From Halonotius pteroides (GTDB lineage Archaea > Halobacteriota > Halobacteria > Halobacteriales > Haloferacaceae), in NCBI RefSeq assembly GCF_003605635.1, contig NZ_QMDW01000010.1, positions 1 to 64,000 on the forward strand: DNA of 64,000 nt, given 5' to 3'. A program made the translations under genes and the position numbers. The notes beneath the pieces were generated by a model that saw only the letters and a program-made list of their open reading frames with translations, did no database searches and was not told the origin of the DNA. Of this stretch, positions 1 to 64,000 are shown in pieces. Each line of letters opens with the position of its first letter. Within the stretch, counting starts at the first letter, position 1.

Positions 1-1
1 A

Positions 2-451
2 GAGACTCGCTACCGCGACACAGCAGGAGATAGCGAATTAGCTAAAGACGAATGCAAAAACAACTATCCGAAAATCAACTGGGAACTTGAGTGTGAGAAC
101 GTCTTTATCATGGGTGACAAGTCACTACAACGAGCATTTGATGAGCTCATCGACAATGCAGTCCGACACAACTCACACGATGGCCTGGATATAACGGTCT
201 CGGCAAGTGAGAACATGGCCGACCAACAGATAGACATCAAGATCATCGATACAGGCGACCCGATCCCAGCTGTCGAAGCCAAACCCCTTATACACGGGTA
301 TGATCCTGATCCACCAGCGGATGCTGAAAAGGTCGGGCTCTGGGAAGTCCAAACGATCATTGATACACATCAGGGCATGCTCACGCTCGAAGAAAACAGT
401 CCGGAGCTAACGATGCTGAAGGTTTCATTACCACTGGCAGATCCGCAGTAG
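2..451 (+). CDS. Histidine kinase, C-terminal ATPase part (5' end outside window)
   Basis: The reading frame is open from the window edge to a TAG stop, so only the C-terminal ~149 residues are seen. They form a HATPase_c domain: an N-box (ELIDNAVRHN), a degenerate G1 box (IIDTGDPIP where DxGxG is usual) and a short G2-like stretch (KVGLWEVQTIID). The phosphoacceptor helix would lie outside the window. The role would be autophosphorylation in a two-component pathway, or anti-sigma-like ATP binding. The weak G boxes may mean low or no kinase activity. Base composition is more AT-rich than in the genes to the right, and the gene sits beyond the tRNA-Ser end repeats, which fits accessory DNA inserted at that tRNA. 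Confidence 0.8.
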   Translation, partial: ETRYRDTAGDSELAKDECKNNYPKINWELECENVFIMGDKSLQRAFDELIDNAVRHNSHDGLDITVSASENMADQQIDIKIIDTGDPIPAVEAKPLIHGYDPDPPADAEKVGLWEVQTIIDTHQGMLTLEENSPELTMLKVSLPLADPQ

Positions 452-813
452 GCGCTTGCCTCCCGCTCATGACCTGTATTCGGGCGAATACGATGCCGAA
501 ACGGGACGCGCCGCTCGTTGGTTGTATCCGCACAGAAACGCCGAGGGAGAGATTTGAACCACAGTCATTTCGCTCGCGTCGCTCGCTCGTTCCCTGCCTC
601 AAATCTCTCCTCACGGGCACAACCGCTCACGGCAGGTGAGAGCCACGGCGGGCTCTCGGTGTGTTGCTCGCCGAAAAACGCCGAGGGAGAGATTTGAACT
701 ACGGTCGCTCCCGGTGGTCGCTCCTTCGTTCAAATTCCCGACTACCGTTCGCGCGGACACGGGGTCGCGGCGCGACAAGACGCGCCGCTAAGTGATTTGT
801 GTCCGCGCAGAAA
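452..813. repeat. Gene-free stretch with two partial copies of the tRNA-Ser 3' end
   Basis: No gene is seen here. The sequence GCCGAGGGAGAGATTTGAAC, which is the 3' end of the adjacent tRNA-Ser read from the plus strand, occurs at 540-559 and again at 680-699; the true tRNA carries it at 815-834. Around the first copy the match continues leftward to about 527 with one mismatch (33 bases). Each copy is followed by an inverted partner: GGAGAGATTTGA at 546-557 pairs exactly with TCAAATCTCTCC at 599-610, and ATTTGAAC at 692-699 pairs with GTTCAAAT at 728-735. These look like attachment-site remnants or small tRNA-derived hairpin repeats. Confidence 0.75.
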
Positions 814-898
814 CGCCGAGGGAGAGATTTGAACTCCCGAGTCCGAATGGACAGTAGATTTCGAATCTACCGCCTTGGCCAGGCTAGGCTACCTCGGC
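814..898 (-). tRNA. tRNA-Ser(CGA)
   Basis: On the minus strand the acceptor GCCGAGG pairs with CCTCGGC, followed by discriminator G. The anticodon stem GTAGA/TCTAC encloses TTCGAAA, giving anticodon CGA. The T arm is GGGAG-TTCAAAT-CTCTC, with one G-T pair. The long variable arm (TGTCCATTCGGACT region) is the class II feature expected of serine tRNA. CCA is not encoded. Its 3' end faces the duplicated end fragments at 452-813, the usual geometry for an integrase target. Confidence 0.95.
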
Positions 899-967
899 TC
901 ACTTCTCTTTCGCCTGTGCCGAAAGTAAAAGATTCCGATCTGACCGCCCTCGGCCGATTCACCGCCG

Positions 968-3403
968 CTATGCCGCCCCGAGTGTGATGCGAGCAGTTGT
1001 CCCATCGCTGTTGTCGAATGTAAGCTGCCCATCGGAGTAGTCGACGATCCGATCGATCAGCCAGAGACCAACCCCACTGCCGTGTTCTAACGCTGATTCG
1101 TCATGGCCATCGATAACAGTGAGTTCGGTCGTTGGGATACCGGGCCCGTCGTCGCTGACCTCGATGACAACGTCGTCGCCGGCTTCGGTGGCCGTCACCC
1201 GGAGCTCACCGTCGTCGTCGACAGCGTGTTCCAGCGCGTTTTCGATGAGTTGCGTGATGGCAACCGGGAGCTTCGGGTGGGCGAGAACCGTAGCCGCTGT
1301 CTCGATGTCGACGCTGATATCGACAGCCGCCGGTGGGTCGGGGGCCATCTCGACTGCATCCGCAACAACGGTGTCGATGTCGACCTGTTGTCGCTGTTCC
1401 CGTGTCTGGACGACCTCTCGCATCGTCCGCGCGTTGGCTGCGGTGCGTTCGAGATTCTCACAGTGCTCGATAATATCGGCTGCGTAGGCGGCTGTCTCAC
1501 AGTCCTCGGCGATGGCGTTTGCGTAGCCTTTGATCACCGTCAGATCATTCCGGAGGTTATGTCTGAGCACCCGGTCGAACACCGCCTCAAGCAGCTGGAG
1601 TTCTTCGCGGCTGTCGACCAGCTGGATCGCGGTTTCAAGATTCGATGTCAGCGTGTCGGCGATACTCCGGTCGGCGTCGGTGAGATTCTGTGGCCGGACA
1701 GCACCGGCCATCAAGATGCCAAACTCGCCGATCGGGGCGATAACCTCCGAGCGAACCGCGCTGTTCTCGTTGTAGGCGTCGGGCCGGGCGGCGATGTCGC
1801 CGACGAGCTCGGTTTCGCCGCGTTCAAATGCGTCCCACGCGATCCCATCACCGCGCTCGAATGCCGGCGGTGATCGAAGGAGATCGAAGGCCTGCTCGGT
1901 CATCCCCAGTGGGGTGAGCCGGTCGTCGATCTGATCGTACTCCCACAGCCCTGTGATCGGAAAGTTGAGTGCCGTCGGTAGCTGCTCAAGCACCGCATCG
2001 ACCATCGCCGGCTTCGCCTCGGCGGTTACGGCCTCTTGGGTGATCGCCTGGACGGCTTCGAGACTCTGAGTTCGCTGGGCACGGGTGAGACCGATATTTC
2101 CGAGTGTGCTCAACAGCCGGCCAAGCTGTATGTCGGTCTCATCGAACGCTCTTGGCCGCTCGTCGGCGATCACAAGCACACCGTGATCGCTGAGCGGACA
2201 CAGCAGGACGCTTTCGATCACCGGGCCTGTGTGGGCGATCGAGTCGTCGGCCGTCGACAGCTGATCGATACACCGTGTCTCCCCGCCGTAAACTGCCCAC
2301 AGCGGCGTCTCGTCGTCGCCGCTGGCGGCCGCAAACACCGGCTCGTCGGCCGTCGTCGCCGCCGGTGTGAGGGCGTCGGTCGCTCGATCGTAGAGCTGTA
2401 CCTCCGCGACTGAGGCGTCGATGACGGCCATCGCCGTGTCGATCGTTCGCTCGCAGGCCGCCTGTCGATCCTCGCTTGTCAACACCGCCTGTGACTCCGT
2501 ATACAGCGACGCGAGGGTTCGGCGGCGTCGCTTCTCGTCGGTGATATCGACATAGAGCAGAAAAAACTCCCGGCCGGTTGCGGTCGTGACCGGGACAGCC
2601 CGCAGCAGGAAGTCGCCGCTGCCGGCTGTGGTCTGTCGGCTGACCTCCGCGGTCACCGGCTGGCCGTCGGTGAGTTGGGCGTCGATGTCGGCTGTCTCTG
2701 TCTCGTCGCCTCTGGCCGTCTCCTCGCTGTCGGTCGCCGGGATCGTGGGTTCGAGTCGACTCCCCTCCGTCGTTGAGGTGGCGTCGCCGAATGTGGTCTC
2801 GAAGGCTTCGTTTCGGCGGGTGATCGTCGCCTGCCCATCGGTGAGAGAGACGGTCACCATCGGCTCTTGGATGGTGGTAAACAGCGCCTCAAACCGCCGT
2901 CGCTCGTTACGGAGGGTTGCTTCGGCTGCTGTGGCCGCACACGCGGTTGCAAGCTTGTCGTTGAGCGGCCCGAGAGCGTCGATGACCGCCGCAGGAAGCC
3001 CCGATCCGCGCGTGCCGAGCAGCAAGACGCCGAACTCACAGAGCTCAAAGAGGTAGTAGTGGCCGCCTTCACCCACCTCGCCGACGATCGGAAACGACTC
3101 GGCGTTGGTGTCCGCCTCGTTGTCGGTGTCGCTTTCGTCGTCCTTGGTGTCGCCTGCCGCTCGTTCGACGAGTCGATCGCGTGCAGCGAGATAGACCGGA
3201 TCGTCGACCGCGGCCGCAGGCCGGGCGATGACCCGATCGTAGCCGCCATCCTCGCGGCGGCTGAAGACACCGCCAACCGTACAGTTCAGTTTCTGGAGGT
3301 ACGCCTGAAGGGCCGTTTCAGCGGTCGATTCCAGCGTTTCCGCCGGCGAGATCGCCAGAGAGATCTCATGGAGGATCTGGGTTCGGTGGGGGTGGTCAGC
3401 CAT
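968..3403 (-). CDS. Multi-sensor histidine kinase (GAF-PAS-GAF-GAF-HisKA-HATPase)
   Basis: An 811-residue soluble sensor kinase. By pattern the order is a GAF-like region (about 1-160), PAS (about 165-290, ending LLYVDITDEKRRR), two GAF-like regions (about 295-440 and 445-600), the phosphoacceptor helix DRVLRHNLRNDLTVIKGYA with its RHNLRN histidine box, and HATPase_c with ITQLIENALEHA (N), VSDDGPGIP (G1) and GSGVGLWLI (G2). No membrane segment is obvious, so it should sense cytoplasmic signals such as redox, light or small ligands. It begins 26 bases after the FIST-domain gene on the same strand, so the two probably form one transcript and one signalling unit. No receiver domain or response regulator is encoded next to it. 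Its output partner is unknown. Confidence 0.92.
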   Translation of the reverse strand: MADHPHRTQILHEISLAISPAETLESTAETALQAYLQKLNCTVGGVFSRREDGGYDRVIARPAAAVDDPVYLAARDRLVERAAGDTKDDESDTDNEADTNAESFPIVGEVGEGGHYYLFELCEFGVLLLGTRGSGLPAAVIDALGPLNDKLATACAATAAEATLRNERRRFEALFTTIQEPMVTVSLTDGQATITRRNEAFETTFGDATSTTEGSRLEPTIPATDSEETARGDETETADIDAQLTDGQPVTAEVSRQTTAGSGDFLLRAVPVTTATGREFFLLYVDITDEKRRRRTLASLYTESQAVLTSEDRQAACERTIDTAMAVIDASVAEVQLYDRATDALTPAATTADEPVFAAASGDDETPLWAVYGGETRCIDQLSTADDSIAHTGPVIESVLLCPLSDHGVLVIADERPRAFDETDIQLGRLLSTLGNIGLTRAQRTQSLEAVQAITQEAVTAEAKPAMVDAVLEQLPTALNFPITGLWEYDQIDDRLTPLGMTEQAFDLLRSPPAFERGDGIAWDAFERGETELVGDIAARPDAYNENSAVRSEVIAPIGEFGILMAGAVRPQNLTDADRSIADTLTSNLETAIQLVDSREELQLLEAVFDRVLRHNLRNDLTVIKGYANAIAEDCETAAYAADIIEHCENLERTAANARTMREVVQTREQRQQVDIDTVVADAVEMAPDPPAAVDISVDIETAATVLAHPKLPVAITQLIENALEHAVDDDGELRVTATEAGDDVVIEVSDDGPGIPTTELTVIDGHDESALEHGSGVGLWLIDRIVDYSDGQLTFDNSDGTTARITLGAA

Positions 3404-3429
3404 ATCCTCACCCGCTCCCTATGGCTCGC

Positions 3430-4512
3430 TCAGAGGCCATCGATGGCCCCGACGACCGCGGTTTTGTTGTAGTATTCGAGATGGCCACGCCCGTCGTTGG
3501 CGACCTCCCCGATGGTGAGCGCGCCGATCGTGTTGGCCGTCTGACTGAGTGCTGCCAGCTCCCGATCAAAGTCGCCGTCAAGATACCGCGCCCGTGAGAG
3601 ACAGTCGAAGGTGATCACCGCGCTGTCGGTACGTGCGCCCTCGCTGGCGGCGGCGTGGGCGCGGTCGGCCGCGTCCACGAGGGTTTCGGGGTCGCCTTGG
3701 AGAACGTGGACGAACTCGCCTTCGGGGAGGTCGCCGAAACACCGCAGCGAGCCGTCGTCGTCGACCGCGAAGGGGTCGCGGACGATCCGCTCGGCGCCCA
3801 ACCGACTGATGCCGAAGGGATGTGAGGTGGCGATCTCAGCGAAGGTTTCTGTCGTCACTGTCCGGTCGGTTTCGGCGTCGATGATGGCGGCGTAGCGGTC
3901 GTAGGCCGGCTGGCCGTCGAGCGTTTTGAGCCGGCGGCCGTCGGCAGACGTGATCTCGAAGGGGCCGCCGATATCCGTCCAGCCGTGTTCGACGCCGATC
4001 GTGCTTTCGGCGGCGACCATCGCTACCACGGCGGCGTCGCCGACGAGCCCGTCGGGGGTGAACAAACAGTGGCGTCTGTCGCCGTCGAACGTACCGGCAC
4101 CGCCGCCGATATAGGTGTACGCAACGCCGTAGGCGTTGAACAGCTGTTGGACGAACTGGTCGCCGTCATCAGCGTAGGCATCGACGAACACGAATGCTGT
4201 TTCATCGTCGCCGTCCGTGTCGGCCTCAAGCGGCTCGTCGGCGGTAGCGATCGTTTCGACTGTCGGCTCAACATCTATGCCGGCGACGACCGCGCCGTCG
4301 GCGTGGGCCGCGCCGTCGTAGATGACCTTCGGGAACAGGCCGCCGAACACCGGTGTCGAAAGCTCTCGAAGCGTTTCATCGACAGCCGCCGGCGTAAACG
4401 CGCCGTCGGGTGTCGCAAGCACGAGGAGCCCGTCGACATCGGGGTCGGTGTCGAACTCTCGAAGCGTCGCGTGAAACTCGCTGCCGGTCGTCCGGCAGTA
4501 CGCAGCCTCCAT
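3430..4512 (-). CDS. FIST domain sensory protein
   Basis: A 360-residue protein matching the FIST_N plus FIST_C pattern: an early VDGLLVLATPDGA segment, the glycine-rich core YIGGGAGTFDGDR, and the C-terminal stretch DSAVITFDCLSRARYL followed by GALTIGEVANDGRGHLEYYNKTAVV. FIST modules are thought to bind small ligands, possibly amino acids, as inputs for signal transduction. The start at 4512 is preferred because a TATA-like TTTTTAT lies at 4535-4541, centred 26 bases upstream, which suits a leaderless transcript; ATG at 4521 and GTG at 4548 are alternatives. The sensor kinase follows after 26 bases, so this protein probably feeds that kinase. Confidence 0.88.
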   Translation of the reverse strand: MEAAYCRTTGSEFHATLREFDTDPDVDGLLVLATPDGAFTPAAVDETLRELSTPVFGGLFPKVIYDGAAHADGAVVAGIDVEPTVETIATADEPLEADTDGDDETAFVFVDAYADDGDQFVQQLFNAYGVAYTYIGGGAGTFDGDRRHCLFTPDGLVGDAAVVAMVAAESTIGVEHGWTDIGGPFEITSADGRRLKTLDGQPAYDRYAAIIDAETDRTVTTETFAEIATSHPFGISRLGAERIVRDPFAVDDDGSLRCFGDLPEGEFVHVLQGDPETLVDAADRAHAAASEGARTDSAVITFDCLSRARYLDGDFDRELAALSQTANTIGALTIGEVANDGRGHLEYYNKTAVVGAIDGL

Positions 4513-4534
4513 GACTCCCATCCACACCGGCCGC

Positions 4535-4541
4535 GATAAAA
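4535..4541 (-). promoter_or_regulatory. TATA-like box of the FIST/kinase pair
   Basis: TTTTTAT on the minus strand, centred 26 bases before the ATG at 4512. The spacing is right for an archaeal leaderless promoter and it decides the chosen start. Confidence 0.5.
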
Positions 4542-4600
4542 AGTCCACCGTCGGGGAGATTGGTTGCGGGATCGCCTCGGTGCGGTGTTGGCGACAGCGA

Positions 4601-4714
4601 TCAGCCGCGGCGCGTGCTCAGCCAGACTCCCACCCCGAGCAGAGTGACAACGGCGACGGCGACGTAGAACCCGGCTGCGGCATCGAATGCTGCTAGTCCG
4701 ATGCTGGGGCTCAA
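4601..4714 (-). CDS. Possible 37-residue single-span membrane protein (TTG start)
   Basis: A short frame downstream of the tRNA-Val gene. It reads FDAAAGFYVAVAVVTL and continues LGVGVWLSTRRG, giving one hydrophobic segment of about 20 residues capped by two arginines, the inside-positive pattern of a membrane anchor. The only start codon is TTG, just after an upstream in-frame TGA, and no clear TATA box or Shine-Dalgarno site is seen. It may be a real small protein or the decayed tail of a larger membrane protein. No function can be given. Confidence 0.3.
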   Translation of the reverse strand: MSPSIGLAAFDAAAGFYVAVAVVTLLGVGVWLSTRRG

Positions 4715-4753
4715 GCGTAGTCGTATTGAGCTTCAGTACGAGAGATCAGAAAG

Positions 4754-4828
4754 TGGGTTTGGGCAGATTTGAACTGCCGGCCTCCTCCATGTCAAGGAGG
4801 TGTCATAACCAGACTAGACCACAAACCC
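4754..4828 (-). tRNA. tRNA-Val(GAC)
   Basis: On the minus strand the acceptor GGGTTTG pairs with CAAACCC plus discriminator A. The anticodon arm CCTCC-TTGACAT-GGAGG gives anticodon GAC. The T arm GGCAG-TTCAAAT-CTGCC is perfect. No intron and no encoded CCA. Confidence 0.95.
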
Positions 4829-4988
4829 GTGTTGGCTGTGCGTTCTGACGCACTCGTTGGTATCCGGGGGACGTAATTGAAGCTTTCGAAGCGCGGCCCC
4901 GCTGGCGGTTCCTGATCGCCGGCTTGCTGTCGGTCGGTGGGTTCGTCCCGTCGTCGCTGACCTCCGGGTCGCGCCGTCGGTCGATAGC

Positions 4989-4995
4989 CTTTTAG
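4989..4995 (+). promoter_or_regulatory. TATA-like box of the trp operon
   Basis: CTTTTAG directly upstream of the paired TGTACA boxes. Transcription would start near 5018-5022, leaving a leader of about 25-30 bases before trpD. Confidence 0.4.
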
Positions 4996-4998
4996 CGA

Positions 4999-5014
4999 TG
5001 TACAGACGTGTACA
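4999..5014 (+). promoter_or_regulatory. Paired TGTACA boxes before trpD (candidate operator)
   Basis: Two copies of TGTACA separated by GACG lie 34-49 bases before the trpD ATG, between the TATA-like element and the expected start of transcription. TGTACA is the consensus I know for the TRP box bound by the tryptophan repressor TrpY of Methanothermobacter. That a haloarchaeal regulator uses the same site here is an inference; no TrpY homologue is encoded in this window. Confidence 0.5.
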
Positions 5015-5047
5015 TTACAAGCCGAACTCATACACTGGTGACTAACA

Positions 5048-6070
5048 ATGCAGGACTATATCGAACGTGTGGCCGACGGTGAAGATCTGGGACTCGACGA
5101 CGCGCGGGACGCTGCCCGCATGGTGTTCGAGGATGCAACCGAGGCGCAGATCGGCGCGCTGTTGTCTGCGTTACGAGCGAAAGGCGAAACCGAAACCGAG
5201 ATCGCCGGCTTCGCACAGGGGATGCGCGACGCCGCCCGTACCATCGAGCCCGACCGCTCACCGCTGGTCGACACCTGCGGTACCGGCGGCGACGACTACG
5301 ACACGATCAACGTCTCGACGACCGCCGCCTTAGTCGCCGCGGGCGCGGGCGTCCCGATCGCTAAACACGGCAACTACTCGGTTTCCTCCTCCTCGGGCAG
5401 CGCGGATGTACTCGAGGTCGCCGGCGTCACCGTCGACGCCGAACCCGACGCCGTCGAGAGCGCGATCAACGACGAGGGCATCGGCTTCATGCTGGCGACC
5501 GTCTTCCATCCCGCGATGAAAGCCGTCATCGGCCCGCGCAAGGAACTCGGCATGCGGACGATCTTCAACGTCCTCGGCCCGCTCACAAATCCCGCCGCCG
5601 CGAACGCCCAACTGCTTGGTGTCTACGATCCCGACCTCGTGCCCACGATCGCTCGCGCACTCACCGAAATGTCGGTCGACCGGGCGCTCGTCGTCCACGG
5701 CTCCGGGATGGACGAGATCGCCCTCCACGACACAACGACCGTCGCCGAGGTCGACGGCGACGAGGTCACCGAGTTTACGCTCACGCCCGAGGATCTCGGC
5801 CTCGACTCGGCCCCAATCGAGGCCGTTGCTGGCGGCACACCCGAAGCGAACGCTGCCGACCTCAAAGCTATCGTCACCGGCGCGGAAACCGGCCCAAAAC
5901 GCGATCTGATCCTCGCTAACGCGGGCGCGGCGATCTACGTCGCCGGCGAGGCTGACTCGCTGGAAGCCGGTGTCGAGGCCGCAGCCAACGCCATCGATTC
6001 CGGCGACGCGGCGGCGAAACTCGATGCCCTCCGTGAGTCAACCGCTGTACCGGAGGCCGGGGACGCCTGA
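5048..6070 (+). CDS. trpD: Anthranilate phosphoribosyltransferase
   Basis: Transfers the phosphoribosyl group of PRPP to anthranilate, second step of tryptophan synthesis. The 340-residue length is normal. The PRPP/Mg site is clear: GTGGDD at 78-83, NVSTTAAL at 88-95, KHGN at 106-109 and SSSSGSAD at 113-120, where most family members have SSKSGSAD or SSRSGSAD. It is the first gene of trpDFEG; its TGA overlaps the trpF ATG by one base, so translation is probably coupled. Two TGTACA boxes upstream suggest repression by tryptophan availability. trpC, trpB and trpA are not in the window and must lie elsewhere. Confidence 0.97.
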   Translation: MQDYIERVADGEDLGLDDARDAARMVFEDATEAQIGALLSALRAKGETETEIAGFAQGMRDAARTIEPDRSPLVDTCGTGGDDYDTINVSTTAALVAAGAGVPIAKHGNYSVSSSSGSADVLEVAGVTVDAEPDAVESAINDEGIGFMLATVFHPAMKAVIGPRKELGMRTIFNVLGPLTNPAAANAQLLGVYDPDLVPTIARALTEMSVDRALVVHGSGMDEIALHDTTTVAEVDGDEVTEFTLTPEDLGLDSAPIEAVAGGTPEANAADLKAIVTGAETGPKRDLILANAGAAIYVAGEADSLEAGVEAAANAIDSGDAAAKLDALRESTAVPEAGDA

Positions 6071-6717
6071 TGGCACGCACCAAGATCTGCGGCATCACGA
6101 ACCGCGCCGATCTCCAAGCGGCTGTCGAGGCCGGTACCGATGCCGTCGGGATCATCTCGGCGGTCGATGTGTCGACAACGCGGGAGGTCGACCGGGGGAC
6201 GGCCGCCGAGTTGGTCGCTGCCGTCCCGCCGTTTGTCACCGCAACGCTCGTTTCGATGCCCGATGACACCAAACACGCGGTCGAACTCGTCGAAGCGATC
6301 CAGCCTGACGCGCTCCAACTCCACGGCGACTTTGACGCCGACGATCTCGGCTACATCCGCGCCGAAACCGGCGTCAAGATCATCGCCGCCGTCGACCACG
6401 AGGACACCGACCGCGCCAACGCCCTCGACGGTGTTGCTGACGCCCTCCTCATCGATTCAACGACCGAGGCGGGCGCGGGCGGCACCGGCGACCCCCACGA
6501 CTGGGAGGCAACCGCCGACCTCGCCGACACGCTGACGACGCCGGTGATCCTCGCCGGCGGCCTCACGCCAGATAATGTCGCCGAGGCGATTCGGGTAGCC
6601 GCGCCGTTTGGCGTCGATGTCGCCTCCGGCGTCGAACGATCGGAGGGCAGCAAGGATCACACCGCCGTCGCTACCTTCGTCCGGAACGCCGGCCGTGAAG
6701 TCGAGGTGCCAGCATGA
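6070..6717 (+). CDS. trpF: Phosphoribosylanthranilate isomerase
   Basis: Isomerises N-(5'-phosphoribosyl)anthranilate to CdRP, third step of tryptophan synthesis. A 215-residue TIM-barrel protein beginning with the family signature KICGIT (5-10), which carries the catalytic cysteine. The catalytic aspartate and phosphate-binding loop fit VADALLIDSTTEAGAGGTG and the later ILAGGLTPDNV and GVDVASGVERSEGSKD segments. It overlaps trpD by one base and trpE by four (ATGA), so it is inside the operon. Confidence 0.97.
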   Translation: MARTKICGITNRADLQAAVEAGTDAVGIISAVDVSTTREVDRGTAAELVAAVPPFVTATLVSMPDDTKHAVELVEAIQPDALQLHGDFDADDLGYIRAETGVKIIAAVDHEDTDRANALDGVADALLIDSTTEAGAGGTGDPHDWEATADLADTLTTPVILAGGLTPDNVAEAIRVAAPFGVDVASGVERSEGSKDHTAVATFVRNAGREVEVPA

Positions 6718-8405
6718 CGACCGGCGAGACGGCAAGCGACGAACCGGCCGATGCGGCCGCCACCGACAGCGGTCTATTCAGTTTCGACCGTGGCCGCGAC
6801 GAGTACGCCGCCCTCGTCGATGTCGACCGCGAGGAGCCGGTCGTCGCCCGCGCGGCGGCGGTGCTCGATCTCGACACCTCACCGCTCGCCGCTTACGCCG
6901 CCCTCGCCGACCGCAGCGAGTACAATTTCTTGCTTGAGAGCGCCGAAAAGGTCGCCTCCTCTGATCCTGACGGCGCGTTCACCGCGGCGACTGACGCCGA
7001 ACGCCACGCACGGTACTCCTTCGTTGGCTACGACCCCGAGGCGATCATCTCGGTGTATCCGAACCACACCGAGGTCGACCGCCGTGGTGATGCTGGCGAC
7101 CTTGTCATCGACGCCTACCGTGGCGATGCGGCGACCGACGGCGACGTACTTGACCGTCTCCGCCGCGGCCTCCCCGCGGTCGACCGCCGCGGCTTCCCAG
7201 ATGCCGACCGCCGGACGCTTTCAGGTGGACTGGTCGGCTTTCTTGCCCACGAAGCCGTCTACGACCTCGTCCTCGAAGCGGTCGGCCGCGAGCGACCCGA
7301 CACCGACCTCCCGGACGCCCAGTTCGCACTGACAACCCGAACGCTCGTCTTCGACGACGCCGAGGGCACGGTCGAGCTTGTTTTCACGCCCGTCATCGGG
7401 CCCGACGATGACCCCGGTGAGTGCTACGATGCCCTCGTCGCCGAAGCCGGCGACATTGCGGCGACACTTGCAGCGGCAGACGAACCACCGACCACCGACT
7501 TCAGTCGAACCGACGAAACCGCTGGCTCACAAGCCGACTACGAGGACGCCGTCCGCACGGCCAAACAGCACGTCCTCGACGGCGACATCTATCAGGGTGT
7601 CATCTCCCGTCGCCGCCAACTCGCCGGCGATATCGACCCGGTCAGCTTCTATGAATCGCTCCGCTCGGTCAACCCCTCGCCGTATATGTATCTCATGCGC
7701 CACGGCGACCGTTCTATCGTCGGCGCGAGCCCCGAAACGCTCGTTTCTGTTGAGGGCGATCGGATCGTCTCGAACCCGATCGCGGGCACCTGTCCGCGTG
7801 GCTCAAGCCCCGTCGAGGATCGCCGCCTCGCTGGTGAGATGCTGGCCGACGGCAAGGAGCGTGCCGAGCATACGATGCTTGTCGATCTCGCGCGCAACGA
7901 CGTGCGCCGGGTCGCCGACCCCGGTAGCGTCGAGGTCGAGGAGTTCATGAGCGTTCTGAAGTACAGTCACGTCCAGCATATCGAATCAACCGTTACCGCC
8001 CGCGTCGCCGACGAGTACGACGCCTTCGACGCCGCCCGTGTCACCTTCCCTGCGGGGACGCTCACCGGCGCGCCGAAAGTCCGTGCGATGGAGATCATCG
8101 ACGACCTCGAAACCGCACCACGCGGCGCCTACGGCGGCGGCGTCGGCTACTTTTCATGGAGCGGCGACGCCGACTTCGCGATCGTGATCCGCACCGCGAC
8201 CGTCGAACATGAGGGCGCTGACGCCGACAGTGTGGACGGCGACCTCGGCGGCGCGAACGAGGATGACGATCTGATTACCGTTCAAGCGGGCGCGGGGCTT
8301 GTCGCCGACAGCGATCCACCATCGGAGTACGAGGAGACCGAACAGAAGATGGACGGCGTGTTGACCGCCATCGAACAGCTTGAAGCCCAGGAGGGCGAGC
8401 AATGA
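6714..8405 (+). CDS. trpE: Anthranilate synthase component I
   Basis: Converts chorismate and ammonia to anthranilate, the committed step. A 563-residue chorismate-binding enzyme. Signature segments are QGVISRRRQL, SPYMYLMRHGDRSIVGASPE, NPIAGTCPRG, LVDLARNDVRRV and FPAGTLTGAPKVRAMEII near the active site, then TVQAGAGLVADSDP at the end. The N-terminal region holds NFLLESAEK, close to the LLES motif of feedback-sensitive enzymes, so allosteric inhibition by tryptophan is likely. It overlaps trpF and trpG by four bases each; its amidotransferase partner is trpG. Confidence 0.97.
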   Translation: MTTGETASDEPADAAATDSGLFSFDRGRDEYAALVDVDREEPVVARAAAVLDLDTSPLAAYAALADRSEYNFLLESAEKVASSDPDGAFTAATDAERHARYSFVGYDPEAIISVYPNHTEVDRRGDAGDLVIDAYRGDAATDGDVLDRLRRGLPAVDRRGFPDADRRTLSGGLVGFLAHEAVYDLVLEAVGRERPDTDLPDAQFALTTRTLVFDDAEGTVELVFTPVIGPDDDPGECYDALVAEAGDIAATLAAADEPPTTDFSRTDETAGSQADYEDAVRTAKQHVLDGDIYQGVISRRRQLAGDIDPVSFYESLRSVNPSPYMYLMRHGDRSIVGASPETLVSVEGDRIVSNPIAGTCPRGSSPVEDRRLAGEMLADGKERAEHTMLVDLARNDVRRVADPGSVEVEEFMSVLKYSHVQHIESTVTARVADEYDAFDAARVTFPAGTLTGAPKVRAMEIIDDLETAPRGAYGGGVGYFSWSGDADFAIVIRTATVEHEGADADSVDGDLGGANEDDDLITVQAGAGLVADSDPPSEYEETEQKMDGVLTAIEQLEAQEGEQ

Positions 8406-9025
8406 ACGTCCTTGTTGTCGATAACTATGACTCGTTTACCTACAACCTTGTTGAGTACGTCTCCAAGATCCGGATTTCCGACGGCGACGGTGGGGTCGAG
8501 GAGATCGACGTGACGGTGTTGAAAAACACGGCCTCCCTTGACGACATCGAGGCTGTCAACCCCGACGCGATCCTCATCAGCCCCGGGCCAGGCCATCCGA
8601 AAAATAGCCGTGATGTCGGCGTCACGAAGGAGGTACTGCGTGAGGTGAGTCCTGAAACCCCGACACTTGGTGTTTGCCTCGGTCTTGAAGCCGCGGCCTA
8701 CGAGTACGGCGGCCATGTCGGCCACGCACCCGAACCGATCCACGGCAAGGCCTATACGATGGATCACGACGGCAAGGGTGTGTTCGCTGACATCGAACAG
8801 GGGTTTCAGGCTGGCCGGTATCACTCGCTGATTGCGACCGAGGTGCCGGATTGTTTCGAGATCTCAGCGACGACCGACGACGAGGGCGAGGAGTTGGTGA
8901 TGGGGATCCGCCACCGCGAGCACCCGATCGAGTGTGTGCAGTTCCACCCTGAAAGCGTCCTGACAGCCGTCGGCCACGACGTGATCGACAACTTCCTACG
9001 GCAAAGCGTGCCATCGAAATACTGA
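8402..9025 (+). CDS. trpG: Anthranilate synthase component II (glutamine amidotransferase)
   Basis: Hydrolyses glutamine and passes ammonia to TrpE. A 207-residue class I amidotransferase. The triad is visible: nucleophile Cys92 in GVCLGLEAA, His182 and Glu184 in FHPES; the oxyanion strand is ISPGPGHP. The text after the nucleophile is LEAA rather than the HQ common in bacterial TrpG and PabA, but the triad is complete. Last gene of trpDFEG. A hairpin about 60 bases downstream may end the transcript. Confidence 0.96.
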   Translation: MNVLVVDNYDSFTYNLVEYVSKIRISDGDGGVEEIDVTVLKNTASLDDIEAVNPDAILISPGPGHPKNSRDVGVTKEVLREVSPETPTLGVCLGLEAAAYEYGGHVGHAPEPIHGKAYTMDHDGKGVFADIEQGFQAGRYHSLIATEVPDCFEISATTDDEGEELVMGIRHREHPIECVQFHPESVLTAVGHDVIDNFLRQSVPSKY

Positions 9026-9557
9026 GCTCAATTGCGACAGCTATCACCCCGATACCGGATTGGAGCTTGACTCCGTTGACTCAATAGCAGAGAGGGCGTT
9101 GATGTAGCGCACCCTCTGCCACGCTGTCATGGGTTACTATTGGGCATGGATCGTGGAATCAAAGATTGTGGTGCTCAGTGTACTCTTTCGCCTCCGGACA
9201 TCCAGTAGTCACCGCTGCACCGATTTCGTTTTGGGAAACACTCGTCGTAGTTATTAATATCCGGAAGGTTGCCCCGAGATACAGCCGAATTCTTGCTTGA
9301 CTGTGCTCCTCCGGGAACGTTGCAAACCGACTTGCTACAAAGCCACCGTGACTCGCTGATACGACGCGTGTACCTGCTGATCAACGTGTTGATTGAGAGC
9401 GTGTACAATGAGATTCTCCGCGATGGTGGGGATGACCGATGCAGCTTCTGTTCATCTCACAGACGACCTACCGGATATAGGTCATCTACTTAGAATCAAA
9501 GTAGCTTGATTGGCGAACACCTGTCAGGGGTGTGTTCAGCCATACAGTACCCTCCCA
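9026..9557. other. AT-richer stretch without a recognisable gene
   Basis: About 530 bases separate trpG from the permease. Short frames exist on both strands (a plus-strand one around 9269-9493 with an LLINVLIESVYNEIL segment and a CSFC pair, and a minus-strand one at 9175-9408), but none has a convincing start, family pattern or codon use. The composition is closer to the purine island than to the trp operon. It may hold decayed genes. Confidence 0.5.
9087..9119 (+). terminator. Hairpin after trpG (possible terminator)
   Basis: GCAGAG-a-GG-GCG pairs with CGC-a-CC-CTCTGC around a 9-base loop, about 60 bases after the trpG stop. No long T run follows, so its terminator role is uncertain. Confidence 0.35.
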
Positions 9558-11012
9558 CTACAGTATGAGGCCGCTTGTTTGCATAGTGTAGTATACAATC
9601 ATTGCGCCAGCCATCGTCCACGGACCTATACCCACACTTTTGATCTGATCAGCAAAACTCGGCTTCCTACCGTCGAACGTTTCACTCTTCTTTCCATCAG
9701 TTACTGTTTTTACTATCGGATAGCTTATAATTCCAGCAGCGATCCCATCTGCAATCGAGTACGTCAGCGGCATAAGGATAATCGTCAGTGCAGCTGGTAC
9801 AGCCCACACAGGGTCATTCCAGCGGATATCAGCTGCACCTTGGAACATGATGATACCAATAACGACCAATGCGCTATACGATGCGAAGGTCGGGATTGCA
9901 TTTACAAGTGATGTTAGTGGTATCATCAGGAGGAACAGTGCCGCAACAGTCACTGCAGTGAGTCCGGTTCGGCCTCCCTGCTCGATTCCAGCCGAGGATT
10001 CGATAAAGGTTGTCAACGTTGACGTGCCAAGCATTGCACCAATCGTCGTGCCAATTCCATCGGCGAGCAGCGGTTTATCCATCTCCGGGAGGGTTCCATT
10101 TTCGTCAAGCATCCCACCCTGTTGTCCGAGACCGATTAACGCCCCAGCGGTATCAAAGAAGTCTACAAAAAAGAAGGTGAGCAGTACCATAAGAAACGTT
10201 AGCGGATCAACAGAGCTGAATCCATCGATAAATGCGCCTGCTAACGGCGTAATATCGTACTGGCTGCTACTGACAACCGCACCGATGCCCTCGTTCATGA
10301 TTGTCTCGTCAACAATCTCACCAGGTTCAACAACGCCAGCAAGCGTCGCTATATACCCGATAATCGTACTTGTTACAATGCCAATTAGAATCCCTGCACG
10401 TATATCCCTCGCCCACAGTAGCAAAATGAGCACTACTGCGCCCAAGCCAAACAATGACTGTGGGGTTGTGGTGAGGCTGGCAACAGAACCGAGTTCAACA
10501 AGCGTTGCCTCAGAGTTGACAATAATATCGATCTCTTGTAGGCCAATCATTAGCAGGAACGCACCAATACCAGCACCAACGGCTTTTTTAACCGGTTCAG
10601 GGAAGACGGCAATAATTCGTTTCCGCAGGCCAGTCAGGGTAAGCAGAATAAAGAGTATTCCTTCAACAAAAACGGCCGCAAGTGCTGTCTGCCAAGGTAC
10701 TCCCAGTCCTAGTACAACAGTAAAAGTAAAAAACGCCTGTAGTCCAAGCCCGGGTGCCAATGCAAAGGGCCGATTTGCGTATAGCCCCATTACCAGCATC
10801 GCAATGGCCGAAGCGATGATCGTAACGATAGCAATCATCTGGAACACCTCTCCATCGCTGTAACCTTGGATGTCTATCGCTTGTGATAATACAGCCGGAT
10901 TTACGACAATAATATATGCAATTGTAAAAAACGTTGTCAGCCCCGCAACTATCTCAGTCTTGATATCTGTTCCATTGCTGTCTAATTCGAAGTATGAATG
11001 AATGTCTATCAT
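9558..11012 (-). CDS. NCS2/AzgA-family purine permease
   Basis: A 484-residue, very hydrophobic transporter with about 12-14 membrane spans. Family marks are the N-terminal GLTTFFTIAYIIVVNPAVLS, the segment FVDFFDTAGALIGLGQQGG, and LADGIGTTIGAMLGTSTLTT leading to IESSAGIEQGGRTGLTAV. These match the AzgA/PbuG branch that takes up adenine, guanine or hypoxanthine by proton symport. The start ATG at 11012 is preferred over TTG at 11021. It is transcribed divergently from a guanine-deaminase-like gene, which supports a purine substrate. Its codons are AT-richer than those of the trp and nrdJ neighbours, suggesting transfer. Confidence 0.9.
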   Translation of the reverse strand: MIDIHSYFELDSNGTDIKTEIVAGLTTFFTIAYIIVVNPAVLSQAIDIQGYSDGEVFQMIAIVTIIASAIAMLVMGLYANRPFALAPGLGLQAFFTFTVVLGLGVPWQTALAAVFVEGILFILLTLTGLRKRIIAVFPEPVKKAVGAGIGAFLLMIGLQEIDIIVNSEATLVELGSVASLTTTPQSLFGLGAVVLILLLWARDIRAGILIGIVTSTIIGYIATLAGVVEPGEIVDETIMNEGIGAVVSSSQYDITPLAGAFIDGFSSVDPLTFLMVLLTFFFVDFFDTAGALIGLGQQGGMLDENGTLPEMDKPLLADGIGTTIGAMLGTSTLTTFIESSAGIEQGGRTGLTAVTVAALFLLMIPLTSLVNAIPTFASYSALVVIGIIMFQGAADIRWNDPVWAVPAALTIILMPLTYSIADGIAAGIISYPIVKTVTDGKKSETFDGRKPSFADQIKSVGIGPWTMAGAMIVYYTMQTSGLIL

Positions 11013-11116
11013 CCTCCGCAACGTAATAATACTGTATTACTTAGTTCTTCTCTCCATTTTCCTATTTGTTCATAAATAGCTGGTTACACAATGTCCTCGT
11101 CGTAGAAAATAGGTGT

Positions 11117-11138
11117 ATTTTAATTCATGAATTAAAAT
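11117..11138. promoter_or_regulatory. Perfect 22-bp palindrome between divergent purine genes
   Basis: The left arm ATTTTAATTCA (11117-11127) is followed at once by its exact reverse complement TGAATTAAAAT (11128-11138). It sits roughly midway between the two divergent start codons (about 105 and 114 bases away), the position of a shared operator for a dimeric regulator. No regulator gene is adjacent. Confidence 0.55.
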
Positions 11139-11221
11139 TAGGTATGGTGTTAGGTCTCGATAAATAGATCCCAAATTATATCACAGAAGCTTATTGCTGT
11201 ACGAAATTTAGCTGATACAGT

Positions 11222-11230
11222 AAATTTATG
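11222..11230 (+). promoter_or_regulatory. TATA-like box of the purine deaminase gene
   Basis: AAATTTATG centred 26 bases before the ATG at 11252; supports that start rather than the GTG at 11237. Confidence 0.5.
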
Positions 11231-11251
11231 TAGGGTGTGAAAGTAAACAAA

Positions 11252-12580
11252 ATGATGATCCTCTCCGGAACTGTCGTTGTCAATTCAGACAAAATAATAG
11301 ACGACGGTGCAGTCGTTGTTGACGATGATACAATTACCACCGTTGGTAAACGAAATAACATAATTGATAAATTCCCCTCACACGATGAAACACAGTCCGA
11401 TATACTAATGCCGGGGATGGTTGGAAGTCACATCCACTCTGTGCAGAGTCTGGGTCGTGGGATCTCCGATGACAGTGAACTGCTCGACTGGCTTTTCGAA
11501 CATGTTCTTCCGATGGAAGCAGCGTTAGATGCGGAGCAAATGGAGGCTGCTGCTAAGTTGGGGTATCTTGAACTGATCGAGACAGGCACAACAACAGCAA
11601 TTGATCACCTATCAGTTGCACATGCAGAGCGGGCATTTGAAGCTGCAGGTGAAATGGGTATACGAGGGATCTTTGGTAAGGTCTTGATGGATCGACGTGC
11701 GCCGGATGGGCTCATCGAAGAGACACAGGCGGGATTAAACGAGACAGAGGAGTTGATACAAAAGTATCATGGTAGCTTTGACGACCGTATCCGCTACGCC
11801 GTGACACCGAGATTTGCGGTCTCATGTACCGAAGAGTGCCTGCGCGGAGCCAGAGCGTTAGCAGACAAATACGATGGCGTACGAATACATACGCATGCAA
11901 GCGAGAACCAAGACGAAGTTGAGACCGTTGAGGACGACACCGGACAACGGAACATCCACTGGCTTGATGAGGTGGGTCTAACCGGCGAAGATGTCGTCTT
12001 AGCGCACTGTGTGTGGACGGATGAATCTGAGCGAACCATACTAGAGGAAACTGGAACTCACGTCACACACTGCCCGTCTTCCAATATGAAATTGGCTAGC
12101 GGTATCGCACCAATTGTTGACTACTTAGACCGTGGGATCAACGTCGCACTTGGAAATGACGGGCCGCCCTGCAACAACACCCTTGATCCGTTTACCGAAG
12201 CAAAACAAGCGGGCATCCTACAAAAAGCAGACCAGTTGGATCCCACCGTCACACCAAAGGAGAGTATCCTGGATATGGCAACGGTAAATGGCGCAAAGGC
12301 TGCTGGATTTGATACCGTCGGCGAGCTAAAACCTGGATGGAAAGCCGATATCATTGGCATCTCAACTGACAACACGCAGGCAACACCACTGAACGATATC
12401 CTCTCGTATATTGTCTTTGCGGCACACGGTGAGAATGTAGAGTTTACGATGGTTGATGGTGAAGTCCTCATGGAAGATAATACGGTAACTGTCGTCGACG
12501 CTGAATCCATCCGACAGGATGCAAGAAGAGCCGCTGAGTCACTTGATATCAAGGGAACACGGTCTCCAACTAGCTCATAG
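11252..12580 (+). CDS. Amidohydrolase, probable guanine deaminase-like (ATZ/TRZ subgroup)
   Basis: A 442-residue member of the metal-dependent amidohydrolases that deaminate purines or triazines. Metal ligands are visible: HIH in GMVGSHIHSVQSLGRG, His in RIHTHASEN, His in VLAHCVWTDES and Asp in VALGNDGPPCNN. LSVAHAERAFEAAGEMGIR and ESILDMATVNGAKAAGF are typical of the guanine deaminase/SsnA/AtzB subgroup. The exact substrate (guanine, another purine, or a 5'-deoxyadenosine compound) cannot be read from motifs. The divergent purine permease favours a purine. Start 11252 fits a TATA box 26 bases upstream. Codon use is AT-rich like the permease, so the pair probably arrived together. Confidence 0.85.
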   Translation: MMILSGTVVVNSDKIIDDGAVVVDDDTITTVGKRNNIIDKFPSHDETQSDILMPGMVGSHIHSVQSLGRGISDDSELLDWLFEHVLPMEAALDAEQMEAAAKLGYLELIETGTTTAIDHLSVAHAERAFEAAGEMGIRGIFGKVLMDRRAPDGLIEETQAGLNETEELIQKYHGSFDDRIRYAVTPRFAVSCTEECLRGARALADKYDGVRIHTHASENQDEVETVEDDTGQRNIHWLDEVGLTGEDVVLAHCVWTDESERTILEETGTHVTHCPSSNMKLASGIAPIVDYLDRGINVALGNDGPPCNNTLDPFTEAKQAGILQKADQLDPTVTPKESILDMATVNGAKAAGFDTVGELKPGWKADIIGISTDNTQATPLNDILSYIVFAAHGENVEFTMVDGEVLMEDNTVTVVDAESIRQDARRAAESLDIKGTRSPTSS

Positions 12581-12916
12581 TGATTTCCGCAGTGCACGCT
12601 GTATGGCTTCTCGTGATATAACGAGGGCGTGTCATAGTACGCGTCTCAAGCGAGACTGCGGTGTTTGAAAACTGTGTCCCGCACCACCACAACCTGATAG
12701 GCCGCAGCGTCAGTCGACGCGTCTCTGAATGTCCCGGTCACAGGTATGGCACCGTGTTTGAGTGATTCTCACTCCCGTCTTGCGAGACGAAGATGTTCAC
12801 GACCGCGAGAAACTGATATAACTACGTTTCTGTGACGCCCTCTGATGCATTGGGAGTCGGCGACACCATCACCACCGCGCTCTGATGCCTGATCGACGCG
12901 GTTCTGCTCGTATTGG
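12581..12916. other. Stretch without a clear gene between purine island and exported protein
   Basis: Nothing complete is seen. On the minus strand a fragment of about 30 codons between two stops reads TRCHTCDRDIQRRVD, with a CxxC pair that looks like a piece of a zinc finger. It ends at a TGA and has only a GTG as possible start. It is most likely a gene remnant at the right edge of the AT-rich island. Confidence 0.4.
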
Positions 12917-13816
12917 TCAGCCGCCAAACACGCCAACGGAGAGGCTTTCCAGCAGCCCGCCGCCACCGCTCTCGTTGTCTCCGCCATCATCACTTCCACC
13001 ATCATTACCTCCGCCATCGTTGCCTTCAGCATCATCGCCTCCAGCACCGCCGACATCGACAACATCGTCGGGATCACTCACGTCAACGTCGGTTTGATCG
13101 CCGGGATCGCTCGGCTCCGTGCCGGCGTCCGACGCTGTCGATTCGTCGGCTGGCGTCTCGTCGCTCTCGCTTCCGTCAGCTGTCTCGGTATTACCTGTTT
13201 GGCCACCGTCGTTGCTGGCTCGGTCAGTCGTTTCTGGTTGGACTTCGACGGCAGCATCAGCACCACCATCAGGTGTGGCCGGCCCATCAGTTTCGATGCC
13301 GTCGCGGAGCGCGCGGCCGGAAAACGCCGCAAGCACCGCGTACTCGCCGTCGGGCACCCGACCGCGGATCACAAACTCGGAGATGTTGTCGACCGCGTTG
13401 TAGAGGTCAAATACGTTGTCGAGACGGAGTTTGATCGTCCGCTCAAGGGGTGCCGGAACATTCTGCCACGTGTCGTCGGTGCCAAGGGTGTTATCGCCGC
13501 CGAAGGCGTCCGCTTTCAGTTGCACCCGCTCGCTGTTCTGTTCAGCTTCATTTTCAAGCTCAACAAAGGTAGTAATCCCGACGTGTTCCTCGTAGCGGAG
13601 ATATATCTGGCCGACCGTGTATCCGGGGAGCCCGCTCGGATCGCCCTCGTTGTCCGCGCTCGACGATTCATCGTCACCGCCGGACGCGTCGCTATCCGAC
13701 GCCGTTGTATCGTTCGATTGGGCGTCGGCAAGCGCAACGAGGCCACCCCAGCGGAGCCCTCCGAACACGGAAAGGGTGCCGGCAACCCCACGAAGGAGTT
13801 GGCGGCGGCTCGTCAT
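12917..13816 (-). CDS. Tat-exported protein with Asp/Gly/Ser-rich tail
   Basis: A 299-residue protein with a twin-arginine leader (SRRQLLRGVAG then a hydrophobic stretch ending ALADA), so it is exported folded. A short acidic linker follows, then one globular region (about 62-180) with YTVGQIYLRYEEHVGITTFVE and TIKLRLDNVFDLYNAVDN. The last ~110 residues are low-complexity D, G, S, T, typical of haloarchaeal surface proteins. It ends GGLLESLSVGVFGG and no PGF-CTERM or lipobox was found, so it is probably secreted or loosely wall-bound. Family not recognised. A TTTTAAGA-like promoter on the minus strand near 13905-13913 would give a leader of about 65 bases. Confidence 0.75.
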   Translation of the reverse strand: MTSRRQLLRGVAGTLSVFGGLRWGGLVALADAQSNDTTASDSDASGGDDESSSADNEGDPSGLPGYTVGQIYLRYEEHVGITTFVELENEAEQNSERVQLKADAFGGDNTLGTDDTWQNVPAPLERTIKLRLDNVFDLYNAVDNISEFVIRGRVPDGEYAVLAAFSGRALRDGIETDGPATPDGGADAAVEVQPETTDRASNDGGQTGNTETADGSESDETPADESTASDAGTEPSDPGDQTDVDVSDPDDVVDVGGAGGDDAEGNDGGGNDGGSDDGGDNESGGGGLLESLSVGVFGG

Positions 13817-13999
13817 AACCGCTGGCTACCTCGGTTCGCAGTGTTGAACATGGCTGCCTACGGGCGACCCCGTAGGTGGTGTGTAAAGCTTGCTCCCCCG
13901 ACCATCTTAAAACACCACCCGAAATTATCACAACAGATAACGAACCTCTTTCGCTGGCGACAATCGACACACGGCGAGCCCCTCTCACGACCCGGCCGA

Positions 14000-14203
14000 T
14001 TACAGCAATCCAAACTGAACGAGAAGCAGCAACGCGCCGACGACAACGACGCCGATGGTGACGAGCCGCCACGCGATCTTGAGGATGATCCGCCCCACAA
14101 TAAGCACGACGAGCATCCCGACGAGGGCGATCAACAGCTGCGGGAGGCTCAGTCCGGCGATCCCGCCGCTTGCGAGTCCGCCGATAAGTGCGAGTGATGA
14201 CAT
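14000..14203 (-). CDS. Small two-span membrane protein
   Basis: 67 residues, starting MSSLALIGGLASGG. Two hydrophobic segments (LLIALVGMLVVLIVGRIIL and VTIGVVVVGALLLLVQFGLL) are joined by KIAWR. A TATA-like GCTTATT on the minus strand near 14227-14233 lies 27 bases upstream of the ATG, so a leaderless transcript is likely. No family recognised; function unknown. Confidence 0.65.
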   Translation of the reverse strand: MSSLALIGGLASGGIAGLSLPQLLIALVGMLVVLIVGRIILKIAWRLVTIGVVVVGALLLLVQFGLL

Positions 14204-14589
14204 ATCCTGAGCGAGACACTGAATCGGAATAAGCTTGTGGGGACTACGTTCAGTGCCCAACTGTCGGGTAAGACGACGGTGATCGCCACATGTCGGCTGG
14301 ACAACCGATCATCGTCGTCGTTTCACTTTCAGTCCGGTTTGGGCACGCTTATACCGGATCAGCCCCACCACACAACAGCCAACGGACGCGGACAAAACCG
14401 ACCCTCTCCAGATCGCAACACAGCAAGCGGCAGCACTTTCCAGTGCAACTCTGGTTGTGCTACCGCAACCGTAGCTGTTATGAGGGTGCCATCGGTATCA
14501 CAATCCCGTCTTTCGCTACGGAGCACACAGATGCGCCACCAGACCAAAACCACCATCCGACACGCCGACGCACCGCAGGAGGCTGACGA
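14204..14589. other. Upstream region of nrdJ
   Basis: 386 bases between the divergent small membrane gene and nrdJ. It holds the minus-strand TATA near 14230, a plus-strand TATA candidate GCTTATACC near 14349, and a 20-codon frame at 14531-14593 whose stop overlaps the nrdJ start. If transcription starts near 14376 the nrdJ leader would be about 210 bases, unusually long for this genome. No riboswitch was recognised. Confidence 0.45.
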
Positions 14590-14593
14590 ATGA
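14531..14593 (+). CDS. Possible 20-residue leader peptide overlapping nrdJ
   Basis: ATG at 14531 opens a frame of 20 codons that ends in TGA overlapping the nrdJ ATG as ATGA, the same coupling seen in the trp operon. The product is rich in T, H, R, Q and E. A longer in-frame start exists at 14480. It could be a translational leader or chance; there is no independent evidence of expression. Confidence 0.25.
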   Translation: MRHQTKTTIRHADAPQEADE

Positions 14594-17500
14594 GTCGCGC
14601 GGAGCTCTCCGCCGACGAACTCGAACTGCCGATCAAACGTACCACCGGCGACGCGCTCGAAGACCGGCTGACGAGCAACGCCTACAACAACATCCTTCCG
14701 GCCCGGTATCTCCGGAAGGACGCCGACGGCAACGTCGCCGAAAGCCAAGAGGAGTTGTTCGAACGCGTCGCCCAAAACGTCGCCCTCGCCGAGGCTGTCT
14801 TTGAGGCCGACAAGCAGGACACCGAAATCACGGTCACCCCCGACCAGATCAAGCCCGACCACCCACGGCGCGACGAACTCGCCGCGGAGGTCTTCGGGAC
14901 GGGAACGACCGCCGAGGATGATGCCGAAACGACGCTGTCAGTGCACAACGTCAACAAGTTCTCCTACGAAACGATCGTCCCCGAACTCCCCGACGAGGTT
15001 CAGAGCCATGTCGAGGATGTCGCCGCCGAGTTCGAAGAGCTGATGACGAAGCTGTCGTTCATGCCGAACTCGCCGACGCTGATGAACGCCGGCGACGAAC
15101 TCCAGCAGCTGTCGGCCTGTTTCGTCGATAGCCCGGCCGACGACATCACCGATATCCACCAGACCGCCAAGGAGGCCGCTGAGGTCTTCCAGTCCGGTGG
15201 TGGCATGGGGTATGCGTTCTGGAAACTCCGCCCGTACGGCGACTCCGTCGGCTCGACCGGCGGCATCGCGTCGGGGCCGATCACGTTCATGCGCACCTAC
15301 GACCAGATGTGTGAGACCATCGCCCAAGGTGGCGCCCGACGCGGCGCGCAGATGGGCGTCATGCGGGTCTCCCATCCTGACGTGATCCAGTTCATCCACG
15401 CCAAGAACAAGGATGTCTCACTGGCACACTCACTGCGACTCAACGACCCCGACGACTTCACGCACAACTCCTTTGCCGACGCGCTCGAAGAGGCCCGCGA
15501 GCTGATCGACGAGGAAGGTCGCGTTCCCGAGCACCTCCGCAACGCCGTTGAGGGCCATCTTTCGAATTTCAACATCTCCGTCGGCGTCACCGACGACTTC
15601 ATGGAGGCGTTGTTCAACGACGAGACGTTCACGTTCACCAACCCTCGCACCGAGGAACCCCACATCGCCACGCCCGAAACGAAAGAGCTCTACGAGCTCC
15701 ACGGGCTCGGCGAGTATGTCGAGGTCGGCGAGGAACTGTCGATCCCGGCCGAAGAGCTGTGGCAACACATCGTCAACGGGGCCCACGAAAACGGTGAGCC
15801 CGGGATCATCTATCTCGAACGCGTCAACAAGCAGCACTCCTTTGATGTCGAGGAACACCCTGACCACGAGATCCTTGCCACCAACCCCTGCGGCGAGCAG
15901 CCGCTTGAGGAGTACGAGGCCTGCAACCTCGGCCACATCAATCTCTCGACACTCGCTGACAAGGACGCCCCTGACTGGCGGGTCTGGTACGACAACAACG
16001 GCGACCAGCACGACTCGCTTGAGGCAGCCGCCGAGGCATTCATCCAGGAGGCCATCGACATGGACGCGTTCAACCGCCGGATCGAATCCGGCACCCGCTT
16101 CCTCGAAAACGTCGTCACGATGTCGGATTTCCCGGTCGACGAGATCGAACAGAAGGTTCGGGAGATGCGGAAGATCGGCCTCGGCATTATGGGGCTGGCC
16201 CAGCTCTACATCCAGATCGGCGTCCGCTACGGCTCCGAGGAGGCCAACGCCATCGCCGAGCAGCTGATGACCCACATCAACCACGAGTCGAAGTGGGCCT
16301 CCCACGAACTCGCCGAAGAGCGTGGGCCCTTCGCCGACTACGAGGACTCGAAGTACGCCGACCCGACGGAGTACCGCGAGTGGTTCGAACACCACACCGG
16401 CGAGGACGCCGACGAGTGGGCCGACGGCTTCCCGATCCGTAATCACAACACGACGACCATCGCGCCGACCGGCACCACCTCGATGATCGGCAACACGACC
16501 GGCGGCTGTGAGCCGATCTACAACGTCGCCTACTACAAGAACGTCTCCGACGACGTGCAGGGCGACGAGATGCTCGTCGAGTTTGACGACTACTTCCTCC
16601 GCGTCCTCGAAGAGAACGATATCGACGTTGAGGCCGTCAAACAGGAAGCCCAAACGCAGATGGCCGAAAACGAGTTCGACGGCGTCGACGGCCTTGAGAC
16701 GGTTCCGGAGGCCATCGGCGAGCTGTTCGTCGTCACCTCCGACCTCTCCGGGAAGGAACACGCCGGCGTCCAGTGTGCCTGTCAGACCGGCGTCGACTCC
16801 GCTATCTCGAAGACGTGTAACTTCCCGAACTCGGCGACCGCCGAGGATATGGACGAGGTCTATCGGTACATCTACGAGAACGGCGGCAAGGGCGTCACTG
16901 TCTACCGCGATGGCACCCGCTCGAAGCAGGTGCTTACCACCCGCGCGAAGAACACCGAGTTCGCCGACGACGGCGAGGCCGCCGAGCAGATCACCACCCA
17001 GATCGAGGAGGTCTTCGGCGGCATCGAGGGCTTCCTCGACAACGAGGAGGTACGCGCCGAACTCGGCGCGGAACTCGACGAGCTGTTCACCCAGCCCGAG
17101 ACAACCGAGGAAGGCCTCGGCAAGAAGCGGCCGCGACCGGACGTGCTCTACGGCGTCACCCAGCGTGTCGACACCGGTTACGGCAAGGTCTACGTCAACA
17201 TCAACGAAGACGAGCAGGGCCGACCGTTCGAGCTGTTCGCCAACATCGGCAACTCCGGCGGCTTCACGGCTTCCTTCACCGAAGCCCTCGCAAAGACGAT
17301 CTCGACCGCGTTGCGCTCGGGCGTCGATCCCGAGGAGATCGCCAGCGAACTGAACGGGATTCGATCCCCGAAAGTTGCCTGGGACAAAGGCGAGCAGATC
17401 AACTCTATCCCGGACGCCATCGGCACCGCGCTGCGCCGCTACCTCGACGGCGACATCGAGGAGCCGTACCCGAAACAGCAAAACCTCTCTGAGGTCAGCG

Positions 17501-17754
17501 ACGAGGAGGCCGACGAGCGACAGCCGACCGCGGCTGAAACCGACGGCGGCGCGGCCGTCTCGGCCAGCTCGTCAACCAACGCGACGACGGACTCGCCGAC
17601 CGAGCCGCCGGCCGACAAGGCGGCGACTGACGATGCGACCGACGAGCTCCTTGCAGCCGGCGAATCGCCGGAATGCCCCGAGTGTGGCAGCATGTCACTG
17701 TACTTCTCGGAAGGCTGCAAGACCTGCGAGTCCTGCGGCTGGTCTGAGTGTTAA
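14590..17754 (+). CDS. nrdJ: Ribonucleoside-diphosphate reductase, adenosylcobalamin-dependent (class II)
   Basis: Reduces ribonucleotides to deoxyribonucleotides using adenosylcobalamin to form the radical; independent of oxygen. 1054 residues. The N-terminal ATP-cone-like region is short. Core signatures are QLSACFVDSP, EVFQSGGGMGYAF, AQGGARRGAQMGVMRVSHPD, the catalytic NPCGEQPLEEYEACNLGHIN and TIAPTGTTSMIGNTTGGCEP. The C-terminus has an Ala/Ser/Thr linker and then a zinc ribbon (CPECGSMSLYFSEGCKTCES, then CGWSEC), as in many B12-dependent enzymes where the terminal cysteines relay electrons. No intein was noticed. Monocistronic; B12 supply genes are not in the window. Confidence 0.95.
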   Translation: MSRAELSADELELPIKRTTGDALEDRLTSNAYNNILPARYLRKDADGNVAESQEELFERVAQNVALAEAVFEADKQDTEITVTPDQIKPDHPRRDELAAEVFGTGTTAEDDAETTLSVHNVNKFSYETIVPELPDEVQSHVEDVAAEFEELMTKLSFMPNSPTLMNAGDELQQLSACFVDSPADDITDIHQTAKEAAEVFQSGGGMGYAFWKLRPYGDSVGSTGGIASGPITFMRTYDQMCETIAQGGARRGAQMGVMRVSHPDVIQFIHAKNKDVSLAHSLRLNDPDDFTHNSFADALEEARELIDEEGRVPEHLRNAVEGHLSNFNISVGVTDDFMEALFNDETFTFTNPRTEEPHIATPETKELYELHGLGEYVEVGEELSIPAEELWQHIVNGAHENGEPGIIYLERVNKQHSFDVEEHPDHEILATNPCGEQPLEEYEACNLGHINLSTLADKDAPDWRVWYDNNGDQHDSLEAAAEAFIQEAIDMDAFNRRIESGTRFLENVVTMSDFPVDEIEQKVREMRKIGLGIMGLAQLYIQIGVRYGSEEANAIAEQLMTHINHESKWASHELAEERGPFADYEDSKYADPTEYREWFEHHTGEDADEWADGFPIRNHNTTTIAPTGTTSMIGNTTGGCEPIYNVAYYKNVSDDVQGDEMLVEFDDYFLRVLEENDIDVEAVKQEAQTQMAENEFDGVDGLETVPEAIGELFVVTSDLSGKEHAGVQCACQTGVDSAISKTCNFPNSATAEDMDEVYRYIYENGGKGVTVYRDGTRSKQVLTTRAKNTEFADDGEAAEQITTQIEEVFGGIEGFLDNEEVRAELGAELDELFTQPETTEEGLGKKRPRPDVLYGVTQRVDTGYGKVYVNINEDEQGRPFELFANIGNSGGFTASFTEALAKTISTALRSGVDPEEIASELNGIRSPKVAWDKGEQINSIPDAIGTALRRYLDGDIEEPYPKQQNLSEVSDEEADERQPTAAETDGGAAVSASSSTNATTDSPTEPPADKAATDDATDELLAAGESPECPECGSMSLYFSEGCKTCESCGWSEC

Positions 17755-17804
17755 GGGAACGCCGCGATCTGGTTTTCCCGCGCCGCTTCGCTGGCGCGCT
17801 GTCC

Positions 17805-18107
17805 CTACTCCGCGTGCCGGACGATACCCACGTCGTACTCGGGATTCTTTGACAGCGGACTCCCGACACTTGTTATGGGCGTCGAGATCCGTCCAGCGTT
17901 TTCGGTACTGATAAAGCCGATCGACACATCAAGTTCGCCGGCGACACGGCGAACCGTTCGGGTGATGTCGTCGATAGCGGTCGCGGTTAGGGCGTCGTTT
18001 TCGGCTGGGATTTCACACCGGAACGTCGCCTCGGGAGCGATCTCGGCGACGCGTTGTTCGAAACTCTCACAGAGCTGATCGGTATCGAACGGGACGAGTG
18101 CCGTCAT
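17805..18107 (-). CDS. Conserved-looking 100-residue protein of unknown function
   Basis: Starts MTALVPFDTDQLCES at 18107; a longer frame to 18212 exists but its extra N-terminus is Arg-rich and unlike the rest. Acidic and soluble, without membrane segments or recognisable motifs; the end reads TSVGSPLSKNPEYDVGIVRHAE. It follows crtB on the same strand after 52 bases and could be the last gene of the carotenoid run, but no sequence feature links it to that pathway. Confidence 0.6.
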   Translation of the reverse strand: MTALVPFDTDQLCESFEQRVAEIAPEATFRCEIPAENDALTATAIDDITRTVRRVAGELDVSIGFISTENAGRISTPITSVGSPLSKNPEYDVGIVRHAE

Positions 18108-18159
18108 AGCTCGCGGTTCAGCTTGCCGGCGGTTATACCTCGCGTCGACCCTCGACGGC

Positions 18160-19113
18160 TTACCGTACCGGGAGCCGATCGACGAGCTTCCCGCCGCGGG
18201 TGAGCATTCCACCGCCGCTGTCGCCGGTGACCGCCCAGAAGACGGCTTCGGGATCCTTGTTCCAGATCCACCGCCACCGCGTTTTGGCCAGCAGATAGAG
18301 CTTGCGAGCGGTGCTCAGCTGTGGGGTCGCCGACAGTACGTCGTAGTCACGGGTGCGGATGAGCCGGTGGTGGTCGGCGTACAGGACGGCCGCGAGCAAC
18401 ACCGCCAGCTGGCAGTCCTCCGGGAGGTATTTAATCCCTGCAACACCTCCCTCGTAGAGTTCTTCAGCGCGGCGGAGTTCAGTTTGTATGGCTGCCGCGA
18501 CGTTTTCATCCATCTCGAAGTTCCGGATCTGCTCGTTGGTGACGCCGTGTTGGGCCAGCGTCGACTGCGGCAGGTAGATCCGGTCTCGCTCAACAATATC
18601 CTCCCGGACATCCCGCAGGAAGTTGGTGAGCTGGAAGGCTTCGCCGAGCGCGGTCGCATGCGGGAGTGCTTTTTCAGGGTCGTCGGGGTTCATTACGTCG
18701 GTCATCATCCGACCGACAGCCGAGGCTGAGCCGTCCATATAGGCCTCTAACTCGTCGTAGGTGGCGTACTCGTCGGTGTCGATATCGGAGACCATCGCGT
18801 CGATGAAGACCTCGATGTCCTCGTCGTTGAGGTTGTACTCCTCGCGGAGTTCCGAAAAGGCCGCGAGAACAGGGTCGTCGGTTGCGCGCTCGCCGAGGGC
18901 GGCCGCCCGAATCGCTTCGAGTTCCGCGCGCTGCTCGTCGGGGGCGACCCCGTCGGCGTCGTCGACGACCTCGTCGGCAACGCGGAAGAAGGCATACAGG
19001 ACGTAGGTCGCCTCGCGGACGCGCTCGGGGAGCAGTCGGGTGGCGAGGTGGAATGTCTTGCCAGTCTGCTGTTGGATGGATTTGCTCCGGGCGATTTGGT
19101 CGTCGTCTACCAT
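18160..19113 (-). CDS. crtB: Phytoene synthase
   Basis: Condenses two GGPP to phytoene, the entry to C40 and then C50 carotenoids. The 317-residue form starting MVDDDQIARSKS fits the family; a longer frame to 19206 is possible. Both aspartate motifs are present: DEVVD at 47-51 within YVLYAFFRVADEVVDD, and D168..D172 in TNFLRDVREDIVERDRIYLP. It lies on the same strand as crtD, lyeJ and cruF, about 170 bases after a small zinc finger gene, so it may have its own promoter. The phytoene desaturase feeding lycopene is not in the window unless crtD also serves that step. Confidence 0.95.
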   Translation of the reverse strand: MVDDDQIARSKSIQQQTGKTFHLATRLLPERVREATYVLYAFFRVADEVVDDADGVAPDEQRAELEAIRAAALGERATDDPVLAAFSELREEYNLNDEDIEVFIDAMVSDIDTDEYATYDELEAYMDGSASAVGRMMTDVMNPDDPEKALPHATALGEAFQLTNFLRDVREDIVERDRIYLPQSTLAQHGVTNEQIRNFEMDENVAAAIQTELRRAEELYEGGVAGIKYLPEDCQLAVLLAAVLYADHHRLIRTRDYDVLSATPQLSTARKLYLLAKTRWRWIWNKDPEAVFWAVTGDSGGGMLTRGGKLVDRLPVR

Positions 19114-19283
19114 GTCAATGTAGGGGGTAGTCGGGGGCCAGTCGTCGGTCTCGTCGGCCGGTTCCGGCGGCACGGCATATATCGGCAGTAGGGCCGCAAG
19201 CGACATAACAGTTCGTGAACCGACCCCGTTTTGTGCCGTTTGTCAGCTGCCTGTGGCAGGCGGTCGCAGACGGGCGACGGCAC

Positions 19284-19412
19284 CTAGTAGAATGTATCGG
19301 CACAGTCGTAGACAACGCCGTGGCTCGGACAGATATACTTGCAGTGACGGTGCTGCATCGATTCACCACAGAGCGGACAGGGCCGGCCGGGTGGCGTCTC
19401 GCTGTCGGCCAT
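19284..19412 (-). CDS. 42-residue CPxCG-type zinc finger protein
   Basis: Starts MADSETPPGRPCPLCGESMQ and ends HGVVYDCADTFY. The cysteine and histidine pattern (CPLCG, then HRHCKYICPSHG, then DC) fits a single zinc finger of the very small CPxCG-type proteins common in haloarchaea. Such proteins act in regulation or protein contacts, but this one has no known role. Its start is 24 bases after the cruF stop, so it is probably co-transcribed with crtD-lyeJ-cruF. Confidence 0.75.
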   Translation of the reverse strand: MADSETPPGRPCPLCGESMQHRHCKYICPSHGVVYDCADTFY

Positions 19413-19436
19413 ACCGAACCATGGAGAGCCAGCCAA

Positions 19437-20399
19437 TTAGGGTTCGCGGTCGACGACCCGCGGGAGATACACGCCCGTCGAGGGCCGGAGCAGCCCCACA
19501 TCGAACCGTTTGGCTCGGAGCACTCCGACTCCAAAGACGGTAGCAACGACCACCGGCAGCCAGTTGCCGAACCAGGCGTTGATCGCCCCCCAGAGAATGA
19601 CAAAGCTGACCATGTCGTCAAGCATGAAATCACAGGCGTCGAGGCGATCGAACAGTCCCGACTGATCGAGCGCGACGTCGAGGACGCCGACAGCGACGAC
19701 CGCGCTCACCACCCAGCCGGCGAAGTTCGACAGCGGCACCTCGTAGAAGACGCCGCCGGCGTCGTAGGCCCAGAAGCCAAGCGAGACCGCGGCCGGATCG
19801 AGTACGAGATCCATCGTCACCACCGCCGGGATCACCACGGCCAGCCGCGCCAGCCGCGAGGCTGCCCGGTCGCCGAGCAACAGCAAACAGAGTAGATAGG
19901 CGTTCAACACAAGCGGGATAAAAAAGACGGGCAGTGCGGCGGGAATACCGCCGATCATCGGGCCAAGGTCGATCCCGTATTCGAAGCCACCGTAGGGCCA
20001 GCCGGTTGTGACGCCGACGTACTCGATCAGATAGGTGTAGGCTGTCAGCAGCCCCAGCCCAGCAACGCCGCGACGGCCGAGTGTCGGGAGGACGCCGACG
20101 AGCATCGGCGCGGCCATCACGACCGTTCCGAACACAAGAAACGGCGGATTGAATCTGAGCGGTTCGGGGATCACCGCCCACCCTTCCGCGCTGCCGACGA
20201 GCATGAGCGCGCCGACCAGTGGAAAGAAGACGGCAATCGTAAACCGGTTGCCGCCGATAAAGGCGTCAAGCCACGGTTCGACCTCGCGGCGACTTCGCGG
20301 CAGTCCGGCGACCGCATCGGCAACCCCGTCGGCCTCGGTGACCTGTGGCCGTTCACGGGGAGGCGATCCCGCTGCCGACGACTCAGCAACGTTGCTCAC
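19437..20399 (-). CDS. cruF: Bisanhydrobacterioruberin hydratase (CruF family)
   Basis: Adds water at the C50 end groups, the last step to bacterioruberin. 320 residues with about seven to eight membrane spans; characteristic stretches are YTYLIEYVGVTTGWPYGGFEY, IGGIPAALPVFFIPLVLNAY and TMDLVLDPAAVSLGFWAY, the pattern of the CruF/DUF422 family. The GTG start at 20399 is chosen because GTGA overlaps the lyeJ stop, just as lyeJ overlaps crtD; this removes a proline- and arginine-rich extension in the longer frame. The order crtD-lyeJ-cruF is the known haloarchaeal bacterioruberin arrangement. Confidence 0.92.
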   Translation of the reverse strand: MSNVAESSAAGSPPRERPQVTEADGVADAVAGLPRSRREVEPWLDAFIGGNRFTIAVFFPLVGALMLVGSAEGWAVIPEPLRFNPPFLVFGTVVMAAPMLVGVLPTLGRRGVAGLGLLTAYTYLIEYVGVTTGWPYGGFEYGIDLGPMIGGIPAALPVFFIPLVLNAYLLCLLLLGDRAASRLARLAVVIPAVVTMDLVLDPAAVSLGFWAYDAGGVFYEVPLSNFAGWVVSAVVAVGVLDVALDQSGLFDRLDACDFMLDDMVSFVILWGAINAWFGNWLPVVVATVFGVGVLRAKRFDVGLLRPSTGVYLPRVVDREP

Positions 20400-21286
20400 G
20401 GCAGCACCTCCGTCGGTGGCACGATCACCCAGAGCAACCCGAGGGTAAACAGCGTCCCGACGACGGTGTTGAGCGCGGGAAACCACCAGTAGGCCCGATC
20501 GACAGCGACCGAACTGGTCGCAACCCACGCAACAAAAACCGGATAGACAGCCATGAGCACTCCGAGCCGTGGGTCAACGAACCCGAAGGCGACAGCAGCG
20601 GCCAGCCAGCAGGCCGCAACATAGCCGTAGGTGCGTCGCTTCCCGAGCCACGTCGCTGTCGTCCGAATCCCGGCTCGGCGGTCGGGGTCGATATCCGGAA
20701 TCGCCGAAAAGGTGTGCATCCCCATCGTCCACAGCCATGCGCCGACGACAGCCATCGCGGGCGGTTGGGTTCCGGCGACGGCGGCGTAGGCGGCGATCCC
20801 GGGAAGAATGTAGAGCCCATTAGAGAGGGAATCGAGTGGTGGCGTCGTTTTGAACCGCGCCGGTGGCGCGCTGTACCCGACGGCGAGCAACAGAAAGCCG
20901 GCGATCCACGGCCATGCAACCGATCCGGCGATGGCGAACAGCGGCACCGCGAGCAGGCCGCTGGCGACAACGCTGGCGGTGACGACCGGGCCGCCCTGCC
21001 AGCGTGCCTCCCGCTCGGTTTTCTTTGGATTTTCGGTGTCGATGTCGGCATCGAAGATATCGTTGACACCGTACAGCAGGATGTTTGCCGGCAGCAGGAA
21101 GTAGCCAAACAGCGCGAAGCCGACCGGCAAAAACAGGTCGGGCACCGTTGTGGCGGCCGCGGCGACGCCGACGACAACAGGGCCAGCAAGATACAACCAA
21201 AACCGCGGCCGCGAGAGGATCAGCAGGTAGCGGAAGCCGTCGGTTATCGCACTGTTCGACTGGTCGGTACCCACGGCGGGTCTCAC
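20396..21286 (-). CDS. lyeJ: Lycopene elongase (UbiA-type prenyltransferase)
   Basis: Adds C5 dimethylallyl units and hydrates both ends of lycopene on the way to bacterioruberin. A 296-residue UbiA-family membrane protein. The first Asp motif is in LLYGVNDIFDADIDTENPKK and the second in HTFSAIPDIDPDRRAGIRTT; the remainder is hydrophobic, about 7-9 spans. GTG at 21286 overlaps the crtD stop (GTGA); an ATG at 21328 would overlap crtD by 46 bases and is less likely. Co-translated with cruF downstream. Confidence 0.92.
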   Translation of the reverse strand: MRPAVGTDQSNSAITDGFRYLLILSRPRFWLYLAGPVVVGVAAAATTVPDLFLPVGFALFGYFLLPANILLYGVNDIFDADIDTENPKKTEREARWQGGPVVTASVVASGLLAVPLFAIAGSVAWPWIAGFLLLAVGYSAPPARFKTTPPLDSLSNGLYILPGIAAYAAVAGTQPPAMAVVGAWLWTMGMHTFSAIPDIDPDRRAGIRTTATWLGKRRTYGYVAACWLAAAVAFGFVDPRLGVLMAVYPVFVAWVATSSVAVDRAYWWFPALNTVVGTLFTLGLLWVIVPPTEVLP

Positions 21287-22824
21287 TCCTCGATCGCTTC
21301 GGCGGTGTGTTGGCCGCTGATCAGACACATCGGAACACCGATGCCCGGTGTTGTATACGATCCGGTGAAATACAGCCCATCGACCTCCGTCGATCTGCGG
21401 TTTGGCCGCAGCAGGGCGGTCTGTTTGAGCGTGTGGGCCATTCCGAGTGCGGTGCCGTGCGCCGAGTTGTACCGATCAGCAAAATCGTTGACGCAGAACG
21501 ATTTCTCGAAGACGATGCGATCCCGTAACTCGACGCCTGTGTTGGCAGCAATGTCGTCGAGTACGAGCTCGCGGAACTCCTCGCGTAACGCTGGGGTGTC
21601 GTCGAGATCAGCCGCAATCGGGACGAGCGCGAAGAGGTTGCTGTGGCCCTCGGGAGCAACGCTGTCGTCGGTTTTTGATGGCACACAGAGGTAGTAGGCA
21701 GGGTCGTCGGGCCACTGTGGGTCATCAAATAGCTTCGCGAAGTGGTCGTCCCAGTCGGTCGGCAACACGAGTGTGTGGTGCTCCAGCGGCTCAACGTCGC
21801 CTTCGACGCCGAGATAGAGCAGATACGCCGACGGGGCGTAGGTGCGGCTCTCCCAGTAGTCCTCGTCGTACTGCCGTTTCTCCGGTGGCAGCAGCTCCTG
21901 CTCGGTGTGGGCGTAGTCGGCGTTGGAGACAACGTAGTCGGCGAGGAACTCCTCGCTGCGTTCGGTTCTGACCGCAAAGCCGCCTTTCCGGCCGGCGATC
22001 TCGTCGACCGGCTGGTCGGTGACGTACTCGACGCCGAGTTCTTCACCGAGGTCGATCATCGCGTCGACGAGCGCGCGAAGCCCGCCTTCCGGGTAGTAGA
22101 CACCCATGTTGAAATCGACGTGGCTCATCAGGTTGTAGAGTGCGGGCGTGTTCTGCGGCGATCCCCCGAGGAACACGAGGGTGTACTGCATGATCTGCTG
22201 GAGCTTGGGGTGTTCGAAGTAGTCCGCAACGTGGCCTTGCATCTTTCCAAGCAGCGAGAGCCCCCAGGAGTACCGGAACACGTCGGTATCGATGTAGTCT
22301 CGCAGGCGGGGTCGATCCTCGTAGACGAAGTGTTCCATCCCGACATCGTAGGTGTACTCGGATTTGTCGAGATACCGGTCTAACGCATCGCCCGCGCCGG
22401 GCTCGTACCCCTCAAATATCTCCTTGTTCGTTTCAAGATCGGGCACCATATCCACCTGATCGCCATCCTTGAAGAAGATCCGATAGTGGGGATCAAGCCG
22501 GCTGAGTTCGTAGTAGTCACTCGGTTGTTTCCCGAAGTGGCCAAAAAACCGCTCGAAGACATCGGGCATGAGATACCACGACGGCCCCATATCGAAGGTG
22601 AAGCCCTCTGCTTGGAGTTGGCTAGCTCGGCCGCCGAGCTGTTCGTTTTTCTCGACGACGGTCACGTTTGCCCCGGCGTCGGCAAGATAACAAGCCGTTG
22701 ATAAGCCTCCAAAGCCGCTGCCGACGATCACGATATCGTCGCCGTCGACCGGGATGTCGCCGTCGTAGCGGCCCTCGTCGCCGCCGTGAGTCGCTGGTGT
22801 GTCGTCGTCGCTGGCGGTCGCCAT
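21283..22824 (-). CDS. crtD: Carotenoid 3,4-desaturase (phytoene desaturase family)
   Basis: FAD-dependent desaturase that introduces the 3,4 double bonds during bacterioruberin synthesis. 513 residues. The dinucleotide fold is IVIVGSGFGGLSTACYLA (GSGFGG at 35-40) with VVEKNEQLGGRASQL; GPSWYLMPDVFERFFGHFGK and the C-terminal LYFTGSYTTPGIGVPMCLIS are family signatures. It is called crtD rather than crtI because of the lyeJ-cruF context; lycopene-forming activity cannot be excluded from sequence. First gene of the cluster, with a TTTATTT box about 29 bases upstream. It is divergent from the MgtE-like genes. Confidence 0.9.
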   Translation of the reverse strand: MATASDDDTPATHGGDEGRYDGDIPVDGDDIVIVGSGFGGLSTACYLADAGANVTVVEKNEQLGGRASQLQAEGFTFDMGPSWYLMPDVFERFFGHFGKQPSDYYELSRLDPHYRIFFKDGDQVDMVPDLETNKEIFEGYEPGAGDALDRYLDKSEYTYDVGMEHFVYEDRPRLRDYIDTDVFRYSWGLSLLGKMQGHVADYFEHPKLQQIMQYTLVFLGGSPQNTPALYNLMSHVDFNMGVYYPEGGLRALVDAMIDLGEELGVEYVTDQPVDEIAGRKGGFAVRTERSEEFLADYVVSNADYAHTEQELLPPEKRQYDEDYWESRTYAPSAYLLYLGVEGDVEPLEHHTLVLPTDWDDHFAKLFDDPQWPDDPAYYLCVPSKTDDSVAPEGHSNLFALVPIAADLDDTPALREEFRELVLDDIAANTGVELRDRIVFEKSFCVNDFADRYNSAHGTALGMAHTLKQTALLRPNRRSTEVDGLYFTGSYTTPGIGVPMCLISGQHTAEAIEE

Positions 22825-22849
22825 ACTATCTCTATGAACGGTCGTCAGT

Positions 22850-22858
22850 CAAATAAAG
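22850..22858 (-). promoter_or_regulatory. TATA-like box of the crtD-lyeJ-cruF operon
   Basis: CTTTATTT on the minus strand, centred about 30 bases before the crtD ATG. It is only about 30 bases from the divergent promoter of the MgtE-like pair. Confidence 0.5.
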
Positions 22859-22880
22859 GGACGGACTCAGCGGGCGCAGT

Positions 22881-22890
22881 AGTTTTAGTT
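22881..22890 (+). promoter_or_regulatory. TATA-like box of the MgtE-like pair
   Basis: AGTTTTAGTT centred 27 bases before ATG 22913, consistent with a leaderless transcript. Confidence 0.45.
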
Positions 22891-22912
22891 GTGGCCTCGC
22901 CAAGGAGTATCC

Positions 22913-23485
22913 ATGCAGCCACGCGGCGTCTTCTGGTCGATCTATCGGGAGGCGCTGCCGGTGTTGGCGATCACGCTACTCGGCGGGTTGTGTTCCGGCC
23001 TTGTGTTGTCGGGGCTACTCGACAGTGTCGCTGACTTCCCCGGCCTGCTGGTGATGGTGCCGGTGTTTCTGGCGACCCGGGGTAACGTCTATGGCTCGCT
23101 TGGCGGCCGGATCGCCACCGGGCTCCACCAGGGCCTCATTCAGCCCCGGTTCGAGTGGAACGATCGTCTGGTTAACGCGATCATCGCCTCGGGTATCAAC
23201 GCTGTCGGCATCTCGATCGTCATCGGCTCGCTCTCGTGGGGTGTGTTGAGGCTGCTTGGCCGGGAGCCCGCACCACTGCGAGTCCTCGTTGGGATCGTCC
23301 TCATCGCTAGCCTGTTGACTGCGGCTGTGATGATCGTCGGGCTGCTCACGCTGTTGTTTGCCGGCTATAAGACCGGCCGCGACCCGGACAACCTCGTCGG
23401 CCCGATCGTGACAACGCTGGGCGATGTCTTCGGGATGGCGTTTCTGTTTCTCGCGGTGGTGATTGTCGAGGTGCTTGTCTCGTGA
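22913..23485 (+). CDS. MgtE/SLC41-type divalent cation transporter, first half
   Basis: 190 residues with about five membrane spans and no cytoplasmic N or CBS domains. The ion motif of the MgtE membrane domain is visible at the end: DPDNLVGPIVTTLGDVFGMA, with Asp, Pro, Thr and Asp in the right order; an earlier MVPVFLATRGNVYGSLGGRI matches the other conserved helix. Mg2+ or a related divalent cation is the likely substrate. The next gene is a homologous half, so the two products probably pair in the membrane, replacing the usual homodimer of single-domain proteins. Confidence 0.85.
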   Translation: MQPRGVFWSIYREALPVLAITLLGGLCSGLVLSGLLDSVADFPGLLVMVPVFLATRGNVYGSLGGRIATGLHQGLIQPRFEWNDRLVNAIIASGINAVGISIVIGSLSWGVLRLLGREPAPLRVLVGIVLIASLLTAAVMIVGLLTLLFAGYKTGRDPDNLVGPIVTTLGDVFGMAFLFLAVVIVEVLVS

Positions 23486-23499
23486 ACTGTCTCTCCCAG

Positions 23500-23506
23500 G
23501 GAGGTG
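23500..23506 (+). promoter_or_regulatory. Shine-Dalgarno site for the second MgtE half
   Basis: GGAGGTG is complementary to the archaeal 16S rRNA 3' end and lies seven bases before GTG 23514; it decides that start. Confidence 0.65.
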
Positions 23507-23513
23507 GTCGCCG

Positions 23514-24095
23514 GTGGCGCTGTTGACCGACGCCGAGCTCGGCAGCTGGGGAACCGGCCACATCGTTCGGACGATGTTTCCGCTGTTGGTCGTGCTTTGC
23601 GGGATTGTCCTCTGGGCCGGGATCACCTTGGAGGACGCCGGCGACCTGCTGGATCGCTACGGGCTGTTGGCGGTGATGGTGCCGGCGATGATCGGGATGG
23701 GCGGCAATCTTGGCTCGATCCTCAGCGCGCGGCTCTCGACGCGGCTCCACCTCGGCACGACGACGTTCGATCCGACCGACCGGCTGTTGTGGGCGAATGT
23801 GGCGGCGATCTTCGCGCTTGCAGCAACGATCTTTACCGCCCTTGCGGTTGTCGTCTGGCTGATTGGCAGGTGTGTCGGCACCACCCTGACGCTCGGCCAA
23901 CTGCTTTGGATCTCGCTTGCCAGCGGGCTGTCGGTCGCTGCTATCGCCGTCGTCGCCAGCGTTGTCGCGACCTACGGCTCCTACCGGCTTGGGATCGATC
24001 CCGACGACACCACAATCCCGATCGTCACCAACATCGTCGATGTCTTCGGGATGCTTGTCTTCCTTGCCGTCTCGCGGTGGGTGTTGGTGGGTTGA
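23514..24095 (+). CDS. MgtE/SLC41-type divalent cation transporter, second half
   Basis: 193 residues, about five membrane spans, homologous to the preceding gene: AVMVPAMIGMGGNLGSILSARLS matches its VMVPVFLATRGNVYG helix and DPDDTTIPIVTNIVDVFGML carries the ion motif. GTG at 23514 is chosen because a strong Shine-Dalgarno GGAGGTG at 23500-23506 sits seven bases upstream, as expected for a downstream operon gene. The stop directly abuts the stop of the convergent Lrp-type gene. Confidence 0.85.
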   Translation: MALLTDAELGSWGTGHIVRTMFPLLVVLCGIVLWAGITLEDAGDLLDRYGLLAVMVPAMIGMGGNLGSILSARLSTRLHLGTTTFDPTDRLLWANVAAIFALAATIFTALAVVVWLIGRCVGTTLTLGQLLWISLASGLSVAAIAVVASVVATYGSYRLGIDPDDTTIPIVTNIVDVFGMLVFLAVSRWVLVG

Positions 24096-24557
24096 TCACG
24101 CCGCGTCGACATCGAGTTCGAACTGTTCGTGCTCTGTGACAGCGTTGAGCACGACGCTCGTGTTTGATTCGTTGATGTCGACATCGGCCAGCAAGGCCTT
24201 GATCTGCTCGTTCATCCCATCGGTATCCTCGAATCTGCCAACGGCGATGATGTCGTAATCGCCGGTTGTCTCGTAGACGCTGATCATCTGTTTTTGTGCT
24301 CGGAGCCGATCAGTTAGCGCCTGCATCGCACTGCCCTCGACCTTCAGATGGATGATCGCGGTCACGTCGTACCCGAGTCTGTTGTAGTCGACGATCGGGG
24401 TGTAGCCGTCGATCACCCCCTCTGTTTCGAGCGCTTCAAGATGGTTAGAGACCGTCGTCACCGACACATCGAGCGTCTCTCCAAGGCTTCGCAGACTTGC
24501 TCGCCCATCGCCAAGCAGTTCATTCAGCAACTCCGCATCAAGATTTTCGTACGTCAT
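24096..24557 (-). CDS. Lrp/AsnC-family transcriptional regulator
   Basis: 153 residues. The N-terminal helix-turn-helix ([20 protein letters not shown], then [18 protein letters not shown]) is followed by a RAM ligand-binding domain ([13 protein letters not shown] ... [20 protein letters not shown]). Lrp-type proteins sense amino acids or related effectors and act as dimers or octamers. The ATG at 24557 has a TTTAAGTT box about 28 bases upstream, so it is probably leaderless. Its target is not evident. It converges with the MgtE pair and diverges from a membrane protein gene. Confidence 0.92.
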
Positions 24558-24580
24558 GTCTTTGGCTTGTATTGTTGTGG

Positions 24581-24590
24581 AACTTAAACT
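24581..24590 (-). promoter_or_regulatory. TATA-like box of the Lrp-type gene
   Basis: AGTTTAAGTT on the minus strand, centred 28 bases before ATG 24557. Confidence 0.55.
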
Positions 24591-24810
24591 ACTAGCTTCA
24601 GCGGGGACTGTCGACGCACACCGAGCCACCTGTCGTCAGTCGTTGGAAACCAAGCTAATCTGCGGTGCCCTCTCTCGACAATACGAAAACCATATGTTTG
24701 CTATTTTCTTTAAATCAATACACTCGTTTGGTCTCCGAACGCTTCGCTCCGTGCGCTGTTTCGCTGTCCGAGGCATACGTTCATACGCTCGGCGGTGGTT
24801 ACATCGGTCG

Positions 24811-25509
24811 ATGGGTGGGCGCAGTTTCGGTATGTTGGGCCGCCGCGGATACTCGTTGCTGTTTCGGTTGGCGACAGCACCGGGGATCGTTCTCCATGAA
24901 CTCGCCCACCGCCTCACCTGCCTGCTTGCAGGCGTACCGGTGCAGTCAGCCGTGTACTTTCAACTAACGGGGCCGCCCGGCTATGTCCAGCATGCGACGC
25001 CGAGCCGATGGTCGACAACTGCGGCGATCGCCCTCGCACCGCTGGCGGGCAACATCGCCGTTGCGGCCGTGCTGCTCGAATACTCGCTTGCGATATACAC
25101 CGGGAGCGGGGTCGACGCGGTCGTCACCGGGGGGTTGTTGTGGTGGGTAGCTATCGCCGCGCTCACCCATAGCCTCCCGAGTTCGACCGATCTCGGGACG
25201 GTGTGGGCCGCCACCACCGCGCGGTGGTATCGGGTTCCGCTGGCGGTCGTCGTCGGCCCACTGTACGCGCTTCGCCGGCTGGCTGGGCGTGTCGGCAGCT
25301 ACCGACTCACTGTCCCGCTGTCGCTTGCTGTGCTCGGCGGGATGATGGCCCTTCACGACCTATCGCCGGCCGCGTTTCTCGGCTGTGTCTTCGGTGGTCA
25401 GTGGGGCTGTTGGGACGGCTCGCCACGGTTGGGTGCGGTGCTCTCGAAGATGCTTCTCGACTGTCTTGATCAGCTTCGGGCGATGGGTGTGCTGGTATCC
25501 GTTCGATAA
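24811..25509 (+). CDS. Membrane protein with an HExxH motif (HELAH)
   Basis: 232 residues if started at MGGRSFGMLGRR; ATG 24832 is an equally good choice, while the longer frame to 24556 overlaps the divergent Lrp start and is unlikely. The N-terminal part has LATAPGIVLHELAHRLTCLL, a zinc-metallopeptidase-like HExxH in a hydrophobic helix, as in membrane-embedded metalloprotease families. Several membrane spans follow. A second zinc ligand is not obvious, so activity is unproven. The C-terminus is Cys/Trp-rich (GCVFGGQWGCWDG). Function unknown. Confidence 0.6.
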   Translation: MGGRSFGMLGRRGYSLLFRLATAPGIVLHELAHRLTCLLAGVPVQSAVYFQLTGPPGYVQHATPSRWSTTAAIALAPLAGNIAVAAVLLEYSLAIYTGSGVDAVVTGGLLWWVAIAALTHSLPSSTDLGTVWAATTARWYRVPLAVVVGPLYALRRLAGRVGSYRLTVPLSLAVLGGMMALHDLSPAAFLGCVFGGQWGCWDGSPRLGAVLSKMLLDCLDQLRAMGVLVSVR

Positions 25510-25540
25510 CTCTCGTTGGCCTGTGTGGCCCACGCCTGAT

Positions 25541-25993
25541 TCAACCACCGAGCAGCCCCTCAAGTACCGGGCCGGCGGTTCGACGCAGGCTGTCGCCGAC
25601 CGGCAGGCTGTCGATGAGCCCACCGAGCAGCGAGCCGCCACCGCTTCCGCCGAGTTGCGACAGGAGAAACAGCATCCCGACCGGCACCGCGATCGTGGCG
25701 ATCAGTGCCACAAGCAGCGTTATCGCGCCGCCGCCGAGATTCAGCCGCTCGAAAACCATATACAGCGTGGCACTGACGACGAGTACCACCGTCGCTGCGA
25801 CCACTGTGGCCCCGACCAACAACACGACAGATCCGGTGTCGCTGCCGCCAATATCGCTAAAGACCAACAGCCCAAATGCGGCGAGTACAACGAGCCACAA
25901 CCCGACACCGACGATGGTGAGCCACCGGCTCGATCCGTATCCCGTCCCCTGTTCAGGGGGCAGGGTATCGCCCGGTGAGCCTGACTGTACCAT
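25541..25993 (-). CDS. Membrane protein of unknown function
   Basis: 150 residues starting MVQSGSPGDTLPPEQ. Three hydrophobic segments (IVGVGLWLVVLAAFGLLVF, VVLLVGATVVAATVVLVVSA, ITLLVALIATIAVPVGMLFL) are followed by a Gly/Ser-rich stretch and a short amphipathic tail with repeated LLGG/GLLGG. No motif points to a function. It is convergent with the HELAH protein and divergent from hemE. Confidence 0.6.
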   Translation of the reverse strand: MVQSGSPGDTLPPEQGTGYGSSRWLTIVGVGLWLVVLAAFGLLVFSDIGGSDTGSVVLLVGATVVAATVVLVVSATLYMVFERLNLGGGAITLLVALIATIAVPVGMLFLLSQLGGSGGGSLLGGLIDSLPVGDSLRRTAGPVLEGLLGG

Positions 25994-26132
25994 AGCTGAT
26001 CGAACGGTCGACACCAGCAAAAGCATTGGTGCCACCACCGCGGTATCGCCGCTGTCGGTCGCCTGGTGTCGCCCCCGGATTCAGTCGCCCCCTTTCACAA
26101 GTATTAGGCGGCCACTCGGCGTACGCCCAGCT

Positions 26133-27137
26133 ATGAATGATCTCTTCCGGAAGGCGGTACGGGGCGAGCCGGTCGACCGTCCGCCGGTCTGGATGATGCG
26201 CCAAGCCGGCCGGTATCTGCCGGAGTACCGTGAGATCCGGGAGTCCCATTCCTTTCAGGAGGCCATCTCGACGCCGGATATCGCCACCGAGATCTCGCTG
26301 CAGCCCTACGAGCGGTTCCAACCCGACGGGGTTGTCATGTACTCCGACATCCTCACCGTGCTTGAACCGCTGGGGTTCAGCTACCATATCGAATCCGGCG
26401 TCGGCCCGGTGATCGAAAATCCGGTGTCGTCGCCGGCGGATACCCACCGCGAGGTCGGCGACGTGCGGGAGCAACTCTGGTATGTTGGCGAACTCATCGA
26501 GCGACTGACCGCCACCCTCGGCGACGAGGCGGCTGTGTTGGGCTTTGCTGGCGGCCCATTTACCCTGGCGGCCTACGCCTGTGAGGGCAGCACCTCCCGG
26601 TCGTTCATGGCCGTCCGGCGGCTCAGAGCGGAGGCCCCGGCGGCCTTCGAGCGACTGCTTGATGCCTTCACCGACGTGTTGATCGAGTACTGTCAGTATC
26701 AGGAGGACGCCGGTGCCGACGTGATCCAACTGTTCGACACCTACGCCGGCCTGTTGTCGCCGACCGATTACGCGGAGTACATCGTTCCCCGTCATCAGCG
26801 GATTCTCGATGCGGTTGACGTGCCGACGATCGTTTTCGTCCGCAACATGGGCGGCAACCTCGAACTGCTTGCCGACAGCGGTGCGGACGTGGTCTCTTTG
26901 GACTGGACGGTCGATATCGACACCGCCCGCCAGCAGCTTGACGATGTGGCGATCCAGGGGAATCTCGATCCGGCGTTGCTCTACGGCGATCCCGAAACCG
27001 TCCGTGAGCGAACCCGCGAGGTTATCGATGCCGCCGGCGACACCGGTCACATTCTCAATCTCGGCCACGGCGTCGACCGTAACACGCCGGTCGAAAACGT
27101 CGCGGCCTTTTTCGAGACCGCAAAAGAGTCGCGTTAA
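26133..27137 (+). CDS. hemE: Uroporphyrinogen III decarboxylase
   Basis: Decarboxylates uroporphyrinogen III to coproporphyrinogen III. 334 residues. The signature VWMMRQAGRYLPEYREIR holds the substrate-binding RQAGRYLP at 23-30; YSDILTVLEPLGF, GGPFTLAAYACEG, DTYAGLLSP and GNLDPALLYG also fit the family. ATG 26133 is chosen over longer in-frame starts that run through an opposing gene. Its stop shares TTAA with the stop of hemH on the other strand. Because most archaea make haem from sirohaem, a HemE next to HemH and HemY is notable. Confidence 0.95.
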   Translation: MNDLFRKAVRGEPVDRPPVWMMRQAGRYLPEYREIRESHSFQEAISTPDIATEISLQPYERFQPDGVVMYSDILTVLEPLGFSYHIESGVGPVIENPVSSPADTHREVGDVREQLWYVGELIERLTATLGDEAAVLGFAGGPFTLAAYACEGSTSRSFMAVRRLRAEAPAAFERLLDAFTDVLIEYCQYQEDAGADVIQLFDTYAGLLSPTDYAEYIVPRHQRILDAVDVPTIVFVRNMGGNLELLADSGADVVSLDWTVDIDTARQQLDDVAIQGNLDPALLYGDPETVRERTREVIDAAGDTGHILNLGHGVDRNTPVENVAAFFETAKESR

Positions 27138-28201
27138 GCGTCCTGTGGCGGCAGCTCGGCGTTAAAGCAGTACGTCCCCGGCTCATTGCGGCACTGACAC
27201 TGTCTGAGCTGGTAGTACGCCGGCGCGAACTCCGAGAGGAACGGCTCGGTGATATCCGCCAGCAGCTCCGGGAACCGCGGGTCATCATGGGGGACAGGCA
27301 CCCGGTGGAGATCAAGCCCAACCTCGGTGGCATCCTCCGCAAGATCGACATCGAGTTCGACGAGCGTCTCCGACTGCTCGTGCATGAAGCTCATCGGTTC
27401 GACGACCACCCGCTCGAAGTCCTCGCCGAGCCCCTCGACGAGTTCCTCGGTTTCGGGGGCTGTCCACTCGATGCCACGGTTGGCGTGATTCTGGAAGCCG
27501 ATCTCGTAGTTGTCGATGCCGACCATGCCGGCGACGGCCTCGGCGTGTTCCTCGACGTACTGATCGTATCTGAACCCCTCATCGAGATACTTCATCGGCG
27601 TGCCGTGCGCCGAGAAGACAAACGCCGTGTCGGGATCGTTCGGGTCGACATCGTTTTGATCAAGGAACGAGCCGATCGACTCCGCACGGATTCGGTTGTA
27701 CGTCGGGGCTCGATGCCAGCCGGTGACCGCACTGAACTCAGGGTCGTAGTCGTCGTGGTCATCGATGGCGTCCTCTAGGGAATCGATTGACGAGACAGTT
27801 GTCGAGGGGCCACACAACGGGTAGATCGGCAGCGCGATGACCTCGTCGATCCCGTCGTCGGCCAGCGTTGCGGGGATATCGTCGATCAGTGGCTCCATGA
27901 ACTGCATCGCGTGATAGATCTCCACATCGTGGCCGCGGTCGGCTAGCGTTTCCTCTAGGGAGTCGGCCTGCTCGCCCGCCTGCCCCTGCAGCGGCGAGCC
28001 ACCGATCTCCTCGTATTCCTCCATCAGCCCTGGGAGGCGTCGCTGAGCGAGTTCGCGGGAGCGCTCCCAGGCTTCCTCCTCGGATTCGGCATCCTCTAGG
28101 GAGGCGTTGTCGTAGAAGATCCGTGTCAGGTATTCGAGGACGGTCTCTCGGTCGGGGTTTGCTGGCTCACCGAAGTTTAACAGGACAATCGCAGTTGCCA
28201 T
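27134..28201 (-). CDS. hemH: Ferrochelatase with a candidate Fe-S cluster
   Basis: Inserts Fe2+ into proto- or coproporphyrin. 355 residues. The metal-insertion histidine is in VFSAHGTPMKYL and the partner glutamate in MHEQSETLVELD; LPIYPLCGPSTT is the porphyrin-side loop. The protein has exactly four cysteines: Cys130 in the middle and Cys335, Cys337, Cys345 near the end (QCQCRNEPGTYCFNAEL). One internal plus three C-terminal cysteines is the layout of [2Fe-2S] ferrochelatases in some bacteria. The start at 28201 has a GCTTTACC box 26 bases upstream; the longer frame to 28240 is less likely. Confidence 0.92.
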   Translation of the reverse strand: MATAIVLLNFGEPANPDRETVLEYLTRIFYDNASLEDAESEEEAWERSRELAQRRLPGLMEEYEEIGGSPLQGQAGEQADSLEETLADRGHDVEIYHAMQFMEPLIDDIPATLADDGIDEVIALPIYPLCGPSTTVSSIDSLEDAIDDHDDYDPEFSAVTGWHRAPTYNRIRAESIGSFLDQNDVDPNDPDTAFVFSAHGTPMKYLDEGFRYDQYVEEHAEAVAGMVGIDNYEIGFQNHANRGIEWTAPETEELVEGLGEDFERVVVEPMSFMHEQSETLVELDVDLAEDATEVGLDLHRVPVPHDDPRFPELLADITEPFLSEFAPAYYQLRQCQCRNEPGTYCFNAELPPQDA

Positions 28202-28222
28202 ATGAGCGGTTGGGGCGTCGGC

Positions 28223-28231
28223 GGTAAAGCA
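28223..28231 (-). promoter_or_regulatory. TATA-like box of hemH
   Basis: GCTTTACC on the minus strand, centred 26 bases before the hemH ATG; supports the start at 28201. Confidence 0.4.
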
Positions 28232-28371
28232 ACTTCGCATACGACGTTCGTACCACTGTTGTCACGCTGTTTGCCCGACCTTCGTGGCACAAAAACAGGC
28301 GGGTGTCAGCGTCGTGTTGCGGTCGGGTTGTGTTCTGCTGATCGCCTCGATGCGTTTGCAGAACCGGCCCG

Positions 28372-28527
28372 CTATTCAAGTGATTTTGCGCGATTGGTGA
28401 ACTGCCCACCACACTCACACGTATTCGGGTGTGCGTCTGACTCACCAATTGCACCGCACCGGAGACATTCATACGTAGACGCGCTTTCGGGGTCGTTCGC
28501 ATGTTCAACGTCGTTTCCCTGAGGCAT
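28372..28527 (-). CDS. Rubrerythrin-like zinc/iron ribbon protein, 51 residues
   Basis: Starts MPQGNDVEHANDPESASTYE; the core ECLRCGAIGESDAHPNTCEC then GGQFTN has two cysteine pairs like the rubredoxin-type domain of rubrerythrins. Small proteins of this kind are common in haloarchaea; they bind zinc or iron and their role is unknown. A strong ATATTATA box at 28552-28559 lies about 29 bases upstream. It sits between hemY and hemH on the same strand, so a link to iron or haem is possible but unproven. Confidence 0.75.
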   Translation of the reverse strand: MPQGNDVEHANDPESASTYECLRCGAIGESDAHPNTCECGGQFTNRAKSLE

Positions 28528-28551
28528 ACACCGGCGATAGGCCGCGACGGA

Positions 28552-28559
28552 ATATAATA
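28552..28559 (-). promoter_or_regulatory. TATA box of the rubrerythrin-like gene
   Basis: ATATTATA on the minus strand in a local AT-rich patch, 29 bases before ATG 28527; one of the clearest TATA boxes in the window. Confidence 0.6.
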
Positions 28560-28634
28560 TTAATTGTAATAGGAAATACATACGCCCCTTGATACTGTCC
28601 GCTTCTGCGGAGTACGGAGCCCAACCGACACTGC

Positions 28635-29927
28635 TCACTCACGCTCGCCGATCTCGCGGGCGATCCGTTTCGCGCTTCGGATTCGCCCGGGAATCCCGGG
28701 TCGACCGACGAAGTTCGCACAGAACCGCAGCCCCTCGGGCGGCTTGATATCATCCATCGCCGTCCAGGAGCCATCATACGCTGGCATCCCCGGTGTCCAC
28801 GTGTGGACGCCGATCGGTGTTGCCGCCGCGCCGGTCAGTTCCTCGAAGGCGTCGGCGGCCAACTCCCCGACATCCTCGTCGGTGCGGTTCGGCAGCTCCG
28901 GATCGCTGTTCGGGTCGACATAGCAGGTGAACAGCCGGTCTCGATCCAGAAAGCTCGCGTTCCATGTGGTGCCGCTGATCGGCAGATCGCCGTCCGGCGG
29001 CACCAGCGCGCCGATCCCCTCCCGATCGAAGTCGGAATCGAGAAACACCATCGTGATCTGGTTGTACCGGAATCGCTCCAGCGTTGCCGCGAGGTCGGTG
29101 TCGAGTGGCTCAACCAGCCTCGCGCTCGTCGGTGCTGGCGTCGTCACCACCACCTCGTCGACGATCTCGCTGCCGGTCTCGGTGACGATCTCGAAGCCGC
29201 CATCGGCATCGACATCGACGCTCCCGTTGTGACCCCTGATTTCGACTGCAGCAGTGTCGAGGTCGATCACGTCACTGTGGGCTTCATACAGCGCGCCGGT
29301 CAGCGTTCCGAGCCCATCGTCGAACGTACAGATCGGTGGGGCCGCTCGCCCCTTGACGACGCGTTTGGCCACCCACCACAGCAGACTGCGACCGACCCCC
29401 GCGTTGTCGAGGGCCCGCCCCAGCGAGTACTCGTACAGCATCTCTCGGGGATCGGTGCCGTACAGCCCGCTGTACAGCGGGCCCATATACCGCCGGGCGG
29501 CCTGCCGGCCAAACCGCCGAACAAGAAGCTCATCGACCGTCTCGTCGGGCTTGGCAGGGGCGGTCAGCGGCTCGGCAAGAATCCGCAGCTTGCCAAGCGG
29601 GCTCAACAGACTCGTCGTCACCGCCTCCCGGGCCGACAGCGGGGCGACGCGGAGCGCGTCGTTGTGGTAGATGTACAGCGGCTGGTCGTCGTCGCCGATA
29701 CGAAGCTGCTCGTTGAGACCGAGCTCGTCGACCAGCGATTCGATACTCGGGGTCAGCCGGAGCCGCTGGGGGCCGAGTTCGACGACCCGGCCGTCGATCC
29801 GCTGACTGCGGACGATCCCGCCGGCCTCGGCGCGTGACTCGACGGCGACAACGTCGATCCCGCGGTCGGCAAGCGCGTCGACGAGGGTGAGCCCGGAGAT
29901 ACCGGTACCGACAACGCCGACCCGCAC
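28635..29927 (-). CDS. hemY: Oxygen-dependent protoporphyrinogen/coproporphyrinogen oxidase (HemY type)
   Basis: FAD-dependent oxidation of the porphyrinogen to porphyrin. 430 residues. FAD fold: VRVGVVGTGISGLTLVDALA (GTGISG at 7-12) with ESRAEAGGIVRSQ; the family marks ELGPQRLR, FGRQAARRYMGPLYSGLYG and the C-terminal KPPEGLRFCANFVGRPGIPG are present. GTG at 29927 is chosen because GAGGAGG lies six bases upstream and the fold begins immediately. With no hemN/hemF nearby, the substrate could be coproporphyrinogen, as in the coproporphyrin-dependent route. Same strand as the rubrerythrin-like gene and hemH. Confidence 0.88.
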   Translation of the reverse strand: MRVGVVGTGISGLTLVDALADRGIDVVAVESRAEAGGIVRSQRIDGRVVELGPQRLRLTPSIESLVDELGLNEQLRIGDDDQPLYIYHNDALRVAPLSAREAVTTSLLSPLGKLRILAEPLTAPAKPDETVDELLVRRFGRQAARRYMGPLYSGLYGTDPREMLYEYSLGRALDNAGVGRSLLWWVAKRVVKGRAAPPICTFDDGLGTLTGALYEAHSDVIDLDTAAVEIRGHNGSVDVDADGGFEIVTETGSEIVDEVVVTTPAPTSARLVEPLDTDLAATLERFRYNQITMVFLDSDFDREGIGALVPPDGDLPISGTTWNASFLDRDRLFTCYVDPNSDPELPNRTDEDVGELAADAFEELTGAAATPIGVHTWTPGMPAYDGSWTAMDDIKPPEGLRFCANFVGRPGIPGRIRSAKRIAREIGERE

Positions 29928-30054
29928 TGTCAGCCTCCTCGCGGCCGGCGTCGGGCGGCGGTTTGGCCACCGCGACCGAGGCGTGTCCACGGCTGTCGAT
30001 TCATTGTGGGAACACTAGCCGGGCTCGGTGAATAACGCTTCCGCGTTGGGGTGC

Positions 30055-30489
30055 TCACGTCGCTTCGATCTTGGCTTTGAGATTCGCCAGCGTCGACTGC
30101 AGCTCGCCCTGATTGTACCGGCGGACAAACGGCTCGATGACTCTGGCGATCACCTGTCCGGGGATCGTGTACTCGGCGGTGTAGGTGACCCAACTGCCGT
30201 CGTCGGTGGCCTCGATATCGACGGTTAGCTCCCCCGAGAGCGCGCCGTCCATCGCAAACCGATGGCAGGTCGGCGGCTCGTGGACGGTTTGGACGAGATG
30301 GCCCTCAACCTCGACGGCGACCATCCGGTAGGTAAACTCGAGCTCTTTGCCGCCGTTGTCTATCGGTTCGACATTTGCGATGTCGGTGATCGCCGGCGTG
30401 ATCGTCCGGTGGTTGGCCGGCTCATCGAGGTACTCGAAGACTGTCTCTGGGGATGCGTCGATCGCGATCCCGTCGCTTACCGCTACCAT
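30055..30489 (-). CDS. SRPBCC (START-like) family protein
   Basis: 144 residues with the helix-grip pattern: DGIAIDASPETVFEYLDEP at the start, beta-strand-rich middle (ELEFTYRMVAVEVEGHLVQT, WVTYTAEYTIPG) and a long C-terminal helix QGELQSTLANLKAKIEAT. Such proteins bind lipids, polyketides or cofactors in a deep cavity. Being just upstream of hemY on the same strand allows a porphyrin-related role, but the 127-base gap and lack of specific residues leave the ligand unknown. Confidence 0.8.
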   Translation of the reverse strand: MVAVSDGIAIDASPETVFEYLDEPANHRTITPAITDIANVEPIDNGGKELEFTYRMVAVEVEGHLVQTVHEPPTCHRFAMDGALSGELTVDIEATDDGSWVTYTAEYTIPGQVIARVIEPFVRRYNQGELQSTLANLKAKIEAT

Positions 30490-30581
30490 AGCGACCCTAC
30501 AACGAGGCGTGTCTTAGTGATTCCGTGCGCGTGTCGCCGTCGACCGGCTGTTTTTGTCCCTCCCGGCTGTAGCCGTCAGTA

Positions 30582-31454
30582 GTGACCGCGACAACCGTCC
30601 ACGAGCCGACCCACCGAGAGGCCCTCTGGGAACTTGAGGATGCCTTCGAGCGCGGCGACCTCATCACGATATTTGGCCGTTGTACTGTCGAGTACGACGG
30701 CCGAGCAGCCTCCTCACTTGGCTTGGGTCGTCGGCTGCTGCTGCTTAAACCGGATGGGACGGCGTTGGTACACACCGACGAGAAGCAGAAGCCGGTCAAC
30801 TGGCAGCCGCCGGGGTCGGAACATCACGCCGCCGTCCGCGATGGCCGACTCCGCGTTCGCAGCGTCCGCACCTCACCCGACGAGACGCTGGATGTCCATT
30901 TTGAGACGGTCGAACAGCTGTCTGCGATGGCGGTCAGCGGCCGCCGTGACCTCTCCGTCACTGGCAGCGAAGCCGACCTACGGAACGCCCTGCTCGATCG
31001 CCCCGCCGTTATCGAGTCCGGCTTCGAGCCGCTGGCGACCGAGCGGCCGACCGATGCCGGCCCGATCGATCTTTTTGGCCGCGATACCGACGGGCGGCCT
31101 GTCGTCGTTGAACTCAAGCGCCGCCGGGTCGGCCCGAGCGCCGCGAGCCAACTCCAGCGATACGTCGCGGCCATTGAGCGCGAAGACGGTGACGACGCAG
31201 CCGTGCGTGGAATCTTGGTCGCGCCATCGGTGACCGACCGGGCTCGGCGACTGCTTGCGGAACACGGGTTGGAGTTTGTTGCTGTCGAACCGCCGTCGTC
31301 GACCGGCGACGCTGGTGGGAGTACTACCCTCGACACCGAACTATCGCAAACTGACGCCGTCGACGATTCGGCACACGACCCCGCTGGCGATGCCACCGGA
31401 GACGATGATGGCGAGCCGGCTAGAACACTCTCAGCCGACGAGGAGTCACACTGA
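30582..31454 (+). CDS. nucS: Mismatch endonuclease NucS/EndoMS
   Basis: Cuts both strands at DNA mismatches, taking the place of MutSL in many archaea and actinobacteria. 290 residues, GTG start. The RecB-like nuclease core is complete: Asp163 in PIDLFGRD, Glu177 and Lys179 in RPVVVELKRRR, followed by QLQRYVAAIER. The N-terminal binding domain has LITIFGRCTVEYDGRA, and VNWQPPGSEH is also characteristic. The last ~50 residues are an acidic tail; a clear PCNA-interacting box at the very end is not seen. A hairpin lies just after the stop. Confidence 0.93.
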   Translation: MTATTVHEPTHREALWELEDAFERGDLITIFGRCTVEYDGRAASSLGLGRRLLLLKPDGTALVHTDEKQKPVNWQPPGSEHHAAVRDGRLRVRSVRTSPDETLDVHFETVEQLSAMAVSGRRDLSVTGSEADLRNALLDRPAVIESGFEPLATERPTDAGPIDLFGRDTDGRPVVVELKRRRVGPSAASQLQRYVAAIEREDGDDAAVRGILVAPSVTDRARRLLAEHGLEFVAVEPPSSTGDAGGSTTLDTELSQTDAVDDSAHDPAGDATGDDDGEPARTLSADEESH

Positions 31455-31477
31455 CGGATTTGGCCGTGTCACCGCCT

Positions 31478-31494
31478 CACAGGCGTCGCCTGTG
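31478..31494 (+). terminator. Hairpin after nucS
   Basis: CACAGGC-GTC-GCCTGTG, a perfect seven-base stem, 23 bases after the nucS stop and before the rpl10e promoter. No T run, so a terminator role is tentative. Confidence 0.3.
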
Positions 31495-31509
31495 GGTTGT
31501 ATTCGAAGG

Positions 31510-31517
31510 CTTTATTC
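31510..31517 (+). promoter_or_regulatory. TATA-like box of rpl10e
   Basis: CTTTATTC, centred about 35 bases before ATG 31549, leaving a leader of roughly eight bases. Confidence 0.45.
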
Positions 31518-31548
31518 GGGCCAGCGGCGTTCGCCACGATAAGTAATC

Positions 31549-32079
31549 ATGGGAGAGAAACCAGCCTCGATGTACAGGGAGATCGACAAGCCCTCGTACA
31601 CACGACGCGAGTATATCACCGGGATTCCGGGTTCGAAGATCGCCCAACACGATATGGGCGACCTGCAGGCTGATCCGGACGACTACCCCGTCAAGATCAC
31701 CCTCGAAACCGAGGAGGAAGTCCAGCTCCGCCACGGCTCTCTTGAGTCCTCGCGGCTCTCGGCGAACCGCCACCTGTTGAAGGAACTCGGCGAAGGCGAG
31801 TACAAGATGCAGCTTCGGAAGTTCCCCCACCAGGTCATTCGAGAGAACAAACAGGCAACCGGTGCTGGGGCCGATCGTGTTTCCGACGGGATGCGGCAGT
31901 CCTTCGGCAAGATCGTCGGCACCGCCGCCCGTATCGGTGCCGGCGAGCCGGTTTTCACCGCTTACTGCACCGCCGAGCAGGCACCGGTTGTCAAGGAAGC
32001 CTTCCGCCGCGCGTACAACAAGATCTCCCCGCCGTGCCGGATCAACGTCGAACGCGGCGAGGAACTGCTCGTCTCCTAA
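31549..32079 (+). CDS. rpl10e: 50S ribosomal protein L10e (uL16)
   Basis: 176 residues of the archaeal/eukaryotic L10e (bacterial L16) family, located near the peptidyl-transferase centre and tRNA sites. Family stretches are [61 protein letters not shown] and the C-terminal [17 protein letters not shown]. Single gene with its own promoter, followed after 43 bases by an ATP-grasp ligase gene. Confidence 0.97.
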
Positions 32080-32122
32080 GCGGATCGACACCTCTTTTCG
32101 CTGTTCTCGCAAACAGTAGCGC

Positions 32123-33025
32123 ATGCTCCGGCTGGCGGTCACAACCAACGCTGAGACGTTCGCCCGCCTGCGCGAGCCGCTGGCTGACCGCGGGATCGAC
32201 ACCGCCCACCTCCAAGCGAAAGAACGGGCGCTCCCGCTAACCGACAGTGCTGTCGCTGCTACCGCTGAGGCCGATGACGACACCGCTGTCACCGAGTTCG
32301 ACGTTGGGCTTGTCTATCCTGGCCGGCTGATGGAGGGAGCGGCGATCACCGCCGGGCTCGACATCCCGTGGGTCAACGACCGGGAGGCCGTTCTCACCTC
32401 CCGAAACAAAAGCGGCGTCCTCGCCGCCCTTGATCGGGCCGACATCCCGGTTCCGCACTCGGTGATGCTCTCGAATCCGGTCGCTGAGTCGGCCGTTGTC
32501 GACGCCGTCGCCGGGCTCTCCTTCCCGGTTGTCGTCAAACCAAACTCGGCGACCCGCGGTGTCGGCGTCGCCAAAGCCAGCGATATCGACTCGCTGCTCG
32601 GTGTCGTCGACTACCTCGATCTGATCCACGATTTTCGCGCCACCGGTGACAAATCCTATCTCATCCAAGAGTATCTGCCCGACGCCCGTGATTACCGGGC
32701 GATGGTGATCGACGGCGACTGCGTCGGCGGCGTCCAGCGCCGCCTGCCTGCCGACCTCGCTGAGGGCCGCTGGAAACACAATGTCCATCGGGGGGCTGAG
32801 GCGACCGGTGTCGACCTGCCGGAGTCTCACCGCCGCCTTGCCGAACGGGCGGCTGCCGCACTCGATGTCCCGTATCTCGGCGTCGATCTGTTGGAAACCG
32901 ACGATCGGCTCGTGGTCAACGAAACAAACGCCCGCCCAACAGTCGATACCGCCGACAAGTACGACAACGGATTCTATGATCGACTCGCCGAACGCATTCG
33001 TGAGACCGCCGAAAACAGGTCGTGA
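32123..33025 (+). CDS. RimK/LysX-type ATP-grasp ligase
   Basis: 300 residues with the ATP-grasp fold: NDREAVLTSRNKSGVLAAL before the lid, FPVVVKPNSATRGVGVAKA as the nucleotide loop, YLIQEYLPDARDYRAMVIDG, and the metal-binding VDLLETDDRLVVNETNARP. The family joins an amino acid or peptide to a carboxylate using ATP; members act on ribosomal protein S6, LysW, F420 or small metabolites. Proximity to rpl10e is suggestive but not evidence of a ribosomal substrate. The stop abuts the stop of the convergent hsp20 gene. Confidence 0.85.
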   Translation: MLRLAVTTNAETFARLREPLADRGIDTAHLQAKERALPLTDSAVAATAEADDDTAVTEFDVGLVYPGRLMEGAAITAGLDIPWVNDREAVLTSRNKSGVLAALDRADIPVPHSVMLSNPVAESAVVDAVAGLSFPVVVKPNSATRGVGVAKASDIDSLLGVVDYLDLIHDFRATGDKSYLIQEYLPDARDYRAMVIDGDCVGGVQRRLPADLAEGRWKHNVHRGAEATGVDLPESHRRLAERAAAALDVPYLGVDLLETDDRLVVNETNARPTVDTADKYDNGFYDRLAERIRETAENRS

Positions 33026-33385
33026 CTACTCGACGTCGATCGCCGCCGACGCCTCTGCTCGATCAAACGTGACCTCCAACACACCGTTGTTGAACGTCGC
33101 CTCCGCGGAGTGTTCGTCGACCGCCGCCGGCAGCCGAACGCGTTCGTTGTACTCCTGGTGGCTTGTGGTTGCTTGGATCGTGAGTGTCGTGCCGTCACAC
33201 TGGAGTGTGAGATCGCCTTTGTCGACCCCGGGGAGATCCGCGACGAGCCGGACAGCGTCGTCGGTCTCATAGACATCGACGTGTGTGTCGGCCCCGGCTT
33301 CATCGGGGCTGTTCATTTCGCCCATCATCCGCTCGATCTCATCGAAGATATCGCCGAACGGGTCGTCGCGGTCGTCACTATGCAT
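33026..33385 (-). CDS. Small heat shock protein, Hsp20 family
   Basis: 119 residues. The alpha-crystallin domain runs from HVDVYETDDAVRLVADLPGV to the signature ATFNNGVLEVTFDRAEA. The short N-terminus MHSDDRDDPFGDIFDEIERM is typical of haloarchaeal Hsp20. Holds unfolding proteins without ATP. Three ATGs are possible; 33385 is chosen because a CTTTTTGC box lies about 28 bases upstream. A C-terminal IxI motif is not clear (AAIDVE), which may limit oligomer formation. Confidence 0.9.
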   Translation of the reverse strand: MHSDDRDDPFGDIFDEIERMMGEMNSPDEAGADTHVDVYETDDAVRLVADLPGVDKGDLTLQCDGTTLTIQATTSHQEYNERVRLPAAVDEHSAEATFNNGVLEVTFDRAEASAAIDVE

Positions 33386-33582
33386 ACACACATGCATGGT
33401 TCCCCCTCGCAAAAAGCGTTCTGTCCCCGCTGACTAGTGATGTACGTCTTGTACTATACTGCGGGCAGCTGCTGCTCTGCGATCGGCATCGAAAGCCTCG
33501 TGCTGTCGTTGTTTCCGGATGTGTATCGCTGCCTCCGGAGCCATCTATTGTGATTTGTTCACACGCGTTACGACGATCCGGG

Positions 33583-33592
33583 CTATTTTAAG
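33583..33592 (+). promoter_or_regulatory. TATA-like box of gap
   Basis: CTATTTTAAG centred about 29 bases before ATG 33617; a strong promoter match for an abundant enzyme. Confidence 0.6.
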
Positions 33593-33616
33593 TAGCTGTA
33601 GAATCGCTATTCGCGT

Positions 33617-34675
33617 ATGAGTAAATCATATCTAGACGCTGGTGCGGAAGTCGCCGACGAGGATGTTGTTCGCGTCGGTCTGAATGGGTTCGGTCGGATC
33701 GGTCGTAACACGTTCCGTGCGATTCTCGACAGCCCACGGGTTGAACTCGTCGGTATCAACGACGTAATGGACTTCGAGCAGATGCAGTACCTCGGCAAGT
33801 ACGACACCATCATGGGCACCCTCGATGGGCTCGAACTCGACGGCGACGAGCTCACCATCGGTGGCACCTCGGTGTCGCTGCACAACGTTCAGAGCCCCTC
33901 CAATCTGCCGTGGGGCGAGGAGAACTGCGATATCGCCTTCGAGTGTACGGGTATCTTCCGGACGAAAGACGACGCCGCCCAGCATCTCGAGGCCGGCGCG
34001 GACAAGGTTGTCATCTCCGCGCCGCCGAAAGGCGACAAACCGGTTCCGCAGCTGGTCTACGGCGTCAACCACGCTGACGACTACGATGGCGAGGATGTTG
34101 TCTCAAACGCCTCCTGTACAACCAACTCCGTCACCCCGGTCGCCAAGGTACTCGACGAGGAGTTTGGCATCGAGACAGGTACGCTGACGACCGTCCACGC
34201 TTACACCGGCAGCCAAACGCTTATCGACGCGCCGAAAGGCAAGACCCGCCGCGGTCGCGCCGCGGCCGAAAACATTGTCCCGACCTCGACGGGTGCGGCA
34301 CAGGCCGCCACGCAGGTGCTCCCCCAACTGGAGGGCAAACTTGATGGGATGGCGATCCGCGTTCCCGTCCCGACCGGTTCGATCACCGAACTCGTTGTCG
34401 ACCTCGACGCCGATCCGACCGCCGAGGAGATCAACGCCGCCTTCCGCGATGCCGCCGACAACGGCCCGCTGGCCGGCGCGCTCGGCTACACCGACGATGA
34501 GGTCGTCTCCGCCGATGTCATGGGTCTCCCGTTCTCCTCGTACGTCGATCTCAACTCCACGAACGTCATCGGCGACGACGGCGGCCTCGTGAAGATCCTG
34601 ACGTGGTACGACAACGAGTACGGCTTCTCGAACCGCATGCTTGATATGGCTGAGTTCCTCGTCGACGAATCCTAA
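33617..34675 (+). CDS. gap: Glyceraldehyde-3-phosphate dehydrogenase, phosphorylating (type I)
   Basis: Interconverts glyceraldehyde-3-phosphate and 1,3-bisphosphoglycerate. 352 residues of the bacterial/eukaryotic-like class: NAD fold VGLNGFGRIGRNTFRAI, the catalytic Cys167 in SNASCTTNSVTP, TTVHAYTGSQTLIDAP, the phosphate-binding PTSTGAAQA, and the C-terminal WYDNEYGFSNRM. It is followed after 72 bases by pgk, the next enzyme of the pathway. Haloarchaea can have two such enzymes for the glycolytic and gluconeogenic directions; the direction favoured by this one cannot be told from motifs. Confidence 0.96.
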   Translation: MSKSYLDAGAEVADEDVVRVGLNGFGRIGRNTFRAILDSPRVELVGINDVMDFEQMQYLGKYDTIMGTLDGLELDGDELTIGGTSVSLHNVQSPSNLPWGEENCDIAFECTGIFRTKDDAAQHLEAGADKVVISAPPKGDKPVPQLVYGVNHADDYDGEDVVSNASCTTNSVTPVAKVLDEEFGIETGTLTTVHAYTGSQTLIDAPKGKTRRGRAAAENIVPTSTGAAQAATQVLPQLEGKLDGMAIRVPVPTGSITELVVDLDADPTAEEINAAFRDAADNGPLAGALGYTDDEVVSADVMGLPFSSYVDLNSTNVIGDDGGLVKILTWYDNEYGFSNRMLDMAEFLVDES

Positions 34676-34747
34676 GCCGCTGGTTGCGACGGCTTCGCTG
34701 GCCACCCACGCACCGTTTGACTGACCTATCCGATTTCCAACACACCA

Positions 34748-35965
34748 ATGGCATCATTCAACACTATCGACGATCTCGACGACGCACAGCGCGTTCTCGT
34801 CCGGCTTGACCTGAACTCCCCGGTCGAGGACGGCGAGGCACAGGACAACCGCCGATTCAGCCGGCACGCCGAAACGGTTGGCGAACTCGCCGACGAGGGC
34901 CACCGGGTCGTGTTGATGGCCCACCAGGGACGGCCCGGCCGCGATACCTTCGTGTCCCTCGATCAGCACGCCGGGATCCTCGGCGAGCACATCGACCGCG
35001 AGATTCAGTTTGTCGACGACATCTACGGCGACGACGCGCTCGACGCCATCGAGGCCCTTGAGCCCGGCGAGGTGCTACTCCTCGAAAACACCCGGATGAG
35101 CGACGACGAGCTGCCCGAGGAAGCTCCCGAGGTCAAGGCCGACACCGAGTTCGTCCAGACGCTCGCGCCGCAGTTTGACGCCTACATCAACGACGCCTAC
35201 TCGGCGGCCCACCGGAAACACGCCTCGCTGGTCGGCTTCCCGCTCGCCCTGCCAGCCTTCGCGGGTCGCGTAATGGAAACCGAGTACGAGGCCAACACCG
35301 CCATCGCCAACCGCGAGTTCGACGGCCAGGTGACAATGCTCGTCGGCGGTACCAAAGCGACCGACGTGATCGGCGTCATGGAGACGCTGGGCGAGAAGAT
35401 CGACACCTTCTGTCTGGGCGGGATCGCCAGCCACCTGTTCCTCCGGGCGGCGGGCTACGATGTTGGCTACGACCGCCACGAGGATTTGGATCTCTACGAC
35501 ACCCAGTGGGCGAACAACGAGGACGTGATCCGACGGCTTCTCGACGAGCGACGTGACCAGATCGAACTCCCCGAGGGGCTGGCCTACGAGGACGACGGCG
35601 AGCGCGCCGAACACACCCGCGAGCAACTCGACGCCGCCAACCACGACTACATGGATATCTCCGAGGAAACGGTCGAAAAGTACGATCCGACGATCCGAAA
35701 CTCGGATGCCGTCTTCCTCAAGGGCGCGCTGGGCGTCTTTGAGGAGGAGCAGTTTTCCGCCGGCACTGTCGGCGCGGTGAAAGCCATCGCCGAAACCGAC
35801 TGCTTCTCTGTGGTCGGCGGCGGCGACACCTCTCGTTCGATCGAGATGTACGGGATGGACGAAGCCGACTTCGGTCACGTCTCGATCGCCGGCGGCGCGT
35901 ACATCCGCGCGCTCACCGGCGACGATCTGCCGGGCGTGGAACTGCTTGTCGACGCGGCGAACTGA
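34748..35965 (+). CDS. pgk: Phosphoglycerate kinase
   Basis: Transfers phosphate between 1,3-bisphosphoglycerate and ADP. 405 residues. VLVRLDLNSPVEDGEAQDNR is the N-terminal substrate segment, followed by LMAHQGRPGRDTF, LLLENTRM, INDAYSAAHRKHASLVGFP and the C-terminal VVGGGDTSRSIEMYG nucleotide loop. FLKGALGVFEEEQF replaces the bacterial WNGPMGVFE, as in archaeal enzymes. Same strand as gap and probably part of one carbon-metabolism unit. Confidence 0.96.
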   Translation: MASFNTIDDLDDAQRVLVRLDLNSPVEDGEAQDNRRFSRHAETVGELADEGHRVVLMAHQGRPGRDTFVSLDQHAGILGEHIDREIQFVDDIYGDDALDAIEALEPGEVLLLENTRMSDDELPEEAPEVKADTEFVQTLAPQFDAYINDAYSAAHRKHASLVGFPLALPAFAGRVMETEYEANTAIANREFDGQVTMLVGGTKATDVIGVMETLGEKIDTFCLGGIASHLFLRAAGYDVGYDRHEDLDLYDTQWANNEDVIRRLLDERRDQIELPEGLAYEDDGERAEHTREQLDAANHDYMDISEETVEKYDPTIRNSDAVFLKGALGVFEEEQFSAGTVGAVKAIAETDCFSVVGGGDTSRSIEMYGMDEADFGHVSIAGGAYIRALTGDDLPGVELLVDAAN

Positions 35966-36032
35966 GCCGCGCTTTCGCGGCCCCACCTGTTGGTTGCACA
36001 ACTGTTTTGCTCTGTTGGTCGAACAGGCACAT

Positions 36033-36434
36033 ATGGCCCTCCCCGATTTCGAGCCGCATTTTCCGGATCGCCCGCCCTGTTGGAGCGAACTGCTCTTTTG
36101 TGGCGTTATCGGAGTCACACTCCTTCCGAATATGATTGCTACCCTCTCCTCGTTGCCAATGGTTGTCGTCGCGTTCGTTTTGACAACTGTCGCGCTCGCA
36201 TCTGACGGCGTTGAGGACTGGTTTCATCGGATCGGGATGGCCGGTCGTTTCCTGCTCATCGCTGGCGTCTTCATGGGGGTTCAGCTGGTCGCGGAACTGG
36301 CTCCCGCAGGACGCCCGTTCCTCAACGACGCTGCGACTGGTGTGTTGTTGGCGACGCTGCTGTACTTTATCGCCTTTCTCGCCCGCGAGCGAACGGTTTC
36401 GGGCTGGACGGCGACGCAGGAGCCAGCCGAGTAA
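36033..36434 (+). CDS. Small membrane protein of unknown function
   Basis: 133 residues, start MALPDFEPHFPDRPPC. Four hydrophobic segments (WSELLFCGVIGVTLLPNMIA, MVVVAFVLTTVALA, AGRFLLIAGVFMGVQLVAEL, TGVLLATLLYFIAFLA) and a short polar tail. No recognised motif. It stands between pgk and a phosphodiesterase gene, all on the plus strand. Confidence 0.65.
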   Translation: MALPDFEPHFPDRPPCWSELLFCGVIGVTLLPNMIATLSSLPMVVVAFVLTTVALASDGVEDWFHRIGMAGRFLLIAGVFMGVQLVAELAPAGRPFLNDAATGVLLATLLYFIAFLARERTVSGWTATQEPAE

Positions 36435-36485
36435 GCCGCCCGCGGACGGATCACTTTCTTGAGTGTTGCCCACGACAGCTCAGCC

Positions 36486-36989
36486 ATGCAGCTCGGCATT
36501 GTCTCCGACACCCACGACAACCTCGCACACGTCCAGCAAGCGGTCTCGCTGTTCGAACTGGAAGGCGTCGACCATGTCATTCACTGCGGCGACATCATCG
36601 CGCCGTTTTCGGCAACGCCGTTCGACACCGACGCCTTCGCGTTTTCGGCCGTCCGCGGCAACAACGACGGCGAGTGGGCTCTGGGCAACGTTGTCGACGA
36701 GTTCGGCACCTATCTCGGCCAGTGCGGTGAACTCACCTTCGACGGTGTCGAGCTCGCGGTCTACCACGGCACCAACAGGGTGCTCCGGGATGCGTTGGCC
36801 GAAGCGGACACCTACGACTACGTCTTCCACGGTCACACCCACGAGCGAACGATCACACCGCACGGCGACACCGTTCGCGTCAACCCCGGCGGTCTACCGA
36901 TCGAAGGGGCCGACGACGCGTTCCATGTCGCCATCCTCGACACCGATGAGTCGCGGACAGACGCGATTACCCACCACCAACTCGACTAG
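36486..36989 (+). CDS. YfcE/MJ0936-type metallophosphoesterase
   Basis: 167 residues. The calcineurin-like metal site is complete: GIVSDTHDN, IHCGDII, RGNNDGE, YHGTN (in place of the usual GH) and FHGHTHERT. Members hydrolyse phosphodiesters such as bis-pNPP, cyclic nucleotides or glycerophosphodiesters in vitro; the cellular substrate is unknown. The start MQLGIVSDTHDN at 36486 fits the family better than the longer frame. Confidence 0.9.
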   Translation: MQLGIVSDTHDNLAHVQQAVSLFELEGVDHVIHCGDIIAPFSATPFDTDAFAFSAVRGNNDGEWALGNVVDEFGTYLGQCGELTFDGVELAVYHGTNRVLRDALAEADTYDYVFHGHTHERTITPHGDTVRVNPGGLPIEGADDAFHVAILDTDESRTDAITHHQLD

Positions 36990-37080
36990 CGATAGGCGAT
37001 GTCCGGGTGCTGTTTTGAGTACCACTCAAGACGTTGTCACAGACCGCGGGGCTTTTGCGCTGACCACACAAATCCCGACT

Positions 37081-37773
37081 GTGACGGAGCCAGTCTCAAC
37101 CGGCTGTGACGCCCTTGATACGCTGCTTGGCGGCGGGTTCGAACGCGGGGTTGTCTCCCAGCTCTACGGCCAGCCGGCAGCCGGGAAAACCAACATCGCA
37201 CTGTCGGCTGCCGTCGGGGTCGCCGCCGCCGGCGACAGCGCGTTGTATATCGACACCGAGGGGCTGTCGGTCGATCGGTTCCAGCAGCTGATCGAACACC
37301 GCACCGACGAGACCCTTGATACCGTCGCCTCGCGGCTCATCATCTCCGATGCGGTCGACTTCGACGAACAACAGGAGGCGGTTCGGGATGCCGCCGACTT
37401 TGCTGAGCGCGTCGAGTTGATCGTTCTCGACAGCGCGACCGGCTTCTACCGGCTCAACCGCGCCGACGACGCGGAGGGCGGCGACTCCCTGCGGGCGGTT
37501 GCTCGCCAGATCACGGAGCTGCTGTCGATCGCGCGCAAATACGATATTGCGGTCGTCGTGACCAATCAGGTCTACACCGATCCCGACGCCGACCGGGTAC
37601 GCGCGCTGGGTGGCCACACGCTTGAACACTGGACCGGTGTGGTTGTTCGGTTGGATCGGTTTCGCGGCGGGAAACGCCGCGCAACCGTAGAGAAACACCG
37701 GGCGAAAGCCGCCGGTGAGACGGCGACCTTCGAGATCACCGACGGCGGGATCACCGGCGTCGACGAGTTTTGA
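37081..37773 (+). CDS. radB: DNA repair and recombination protein RadB
   Basis: A RadA/Rad51 paralogue of 230 residues that lacks the N-terminal DNA-binding helices, as RadB does. Walker A is GQPAAGKT at 30-37, Walker B is in VELIVLDSATGFYRL; AVVVTNQVYTDPD and LGGHTLEHWTGVVVRL are typical. It helps RadA load in recombination. GTG 37081 is preceded by a GGCTTTTGC box about 28 bases upstream. The 3' end is duplicated: the bases GTCGACGAGTTTTGATC, including the stop, recur with one change just after it. Confidence 0.93.
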   Translation: MTEPVSTGCDALDTLLGGGFERGVVSQLYGQPAAGKTNIALSAAVGVAAAGDSALYIDTEGLSVDRFQQLIEHRTDETLDTVASRLIISDAVDFDEQQEAVRDAADFAERVELIVLDSATGFYRLNRADDAEGGDSLRAVARQITELLSIARKYDIAVVVTNQVYTDPDADRVRALGGHTLEHWTGVVVRLDRFRGGKRRATVEKHRAKAAGETATFEITDGGITGVDEF

Positions 37774-37805
37774 TCAGCGGCATCGACGAGTTTTGATCGC
37801 CGCGC

Positions 37806-38939
37806 CTACAGCTCGAGATTCTGGATGAGCTGGCCGCGTTGTTTGGCGTCGGCGTTGACACCCTTCCGCTCTAAGACGTTGCGTTCCAGCTTATCGAGGG
37901 CAACGTGGAAGGCGTGGTTCGCGCCGTAGCCTTCCCCGGAGCCGGCGAGTTGGCCGTGGCTCGTTCGCAGCCGGATCTGCGCTTGGATCAGCGGCGTCCC
38001 GCGCAGCTTCTCTTTGTGTTCGTGGAACCGGACGTGGGCGTGGATTACGTTCATCGCTTGGTATTTGTCGACGACCTGGGTGATCGACTCGACGATCTCT
38101 GCCCGATCGATGCTGTCGAGCAGTTTGACGTTCGTGATCTGGACGTCCATCGACTCTTCCTCGGTGAACGTCAGCGCGCGCAGGACATCCGTTTTCGTGA
38201 TGATGCCGCTGACGCCGTTGTCGTCGTCGGTGACAACCAGCCCGGAGATGTCGTTGTCGAACATGACCTCGACGGCTTCGTCGACGGCATCCCCCAGTTC
38301 GGCGGTCAACACCGGCGAGGTCATCAGATTCTCGACCGGGAGATCAAGCATGCGGTCGTGGTCGCCGCTGCGGTCGCCTTTCTCCTGGCGGGTTTCGTCG
38401 CGGACAACGAAGTTGACGATGTCGTGGGTCGTGATGATGCCTGTGAGCGTATCGGCATCGCCGACGATCGGGAGCCGGGAGATGCCGTGCTCCCGCAGGC
38501 GGTTGATCGCCTGGCCAACCGTGGCTGCCGTCGTCTCCGTGATCACCTCGTCGGTGTAGATCTGGGAGACGGTCAGTGCGTCGAGATTTTCGAGGACGGC
38601 TTCAAGAATCGCGTCGGTCGTGATGATGCCATCGAGGGTCTCGCCGCGGAACACCGGCGCGACGTTGACATCGCCTTCGACCAACAGCCGGGCGGTCTCG
38701 CGGATATCCTCGTGGTGGTCGACGCGCGGTGCGGAGGTCATCAACACCGAAGCTTTTGTGTCGTCTTGAATGCGGGATTTCACCAGCTCGGATTCGCCGA
38801 TCACCCCGGCGTAGTCGCCGTTTTCGGTGACGATGACGCCTTTTGGGTTTGCCTCGTCGAACGCCGCACGAACCGTCGCCAGTCGTTCGTCGGTGTCGAC
38901 CTCGACGAACTCCTCGACAACTATGTCAGTAATATCCAT
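37806..38939 (-). CDS. Four-CBS protein fused to a ribosome-hibernation (HPF/RaiA)-like domain
   Basis: 377 residues, soluble. Four CBS units are seen at about 1-60, 65-125, 130-190 and 205-265 (each with a G(I/V)I..S/T/H..(D/E) ending such as LDGIITTDAI, LTGIITTHDI and VSGIITKTDV), so it should bind adenine nucleotides. From about 273 the sequence changes to MDVQITNVKLLDSIDRAEIV, then VIHAHVRFHEHKEK, IQAQIRLRTSHGQLAGSG and NHAFHVALDKLERNVLERKG, the strand-helix pattern of HPF/RaiA proteins that sit on the ribosome. It has its own GTTAAATAC promoter. Inference: an energy-sensing ribosome or RNA binder; function not demonstrated here. Confidence 0.8.
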   Translation of the reverse strand: MDITDIVVEEFVEVDTDERLATVRAAFDEANPKGVIVTENGDYAGVIGESELVKSRIQDDTKASVLMTSAPRVDHHEDIRETARLLVEGDVNVAPVFRGETLDGIITTDAILEAVLENLDALTVSQIYTDEVITETTAATVGQAINRLREHGISRLPIVGDADTLTGIITTHDIVNFVVRDETRQEKGDRSGDHDRMLDLPVENLMTSPVLTAELGDAVDEAVEVMFDNDISGLVVTDDDNGVSGIITKTDVLRALTFTEEESMDVQITNVKLLDSIDRAEIVESITQVVDKYQAMNVIHAHVRFHEHKEKLRGTPLIQAQIRLRTSHGQLAGSGEGYGANHAFHVALDKLERNVLERKGVNADAKQRGQLIQNLEL

Positions 38940-38967
38940 GGTCTATCCTGAACGTACACCGGCGGGG

Positions 38968-38977
38968 GTATTTAACG
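38968..38977 (-). promoter_or_regulatory. TATA-like box of the CBS-hibernation fusion gene
   Basis: CGTTAAATAC on the minus strand, about 34 bases before ATG 38939, leaving a leader of roughly seven bases. Confidence 0.5.
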
Positions 38978-39067
38978 TTGTTACAGCGCGCCCATCACCG
39001 ATCGTGAGCTCGTTGTTATCGTGGCTCGTGGATTGCCCGTCGTCGTTGCTTGTGTGTTGCCCGTCGG

Positions 39068-40570
39068 TTACGACCGCCAAAACGAAGGGGTAAACAACAC
39101 GAGCACCGGAATAATCTCGATCCGGCCGACGTACATCAGGAGGATCATCACCGCTTTGGTGAGCTCCGAAAACGGGCTGTAGCTGTTGAACGGGCCGGCG
39201 ACGCCGAAGGCAGGGCCGATGTTGAAAAACGTCGCCGCAGCCGCGCTGAGTGCCTCGAACTCCGAGAGTTCCAGCCCGATCCGCGCGCCGTCGACGACGA
39301 CGACGATCGTCCCAAGAAAGAAGATCACGAGACTCAGCATCGTATAGGAGAACACGTCGCGGATCGTCTCCTCGTCGATGGCTGTCCCGCTGAGCCGCAC
39401 CGGCCGCACCGCCTCGGGGTGGATCGTCGTAAACAGGTCACGGCGGAAGGATTTGAGGATGATCAGCCAGCGTAGCAGCTTGATCGAACAGGTTGTGCTG
39501 CCGGCCATCCCGCCGAGAAACATACAGCTAAACAGCAGGTGTTTGGCCGCCGGCGACCACGCGTTGAAGTCGACGGTCGCAAACCCGGTCGTCGTCAACA
39601 ACGACACCACCTGAAACGTTGCCAGCCGGGCTGTTTCCTCGACGCCGGTCGTCGTGAGCGTCGGATCGGTGACGAGCAACAGGCCCATCAACACCGAGGC
39701 ACCGACGACAAGGCCGAGATAGAACCGAAACTCCTCGTTGCGCAGTGGCCGTCCCAAGTCGCCGTTGATGAAAAAATAGATGAGGATGAAGTTTGTCGCG
39801 CCGACAAACATGAACGGAACGATCAGCCACTGGGCGGCGGGGGCGAAGGCACCGACGCTATCGGGTTGAGGCGAAAAGCCGGCGGTCGCCACCGCTGTCA
39901 TCGCATGCGAGACGGCGTTGAAGGCGTCCATGTTCGGCGCGATCCCGGCCAGCCCGAGCGCAAACAGCCCGCCGGCCGCAAACAGGGTGACCCCGGCGTA
40001 GAGCCACCAGATCAGCCGCGCGGTTTCGCTGATCCGTGGGGTCAGCTTGTGGACATCCTGTGTTTGGGATTCGGTCTCCATCAGCTGTGCGCCACCGACG
40101 GCGAGCTGTGAGAGGATCGAGATCGCCAACACAAGGATGCCGAGCCCGCCAAGCCACTGGATCACCTGCCGCCACAGCAAAATCGCCCGTGAGTGGGCGG
40201 CGAAGTCGTCGATGACGGTCGCGCCGGTCGTCGTGATCCCGCTCATGCTCTCGAAAACGGCGTTGATCGGCGTGGCTAACCCGCCGTTGCCGGCGAGGAC
40301 GAACGGCACCGCGCCGATCAGGCCGACACAGAGCCACGACAGCGCGACCATGAGGTAGGCCTCCCGAGTGTACAGCTGCGTGTCGGTCTCCAGTCGCTCG
40401 AGCCCGAGGCCGGCGGCCAGTGTGATCACGATCGGGACGAGAAACGGGGCGGTCGGATCGCCGTCGATAACGGCAAGACCAAGCGGTGCGGCAAGCGGGA
40501 GTGCCAGCCATTTCAACACGCCGCCGAGCAGCCGGAGGCTGACACGCCAGTTGACGCGGAGGGTGACCAT
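39068..40570 (-). CDS. trkH: Trk potassium uptake channel subunit
   Basis: 500 residues with the TrkH/KtrB architecture: four repeated membrane-pore-membrane units, whose selectivity loops are seen as SGITTTGATVI, TAVATAGFSPQ, SLLTTTGFATV and the weaker FFNIGPAFGVAG. K+ uptake is central for a salt-in halophile. It starts two bases after the trkA stop on the same strand, so the two are co-translated; TrkA gates the channel by nucleotide binding. Confidence 0.94.
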   Translation of the reverse strand: MVTLRVNWRVSLRLLGGVLKWLALPLAAPLGLAVIDGDPTAPFLVPIVITLAAGLGLERLETDTQLYTREAYLMVALSWLCVGLIGAVPFVLAGNGGLATPINAVFESMSGITTTGATVIDDFAAHSRAILLWRQVIQWLGGLGILVLAISILSQLAVGGAQLMETESQTQDVHKLTPRISETARLIWWLYAGVTLFAAGGLFALGLAGIAPNMDAFNAVSHAMTAVATAGFSPQPDSVGAFAPAAQWLIVPFMFVGATNFILIYFFINGDLGRPLRNEEFRFYLGLVVGASVLMGLLLVTDPTLTTTGVEETARLATFQVVSLLTTTGFATVDFNAWSPAAKHLLFSCMFLGGMAGSTTCSIKLLRWLIILKSFRRDLFTTIHPEAVRPVRLSGTAIDEETIRDVFSYTMLSLVIFFLGTIVVVVDGARIGLELSEFEALSAAAATFFNIGPAFGVAGPFNSYSPFSELTKAVMILLMYVGRIEIIPVLVLFTPSFWRS

Positions 40571-40572
40571 TG

Positions 40573-41910
40573 TCAGAGCTTGCTGGTCGTCGCGTCGATC
40601 GCGCCGGCATCGACAAAGAGCACGACATGGTCGCCCGGCTGGATCTCGGTATCGCCGCGCGGCGTGACAAAGGATGTGTTGCGCGTGATCGCGCCGATGA
40701 CGACACCGTTCGGCAGGTCGGCGACCGATTCTTGGATCGGCCGCCCGGCGAGGACGCTGTCGGCGTCGATCTCGACCTCGATGACCTCGGCCTTGTCGCT
40801 CTCGATGAGCGCGACGTTTTCGGTCTTTTCGGACTGGGTGAGCCGCGTGATCTCCTCGGCGACGACGATCCGGGGGTTGATCGCCACGTCGACGCCGACG
40901 GCCTCGAACAGTTCGACGTAGGCGGGTGTGTCGATAACGGCGACGGTTCGATCGACGCCGAGCCGCTTGGCGAGCAACGAGACCAGCAGGTTCTTGTCGT
41001 CGCTTTCGAGAGCGGCGACGACGACATCGGCCTCGTCGACGCGTTCGCGTTCGAGAAACTCCATGTCGGTGGCATCGGACTCCATGATCTGTGTCGCCGG
41101 CAACTCCTCGGCGAGTTCACGGGCCCGATCGTGATCCTGCTCGATCAGCCGCGGGTTGAATCCCCGCTCGCTCAACAGCCGAGCGACGTGGTAGCCGATC
41201 TCGCTGCCGCCGAAGATGGCGACTTCCTCGTCGGCACCGGCCCCATGGTCTGGATCAAGCCCATCTGCGAAGCTGTGGACACTTTCGGGGCTGCCGATGA
41301 TAACAACGCGATCGCCGGCGGTGATGACGGTGCTCCCGTCGGGCACGATAACCGCCTCGCCTCTGATGACCGCGGCGAACGTCAGGGAGTCATACCGATC
41401 GGCCTCTTGGACTGTTTGGTCGACGATCGGGCACTGCTCGCTGATCTCGAACTCGGCCATCTGGACGCGGCCGCCCGCAAAGGGGTCGACATCGACTGCT
41501 GCCGGCAAGCCGACGACCCGGCCGATCGATCGGGCGGTCAGTAGATTCGTACAGACCATGTAGTCGACGCCGAACACGCGGTCGGCGCGCTCCCACGTCT
41601 CAAGATATTTCGCCTGTTTGATGCGGGCGATTGTGAGCGCCCCTGACAGCGCGGCGGCTGTCGAACAGACGACGATGTTGGTCTCGTCGTCGTCGGTGCT
41701 GGCGATCACCATCTCGGCGCTCTCGATGCCGGCCTCCTCAAGAACATCGACATCCGTGCCGTCGCCCGTAACGGTCAAGACGTCGTAGCCGTAGGTGAGT
41801 TCCTCGGTTCGATCGCTTCGCTGGTCGACGACTGTCACGTCATGGTTAGCGGCGAGATCCGCCGCGATGCTCTCGCCGACCTGGCCCGCGCCAACGATGA
41901 GGACGTTCAT
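40573..41910 (-). CDS. trkA: Trk potassium uptake regulatory subunit TrkA
   Basis: 445 residues with two RCK halves. The first NAD(H)-binding fold is MNVLIVGAGQVGESIAADLA and the second EVAIFGGSEIGYHVARLLSE; each is followed by a TrkA_C-like domain (EISEQCPIVDQTVQEADRY and DADSVLAGRPIQESVADL). It sits on the cytoplasmic face of TrkH and controls gating in response to NAD(H) or ATP. Same operon as trkH. Confidence 0.94.
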   Translation of the reverse strand: MNVLIVGAGQVGESIAADLAANHDVTVVDQRSDRTEELTYGYDVLTVTGDGTDVDVLEEAGIESAEMVIASTDDDETNIVVCSTAAALSGALTIARIKQAKYLETWERADRVFGVDYMVCTNLLTARSIGRVVGLPAAVDVDPFAGGRVQMAEFEISEQCPIVDQTVQEADRYDSLTFAAVIRGEAVIVPDGSTVITAGDRVVIIGSPESVHSFADGLDPDHGAGADEEVAIFGGSEIGYHVARLLSERGFNPRLIEQDHDRARELAEELPATQIMESDATDMEFLERERVDEADVVVAALESDDKNLLVSLLAKRLGVDRTVAVIDTPAYVELFEAVGVDVAINPRIVVAEEITRLTQSEKTENVALIESDKAEVIEVEIDADSVLAGRPIQESVADLPNGVVIGAITRNTSFVTPRGDTEIQPGDHVVLFVDAGAIDATTSKL

Positions 41911-42004
41911 CCGCCTGTCCCTCTCATGGGCGTGGGTATCGACGGCGGCGGTTTAGGCGTTCCCCTGTTGGCTGCAGTACCCACACGTGCTTGCCAGCCA
42001 GCGC

Positions 42005-42547
42005 TCAGAGATACTGTGAATCCGTCTCGATCGTCAGGTCGACCGGTCGGCTGCGCGCTTCGAGATCGGCGACCGCCCGCTGGACGACGCGTTCGGCCTC
42101 TCCGCGGATCAACGGGATCGCCTGTTCAAGCACCCAGCCGAACGAGACGAGCGCGGGGAGGTTCAGCACGCCGGCGTCGGCGGAGTCAGGATCGAAGGCG
42201 ACCTGAAACGTCACCTGACAGGCTGTCGTCGCATCATCGGGGGCGTCTGCGGGCAGCGTCTCAAGGGGGTCGACCGCCCACCGGCCGTTGGCGTCGATAT
42301 CCTTGGTGATCCGCCAGTCGATCTCTTCGGGCGGGTCGACAGCGACAACCTTCGAGTGGGCGATGTAGCTGAGCTTCCACCACGCAAACCGGAGCGCATA
42401 CTGCGTTCCGGCACCGCCGTCGCCGGTTCGTACCCGCACATCGGTCAGATATTTGGAGTAGTTAACGTACTCCGGAAAATCGAGTAAGAACTCATAGACC
42501 TCCTCGGCGGCGGCGTACACCGTAGTTCGAACGACGATCGTATCCAC
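42005..42547 (-). CDS. SRPBCC family protein (COQ10/cyclase-like)
   Basis: 180 residues. VDTIVVRTTVYAAAEEVYEF and LLDFPEYVNYSKYLTDVRV match the START-like polyketide cyclase/COQ10 pattern; the last helix is IRGEAERVVQRAVADLEAR. GTG at 42547 is chosen because a GCTTATTAGC box on the minus strand is centred 26 bases upstream. The ligand is unknown; quinone or lipid binding is a guess from the family. Divergent from a short acidic protein gene 92 bases away. Confidence 0.8.
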   Translation of the reverse strand: MDTIVVRTTVYAAAEEVYEFLLDFPEYVNYSKYLTDVRVRTGDGGAGTQYALRFAWWKLSYIAHSKVVAVDPPEEIDWRITKDIDANGRWAVDPLETLPADAPDDATTACQVTFQVAFDPDSADAGVLNLPALVSFGWVLEQAIPLIRGEAERVVQRAVADLEARSRPVDLTIETDSQYL

Positions 42548-42568
42548 GCCTCGTCGTTCGGCCGGGAG

Positions 42569-42578
42569 GCTAATAAGC
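42569..42578 (-). promoter_or_regulatory. TATA-like box of the COQ10-like gene
   Basis: GCTTATTAGC on the minus strand, 26 bases before GTG 42547; fixes that start. Confidence 0.5.
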
Positions 42579-42639
42579 CCGCAGGTCAGCCGCGGTATCG
42601 AACCCACACGGCCTTATGGCTGCGGTTGTTTCCCTCAGT

Positions 42640-42924
42640 ATGGTTGATACGGAGGCTTACACCATCGAAGGGCCGGACGGTTCCAGTGAAACGCTTGCTG
42701 TCCCGGCCGGATTGGTCGAGACGCTTGCCGAACCCGGTGAGGAGCCGACGACGGTGGTCAGCGACATCGTTGTGCAGGCCCTCGCCCAGCACGCCCACTC
42801 GCTTGTCCACCACGCCGAGGGTGAACCGTCGCCGGAACTCGTCGAACTCAACGACGCCGCCGAGGAACTCTTCGAGGAGCGCTTCGGAATGAGCCTCGAA
42901 GACGCGATGGGGCACAGTCACTGA
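42640..42924 (+). CDS. Small acidic haloarchaeal protein of unknown function
   Basis: 94 residues, start MVDTEAYTIEGPDGSSETLA; a CCTTATGG box at 42612-42619 lies 25 bases upstream, so the longer frame from 42616 is rejected. Acidic and soluble, with VPAGLVETLAEPGEEPTTVV, a His-rich AQHAHSLVHHAEGE and a C-terminal EELFEERFGMSLEDAMGHSH. The pattern looks conserved but I cannot attach a function. Confidence 0.6.
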   Translation: MVDTEAYTIEGPDGSSETLAVPAGLVETLAEPGEEPTTVVSDIVVQALAQHAHSLVHHAEGEPSPELVELNDAAEELFEERFGMSLEDAMGHSH

Positions 42925-43072
42925 GCAGCGCGTGTCACACGCGGCACATTACAATTTCTCGGTGTCGACGGATCATCGCGTCCGTTGTGCGTGTCGTATC
43001 GATACGGTGGCATGATCCACACAGTCGTCGGTTGAGTATGTGTCTCTGTCCCACGTCAGGGCTGGTACACGC

Positions 43073-43082
43073 CGTTTAAGAA
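43073..43082 (+). promoter_or_regulatory. TATA-like box of the acd operon
   Basis: CGTTTAAGAA centred about 30 bases before ATG 43107. Confidence 0.5.
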
Positions 43083-43106
43083 GATCCGGCGGCTACGTTC
43101 GGAGTG

Positions 43107-45200
43107 ATGGGCACCCTAACGGAACTATTTGCGCCGGATCGCATCGCTGTCGTCGGTGCGACCGCACGTGAGGGGTCGATCGGCCGCGCTGTCACCGACA
43201 ATCTGTTGTCGGCGTTCGACGGCGAGGTGGTGCCGGTCAACCCCAACTACGAGGAGGTGATGGGTCTCTCCTGTGTCGACGAGATCGGAGAGGCGGCGGC
43301 TGATATGGCCGTGATCGTTGTCCCGCCAAAGATCGTGCTGCCGGCGATCGAACAGGCCGGCGAAGCCGACGTCGAAAACGTCGTCGTCATTACCGCCGGC
43401 TTCGGCGAGACCGGCGGCGATGGCGCGAGCCGGGAACAGGAACTGAAATCACTTGCCGCCGAGTACGACCTCAATCTGGTCGGCCCCAACAGCCTCGGTG
43501 TTATGTCGACAGCCAACGGGATGAACGCCTCCTTCGGGCCCGATAGCCCCGAGGCCGGCAACATGTCCTTTATGAGCCAGTCGGGAGCGTTCATCACGGC
43601 CGTCCTCGATTGGGCCAACGACGAGGATGTCGGGTTCAAGGATGTTGCCTCGCTTGGCAACAAGGCTGTGCTTGACGAAACCGACTTCGTCGACCACTGG
43701 GGCGACGATCCCGACACCGACGTGATCATCGGCTATCTGGAGGGGATCAGTCAGGGCCGAGAGTTCATCGATACGGCCCGCGAAGTCACTCAGGATACGC
43801 CGATCGTCCTCGTGAAATCCGGTCGCACCGACGCCGGTGCCCAGGCCGCGTCCTCACACACCGGGACGATCGCCGGCTCCGAGCAGGCTTACGAGGCCGG
43901 CCTCGATCAGGCCGGCGTCCTCCGGGCGGAGTCGGTACAGGGTCTGTTCGATGCCGCCCAGATGTTGGCCAACCAGCCGGTTCCGGAGAACAACGATATC
44001 GCCGTCATCACCAACGCCGGCGGCCCCGGTGTGATGTCGACCGACGCGGTCGGCGACTCCGGGTTGGAGATGGCGTCGTTCGAACAGGACACCCTCGATA
44101 CCTTCTCCGAGCAGCTCCCGGCGGAGGGCAACATCTACAACCCCGTCGATATCGTCGGTGACGCCGATGTTGAGCGGTTCCGCGACGCCCTCGATATCGC
44201 CTTGGCCGACGAAAACGTTGGCTCGGCGATGGTGCTATCGTGTCCGACCGCTGTTCTCGACTACGAGCAGTTGGCCGCCGAAACCGTCGAGCTGCGGGAA
44301 AAACACGGCAAACCCGTTGCGGCCTGCTTTATGGGCGGCGAGAGTGTCGACGACTCGGCGGCGATCCTCAGCGACGCCGGCATCCCGAACTACTTCGATC
44401 CCTCTCGGGCGATCGGCGCGCTTGACTCGCTGTGGGAGTACCGCGGCATCCAAGGGCGAACCTACGAGGAACCCGCCGACTTCGACGTGGACAAAGACGC
44501 TGCCCGTGCGATTCTCGAACGCGTCGAGGATCGATCGGACAACCGGCTCGGCGTTGAGGCGATGGAACTACTGGACGCCTACGGCATTCCGATGCCGGAC
44601 AGCGAGATCGTTGATGCCCCCGAGGACGCCCGCGCGGTCGCCGAGGAGATCGATGGCGATGTCGTGATGAAGATCGTCAGCCCCGATATCCTACACAAAT
44701 CCGACATCGGCGGCGTCGCGGTCGGTGTCGCCGACGACGAGGTTGCTGACACGTATGAAACACTGATCACGCGCGCACGCAACTACCAGCCTGACGCCAA
44801 CCTGCTTGGCGTCCAGGTTCAGGAGATGGCTGACCTGGATTCGGGCACCGAAACCATCGTCGGGATGAACCGCGATCCGCAGTTCGGCCCACTGATGATG
44901 TTTGGCCTGGGTGGCATCTTCGTCGAGGTACTGGAGGATACGACCTTCCGTGTCGCCCCGGTTTCGGAGACCGAAGCCCGCGAAATGACAGAAGAAATCA
45001 AGACGGCACCGCTCCTACGTGGCGCACGAGGGCGCGATCCCGCCGATCTCGATGGCATCGTCGAGACGATCCAGCGGCTCTCCCAACTGGTCGCTGACTT
45101 CCCGGCGATCATGGAGTTCGACATCAACCCGCTGGTCGCAACGCCCGACGGCGTCGCCGCCGTCGATATCAGACTCACCGTCGACCCCGAGAACCTATGA
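43107..45200 (+). CDS. acd: Acetate/acyl-CoA ligase, ADP-forming (fused alpha-beta)
   Basis: Interconverts acyl-CoA, ADP and phosphate with acid, CoA and ATP; the archaeal route to acetate or branched acids. 697 residues: CoA-binding fold at the start (FAPDRIAVVGATAREGSIG), two ligase-CoA segments with MSFMSQSGAFITAVLDWA and the phospho-histidine His251 in SSHTGTIAGSEQAY, then a C-terminal ATP-grasp domain (DVVMKIVSPDILHKSDIGGV, GMNRDPQFGPLMMFGLGG). The alpha-then-beta fusion is usual in haloarchaea. The exact acid is unknown. It overlaps the next gene by ATGA. Confidence 0.93.
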   Translation: MGTLTELFAPDRIAVVGATAREGSIGRAVTDNLLSAFDGEVVPVNPNYEEVMGLSCVDEIGEAAADMAVIVVPPKIVLPAIEQAGEADVENVVVITAGFGETGGDGASREQELKSLAAEYDLNLVGPNSLGVMSTANGMNASFGPDSPEAGNMSFMSQSGAFITAVLDWANDEDVGFKDVASLGNKAVLDETDFVDHWGDDPDTDVIIGYLEGISQGREFIDTAREVTQDTPIVLVKSGRTDAGAQAASSHTGTIAGSEQAYEAGLDQAGVLRAESVQGLFDAAQMLANQPVPENNDIAVITNAGGPGVMSTDAVGDSGLEMASFEQDTLDTFSEQLPAEGNIYNPVDIVGDADVERFRDALDIALADENVGSAMVLSCPTAVLDYEQLAAETVELREKHGKPVAACFMGGESVDDSAAILSDAGIPNYFDPSRAIGALDSLWEYRGIQGRTYEEPADFDVDKDAARAILERVEDRSDNRLGVEAMELLDAYGIPMPDSEIVDAPEDARAVAEEIDGDVVMKIVSPDILHKSDIGGVAVGVADDEVADTYETLITRARNYQPDANLLGVQVQEMADLDSGTETIVGMNRDPQFGPLMMFGLGGIFVEVLEDTTFRVAPVSETEAREMTEEIKTAPLLRGARGRDPADLDGIVETIQRLSQLVADFPAIMEFDINPLVATPDGVAAVDIRLTVDPENL

Positions 45201-46267
45201 ACACACTACTCATCACCGCAACTGAAGAAAGCACCGGCAAGACCGCCATCGCACTGGCGTTGGCGACGATCGCCACCGACCGTGGCCACTCGGTCGGCTA
45301 CATGAAGCCGAAAGGCACCCGCCTGCAGAGCAACGTTGGCAAAACGCTCGACGAAGATCCCATGTTGGCCCGGGAGCTGCTCGATCTCGACGCCGAGATG
45401 CACGAGCTCGAACCCGTCGTCTACTCGCCGACGTTTATCGATGGGGCGATCCGCGGCCAAGAGGATTCCGACGAGCTTCGCCAACAGGTCAAAACGCAGT
45501 TTGACGCCCTCGCCGCCGACCGCGATACGATGATCGTCGAGGGTGGCGGCTCGCTGTCGACCGGCGGCATCGTTGGGCTAACCGACCCCGAGGTCGCCGA
45601 GCTGCTGGACGCGAAGGCGATTCTGGTCGCCGACTACACCCAGCCCGGCGATATCGATGGGCTGCTCGGGGCGATCGATCGACTCGGGGATCGACTGGCA
45701 GGGATCGTTTTCAACCGCATCTCCGAGAGTGCCTTCGAGGAACTTGACAGCGACGTGATCCCGTTCCTTGAGAGCCGCGGCGCTGAGGTCTTCGGCGCGG
45801 TGCCGCAAGAACAGCGGCTGGCCGGCGTGACAATCGAGGATCTCGCGGCGGAACTCGGCGCGGACATCCTGACAGATACGCCGACAGACGACTATGTCGA
45901 ACGCTTCCTCGTGGGTGCGATGGGCGGCGACGAAGCGCTCCGGTACTTCCGACGGGCGCGCAACGCCGCGGCGATCACCGGCGGCGATCGATCGGATATC
46001 CACACCGCAGCGATAGAGGCCTCCGGCGTTAACTGTCTTATCCTGACCGGCGGCCACCGGCCATCGCCGGCGGTGTTGGGCCGAGCCGAGGAGGCCAACA
46101 CGCCGATCCTCCAGATCAACACCGATAGTCTGACCGCCGTCGAGCGCGCCGAGTCGGTTGTTCGTAGCGGTCGCACCCGCGATGCGGAGACCGTCGACAC
46201 AATGGCCGATCTGCTGACCGAGCGCGTCGATCTCGACGCGCTGGTGGGTGCTGGCAGCGCGGACTGA
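45197..46267 (+). CDS. P-loop/DRTGG-domain protein (phosphotransacetylase N-terminal-like)
   Basis: 356 residues. An ATPase fold of the dethiobiotin-synthetase kind comes first (TATEESTGKTAIALALAT, then MIVEGGGSLSTGGIVGL), then a DRTGG domain (GAMGGDEALRYFRRARNAAA ... CLILTGGHRPSPAVL). This is the architecture of the N-terminal regulatory part of long Pta enzymes, without the acetyltransferase domain. It overlaps acd by four bases, so it is likely to regulate or assist the ADP-forming ligase. That role is inferred from coupling alone. Confidence 0.85.
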   Translation: MNTLLITATEESTGKTAIALALATIATDRGHSVGYMKPKGTRLQSNVGKTLDEDPMLARELLDLDAEMHELEPVVYSPTFIDGAIRGQEDSDELRQQVKTQFDALAADRDTMIVEGGGSLSTGGIVGLTDPEVAELLDAKAILVADYTQPGDIDGLLGAIDRLGDRLAGIVFNRISESAFEELDSDVIPFLESRGAEVFGAVPQEQRLAGVTIEDLAAELGADILTDTPTDDYVERFLVGAMGGDEALRYFRRARNAAAITGGDRSDIHTAAIEASGVNCLILTGGHRPSPAVLGRAEEANTPILQINTDSLTAVERAESVVRSGRTRDAETVDTMADLLTERVDLDALVGAGSAD

Positions 46268-46484
46268 TCGCCGTCGTCGGTACCTGTTGACCCCGCTGTC
46301 GGCTGTCGCGACCCCCCGCCACAAACTCTTTATCCGTATCGATCCTTAGGACAGGTATCAGGGCAGCCGGGGTCGATGAGCCGTTGGACTCACCCCAAGT
46401 TAGCAATCCTTAACTGGCCTCGTTTTCTATCGAACTGTAGTATCTCGTGATAGTAGTTTCTTCAACCCGAAACCCAACGTATCC

Positions 46485-46712
46485 ATGGTAGACGTAAGCC
46501 AACACGAACTCGTTCCCGAGCACATCCCCATCGAGGGAGCCGAACTCGATTCGGTTCTCGAGGAGTATGGGTTGGATCGCACCGATCTTCCGGAGATCAA
46601 AGCCGACGACCCGGCACTGCCGGAGGCGGCCGAGACGGGCGATGTCATCAAGATCGTCCGTGATTCCCGGACAGCAGAAACATCAATTTCCTACCGACTG
46701 GTGGTCGAATGA
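46485..46712 (+). CDS. rpoH: DNA-directed RNA polymerase subunit H
   Basis: 75 residues, the archaeal counterpart of the C-terminal part of eukaryotic Rpb5. [20 protein letters not shown] and the end [20 protein letters not shown] are diagnostic. First gene of the polymerase operon; its stop overlaps the rpoB'' start by ATGA. The region 46268-46484 must hold the operon promoter; CTCTTTATCC near 46327 and an AT-richer patch near 46449-46460 are candidates but neither is compelling. Confidence 0.96.
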
Positions 46713-48277
46713 ACCGACAAGATCGACGCGACGTATCCAGAGAGTACTTTTCGGAGGATCGCCTCGCCGAACACCACTTCCGCTCGTTCAACGCCTTTCT
46801 CGAACGCGGCATGCAGCAGGTCGCCGTCGAGAAGGAAACCATCGAGACCGACATCGGCGACAAGGAGGGCCAAGAGCCCGTCTACGTCGAACTCGGCGAC
46901 ATCCGCATTCTGACACCACGTGTGCGCGAAGCCGACGGCAGTGAGGAGCTGCTGTTCCCACAGGAGGCTCGTCTTCGCAACATCACCTACGCTGCCCCAG
47001 TTTTCATGGAGATGTCGATCATCCGCGGCGGCGACGAGGAACCCGAAACCGTCGTCGACTCCACGGAGACGAAGGTCGGCCGCATGCCGATCATGGTCGG
47101 CTCCGACAAATGTAACATCGCCGACTTCTCCGATGAAGAGCTCATCGAGATCGGCGAAGACCCCGCCGACCCCGGTGGCTACTTCATCGTCAACGGCTCC
47201 GAGCGGGTGCTGATGACCAGCGAGGATCTCGCGCCGAACAAGATCCTCGCCGAACACGACACGAAATACGACGACGACATCCAGGTCGCCAAGACGTTCA
47301 GCCAGCGACGTGGCTACCGCGCGCTCGTCCTCTGTGAGCGCAACCGCGAGGGGCTGCTTGAGGTGAGCTTCCCATCGGTGTCGGGCAGCGTCAACTTCGT
47401 CACGCTCGTTCGCGCGCTCGGACTCGAATCCGACGAGGAGATCGTCCACCGCGTCTCAGATGACCCAGAGATCGTGAAGTTCATGCTGGAGAATCTGGAG
47501 GAAGCTGACGTCCAGACCACCGAGGCCGCCATCGAAACCCTCGGTCAGCGCGTCGCAAGCGGGCAGGGCAAAAACTACCAGCTCAAACGCGCCAACTACG
47601 TCATCGACCGCTACCTCCTGCCGCACCTCCACGAGGAAGGCGTCGACGAAGAGGAGGTTCGTACCAACAAGGCCTACTACCTCTGTCGGATGGCCGAGGC
47701 CTGTTTCGAACTCGCTCTTGGCCGACGCGACGCCGACGACAAGGATCATTACGCCAACAAACGGCTCAAGGTCTCGGGCGACCTGATGACCGATCTGTTC
47801 CGCACCGCGCTGAACAAGCTGGCCCGGGACGTGAAATACCAGCTTGAGCGCGCCAATATGCGGAACCGTGAGCTCTCGGTCAGCACGGTCGTCCGCTCGG
47901 ATGTGCTCACCGAACGGCTTGAACACCCGATCGCCACCGGCAACTGGGTTGGTGGCCGCTCCGGTGTCTCTCAGTTGGTCGACCGCACCGACCACATGGG
48001 CGTGTTGTCGCACCTCCGACGGCTTCGCTCGCCGCTCAGCCGATCGCAGCCACACTTTGAAGCGCGTGACCTCCACGCGACCCAGTGGGGTCGCATCTGT
48101 CCCTCCGAGACGCCGGAAGGGCCGAACTGTGGGCTGGTCAAAAACTTCGCCCAGGCGATGGAGCTGAGTCAGGACATCGAGGACGAGCAAGGATTGAAGC
48201 GCGAACTATCGTCGATGGGAGTCGAGGGGATCCCAGGAATCGACGGCGTTGAACGAACAACCCCCGCGGACGACTAA
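46709..48277 (+). CDS. rpoB2: DNA-directed RNA polymerase subunit B''
   Basis: 522 residues, the N-terminal half of the second-largest subunit, split from B' as in other haloarchaea. [43 protein letters not shown]-like [20 protein letters not shown] and [17 protein letters not shown] (end of the rifampicin-region equivalent) are seen. The split from B' falls soon after this last segment, with three bases between the genes. Confidence 0.96.
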
Positions 48278-48280
48278 CCA

Positions 48281-50107
48281 ATGGCTCAATCACGAGAAGC
48301 AAAAGTCTACGTCAACGGGAGCCTCGTCGGCACCCATCCGGATCCAGAACAGCTTGCCGAACAGGTACGAGACGCTCGCCGTCGCGGCGATGTCTCCGAT
48401 ACGGTCAACGTCTCTGTCCGCGGCCGCACCCAGGAGGTCATCATCAACGCCGATGCCGGCCGGGCCCGCCGCCCACTGATCGTCGTCGAGGACGGCGAAC
48501 CGTTGCTCGGCGACGAGGAGATCGAGGCGCTCAAAACCGACGACCTCGAGTTCGAGGATCTCGTCGACCGCGGCTACGTTGAGTTTATCGACGCCGAAGA
48601 GGAGGAAGATATCCTCGTCGGCGTCGACGAGGACGACCTCACCGAGCGACACACCCACCTTGAGATCGATCCGTCGCTGATCTTCGGGATCGGCGCCGGG
48701 ATGATCCCCTACCCCGAACACAATGCCAGCCCCCGGATTACGATGGGCGCGGGGATGATGAAACAGTCGTTGGGGCTGCCATCCGCAAACTACCGGATCC
48801 GGCCTGATACCCGCCAACACCTGCTGCACTACCCGCAGCTGTCGATGGTGAAAACCCAGACGACCGAACAGATCGGCTACGACGACCGCCCCGCCGCCCA
48901 GAACTTCGTCGTCGCCGTGATGAGCTACGAGGGGTTCAACATCGAGGATGCCCTCGTTTTGAACAAGGGCTCTGTCGAGCGCGCGCTGATGCGGTCGCAT
49001 TTCTTCCGGACCTACGAGGGCGAGGAGCGACGCTACCCCGGCGGCCAGGAGGATCGCTTCGAGATCCCCGATCAAGACGTTCGCGGCGCGCGTGGTGAGG
49101 ATGCCTACACCCACCTCGATGAGGATGGCCTCGTCAACCCCGAAACGCCGGTCGATGAGAACTCGGTTCTGTTGGGCAAAACAAGCCCGCCGCGATTTCT
49201 TGAGGAGCCCGACGACATGGGCGGACTCAGCCCCCAGAAGCGACGCGAAACCTCCGTCACGATGCGCTCCGGCGAGGACGGCGTCGTCGACACCGTCACT
49301 GTGATGGAAAATGAGGACGGCTCGATGCTCTCGAAGGTCAAGGTACGTGACGAGCGGATTCCCGAGCTTGGCGACAAGTTCGCCTCCCGGCACGGCCAGA
49401 AGGGCGTTATCGGTCACCTCGCGCCACAGGAGGATATGCCGTTCACCGAGGAGGGGCTTGTCCCTGACCTCGTGATGAATCCCCACGCGCTGCCGTCACG
49501 AATGACCGTCGGCCACGTTTTGGAGATGCTCGGCGGAAAAGTCGGCGCGCTGGAAGGCCGCCGTGTCGACGGCACACCGTTCCAAGGCGAAGACGAAGCG
49601 GAGCTTCGTGGTGCCTTAGAGGAACACGGGTTCAAATCCTCCGGCAAGGAGGTCATGTACTCCGGGGTCTCCGGCGAGAAGATCGACGCCGAGATCTTTG
49701 TCGGGACGATCTTCTACCACAAGCTCTACCACATGGTCTCCAACAAGCTGCACGCCCGCTCTCGCGGGCCGGTGCAGGTGTTGACCCGGCAGCCGACAGA
49801 GGGGCGTGCCCGCGAGGGTGGCCTCCGCGTCGGCGAGATGGAACGCGATACGATCATCGGCCACGGCGCGTCGATGGTGCTCAACGAACGCCTGCTTGAG
49901 TCCTCCGACAAGGAGACCGTCTACGTCTCTGAGGACACCGGCATGATCGCCGTCGAGGACAGAGAGCAACGCCGGGTGTACGATCCGGCAACCGGCAGCG
50001 AGGACAACATCCACGAACTCGACGTGAGCTACGCGTTTAAGCTCCTGCTTGATGAGATGATGGCGCTCGGCATCCGACCAACCCTCGAACTTGAAGACGC
50101 GGTCTAA
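48281..50107 (+). CDS. rpoB1: DNA-directed RNA polymerase subunit B'
   Basis: 608 residues, the C-terminal half of the second-largest subunit. Conserved blocks: [77 protein letters not shown] and [20 protein letters not shown]. These contain the wall, active-site lysines and clamp-anchor regions. It lacks the C-terminal zinc ribbon sometimes found in eukaryotic counterparts; the end is TYPE-like [12 protein letters not shown]. Six bases separate it from rpoA'. Confidence 0.96.
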
Positions 50108-50113
50108 GCTACA

Positions 50114-53035
50114 ATGTCAACCCAAACACCAAAACAGCTCGGCGGGATCGACTTCGGCCTGATGGATCCCGAGACGTACCGTGATATCTCGGCGACGAAA
50201 GTGATCACAGCCGACACCTACGACGACGACGGTTACCCCATCGATATGGGGCTGATGGATCCACGGCTCGGTGTGATCGACCCCGGTCTTGAGTGTCGCA
50301 CCTGCGGCCAACACTCCGGCTCCTGTCCCGGTCACTTCGGCCACATCGAACTTGCCGCCCCTGTCATTCACGTCGGCTTTACCACGCTGATCCGGCGACT
50401 GCTCCGGGCGACCTGCCGGGAGTGCGGCCGGCTGACGCTGACCGAGATAGAGATGGAAGAGTTCCGCGACGAGCTTGACCGCGCCGAGGATCTCGGCAAG
50501 GATCCTGACACCGTGCTGAAATCGGCCGTCCGACAGGCCCGTAAGGCCGGCAACTGTCCACACTGCGGTGAGCCTCAAGCTGATATCAAACACGAAAAGC
50601 CGACAACCTACTACGAGGTTCAAAACGTCCTGTCGGGCGAGTACTCCGAGATCATCGCCGAGGCGATGCAGCCCGACGACGAGGACGAAGACGACGAGGG
50701 GATGAGCCCACAGGCGCTTTCGGATGAGACGGGCATCCCACTCGATCGGATCAACCAGATTCTCGGCGGCGAATTCCGCCCACGCGATGAGGGTCGTCGC
50801 GCCCTTGAGAAGGCGCTGGATGTCGACCTTACCGAGGAGGATATGAACAAGCTGATGGCGAGCGATATTCGGGACTGGTTCGAGCAGATCCCTGATTCGG
50901 ATATCGAGGTGCTCGGTATCGACGCCGCCGACTCTCGACCGGAGTGGATGATCATGACCGTCCTCCCGGTGCCGCCGGTGACCGCTCGGCCGTCGATCAC
51001 GCTGGACAACGGCCAGCGCTCAGAGGACGACCTCACCCACAAGCTGGTCGATATCATCCGCATCAACCAGCGGTTTATGGAGAACCGCGAGGCCGGTGCC
51101 CCGCAACTCATTATCGAGGATCTCTGGGAGCTGCTGCAGTACCACGTCACCACGTTCGTCGACAACGAGATCTCGGGGACGCCACCGGCCCGACACCGCT
51201 CGGGACGACCCCTCAAAACCCTCAGCCAGCGACTCAAGGGCAAGGAGGGTCGCTTCCGCGGTTCACTCTCCGGCAAACGCGTCAACTTCTCGGCGCGGAC
51301 GGTCATCTCGCCGGATCCGACGCTGAGTCTCAACGAGGTTGGGGTTCCCGACCGCGTCGCCAGCGAGATGACGATCACGATCAACGTCACCGACCGCACC
51401 CTTGAGGAGGCCAAACAGTACGTCGCCAACGGGCCGGAAACCCACCCCGGCGCGAACTACGTCAAGCGACCTGATGGCCGCCGGCTGAAGGTAACTGAGA
51501 AAAACTGTGAAGAGTTGGCAACGAAGATCGAGGCTGGCTGGGAGGTCAACCGCCACCTGATCGACGGCGACATCGTGATCTTCAACCGCCAACCATCGTT
51601 GCACCGGATGTCGATTATGGCCCACGAGGTCGTCGTGATGCCGTATAAGACCTTCCGGCTCAACACGACGGTCTGTCCGCCGTACAACGCCGACTTCGAC
51701 GGCGACGAGATGAACATGCACGCCCTCCAGACTGAGGAATCCCGGGCTGAGGCGCGCGTGCTCATGCGTGTCCAAGAACAGATTCTCTCGCCGCGGTTTG
51801 GCGAGAACATCATCGGTGCGATCCAAGATCACATCTCGGGTACCTATCTGCTCACCCACGACAACCCACAGTTCACCGAAACCCAGGCGCTCGACCTGCT
51901 GCGGGCAACGCAAGTCGATGAACTGCCGGAGCCCGACGGCGAAGACGAGACCGGCCCCTACTGGACCGGTCGCACCGTTTTCTCGCTGCTGCTGCCGGAT
52001 GGGCTTGATCTCGAATTTGACTCATCGGCCGGCGACACGGTCATTATCGAGGATGGCCAGCACCTCCAAGGGACGATCGACGAGGACGCCGTCGGTGCCT
52101 TCGGCGGCGAGATCGTCGATACGATCGTCAAACAGTATTCGGAAACCCGTGCTCGCGTCTTCATCAACGAGGTCGCGGCCCTCGCCATGCGGGCGATCAT
52201 GCACTTCGGCTTCTCGATCGGGATCGACGACGAGTCGATTCCGCCAGTTGCCGACGAGCAGGTCGATGAGGCCATCGACAACGCCTACGGTCGCATCGAT
52301 GAGCTGATCGAAACCTACCGGGCCGGCGATCTTGAATCGCTGCCCGGCCGAACGGTCGATGAGACCCTGGAGATGAAGATCATGCAGACGCTCGGGAAAG
52401 CCCGTGACTCCGCGGGTGAGATCGCCGAGGATCACTTCGCCGACGACAACCCGGCGGTCGTAATGGCTCGCTCGGGTGCGCGTGGATCGATGCTGAACCT
52501 CACGCAGATGGCCGGCTGTGTCGGCCAACAGGCTGTTCGCGGCGAGCGGATCAACCGCGGTTACGAGGATCGCACGCTGGCTCACTACGAGCCGAACGAT
52601 CTCTCGGCTGAGGCCCACGGCTTCGTTGAGAACTCCTATCGCGGCGGGCTGACCCCACGGGAGTTCTTCTTCCACGCGATGGGTGGCCGTGAGGGGCTGG
52701 TCGATACGGCTGTCCGTACCTCGAAATCCGGCTACCTCCAGCGACGCCTGATCAACGCGCTGTCTGAACTGGAGGTGCAGTACGACGGCACGGTTCGGGA
52801 CACCTCCGACCGGGTCGTCCAGTTCGAGTTCGGCGAGGACGGTACCTCGCCGGTGAAGGTCTCCTCTGATGAGGACTTTGCGGTTGATGTCGAGGGGATC
52901 ACCGACCGCGTGTTAGACGCCGAGTTCGACAGCGAAATCGAAAAGGAATCGTTCCTTACGCCGTCGGAGCCGCCGACGAACCTCTCAGAGCACACCGATA
53001 CCGCACTGTCCTCGGAGGTGGAGTCGGATGACTGA
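50114..53035 (+). CDS. rpoA1: DNA-directed RNA polymerase subunit A'
   Basis: 973 residues, the N-terminal part of the largest subunit. The catalytic Mg-binding loop [12 protein letters not shown] begins at residue 525. The N-terminal zinc clamp is [18 protein letters not shown] with a second set CRECGRL and [27 protein letters not shown] and [20 protein letters not shown] also match. No intein interrupts it. The acidic extension at the end is typical of haloarchaea. The last eight bases overlap the rpoA'' start. Confidence 0.97.
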
Positions 53036-54236
53036 GTACGACCACGTCACCGACGACATCAAAGCCGTCGTTGAGGACACCGAACTCCCGCGTCGCCTCC
53101 GGCGGCGCGTCTACGACTCCATCGAGGAGCGAGAGGGCGTCACCACCGAGCAGGCCGACGAGATCGCCCGTGCCGCCGAGGCAGAGTACCTCGACGCTCG
53201 GATCGAGCCACTGGAGCCGGCCGGCACCGTCTCCGCTCAGTCGATCGGCGAACCCGGCACCCAGATGACGATGAACACGTTCCACTACGCCGGTGTCGCC
53301 GAGATCGACGTGACACAGGGCCTCCCGCGGCTGATCGAGCTTGTTGACGCCCGCAAGGAGCCGGATACGCCGATGATGACGGTGTATCTCGACGACGAGT
53401 ACGCCGAGGACAGAGAGAAAGCCCGCGAGGTCGTGTGGGCGCTTGAAGCGACGAAGATCCTCGCGTTGGGTGATGTCTCGACGAATGTCGCCGACATGGT
53501 CGTCCGGATCGATCTCAACGAGGAGACGCTGTTGGAGCGGTGGCCGACCGCCGACGCCGCCGAACCCGTCGCCGCGGAGATCGCCGAAACCATCGAGGAC
53601 GCTCTTGGTGTCGATACCCGCCACCAGGGGATGGCAATCGAGTTCGGCCCCAGCGAGCCGAGCTACCGGGAGCTGCTCCAGCTCGTCGAGGAGCTCCGGG
53701 AGATCGTCTTCAAGGGGATCGAGGAGATCAGCCGTGTCGTCATCCGCAAGGAAGAACTCGATGATGGCGAGGAGTTCGTTCTCTACACCGAGGGCTCGGC
53801 GTTCGGCGATGTGCTCCGGATCGATGGCGTCGATGCCAGTCGCTCGACGTGTAACAATATCCACGAGATCCACGAGGAACTCGGGATCGAGGCCGCCCGC
53901 GAGGCGATCATCAACGAGACGATCGACACGCTTCGCGAGCAGGGCCTCGACGACGTGAACGTTCGGCACCTGATGTTGGTTGCTGATATCATGACCAACG
54001 AGGGCACCATCGAATCGATCGGCCGCCACGGCATCTCCGGGTCGAAGGATTCCGTGCTCGCGCGAGCGGCTTTCGAGGTCACGGTCAATCACCTCTTGGA
54101 TGCCGCGATTCACGGTGAAAGCGACGACCTCAACGGGATCATCGAGAACGTCATCTCCGGGAAACCCGTCTCCGTTGGCACCGGCGATGTGAAGCTCCGC
54201 ATGGGGTCGATGGAGACGTCGCCGGCTGACGACTGA
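53028..54236 (+). CDS. rpoA2: DNA-directed RNA polymerase subunit A''
   Basis: 402 residues, the C-terminal part of the largest subunit. [20 protein letters not shown] and [21 protein letters not shown] form the trigger loop region; [23 protein letters not shown] near the end belongs to the jaw/clamp. Starts within the end of rpoA' (ATGACTGA overlap), so the two are translationally coupled, and is followed by nusA after two bases. Confidence 0.97.
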
Positions 54237-54238
54237 CG

Positions 54239-54658
54239 ATGCGGGTCACCCTGTCGGCAGACGCCAAGCGATACATTCGGCTCTTCGCCGAGGAAACCGA
54301 TATCAACCCGCTGGACTGTCTTATCGAGGGCGACCGCGTTGTCCTGTTGATCCCGGCCGGCGAGATGGCTGATGCGATCGGCCCGGATGGGCATACCGTC
54401 GATCGTGTCGAGGCGAAACTGGGCCGGGAGATCGAGTTGGTCGAAAACGCTGACACCCCGGCGGCGTTTGTCGCCAGCGCGCTCGCTCCGGCCGCGGTAC
54501 GCGGGGTGACGATCTCCGAGCAGGGCGATCGCGTCGCCTACGCAGAGGTCGCCGAAGCCGATCGTGGGATCGCCATCGGTAACGATGGCCGGCGGATCGA
54601 AACCGCCCGCAAACTGGCACAGCGACACTACGATATCGACGACATCACGCTGACATAG
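54239..54658 (+). CDS. nusA: NusA-like transcription factor (two KH domains)
   Basis: 139 residues, only the KH part of bacterial NusA, as in all archaea. The two RNA-binding GxxG-type loops are AIGPDGHTVDRVEAKLGREI and GIAIGNDGRRIETARKLAQR. Thought to bind RNA during elongation or termination. Last gene before a 181-base gap with its own signals ahead of rps12. Confidence 0.94.
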   Translation: MRVTLSADAKRYIRLFAEETDINPLDCLIEGDRVVLLIPAGEMADAIGPDGHTVDRVEAKLGREIELVENADTPAAFVASALAPAAVRGVTISEQGDRVAYAEVAEADRGIAIGNDGRRIETARKLAQRHYDIDDITLT

Positions 54659-54681
54659 CGGTTGGGTGCTCGATAACCCGG

Positions 54682-54698
54682 TGTAAGCGGTGCTTACA
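54682..54698. promoter_or_regulatory. Palindrome TGTAAGC-GGT-GCTTACA after nusA
   Basis: A perfect seven-base inverted repeat with a three-base centre, 24 bases after the nusA stop and about 110 bases before the rps12 TATA box. It could be a terminator hairpin or a protein-binding site. Confidence 0.4.
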
Positions 54699-54808
54699 TC
54701 CTCCGCGTCATTCTCCGGTCGTCAGCGTGGATCTCCGAAACGGTCGCAGATCCGATTAGCGGCCCCTGCGGAGCGATCTCAGTCCGTTTCGCCGATTGAA
54801 AAAGGGAT

Positions 54809-54817
54809 GCTTAAGTA
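54809..54817 (+). promoter_or_regulatory. TATA-like box of rps12-rps7
   Basis: GCTTAAGTA centred 27 bases before ATG 54840, so rps12 can be transcribed separately from the polymerase operon. Confidence 0.6.
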
Positions 54818-54839
54818 GCCACATCTGAAAGCTGGATAC

Positions 54840-55268
54840 ATGGCAAACGGCAAATACGCCGCCCGTAAGCTCAAGAAGGATCGGCAGCAGCGACGCTGGT
54901 CTGACTCCGAGTACGCTCGACGCGAGCGCGGGCTCAAAAAGAAGTCCGACCCGCTTGAGGGCGCGCCGCAGGGCCGCGGCATCGTGCTTGAGAAGGTCGG
55001 CATCGAGGCAAAGCAGCCGAACTCCGCGATCCGCAAATGCGTCCGGGTGCAGCTGATCAAAAACGGCAAACAGGTCACCGCGTTCTGTCCCGGTGATGGG
55101 GCGATCTCGTTTATTGATGAACACGACGAGGTCACGATCGCGGGGATCGGCGGCGCGAAGGGTCGCGCAATGGGCGACCTTTCGGGTGTCAACTACAAGG
55201 TCGAGAAGGTCAACGGCGTCTCGATGATCGAACTCGTTCGCGGTAACGCCGAGAAACCTGTCCGATAA
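54840..55268 (+). CDS. rps12: 30S ribosomal protein S12 (uS12)
   Basis: 142 residues. [20 protein letters not shown] and [20 protein letters not shown] are the decoding-centre blocks of the archaeal family. The loop lysine/proline positions that give streptomycin resistance in bacteria lie in this region. It overlaps rps7 by one base (TAATG). Confidence 0.97.
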
Positions 55269-55885
55269 TGTCTGAGAGCGAAGCCACCCCCGACGACGAG
55301 GCGGCGACCGACGAGGAAACTGTCGACGATGGCGCGAAACTGTTTGGCGTTTGGTCGGTCGCGGAGATCGAGTACAACGATCCCTCGACCAAACGGTACA
55401 TCAACGTGACGCCGATTGCCCATACGATGGGACGTCACGCCGCCAAGCAGTTCGAGAAAAGCGAGATCTCGATCGCCGAGCGGCTGATCAACCGGTTGAT
55501 GCAGACCGAGGACAACACGGGTAAGAAACAGCAGGCGGCCAACATCGTCAACGACGCCTTCGAGACGATTCACGAGCAGACCGAGGAGAATCCGGTGCAG
55601 ATCCTCGTGACCGCGGTCGAAAACGCCGCTCCCCGAGAGGAGACTGTCCGCCTGAAGTACGGTGGGATCTCTGTGCCGAAAGCCGTCGATGTGGCCCCAC
55701 AGCGACGGGTCGATGAGGCACTGAAATTCATCGCCCAGGGCACCCACAACGGCAGCTACAAATCGGCGACTGATGCCTCCGAGGCACTGGCTCGCCAACT
55801 GATGGGCGCGGCCGACAACGACGTCGAGAGCTACGCGATCACGCAGAAAGAAGAGCGCGAACGCGTTGCCGCCGCGGCCCGCTAA
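55268..55885 (+). CDS. rps7: 30S ribosomal protein S7 (uS7)
   Basis: 205 residues, with an acidic N-terminal extension of about 30 residues typical of haloarchaea. Family blocks: TPIAHTMGRHAAKQFEKSEI, TGKKQQAANIVNDAFETIHE, NPVQILVTAVENAAPREET and PKAVDVAPQRRVDEALKFIA. Binds 16S rRNA in the head of the 30S subunit. In many archaea EF-2 follows next; here two unrelated genes intervene. Confidence 0.97.
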   Translation: MSESEATPDDEAATDEETVDDGAKLFGVWSVAEIEYNDPSTKRYINVTPIAHTMGRHAAKQFEKSEISIAERLINRLMQTEDNTGKKQQAANIVNDAFETIHEQTEENPVQILVTAVENAAPREETVRLKYGGISVPKAVDVAPQRRVDEALKFIAQGTHNGSYKSATDASEALARQLMGAADNDVESYAITQKEERERVAAAAR

Positions 55886-56001
55886 CCCCGCTGTCTCTAT
55901 TCTTCCTTCCTCAGTGACCCACAGCGGATGTGCTGTCTGTGTACGCCCTCTATGATATGGTTGCAGAGCAGACACGAACACATATACTGATTCAATCAAG
56001 A

Positions 56002-56015
56002 GTACAGATATGTAC
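56002..56015 (+). promoter_or_regulatory. GTACA-GATA-TGTAC inverted repeat
   Basis: Five-base arms with a four-base centre, 57-70 bases before the ATG of the exported repeat protein, next to AT-rich CATATACTGA. It resembles the boxes before trpD in spacing but the hexamers are incomplete. Possible operator; weak evidence. Confidence 0.25.
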
Positions 56016-56071
56016 CGAATCGCTTGTCATTTCCGCCCACACGGCAGTGACGACGTGCGGTTCAGCAGCCT

Positions 56072-57400
56072 ATGAAACGACGCAATTTCATCCTTGGTGG
56101 CGGTTTGCTCGCAACACTAAGTCTCGGTGCGACCGCGACGAACGCGGGTCTCGCCGACAGCGTGTCTGCTGTCGCTGATCTTCGGGTATTCAACGAGATC
56201 GAACGGGAAGCCGACTTATCGACGAATCCAAGCACATCGAATACCCCCTCAAAACACACATGGACGACAACCGACATTACGACCGGCACCGAGGCGACTG
56301 ACGACACCGAAGTCGATACCATTGAGGCAAACTACGACTTCGACGCCGATGCGGCCAGCTTTGACGGGCTTAGTCCGTCGGATATCACCGTCAAAATCGA
56401 TCGAAACGGCGACGGGTCAGAAACAACCATCTCCGTCAACAGCACGGGTGCCACCGATATCAGTGGGGCGGTCGCGATATTTGAGCTGAGTGGCAACCCC
56501 AACACCAACATCGCTGGCGATATCGAACTGATAATCGATGGCATCGAAAACCCATCCACCAGCGGCTCGTTCCGACCATCACTGACACTCACGAACTACA
56601 ACGGGGATTCGATTTCGACGGCGGCAGATCTCACGATTGTCGAGGGGCAGTCGTTCTTCAACACAACAATCACCAACGTCCCAGCGAGTTTCAGCGCGAA
56701 CAACGCGATTCAGGTCGACTACCAGATCGAAAACACCGGTGACCAAACCGATACGCAGACGATTCGATTCCTTGTCGACGGAACACAAGAAGACTCGACC
56801 GCCGTAACGCTCGACCCACAGATATCGACGACAGGAAGCTTTAGCTATACGCCGACAAGCAGTGACGGCAGTTCGCTCGATATTCGTGTTGAGAGTGACG
56901 ACGACAGCGACACAAAAATTGTCACCAAAGGAAACACGTTCAGTCTCTCGCTTGACCCGTCAACAGCCGGGGCCACAGACTCGGTTCACACGTGGCGTGC
57001 CACAACGGTCAATGAGAACGATTTCAATGACGGCGAAGATATCGACACGATTGACGTCGATTACAGCGACAACGGCCAGGGAGCAACACTCACCAATCTT
57101 GATGAGACGGATATCACCGTCGAGATGACCCGGCAATTGGGCAGTGGCCCTGATAGATCAACGATCAGTGTCAACAGTGGCGACTACAGCGGTAACACCG
57201 CGACGTTTGATCTGAGTGGTAACTTTACAACTGATATCACGAACGATTCGAACAACCCTGATATCGTTGTGACTGTCGGTGACAGTGGCAGCAACACCGG
57301 TGTAGAAAACCCACCACAAGGCGGCTACACGGCAACAATCACACTCAACGGGGAGAACGGCAGCTCGGTTGTCGACACCGTGAGCTACGAGACAACCTAA
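56072..57400 (+). CDS. Exported protein with a duplicated beta-module around a CARDB-like domain
   Basis: 442 residues with a twin-arginine-type leader (MKRRNFILGGGLLATLSLGA). Two related modules are seen: residues about 59-190 (SKHTW ... VDTIEANYDF ... SDITVKIDR ... TTISVNS ... AIFELSGN ... IENPSTSGSF) and about 304-440 (SVHTW ... IDTIDVDYSD ... TDITVEMTR ... STISVNS ... ATFDLSGN ... VENPPQGGYT). Between them, about 195-290, VDYQIENTGDQTDTQTIRFL then VDGTQ matches a CARDB-type adhesion fold. Rich in T, S, N and D. No C-terminal anchor is seen. Surface or extracellular role likely; family unknown. It is inserted between rps7 and fusA. Confidence 0.78.
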   Translation: MKRRNFILGGGLLATLSLGATATNAGLADSVSAVADLRVFNEIEREADLSTNPSTSNTPSKHTWTTTDITTGTEATDDTEVDTIEANYDFDADAASFDGLSPSDITVKIDRNGDGSETTISVNSTGATDISGAVAIFELSGNPNTNIAGDIELIIDGIENPSTSGSFRPSLTLTNYNGDSISTAADLTIVEGQSFFNTTITNVPASFSANNAIQVDYQIENTGDQTDTQTIRFLVDGTQEDSTAVTLDPQISTTGSFSYTPTSSDGSSLDIRVESDDDSDTKIVTKGNTFSLSLDPSTAGATDSVHTWRATTVNENDFNDGEDIDTIDVDYSDNGQGATLTNLDETDITVEMTRQLGSGPDRSTISVNSGDYSGNTATFDLSGNFTTDITNDSNNPDIVVTVGDSGSNTGVENPPQGGYTATITLNGENGSSVVDTVSYETT

Positions 57401-57404
57401 CTAT

Positions 57405-58142
57405 TCATTCCGCTGTCGCGTACGCACGTGTCATCTCCACCAACGATTTCCGATACTCGCTTTCGGTCGGATCGTCGCCCAGCGTTTTGAACCGCCGTTT
57501 AAACCCCGCGAGATCAACCTCTGGCGCTACGTCGGCCGCTGTGTTGGCCAACTCGTACAGTCGATGTTCGGTGTTGACAAGCCCGTGCCGTTCAACTAAC
57601 GCCAAGGCGAAGGCGGCGTTGACGACGGTCATCTCCGGATCTGCCCCCGTTGTTTCGACTGGAGAAAATCCGCTTTCGTCGCTGTTGTGGTCGGAAATCG
57701 CCGTTGCGAGCTTCGAGGCGAAAAAGTCCACGAGCTTGCTTGCGGGCGCAAGCGAGAGGGTGATATCGTCGGCGTAGATGTCCTTCATGTGGTTGGCGAT
57801 CTGATAGCAGTGGGCCAGTTTTTGCCGTTCAACCGACTCGCCGGATAGCGCAAGAAACAGGGCTTCGTCGGTCGATTGGATGTGGGAGGCGTGGCGTTGC
57901 TCATAGCGGGCCATGTGGGCGAACTCATGTAGGGCGAGTTCGCGTGCCAACACACTGGTAGCCGCTTGGCGGGAGATGTTGAGCACGTGGTGGTCGTCGT
58001 AATGCGCCGCCCACGTGCGCTCGTCTGGGTTTTCGCGGATATGCACCTCGACCGGCTGTGAGAGACTATATTCGGTTTCGAGGAGGTCAGCCGCGCTCAA
58101 AAACGGCCCCGGCGCGACAGCACCGTGAACACGAACATCCAT
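57405..58142 (-). CDS. DUF5781-like protein with zinc-protease HEFAH motif
   Basis: 245 residues starting MDVRVHGAVAPGPFLSA; a longer frame to 58157 exists. VLARELALHEFAHMARYEQR contains an HExxH motif, with later acidic residues (QSTDEALFLALSGESVE) that could supply a third zinc ligand as in gluzincin peptidases. No signal peptide, so cytoplasmic. It resembles the haloarchaeal family I know as DUF5781; its substrate is unknown. It converges with the exported repeat protein (four bases between stops) and diverges from fusA. Confidence 0.75.
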   Translation of the reverse strand: MDVRVHGAVAPGPFLSAADLLETEYSLSQPVEVHIRENPDERTWAAHYDDHHVLNISRQAATSVLARELALHEFAHMARYEQRHASHIQSTDEALFLALSGESVERQKLAHCYQIANHMKDIYADDITLSLAPASKLVDFFASKLATAISDHNSDESGFSPVETTGADPEMTVVNAAFALALVERHGLVNTEHRLYELANTAADVAPEVDLAGFKRRFKTLGDDPTESEYRKSLVEMTRAYATAE

Positions 58143-58488
58143 GTGTGAATATGTCAAAGGCTGGCAGCTATATGGGTGTTTCGCGGCTATAGATGGCTAT
58201 CAGCTGAGAAGCTGAATCAATGATTTAGCTGTAGCAAACCCTCGATGCTCTCGCTGGTTTAGTCTACCAGAAGCTGCGCTTCTGGTCGCCCGAACATCTT
58301 TGATTTTCGCAGGCCGCCAGAAGCGTGGCTTGGTCAGTTTTGCCGCTACCGACTGTCGGACTGTCGTTTCTCTTGTGCCAACTTACCACACTGTCGTCGG
58401 TTTTCGGCTCCTAACCGTCGTTTACGGGCGAATAAACCCGAGGAGAAACACTATGCTTTTCACCCTCCTGCCGGTATCCGTCTGTATA
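58143..58488. other. Intergenic region before fusA with a perfect hairpin
   Basis: No gene seen. CCAGAAGC-TGC-GCTTCTGG at 58267-58285 is a perfect eight-base stem, and CCAGAAGC occurs again at about 58317. A nearby CAGCTGAGAAGCTG near 58201 is also partly self-complementary. The fusA promoter should lie at about 58430-58460 (AATAAACC or CTATGCTTTT). Confidence 0.45.
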
Positions 58489-60675
58489 ATGGGCCGACGA
58501 AAGAAGATCGTCAACGAGTGTGAGCGGCTGATGAACGATCCGGAGAACATCCGGAATATCGCCATCGCCGCCCACGTCGACCACGGGAAGACGACGCTGA
58601 CCGACAACCTGCTCGCCGGTGCGGGCATGATCTCCGATGAGACCGCGGGCGAACAGCTCGCGATGGACACCGAGGAGGACGAACAGGAACGCGGCATCAC
58701 CATTGACGCGGCAAACGTCTCGATGACCCACGAGTACGAGGACACCAACCACCTCATCAACCTCATCGACACGCCGGGCCACGTCGACTTCGGTGGCGAC
58801 GTGACGCGGGCGATGCGTGCCGTCGACGGCGCGCTGGTCGTTGTCGACGCCGTCGAAGGCGCGATGCCACAGACCGAGACCGTCCTCCGGCAGGCACTGC
58901 GGGAGGGTGTCAAGCCCGCACTCTTCATCAACAAGGTCGACCGGCTCATCAACGAGCTGCAGGAAGGCCCCGAAGAGATGCAAAAGCGGCTGCTGTCGGT
59001 GATCTCCGATGTCAACGAGCTCATCCGCGGGATGACCGAAGAGGAGGACTACGACTGGACGGTTTCGGTCGAAGACGGCACCGTCGGCTTCGGATCGGCG
59101 CTCTACAAGTGGGGCGTCTCGATGCCGTCGATGCAGCGCACCGGCATCGACTTCGGCGATATCATGGAGCTCGAACGCAGCGGCGAGGAAGGTCGGATGG
59201 AACTGCAGGAACGAACCCCGCTGTCGAACGTCGTCCTTGACATGGTCGCCGAGCACTTCCCGAACCCTGTTGACGCCCAGCCCCGTCGTATCCCGACGGT
59301 CTGGCGCGGCGACGCCGACTCCGATCTCGCCGAAAGCATGCGGCTGGTCGACGAGGACGGCGAGGTTGTCTTCATGTCGACGGATATCTCGATGGATCCC
59401 CACGCCGGCGAGATCGCTACGGGGCGATTGTTCTCCGGAACGATCGAAAAGGGCCAAGAGCTCTACGTTTCCGGCACTGCGGGCACCAACCGCGTCCAGT
59501 CGGTCGGGATCTTCATGGGTGGCGAACGCGAGGAGGTTGAGGCCGTTCCTGCCGGCAACATCGCCGCCGTCACCGGCCTGAAGGATGCGATCGCCGGCTC
59601 GACTGTCTCCGGCGTGGAGATGACGCCCTTCGAGTCGATCGAACACATCTCCGAGCCCGTCATCACGAAGAGTGTCGAGGCGAAGACGATGGACGACCTG
59701 CCGAAGCTCATCGAGGTGCTCCAGCAGGTCGCCAAAGAGGATCCGACGATCCAGATCGAGATCAACGAAGACACCGGTGAACACCTGATCTCCGGCCAAG
59801 GCGAGCTGCACCTCGAAGTCATCACCCACCGGATCCGCGACAACCAAGGCATCGACGTCCACACCGGCGAACCGATTGTCGTCTTCCGGGAGCAGCCACA
59901 GGAGGAGTCCCGCGAGGTCGAAGGTGTCTCGCCGAACCGCCACAACAAGTTCTACATCACCGCCGAGCCGATGGATCAGGATATCGTCGATGCGATCCAC
60001 CTTGGGAAGGCCTCGATGGATATGCCGGAGCTCGAACGCCGTGAGGCCCTCCAGGAGGCCGGCATGGACAAAGACACCTCACAGGATGTCGAACACATCT
60101 TCAACACCAACGTCCTTATTGACGAGACAAAAGGAATTCAGCACCTGAATGAGACGATGGAGCTCGTCATCGAAGGCCTCGAAGATGCTCTCGACGACGG
60201 GCCGCTGGCTGCCGAACCTGTCCAGGGCGCGCTGCTGCGCCTCCACGACGCCAAACTCCACGAGGACACCATCCACCGTGGTCCGGCACAGGTCATCCCG
60301 GCCGTCCGCGATGCGGTACACCGCTCGTTGATCGATGCGCGGATCAAGATGCTTGAACCGATTCAGGACGTTCGCATCGACGTACCCTCGGAGTACATGG
60401 GCGATGCCTCCGGTGAGATCCAGGGCCGCCGCGGCCGCGTCGACGACATGTATCAAGAGGGTGACCTCATGGTGATCGAGGGGATCGCCCCCGTCGAGGA
60501 GATGATCGGTTTCTCCTCCGATATTCGCTCGGCCACCGAGGGTCGTGCCTCCTGGAATACGGAAAACGCTGGCTTCCGCGTGCTGGTCGACAGCCTCCAG
60601 CCCGAGATCATCAGCGAGATCCGCGAGCGCAAAGGGATGAAACAGGAACTCCCGCCGAGCATCGACTACATCTAA
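58489..60675 (+). CDS. fusA: Translation elongation factor EF-2
   Basis: 728 residues from [20 protein letters not shown]; the longer frame upstream is discarded because the family starts here. GTPase motifs: AAHVDHGKT (28-35), [27 protein letters not shown] and FINKVDRL. The diphthamide histidine is in [20 protein letters not shown]. Drives ribosomal translocation. It is separated from rps7 by about 2.6 kb holding two other genes, unlike the compact str arrangement. Confidence 0.97.
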
Positions 60676-60883
60676 CGCCGCTGTCGACGCGTTGTGATCG
60701 CTGGGTTTGTCGTCGGAGAGCCGCCTTCGATGCAGTCTTATACCGTCCGTCAAAACGTGACACCTGTATGCCGACGGACACGGCACGTTCCCGACCGAAC
60801 AGTATCGCACGACGGAGCTGTGGCTCTCTGTCGGGATCGACACCGTGTCCACCGACACGCACACCCCACTGGGGTGGTCGCCG

Positions 60884-61414
60884 ATGAGCGACACCACAGG
60901 CGAGTCCCAAACCCACACGATCCGGCTTGAACTTGTCGACGAGCCGGGTGAACTGCTGGGTGCGCTTGAACCGATCTCGGAAGCTGGCGGCAATCTCATG
61001 TCGATCTACCACGAGCGCGGCAACGTCACTCCCCGGGGCCACATCCCGGTCGAGGTCGACGTTTCCTGTGCGCCGGATCGCTTCGAGCGGATCGTCGACT
61101 CCCTGCGAGAGGGCGGTGTCAACGTGATTCAGGCTGGCTCCGAGCGGTACGACGAAGAGTTGGTTGTGCTGTTGGTCGGCCACCTCGTCGACACCGACCT
61201 CTCAGATACCCTCCAACAGGTCGAAGCCTGCGCCAACGCGTCGCTGACCGATCTTTCACTGTCGGCTCCTCGTGGCAACGATGATAGTTCGAGCGCACGG
61301 CTGCGTCTTAAAACCAAATCGGGGACGACCGACGCGGTGCTCTCGACGCTTCGCGAGATCGCCGACGGCAAGGATCTCCATGTCATCGAGCCGCTCACGG
61401 AGGGCACCCAATGA
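60884..61414 (+). CDS. ACT-domain amino acid-binding protein
   Basis: 176 residues from MSDTTGESQTHTIRLELVDE. The ACT pattern is at the start: LELVDEPGELLGALEPISEAGGNLMSI, followed by a second related half (LVVLLVGHLVDTDLSDTLQQ ... RLRLKTKSGTTDAVLSTLRE). It overlaps homoserine dehydrogenase by ATGA. That dehydrogenase lacks its own ACT domain, so this protein probably provides feedback sensing of threonine or another aspartate-family amino acid as a separate subunit. Confidence 0.88.
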   Translation: MSDTTGESQTHTIRLELVDEPGELLGALEPISEAGGNLMSIYHERGNVTPRGHIPVEVDVSCAPDRFERIVDSLREGGVNVIQAGSERYDEELVVLLVGHLVDTDLSDTLQQVEACANASLTDLSLSAPRGNDDSSSARLRLKTKSGTTDAVLSTLREIADGKDLHVIEPLTEGTQ

Positions 61415-62370
61415 CCGGCGCGCGACTCGCTGTCCTCGGCGTTGGCGCGGTCGGTCGCTCGGTCGTCGAGTTGGCTGACGAGTACGGCCACACCGTCACC
61501 GCCGTCGCCGACTCCTCGTCGGCCGCAATCGACCCTGACGGCATCGACACCGACGCCGTCCTCAAGCGTAAAGCCGACGAAGGTGTTGTTGGCGACAGCG
61601 ATCCCGATGCTGCCCTCGATGCTGACTACGATGTCTTAGTCGAAGCAACGCCGACAACGCTCGGCGACGCCGAACCCGGTTTCTCACACATCGCCCACGC
61701 GCTCAACCGCGACAACCACGCCGTCCTCGCCAACAAGGGGCCGGTCGCCGAGCGGTACGGCGATCTCCGCGAGTTGGAGGCCGACAGCGACGGTCAGATC
61801 CGGTTTGAGGCAACTGTTGGCGGTGCGATCCCGATCTGCTCGACGATCGACGACTTCGGTGCTGATCACATCACCGCCGCCCGTGGGGTGCTCAACGGAA
61901 CCGCGAACTTCATCCTCTCGCGGATGGCCGCCGAGGGACTGGATTACGACCATGTCCTCGCCGAAGCGCAGGATCTCGGTGTCGCCGAGGCCGACCCAAC
62001 CTTCGACGTGGAGGGGATTGACGCCGCGCTGAAGTTCGTCATCCTTTCGAACGTCCTTGCTGACGGCGACGAGGAGTACACCCTTGACGACGCGACGGTT
62101 GAGGGGATCACCGATATCCCCGGTACCGCGCTTGAACTCGCCGCCGAGGACGGCCGGACGATCCGGTTGATCGGCGAGGCGACACCGGACGGCGTTCGCG
62201 TCGGCCCGCGACTTGTGCCTGACGACGGCCCGCTGTCGGTGACGGGGACGCTCAATATCGTTCAGTTGGAGACGACGCATGCCGACCGGCTCAACATCAG
62301 CGGCCGCGGCGCAGGCGGCCCCGAAACCGCGACCGCGGTGTTGTCGGACGTGAGTCGTCTCGTCGACTAA
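61411..62370 (+). CDS. hom: Homoserine dehydrogenase
   Basis: Reduces aspartate semialdehyde to homoserine for threonine, methionine and isoleucine. 319 residues, the short form without a C-terminal ACT domain. NAD(P) fold LAVLGVGAVGRSVVELA; NKGPVAERYGDL and the catalytic region GVLNGTANFILSRMAAEGLD, AEADPTFDVEGIDAALKFVI match the family. Coupled to the ACT protein upstream. Confidence 0.95.
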   Translation: MTGARLAVLGVGAVGRSVVELADEYGHTVTAVADSSSAAIDPDGIDTDAVLKRKADEGVVGDSDPDAALDADYDVLVEATPTTLGDAEPGFSHIAHALNRDNHAVLANKGPVAERYGDLRELEADSDGQIRFEATVGGAIPICSTIDDFGADHITAARGVLNGTANFILSRMAAEGLDYDHVLAEAQDLGVAEADPTFDVEGIDAALKFVILSNVLADGDEEYTLDDATVEGITDIPGTALELAAEDGRTIRLIGEATPDGVRVGPRLVPDDGPLSVTGTLNIVQLETTHADRLNISGRGAGGPETATAVLSDVSRLVD

Positions 62371-62414
62371 GCGGATCTTTGCGGTCGCCGTAATTCCTCA
62401 AGCAGTTCGAACAG

Positions 62415-62990
62415 CTACTCCTCGTTGCTGAGACGTTCTGGGTTAGGTTTGTCATCATCGGCTGTGGTTGCTGTGGCCTTGCCAGCCGAGTCGGTCGTGG
62501 TCATCTCGCGGTCGTCATGAGCGGCGTCACCGTCTGTGGTGGCCCGCACGGAACCGCCGCCGCTTGGCTGTCGCTGGTAGAACCAGCCGCCGACGCCCGC
62601 CAGCAGGATAACAAGGATAACGCCGATCAGCATGGCCGGCGTGAGCCCCCCACCCTCAGTGGTGAGAACGATTCGAGGATCACCCGTCACAAATTCTGTC
62701 TCCGCACCACCCCACACAACCGCGTTGTCCGGGCTCCTGTCGGCCACGGGTGTCACCGACTGGATGGTGTAGCCGTCGGGCCACTGGATTCGGAGACTGG
62801 TCTGGCCGTCGAGAGAGACGTCGTCGATAGCGTCGCCGACGGTGCCCGTGATTCGGACATTGTCGGTGTTGACGCTGCTCTGCTGGGCGACGATCCCCGT
62901 CTGGCCGGTGGTGGGCGGGGCCGCAAGGGTCGTCACGCCGAGCAGCACGGCCGCACACACGACACCGATGAGCCCGAGCCGGCCGTTCAT
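62415..62990 (-). CDS. Exported protein anchored by a C-terminal membrane span
   Basis: 191 residues: signal peptide (LGLIGVVCAAVLLGVTTLAA), an extracytoplasmic domain of about 90 residues with SLRIQWPDGYTIQSVTPVAD and NAVVWGGAETEFVTGDPRIV, one membrane span (PAMLIGVILVILLAGVGGWF) and a cytoplasmic tail rich in T, D and A. It resembles haloarchaeal membrane-anchored regulators in which such a domain is followed by a winged helix, but here no DNA-binding domain is present. Function unknown. Confidence 0.7.
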   Translation of the reverse strand: MNGRLGLIGVVCAAVLLGVTTLAAPPTTGQTGIVAQQSSVNTDNVRITGTVGDAIDDVSLDGQTSLRIQWPDGYTIQSVTPVADRSPDNAVVWGGAETEFVTGDPRIVLTTEGGGLTPAMLIGVILVILLAGVGGWFYQRQPSGGGSVRATTDGDAAHDDREMTTTDSAGKATATTADDDKPNPERLSNEE

Positions 62991-63184
62991 ACAGAGTCGT
63001 TGGCGTGCGGCGAGTTAATACCCCTGCTGTCGATGGGTAGGGCCGGCCACACCCCACAGCGCGTGGTACGTGCTCGCACAAACCGCAAGACGGCAGCGGT
63101 ATCGCCCGGGAGACGTATCGTAATGGTTTTACGGGGAACTGTCGAAAGAAGCCACACAGAACGCCTTAGCGCGTGACTTCACCC

Positions 63185-64000
63185 ATGAGCGATAAACTAC
63201 ACCAGAACTTGGCCATCATCGGCCACGTTGACCACGGCAAGAGCACGCTTGTGGGACGCCTCCTGTACGAGACAGGCTCCGTCCCAGAGCACGTGATCGA
63301 ACAGCACAAAGAAGAAGCCGAAGAGAAAGGCAAAGGCGGCTTTGAGTTCGCCTACGTGATGGACAACCTCGCCGAGGAGCGAGAGCGCGGTGTCACCATC
63401 GACATCGCCCACCAGGAGTTCGACACCGACGAGTACAACTTCACCATCGTCGACTGTCCGGGCCACCGCGACTTCGTGAAAAACATGATCACGGGCGCGA
63501 GTCAGGCCGACAACGCGGTTCTCGTCGTCGCCGCCGACGACGGTGTCGCACCCCAGACCCGCGAGCACGTGTTCCTCGCTCGCACCCTCGGTATCAACGA
63601 GCTCATCATCGGCGTCAACAAGATGGATCTCGTCGATTACGGCGAGAGCAAATACGAGGAAGTCAAAGACGAGGTCGGCGACCTCCTCAATCAGGTTCGC
63701 TTCGACACCGAAAAGGCGAAATTCATTCCGATCTCGGCCTTCGAGGGCGACAATATCGCCGAGGCCTCCGACAACACGGGCTGGTACAGCGGCGACACGC
63801 TGCTGGAAGCCCTCAACGACCTGCCGGAAGTCGAGCCGCCGACGGACGCGCCGCTCCGACTCCCGATCCAGGACGTGTACACCATCTCCGGCATCGGTAC
63901 CGTCCCGGTCGGACGGATCGAAACCGGAACGATGGAGCCAGGCAACAACGTCTCCTTCCAGCCTTCGGATGTCGGCGGCGAGGTCAAAACCGTCGAGATG
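63185..64000 (+). CDS. tuf: Translation elongation factor EF-1alpha, N-terminal part (3' end outside window)
   Basis: 272 residues are visible from [20 protein letters not shown]. The GTPase motifs are complete: [45 protein letters not shown] and GVNKMDL; then the second domain begins ([20 protein letters not shown]). Delivers aminoacyl-tRNA to the ribosome. The gene runs off the window edge; the family is about 420 residues long. GGTTTTACG near 63125 is the likely promoter, with a short leader. Confidence 0.97.

Follow-up and report, generated by a model that had tools for sequence, protein, structure and literature searches.

HibA has been introduced as "a family of ribosome hibernation factors widespread in Archaea" (PMC13324472, Nat Commun, April 2026), a widespread archaeal answer to ribosome hibernation whose published biology comes from hyperthermophiles. 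In HibA of P. abyssi (Pab0961, PDB 9sr9 series) a four-CBS module (residues 1-269) is followed by an HPF/RaiA C-terminal domain (residues 270-392), and in this family the HPF domain carries two insertions specific to archaea (PMC13324472). The C-terminal domain occupies the mRNA channel of the 30S subunit and is the part through which 30S binding takes place, and the CBS module was found at three positions on the 50S subunit, including the peptidyl-transferase centre, which it reaches via the loop of residues 190-207 (PMC13324472). Since the CBS module itself binds the ribosome, occupying the tRNA sites and the peptidyl-transferase centre, it is more than a sensor (PMC13324472). P. abyssi HibA inhibits translation in vitro, and a T. 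barophilus strain with HibA deleted recovers with a delay and has smaller 70S pools (PMC13324472). Other archaeal hibernation factors, Dri and the standalone CBS-module proteins, also bring CBS modules to the ribosome but lack an HPF domain, whereas bacterial HPF, RaiA and pY consist of a standalone HPF domain, or an HPF domain plus a dimerisation domain, and have no CBS module. A CBS-hibernation protein, HVO_2384, has also been described in Haloferax volcanii (PMC12607858).

The DNA analysed here, referred to as the window, is a stretch of 64,000 nucleotides from a Halonotius-like haloarchaeon. An open reading frame with an ATG start at 37806..38939 on the minus strand encodes a protein of 377 residues that is present in one copy in the genome, and its closest named ortholog, from Halonotius aquaticus, is 97% identical. 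Pfam detected CBS domains in 4 stretches (E 1.1e-30), in agreement with the four CBS domains proposed in the preliminary description, and together with the alignment to P. abyssi HibA this places the CBS module at residues 1-257 (38169..38939, minus strand). NCBIfam matches to IMP dehydrogenase and other families were rejected because they reflected common CBS domains only and all fell far under the cut-off. A search of PDB sequences with the window protein returned 9l96_a (E 6e-73) and 9sr9_H (E 3.7e-45), the latter aligning over window residues 3-377 against 6-390. From its matching length (392) and domain limits, we take 9sr9_H to be P. abyssi HibA. In the PDB file it carries only the name "Dehydrogenase", which fits the misannotation of Pab0961 noted previously (PMC3820547), and this name as well as "CBS domain-containing protein" were taken as annotation and not as evidence. 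Although distant in sequence, the window protein and P. abyssi HibA share the four-CBS module plus HPF/RaiA domain, homology over the full length, similar C-terminal tails (IEKLEL / IQNLEL) and an Asp pair in CBS3/4. In the alignment the segment that joins the CBS module to the first HPF helix has 3 residues fewer in the window protein, and the beta14-beta15 region aligns without gaps. Dri has two CBS modules (PMC13324472), whereas the window protein has one four-CBS module and an HPF domain, and is therefore not Dri. These data suggest that the window protein is HibA, the archaeal ribosome hibernation factor that blocks idle ribosomes, with a probability of about 0.92. The fusion of CBS and HPF domains is thus already published under that name, and the window gene is one more ordinary ortholog in a family whose descriptions date from 2025-2026. 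The interest that is left lies in a split of haloarchaeal HibA into two types, a link to radB and a possible acetylation switch; in the published HibA work no description was found of the two haloarchaeal types, of the convergence of hibA and radB, or of the acetylated lysines of HVO_2384 as lying at a hairpin tip.

The assignment of the C-terminal domain (residues 262-377; 37809..38156, minus strand) required more than Pfam, as the Ribosomal_S30AE match at residues 282-359 (E 0.0078, 17.4 bits) was under the Pfam cut-off of 23.7. Matches to this family with E 0.01 or better were found in 27 of 43 haloarchaeal relatives (best E 1.9e-5), and no further C-terminal domain was found by Pfam beyond the HPF domain. 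A profile of the HPF domain compared with PDB matched 9l96_a (E 4e-42) and 9sr9_H (E 8e-17), but no bacterial HPF in PDB was matched significantly by this profile alone (5njt_x, E 0.54), so the connection to bacterial HPF is carried by the fold and the weak Pfam matches. In the AF2 model (pLDDT 81) the domain is predicted to adopt the HPF/RaiA fold. When this model was compared with PDB using Foldseek, the best 15 matches were all HPF/RaiA/pY proteins, led by the chloroplast, mycobacterial, Listeria, Vibrio and E. coli hibernation factors (E 1.5e-5 to 1e-3). VIA-align likewise gave only HPF/RaiA/pY proteins in its best 30 rows, with Z between 7.2 and 11.2 (the highest for 6h4n_x, a hibernation factor of E. 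coli), and unrelated folds set in at 7.2. The structural comparison with RaiA that the preliminary description had suggested thus returned the RaiA fold, and its reading of the protein as an archaeal hibernation factor coincides with the independent publication of HibA (PMC13324472). The fold is common to the bacterial factors at an identity of about 17%, but the window protein is fused to CBS domains and lacks the bacterial dimerisation domain. A full-length AF2 model built with 11 close relatives was discarded (pLDDT 48, pTM 0.33), and the assignment of the CBS module therefore rests on sequence homology.

CBS modules of related architecture act as regulators, as in HhpR (PMC13324472), and HhpR was among the NCBIfam CBS matches of the window protein. 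It could then be argued that the protein is a general CBS energy sensor or a transcription regulator similar to CM-3 or HhpR, in which the HPF domain is a relic that does not bind ribosomes. This is very improbable, as the HPF domain is well conserved, with seven residues (H308, E310, R313, G314, G335, E336 and G339) invariant in 43 relatives, the HPF fold is intact in the model, and P. abyssi HibA binds 30S via this very domain (PMC13324472).

The identification as HibA draws on direct observations of domain architecture, fold, full-length homology, conservation and a conserved Asp pair. By analogy, the haloarchaeal protein would have the same activity on ribosomes as HibA of P. abyssi and T. 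barophilus, given the full-length homology, the fold, a CBS3-CBS4 loop of the same length as in P. abyssi, and the invariant Asp173 and Asp251. Under stress or in stationary phase the HPF/RaiA domain would anchor itself in an idle 30S subunit, at its mRNA channel and decoding centre, and the tethered four-CBS module would swing across the vacant tRNA sites of the 50S subunit, including the peptidyl-transferase centre, which the CBS3-CBS4 loop could enter. HibA would in this way block translation and protect the ribosome until mRNA and tRNA return. The loop corresponds to residues 180-201 (38337..38402, minus strand), the position of the HibA "PTC loop" in the alignment, and is 22 residues long in both the window protein and P. 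abyssi HibA, conserved in length but not in sequence.

The preliminary description had also proposed a direct energy sensor. The nucleotide-binding part of this proposal stands for P. abyssi, whose CBS module binds AMP more tightly than ADP and ADP more tightly than ATP (Kd 12 uM, 65 uM and 113 uM), but the step from nucleotide to ribosome does not, as ribosome binding of P. abyssi HibA did not clearly change with AMP or ATP (PMC13324472). In the haloarchaeal protein the probable binding site for adenylates is between CBS3 and CBS4. The last part of CBS3 carries Asp173 (38421..38423, minus strand), the expected ribose contact of an adenylate site at the CBS3/CBS4 interface described in PMC13324472, and Asp251 at the end of CBS4 (38187..38189, minus strand) is the second conserved Asp of the predicted site; both are invariant in 62 of 62 aligned sequences, which is consistent with that prediction. 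Energy sensing by HibA is plausible but unproven. Asp109 in CBS2 (38613-38615) is kept in 57 of the 62 sequences and is Met in P. abyssi, and its conservation hints that CBS1/CBS2 of the haloarchaeal proteins might harbour an additional ligand site.

A HibA match was found in 54 of 59 sampled genomes of the order and in 59 of 147 genomes sampled across the phylum. All 44 near-complete genomes of the order encode the protein, and the fusion is thus not due to chance. A tree of 62 HibA sequences, whose root is unsure because the very long P. abyssi branch is the only outgroup, separates the type of the window protein (type A) from a second group that holds 9l96 (support 95/94; 94/87 on the type A side). 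Type A has a CBS3-CBS4 loop of 22-23 residues and a C-terminus like GQLLRKLGEL, whereas the loop of the other group has 33-47 residues and is mostly glycine-rich, with an FGWLLE-like tail in the 9l96-like members. A type B protein matches 9l96_a from end to end (E 6e-193). Chain a of 9l96, 9l98, 9l9c and 9l9v therefore has the domain order of the window protein but belongs to another haloarchaeal clade with a long glycine-rich loop and a different tail. Glycine-rich loops of 36-47 residues, of the 9l96 type, were seen at loci L045-L053, L056-L058 and L063. Four early branches of the long-loop group (families f9 and f11) lie 3.6-3.9 kb from radB; given this distance they may hold the position of type A, and the history of the split is unsettled.

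In the sample of the order, type A is near universal and type B scattered, and this pattern, together with the different loop lengths and the separate clades, would fit a division of labour in which the short-loop type A has a housekeeping role and the long loop of type B reaches ribosomal sites beyond the range of the short one. However, P. abyssi HibA enters the peptidyl-transferase centre with an equally short loop (PMC13324472), and such a division is doubtful. No ribosome experiments with a type A haloarchaeal HibA were found in the literature. With the short-loop type near universal among haloarchaea, the genetically tractable Haloferax is a system in which energy sensing, the function of the PTC loop and the link to RadB can be tested.

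The neighbour of hibA in the window is the recombination mediator gene radB (36997..37773, plus strand; Pfam Rad51 8.4e-29, with support from synteny), which converges on hibA with a spacing of about 32-38 bp. Among the 46 genomes in which hibA and radB share a contig, the two are convergent and less than 500 bp apart in 24, from 7 families, lie within 6 kb in 33 and are farther apart in 13. In H. volcanii RadB is HVO_2383 (PMC7776575). HVO_2384 is likely the ortholog of the window hibA by position, size and KEK motif, as its number adjoins that of RadB, also the neighbour in the window, and its architecture as described in PMC12607858 is alike. Pab0961 co-purified with RadB, GINS23 and a Sir2 deacylase, and an association of HVO_2384 with RadA and RadB is cited as a personal communication (PMC3820547). 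The authors of PMC13324472 mention partners of HibA from recombination and replication and suggest one that may sequester it, though the main text contains neither "RadB" nor synteny. As HVO_2384 also co-purified with a Pat2 variant, besides its reported co-purification with RadA/RadB, ribosomes may not be its sole partner. The convergence and proximity of the genes, the co-purifications and the suggested sequestering partner could together indicate that HibA has a second role in genome maintenance, binding RadB/RadA and tying energy state or ribosome idling to recombination or replication restart, either as its main role or by sequestration there. This seems unlikely. Convergent genes do not have a common promoter or transcript, so adjacency need not mean joint function, and in several families (f4, f10, f14 and f17) the two genes are no longer linked. 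Pull-downs of abundant ribosome-binding proteins are also likely to yield false positives, and the main text of the H. volcanii RadB paper does not mention any CBS protein. The link between hibA and radB remains a lead.

HVO_2384 is acetylated at K311/K313 (PMC12607858). The conserved KEK of the motif HxHKEKLRG lies at residues 311-313 in type A proteins of 380 residues and at 309-311 in the window protein (38007..38015, minus strand), and from this position it is likely the counterpart of the acetylated lysines. In the AF2 model KEK is at the tip of the hairpin that connects HPF strands two and three (37-51 and 54-65 in domain numbering), and in P. abyssi an archaeal HPF insertion in the same hairpin region contacts uS12 (PMC13324472). 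Acetylation there could weaken ribosome binding. A more speculative proposal, and one we consider improbable, is that the adenylate state, together with acetylation of lysines in the decoding-centre hairpin (K309/K311), directs HibA either to ribosomes, which it plugs, or to RadB/RadA at damaged or stalled DNA. If true, this would account for the conserved hibA-radB neighbourhood and for the reported associations with RadB, Sir2 and Pat2.

Directly upstream of hibA on the same strand are trkH and trkA (39068-41910), for potassium uptake. This linkage is present in close Halonotius relatives and was not found in the other loci examined with 5-kb flanks. An operon of trkA, trkH and hibA is disfavoured by the patchy linkage and by a gap of 128 bp with a TATA-like box, which together favour a separate promoter for hibA. 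The box, TTAAATA, is 29-36 bp upstream of the hibA ATG (38969..38975, minus strand) and is a possible promoter with a very short leader. Elsewhere in the window, an open reading frame of 338 residues at 9847-10863 has no Pfam match and a GC content of 51%, compared to about 62% around it, and this low-GC stretch is possibly an acquired segment. The B subunit of RNA polymerase is apparently encoded in two adjacent open reading frames at 46709-50107, with Rpb2 N-terminal domains at 46709-48277, and such a split is expected in haloarchaea. A homolog of elongation factor 2/G is found at 58300-60675.
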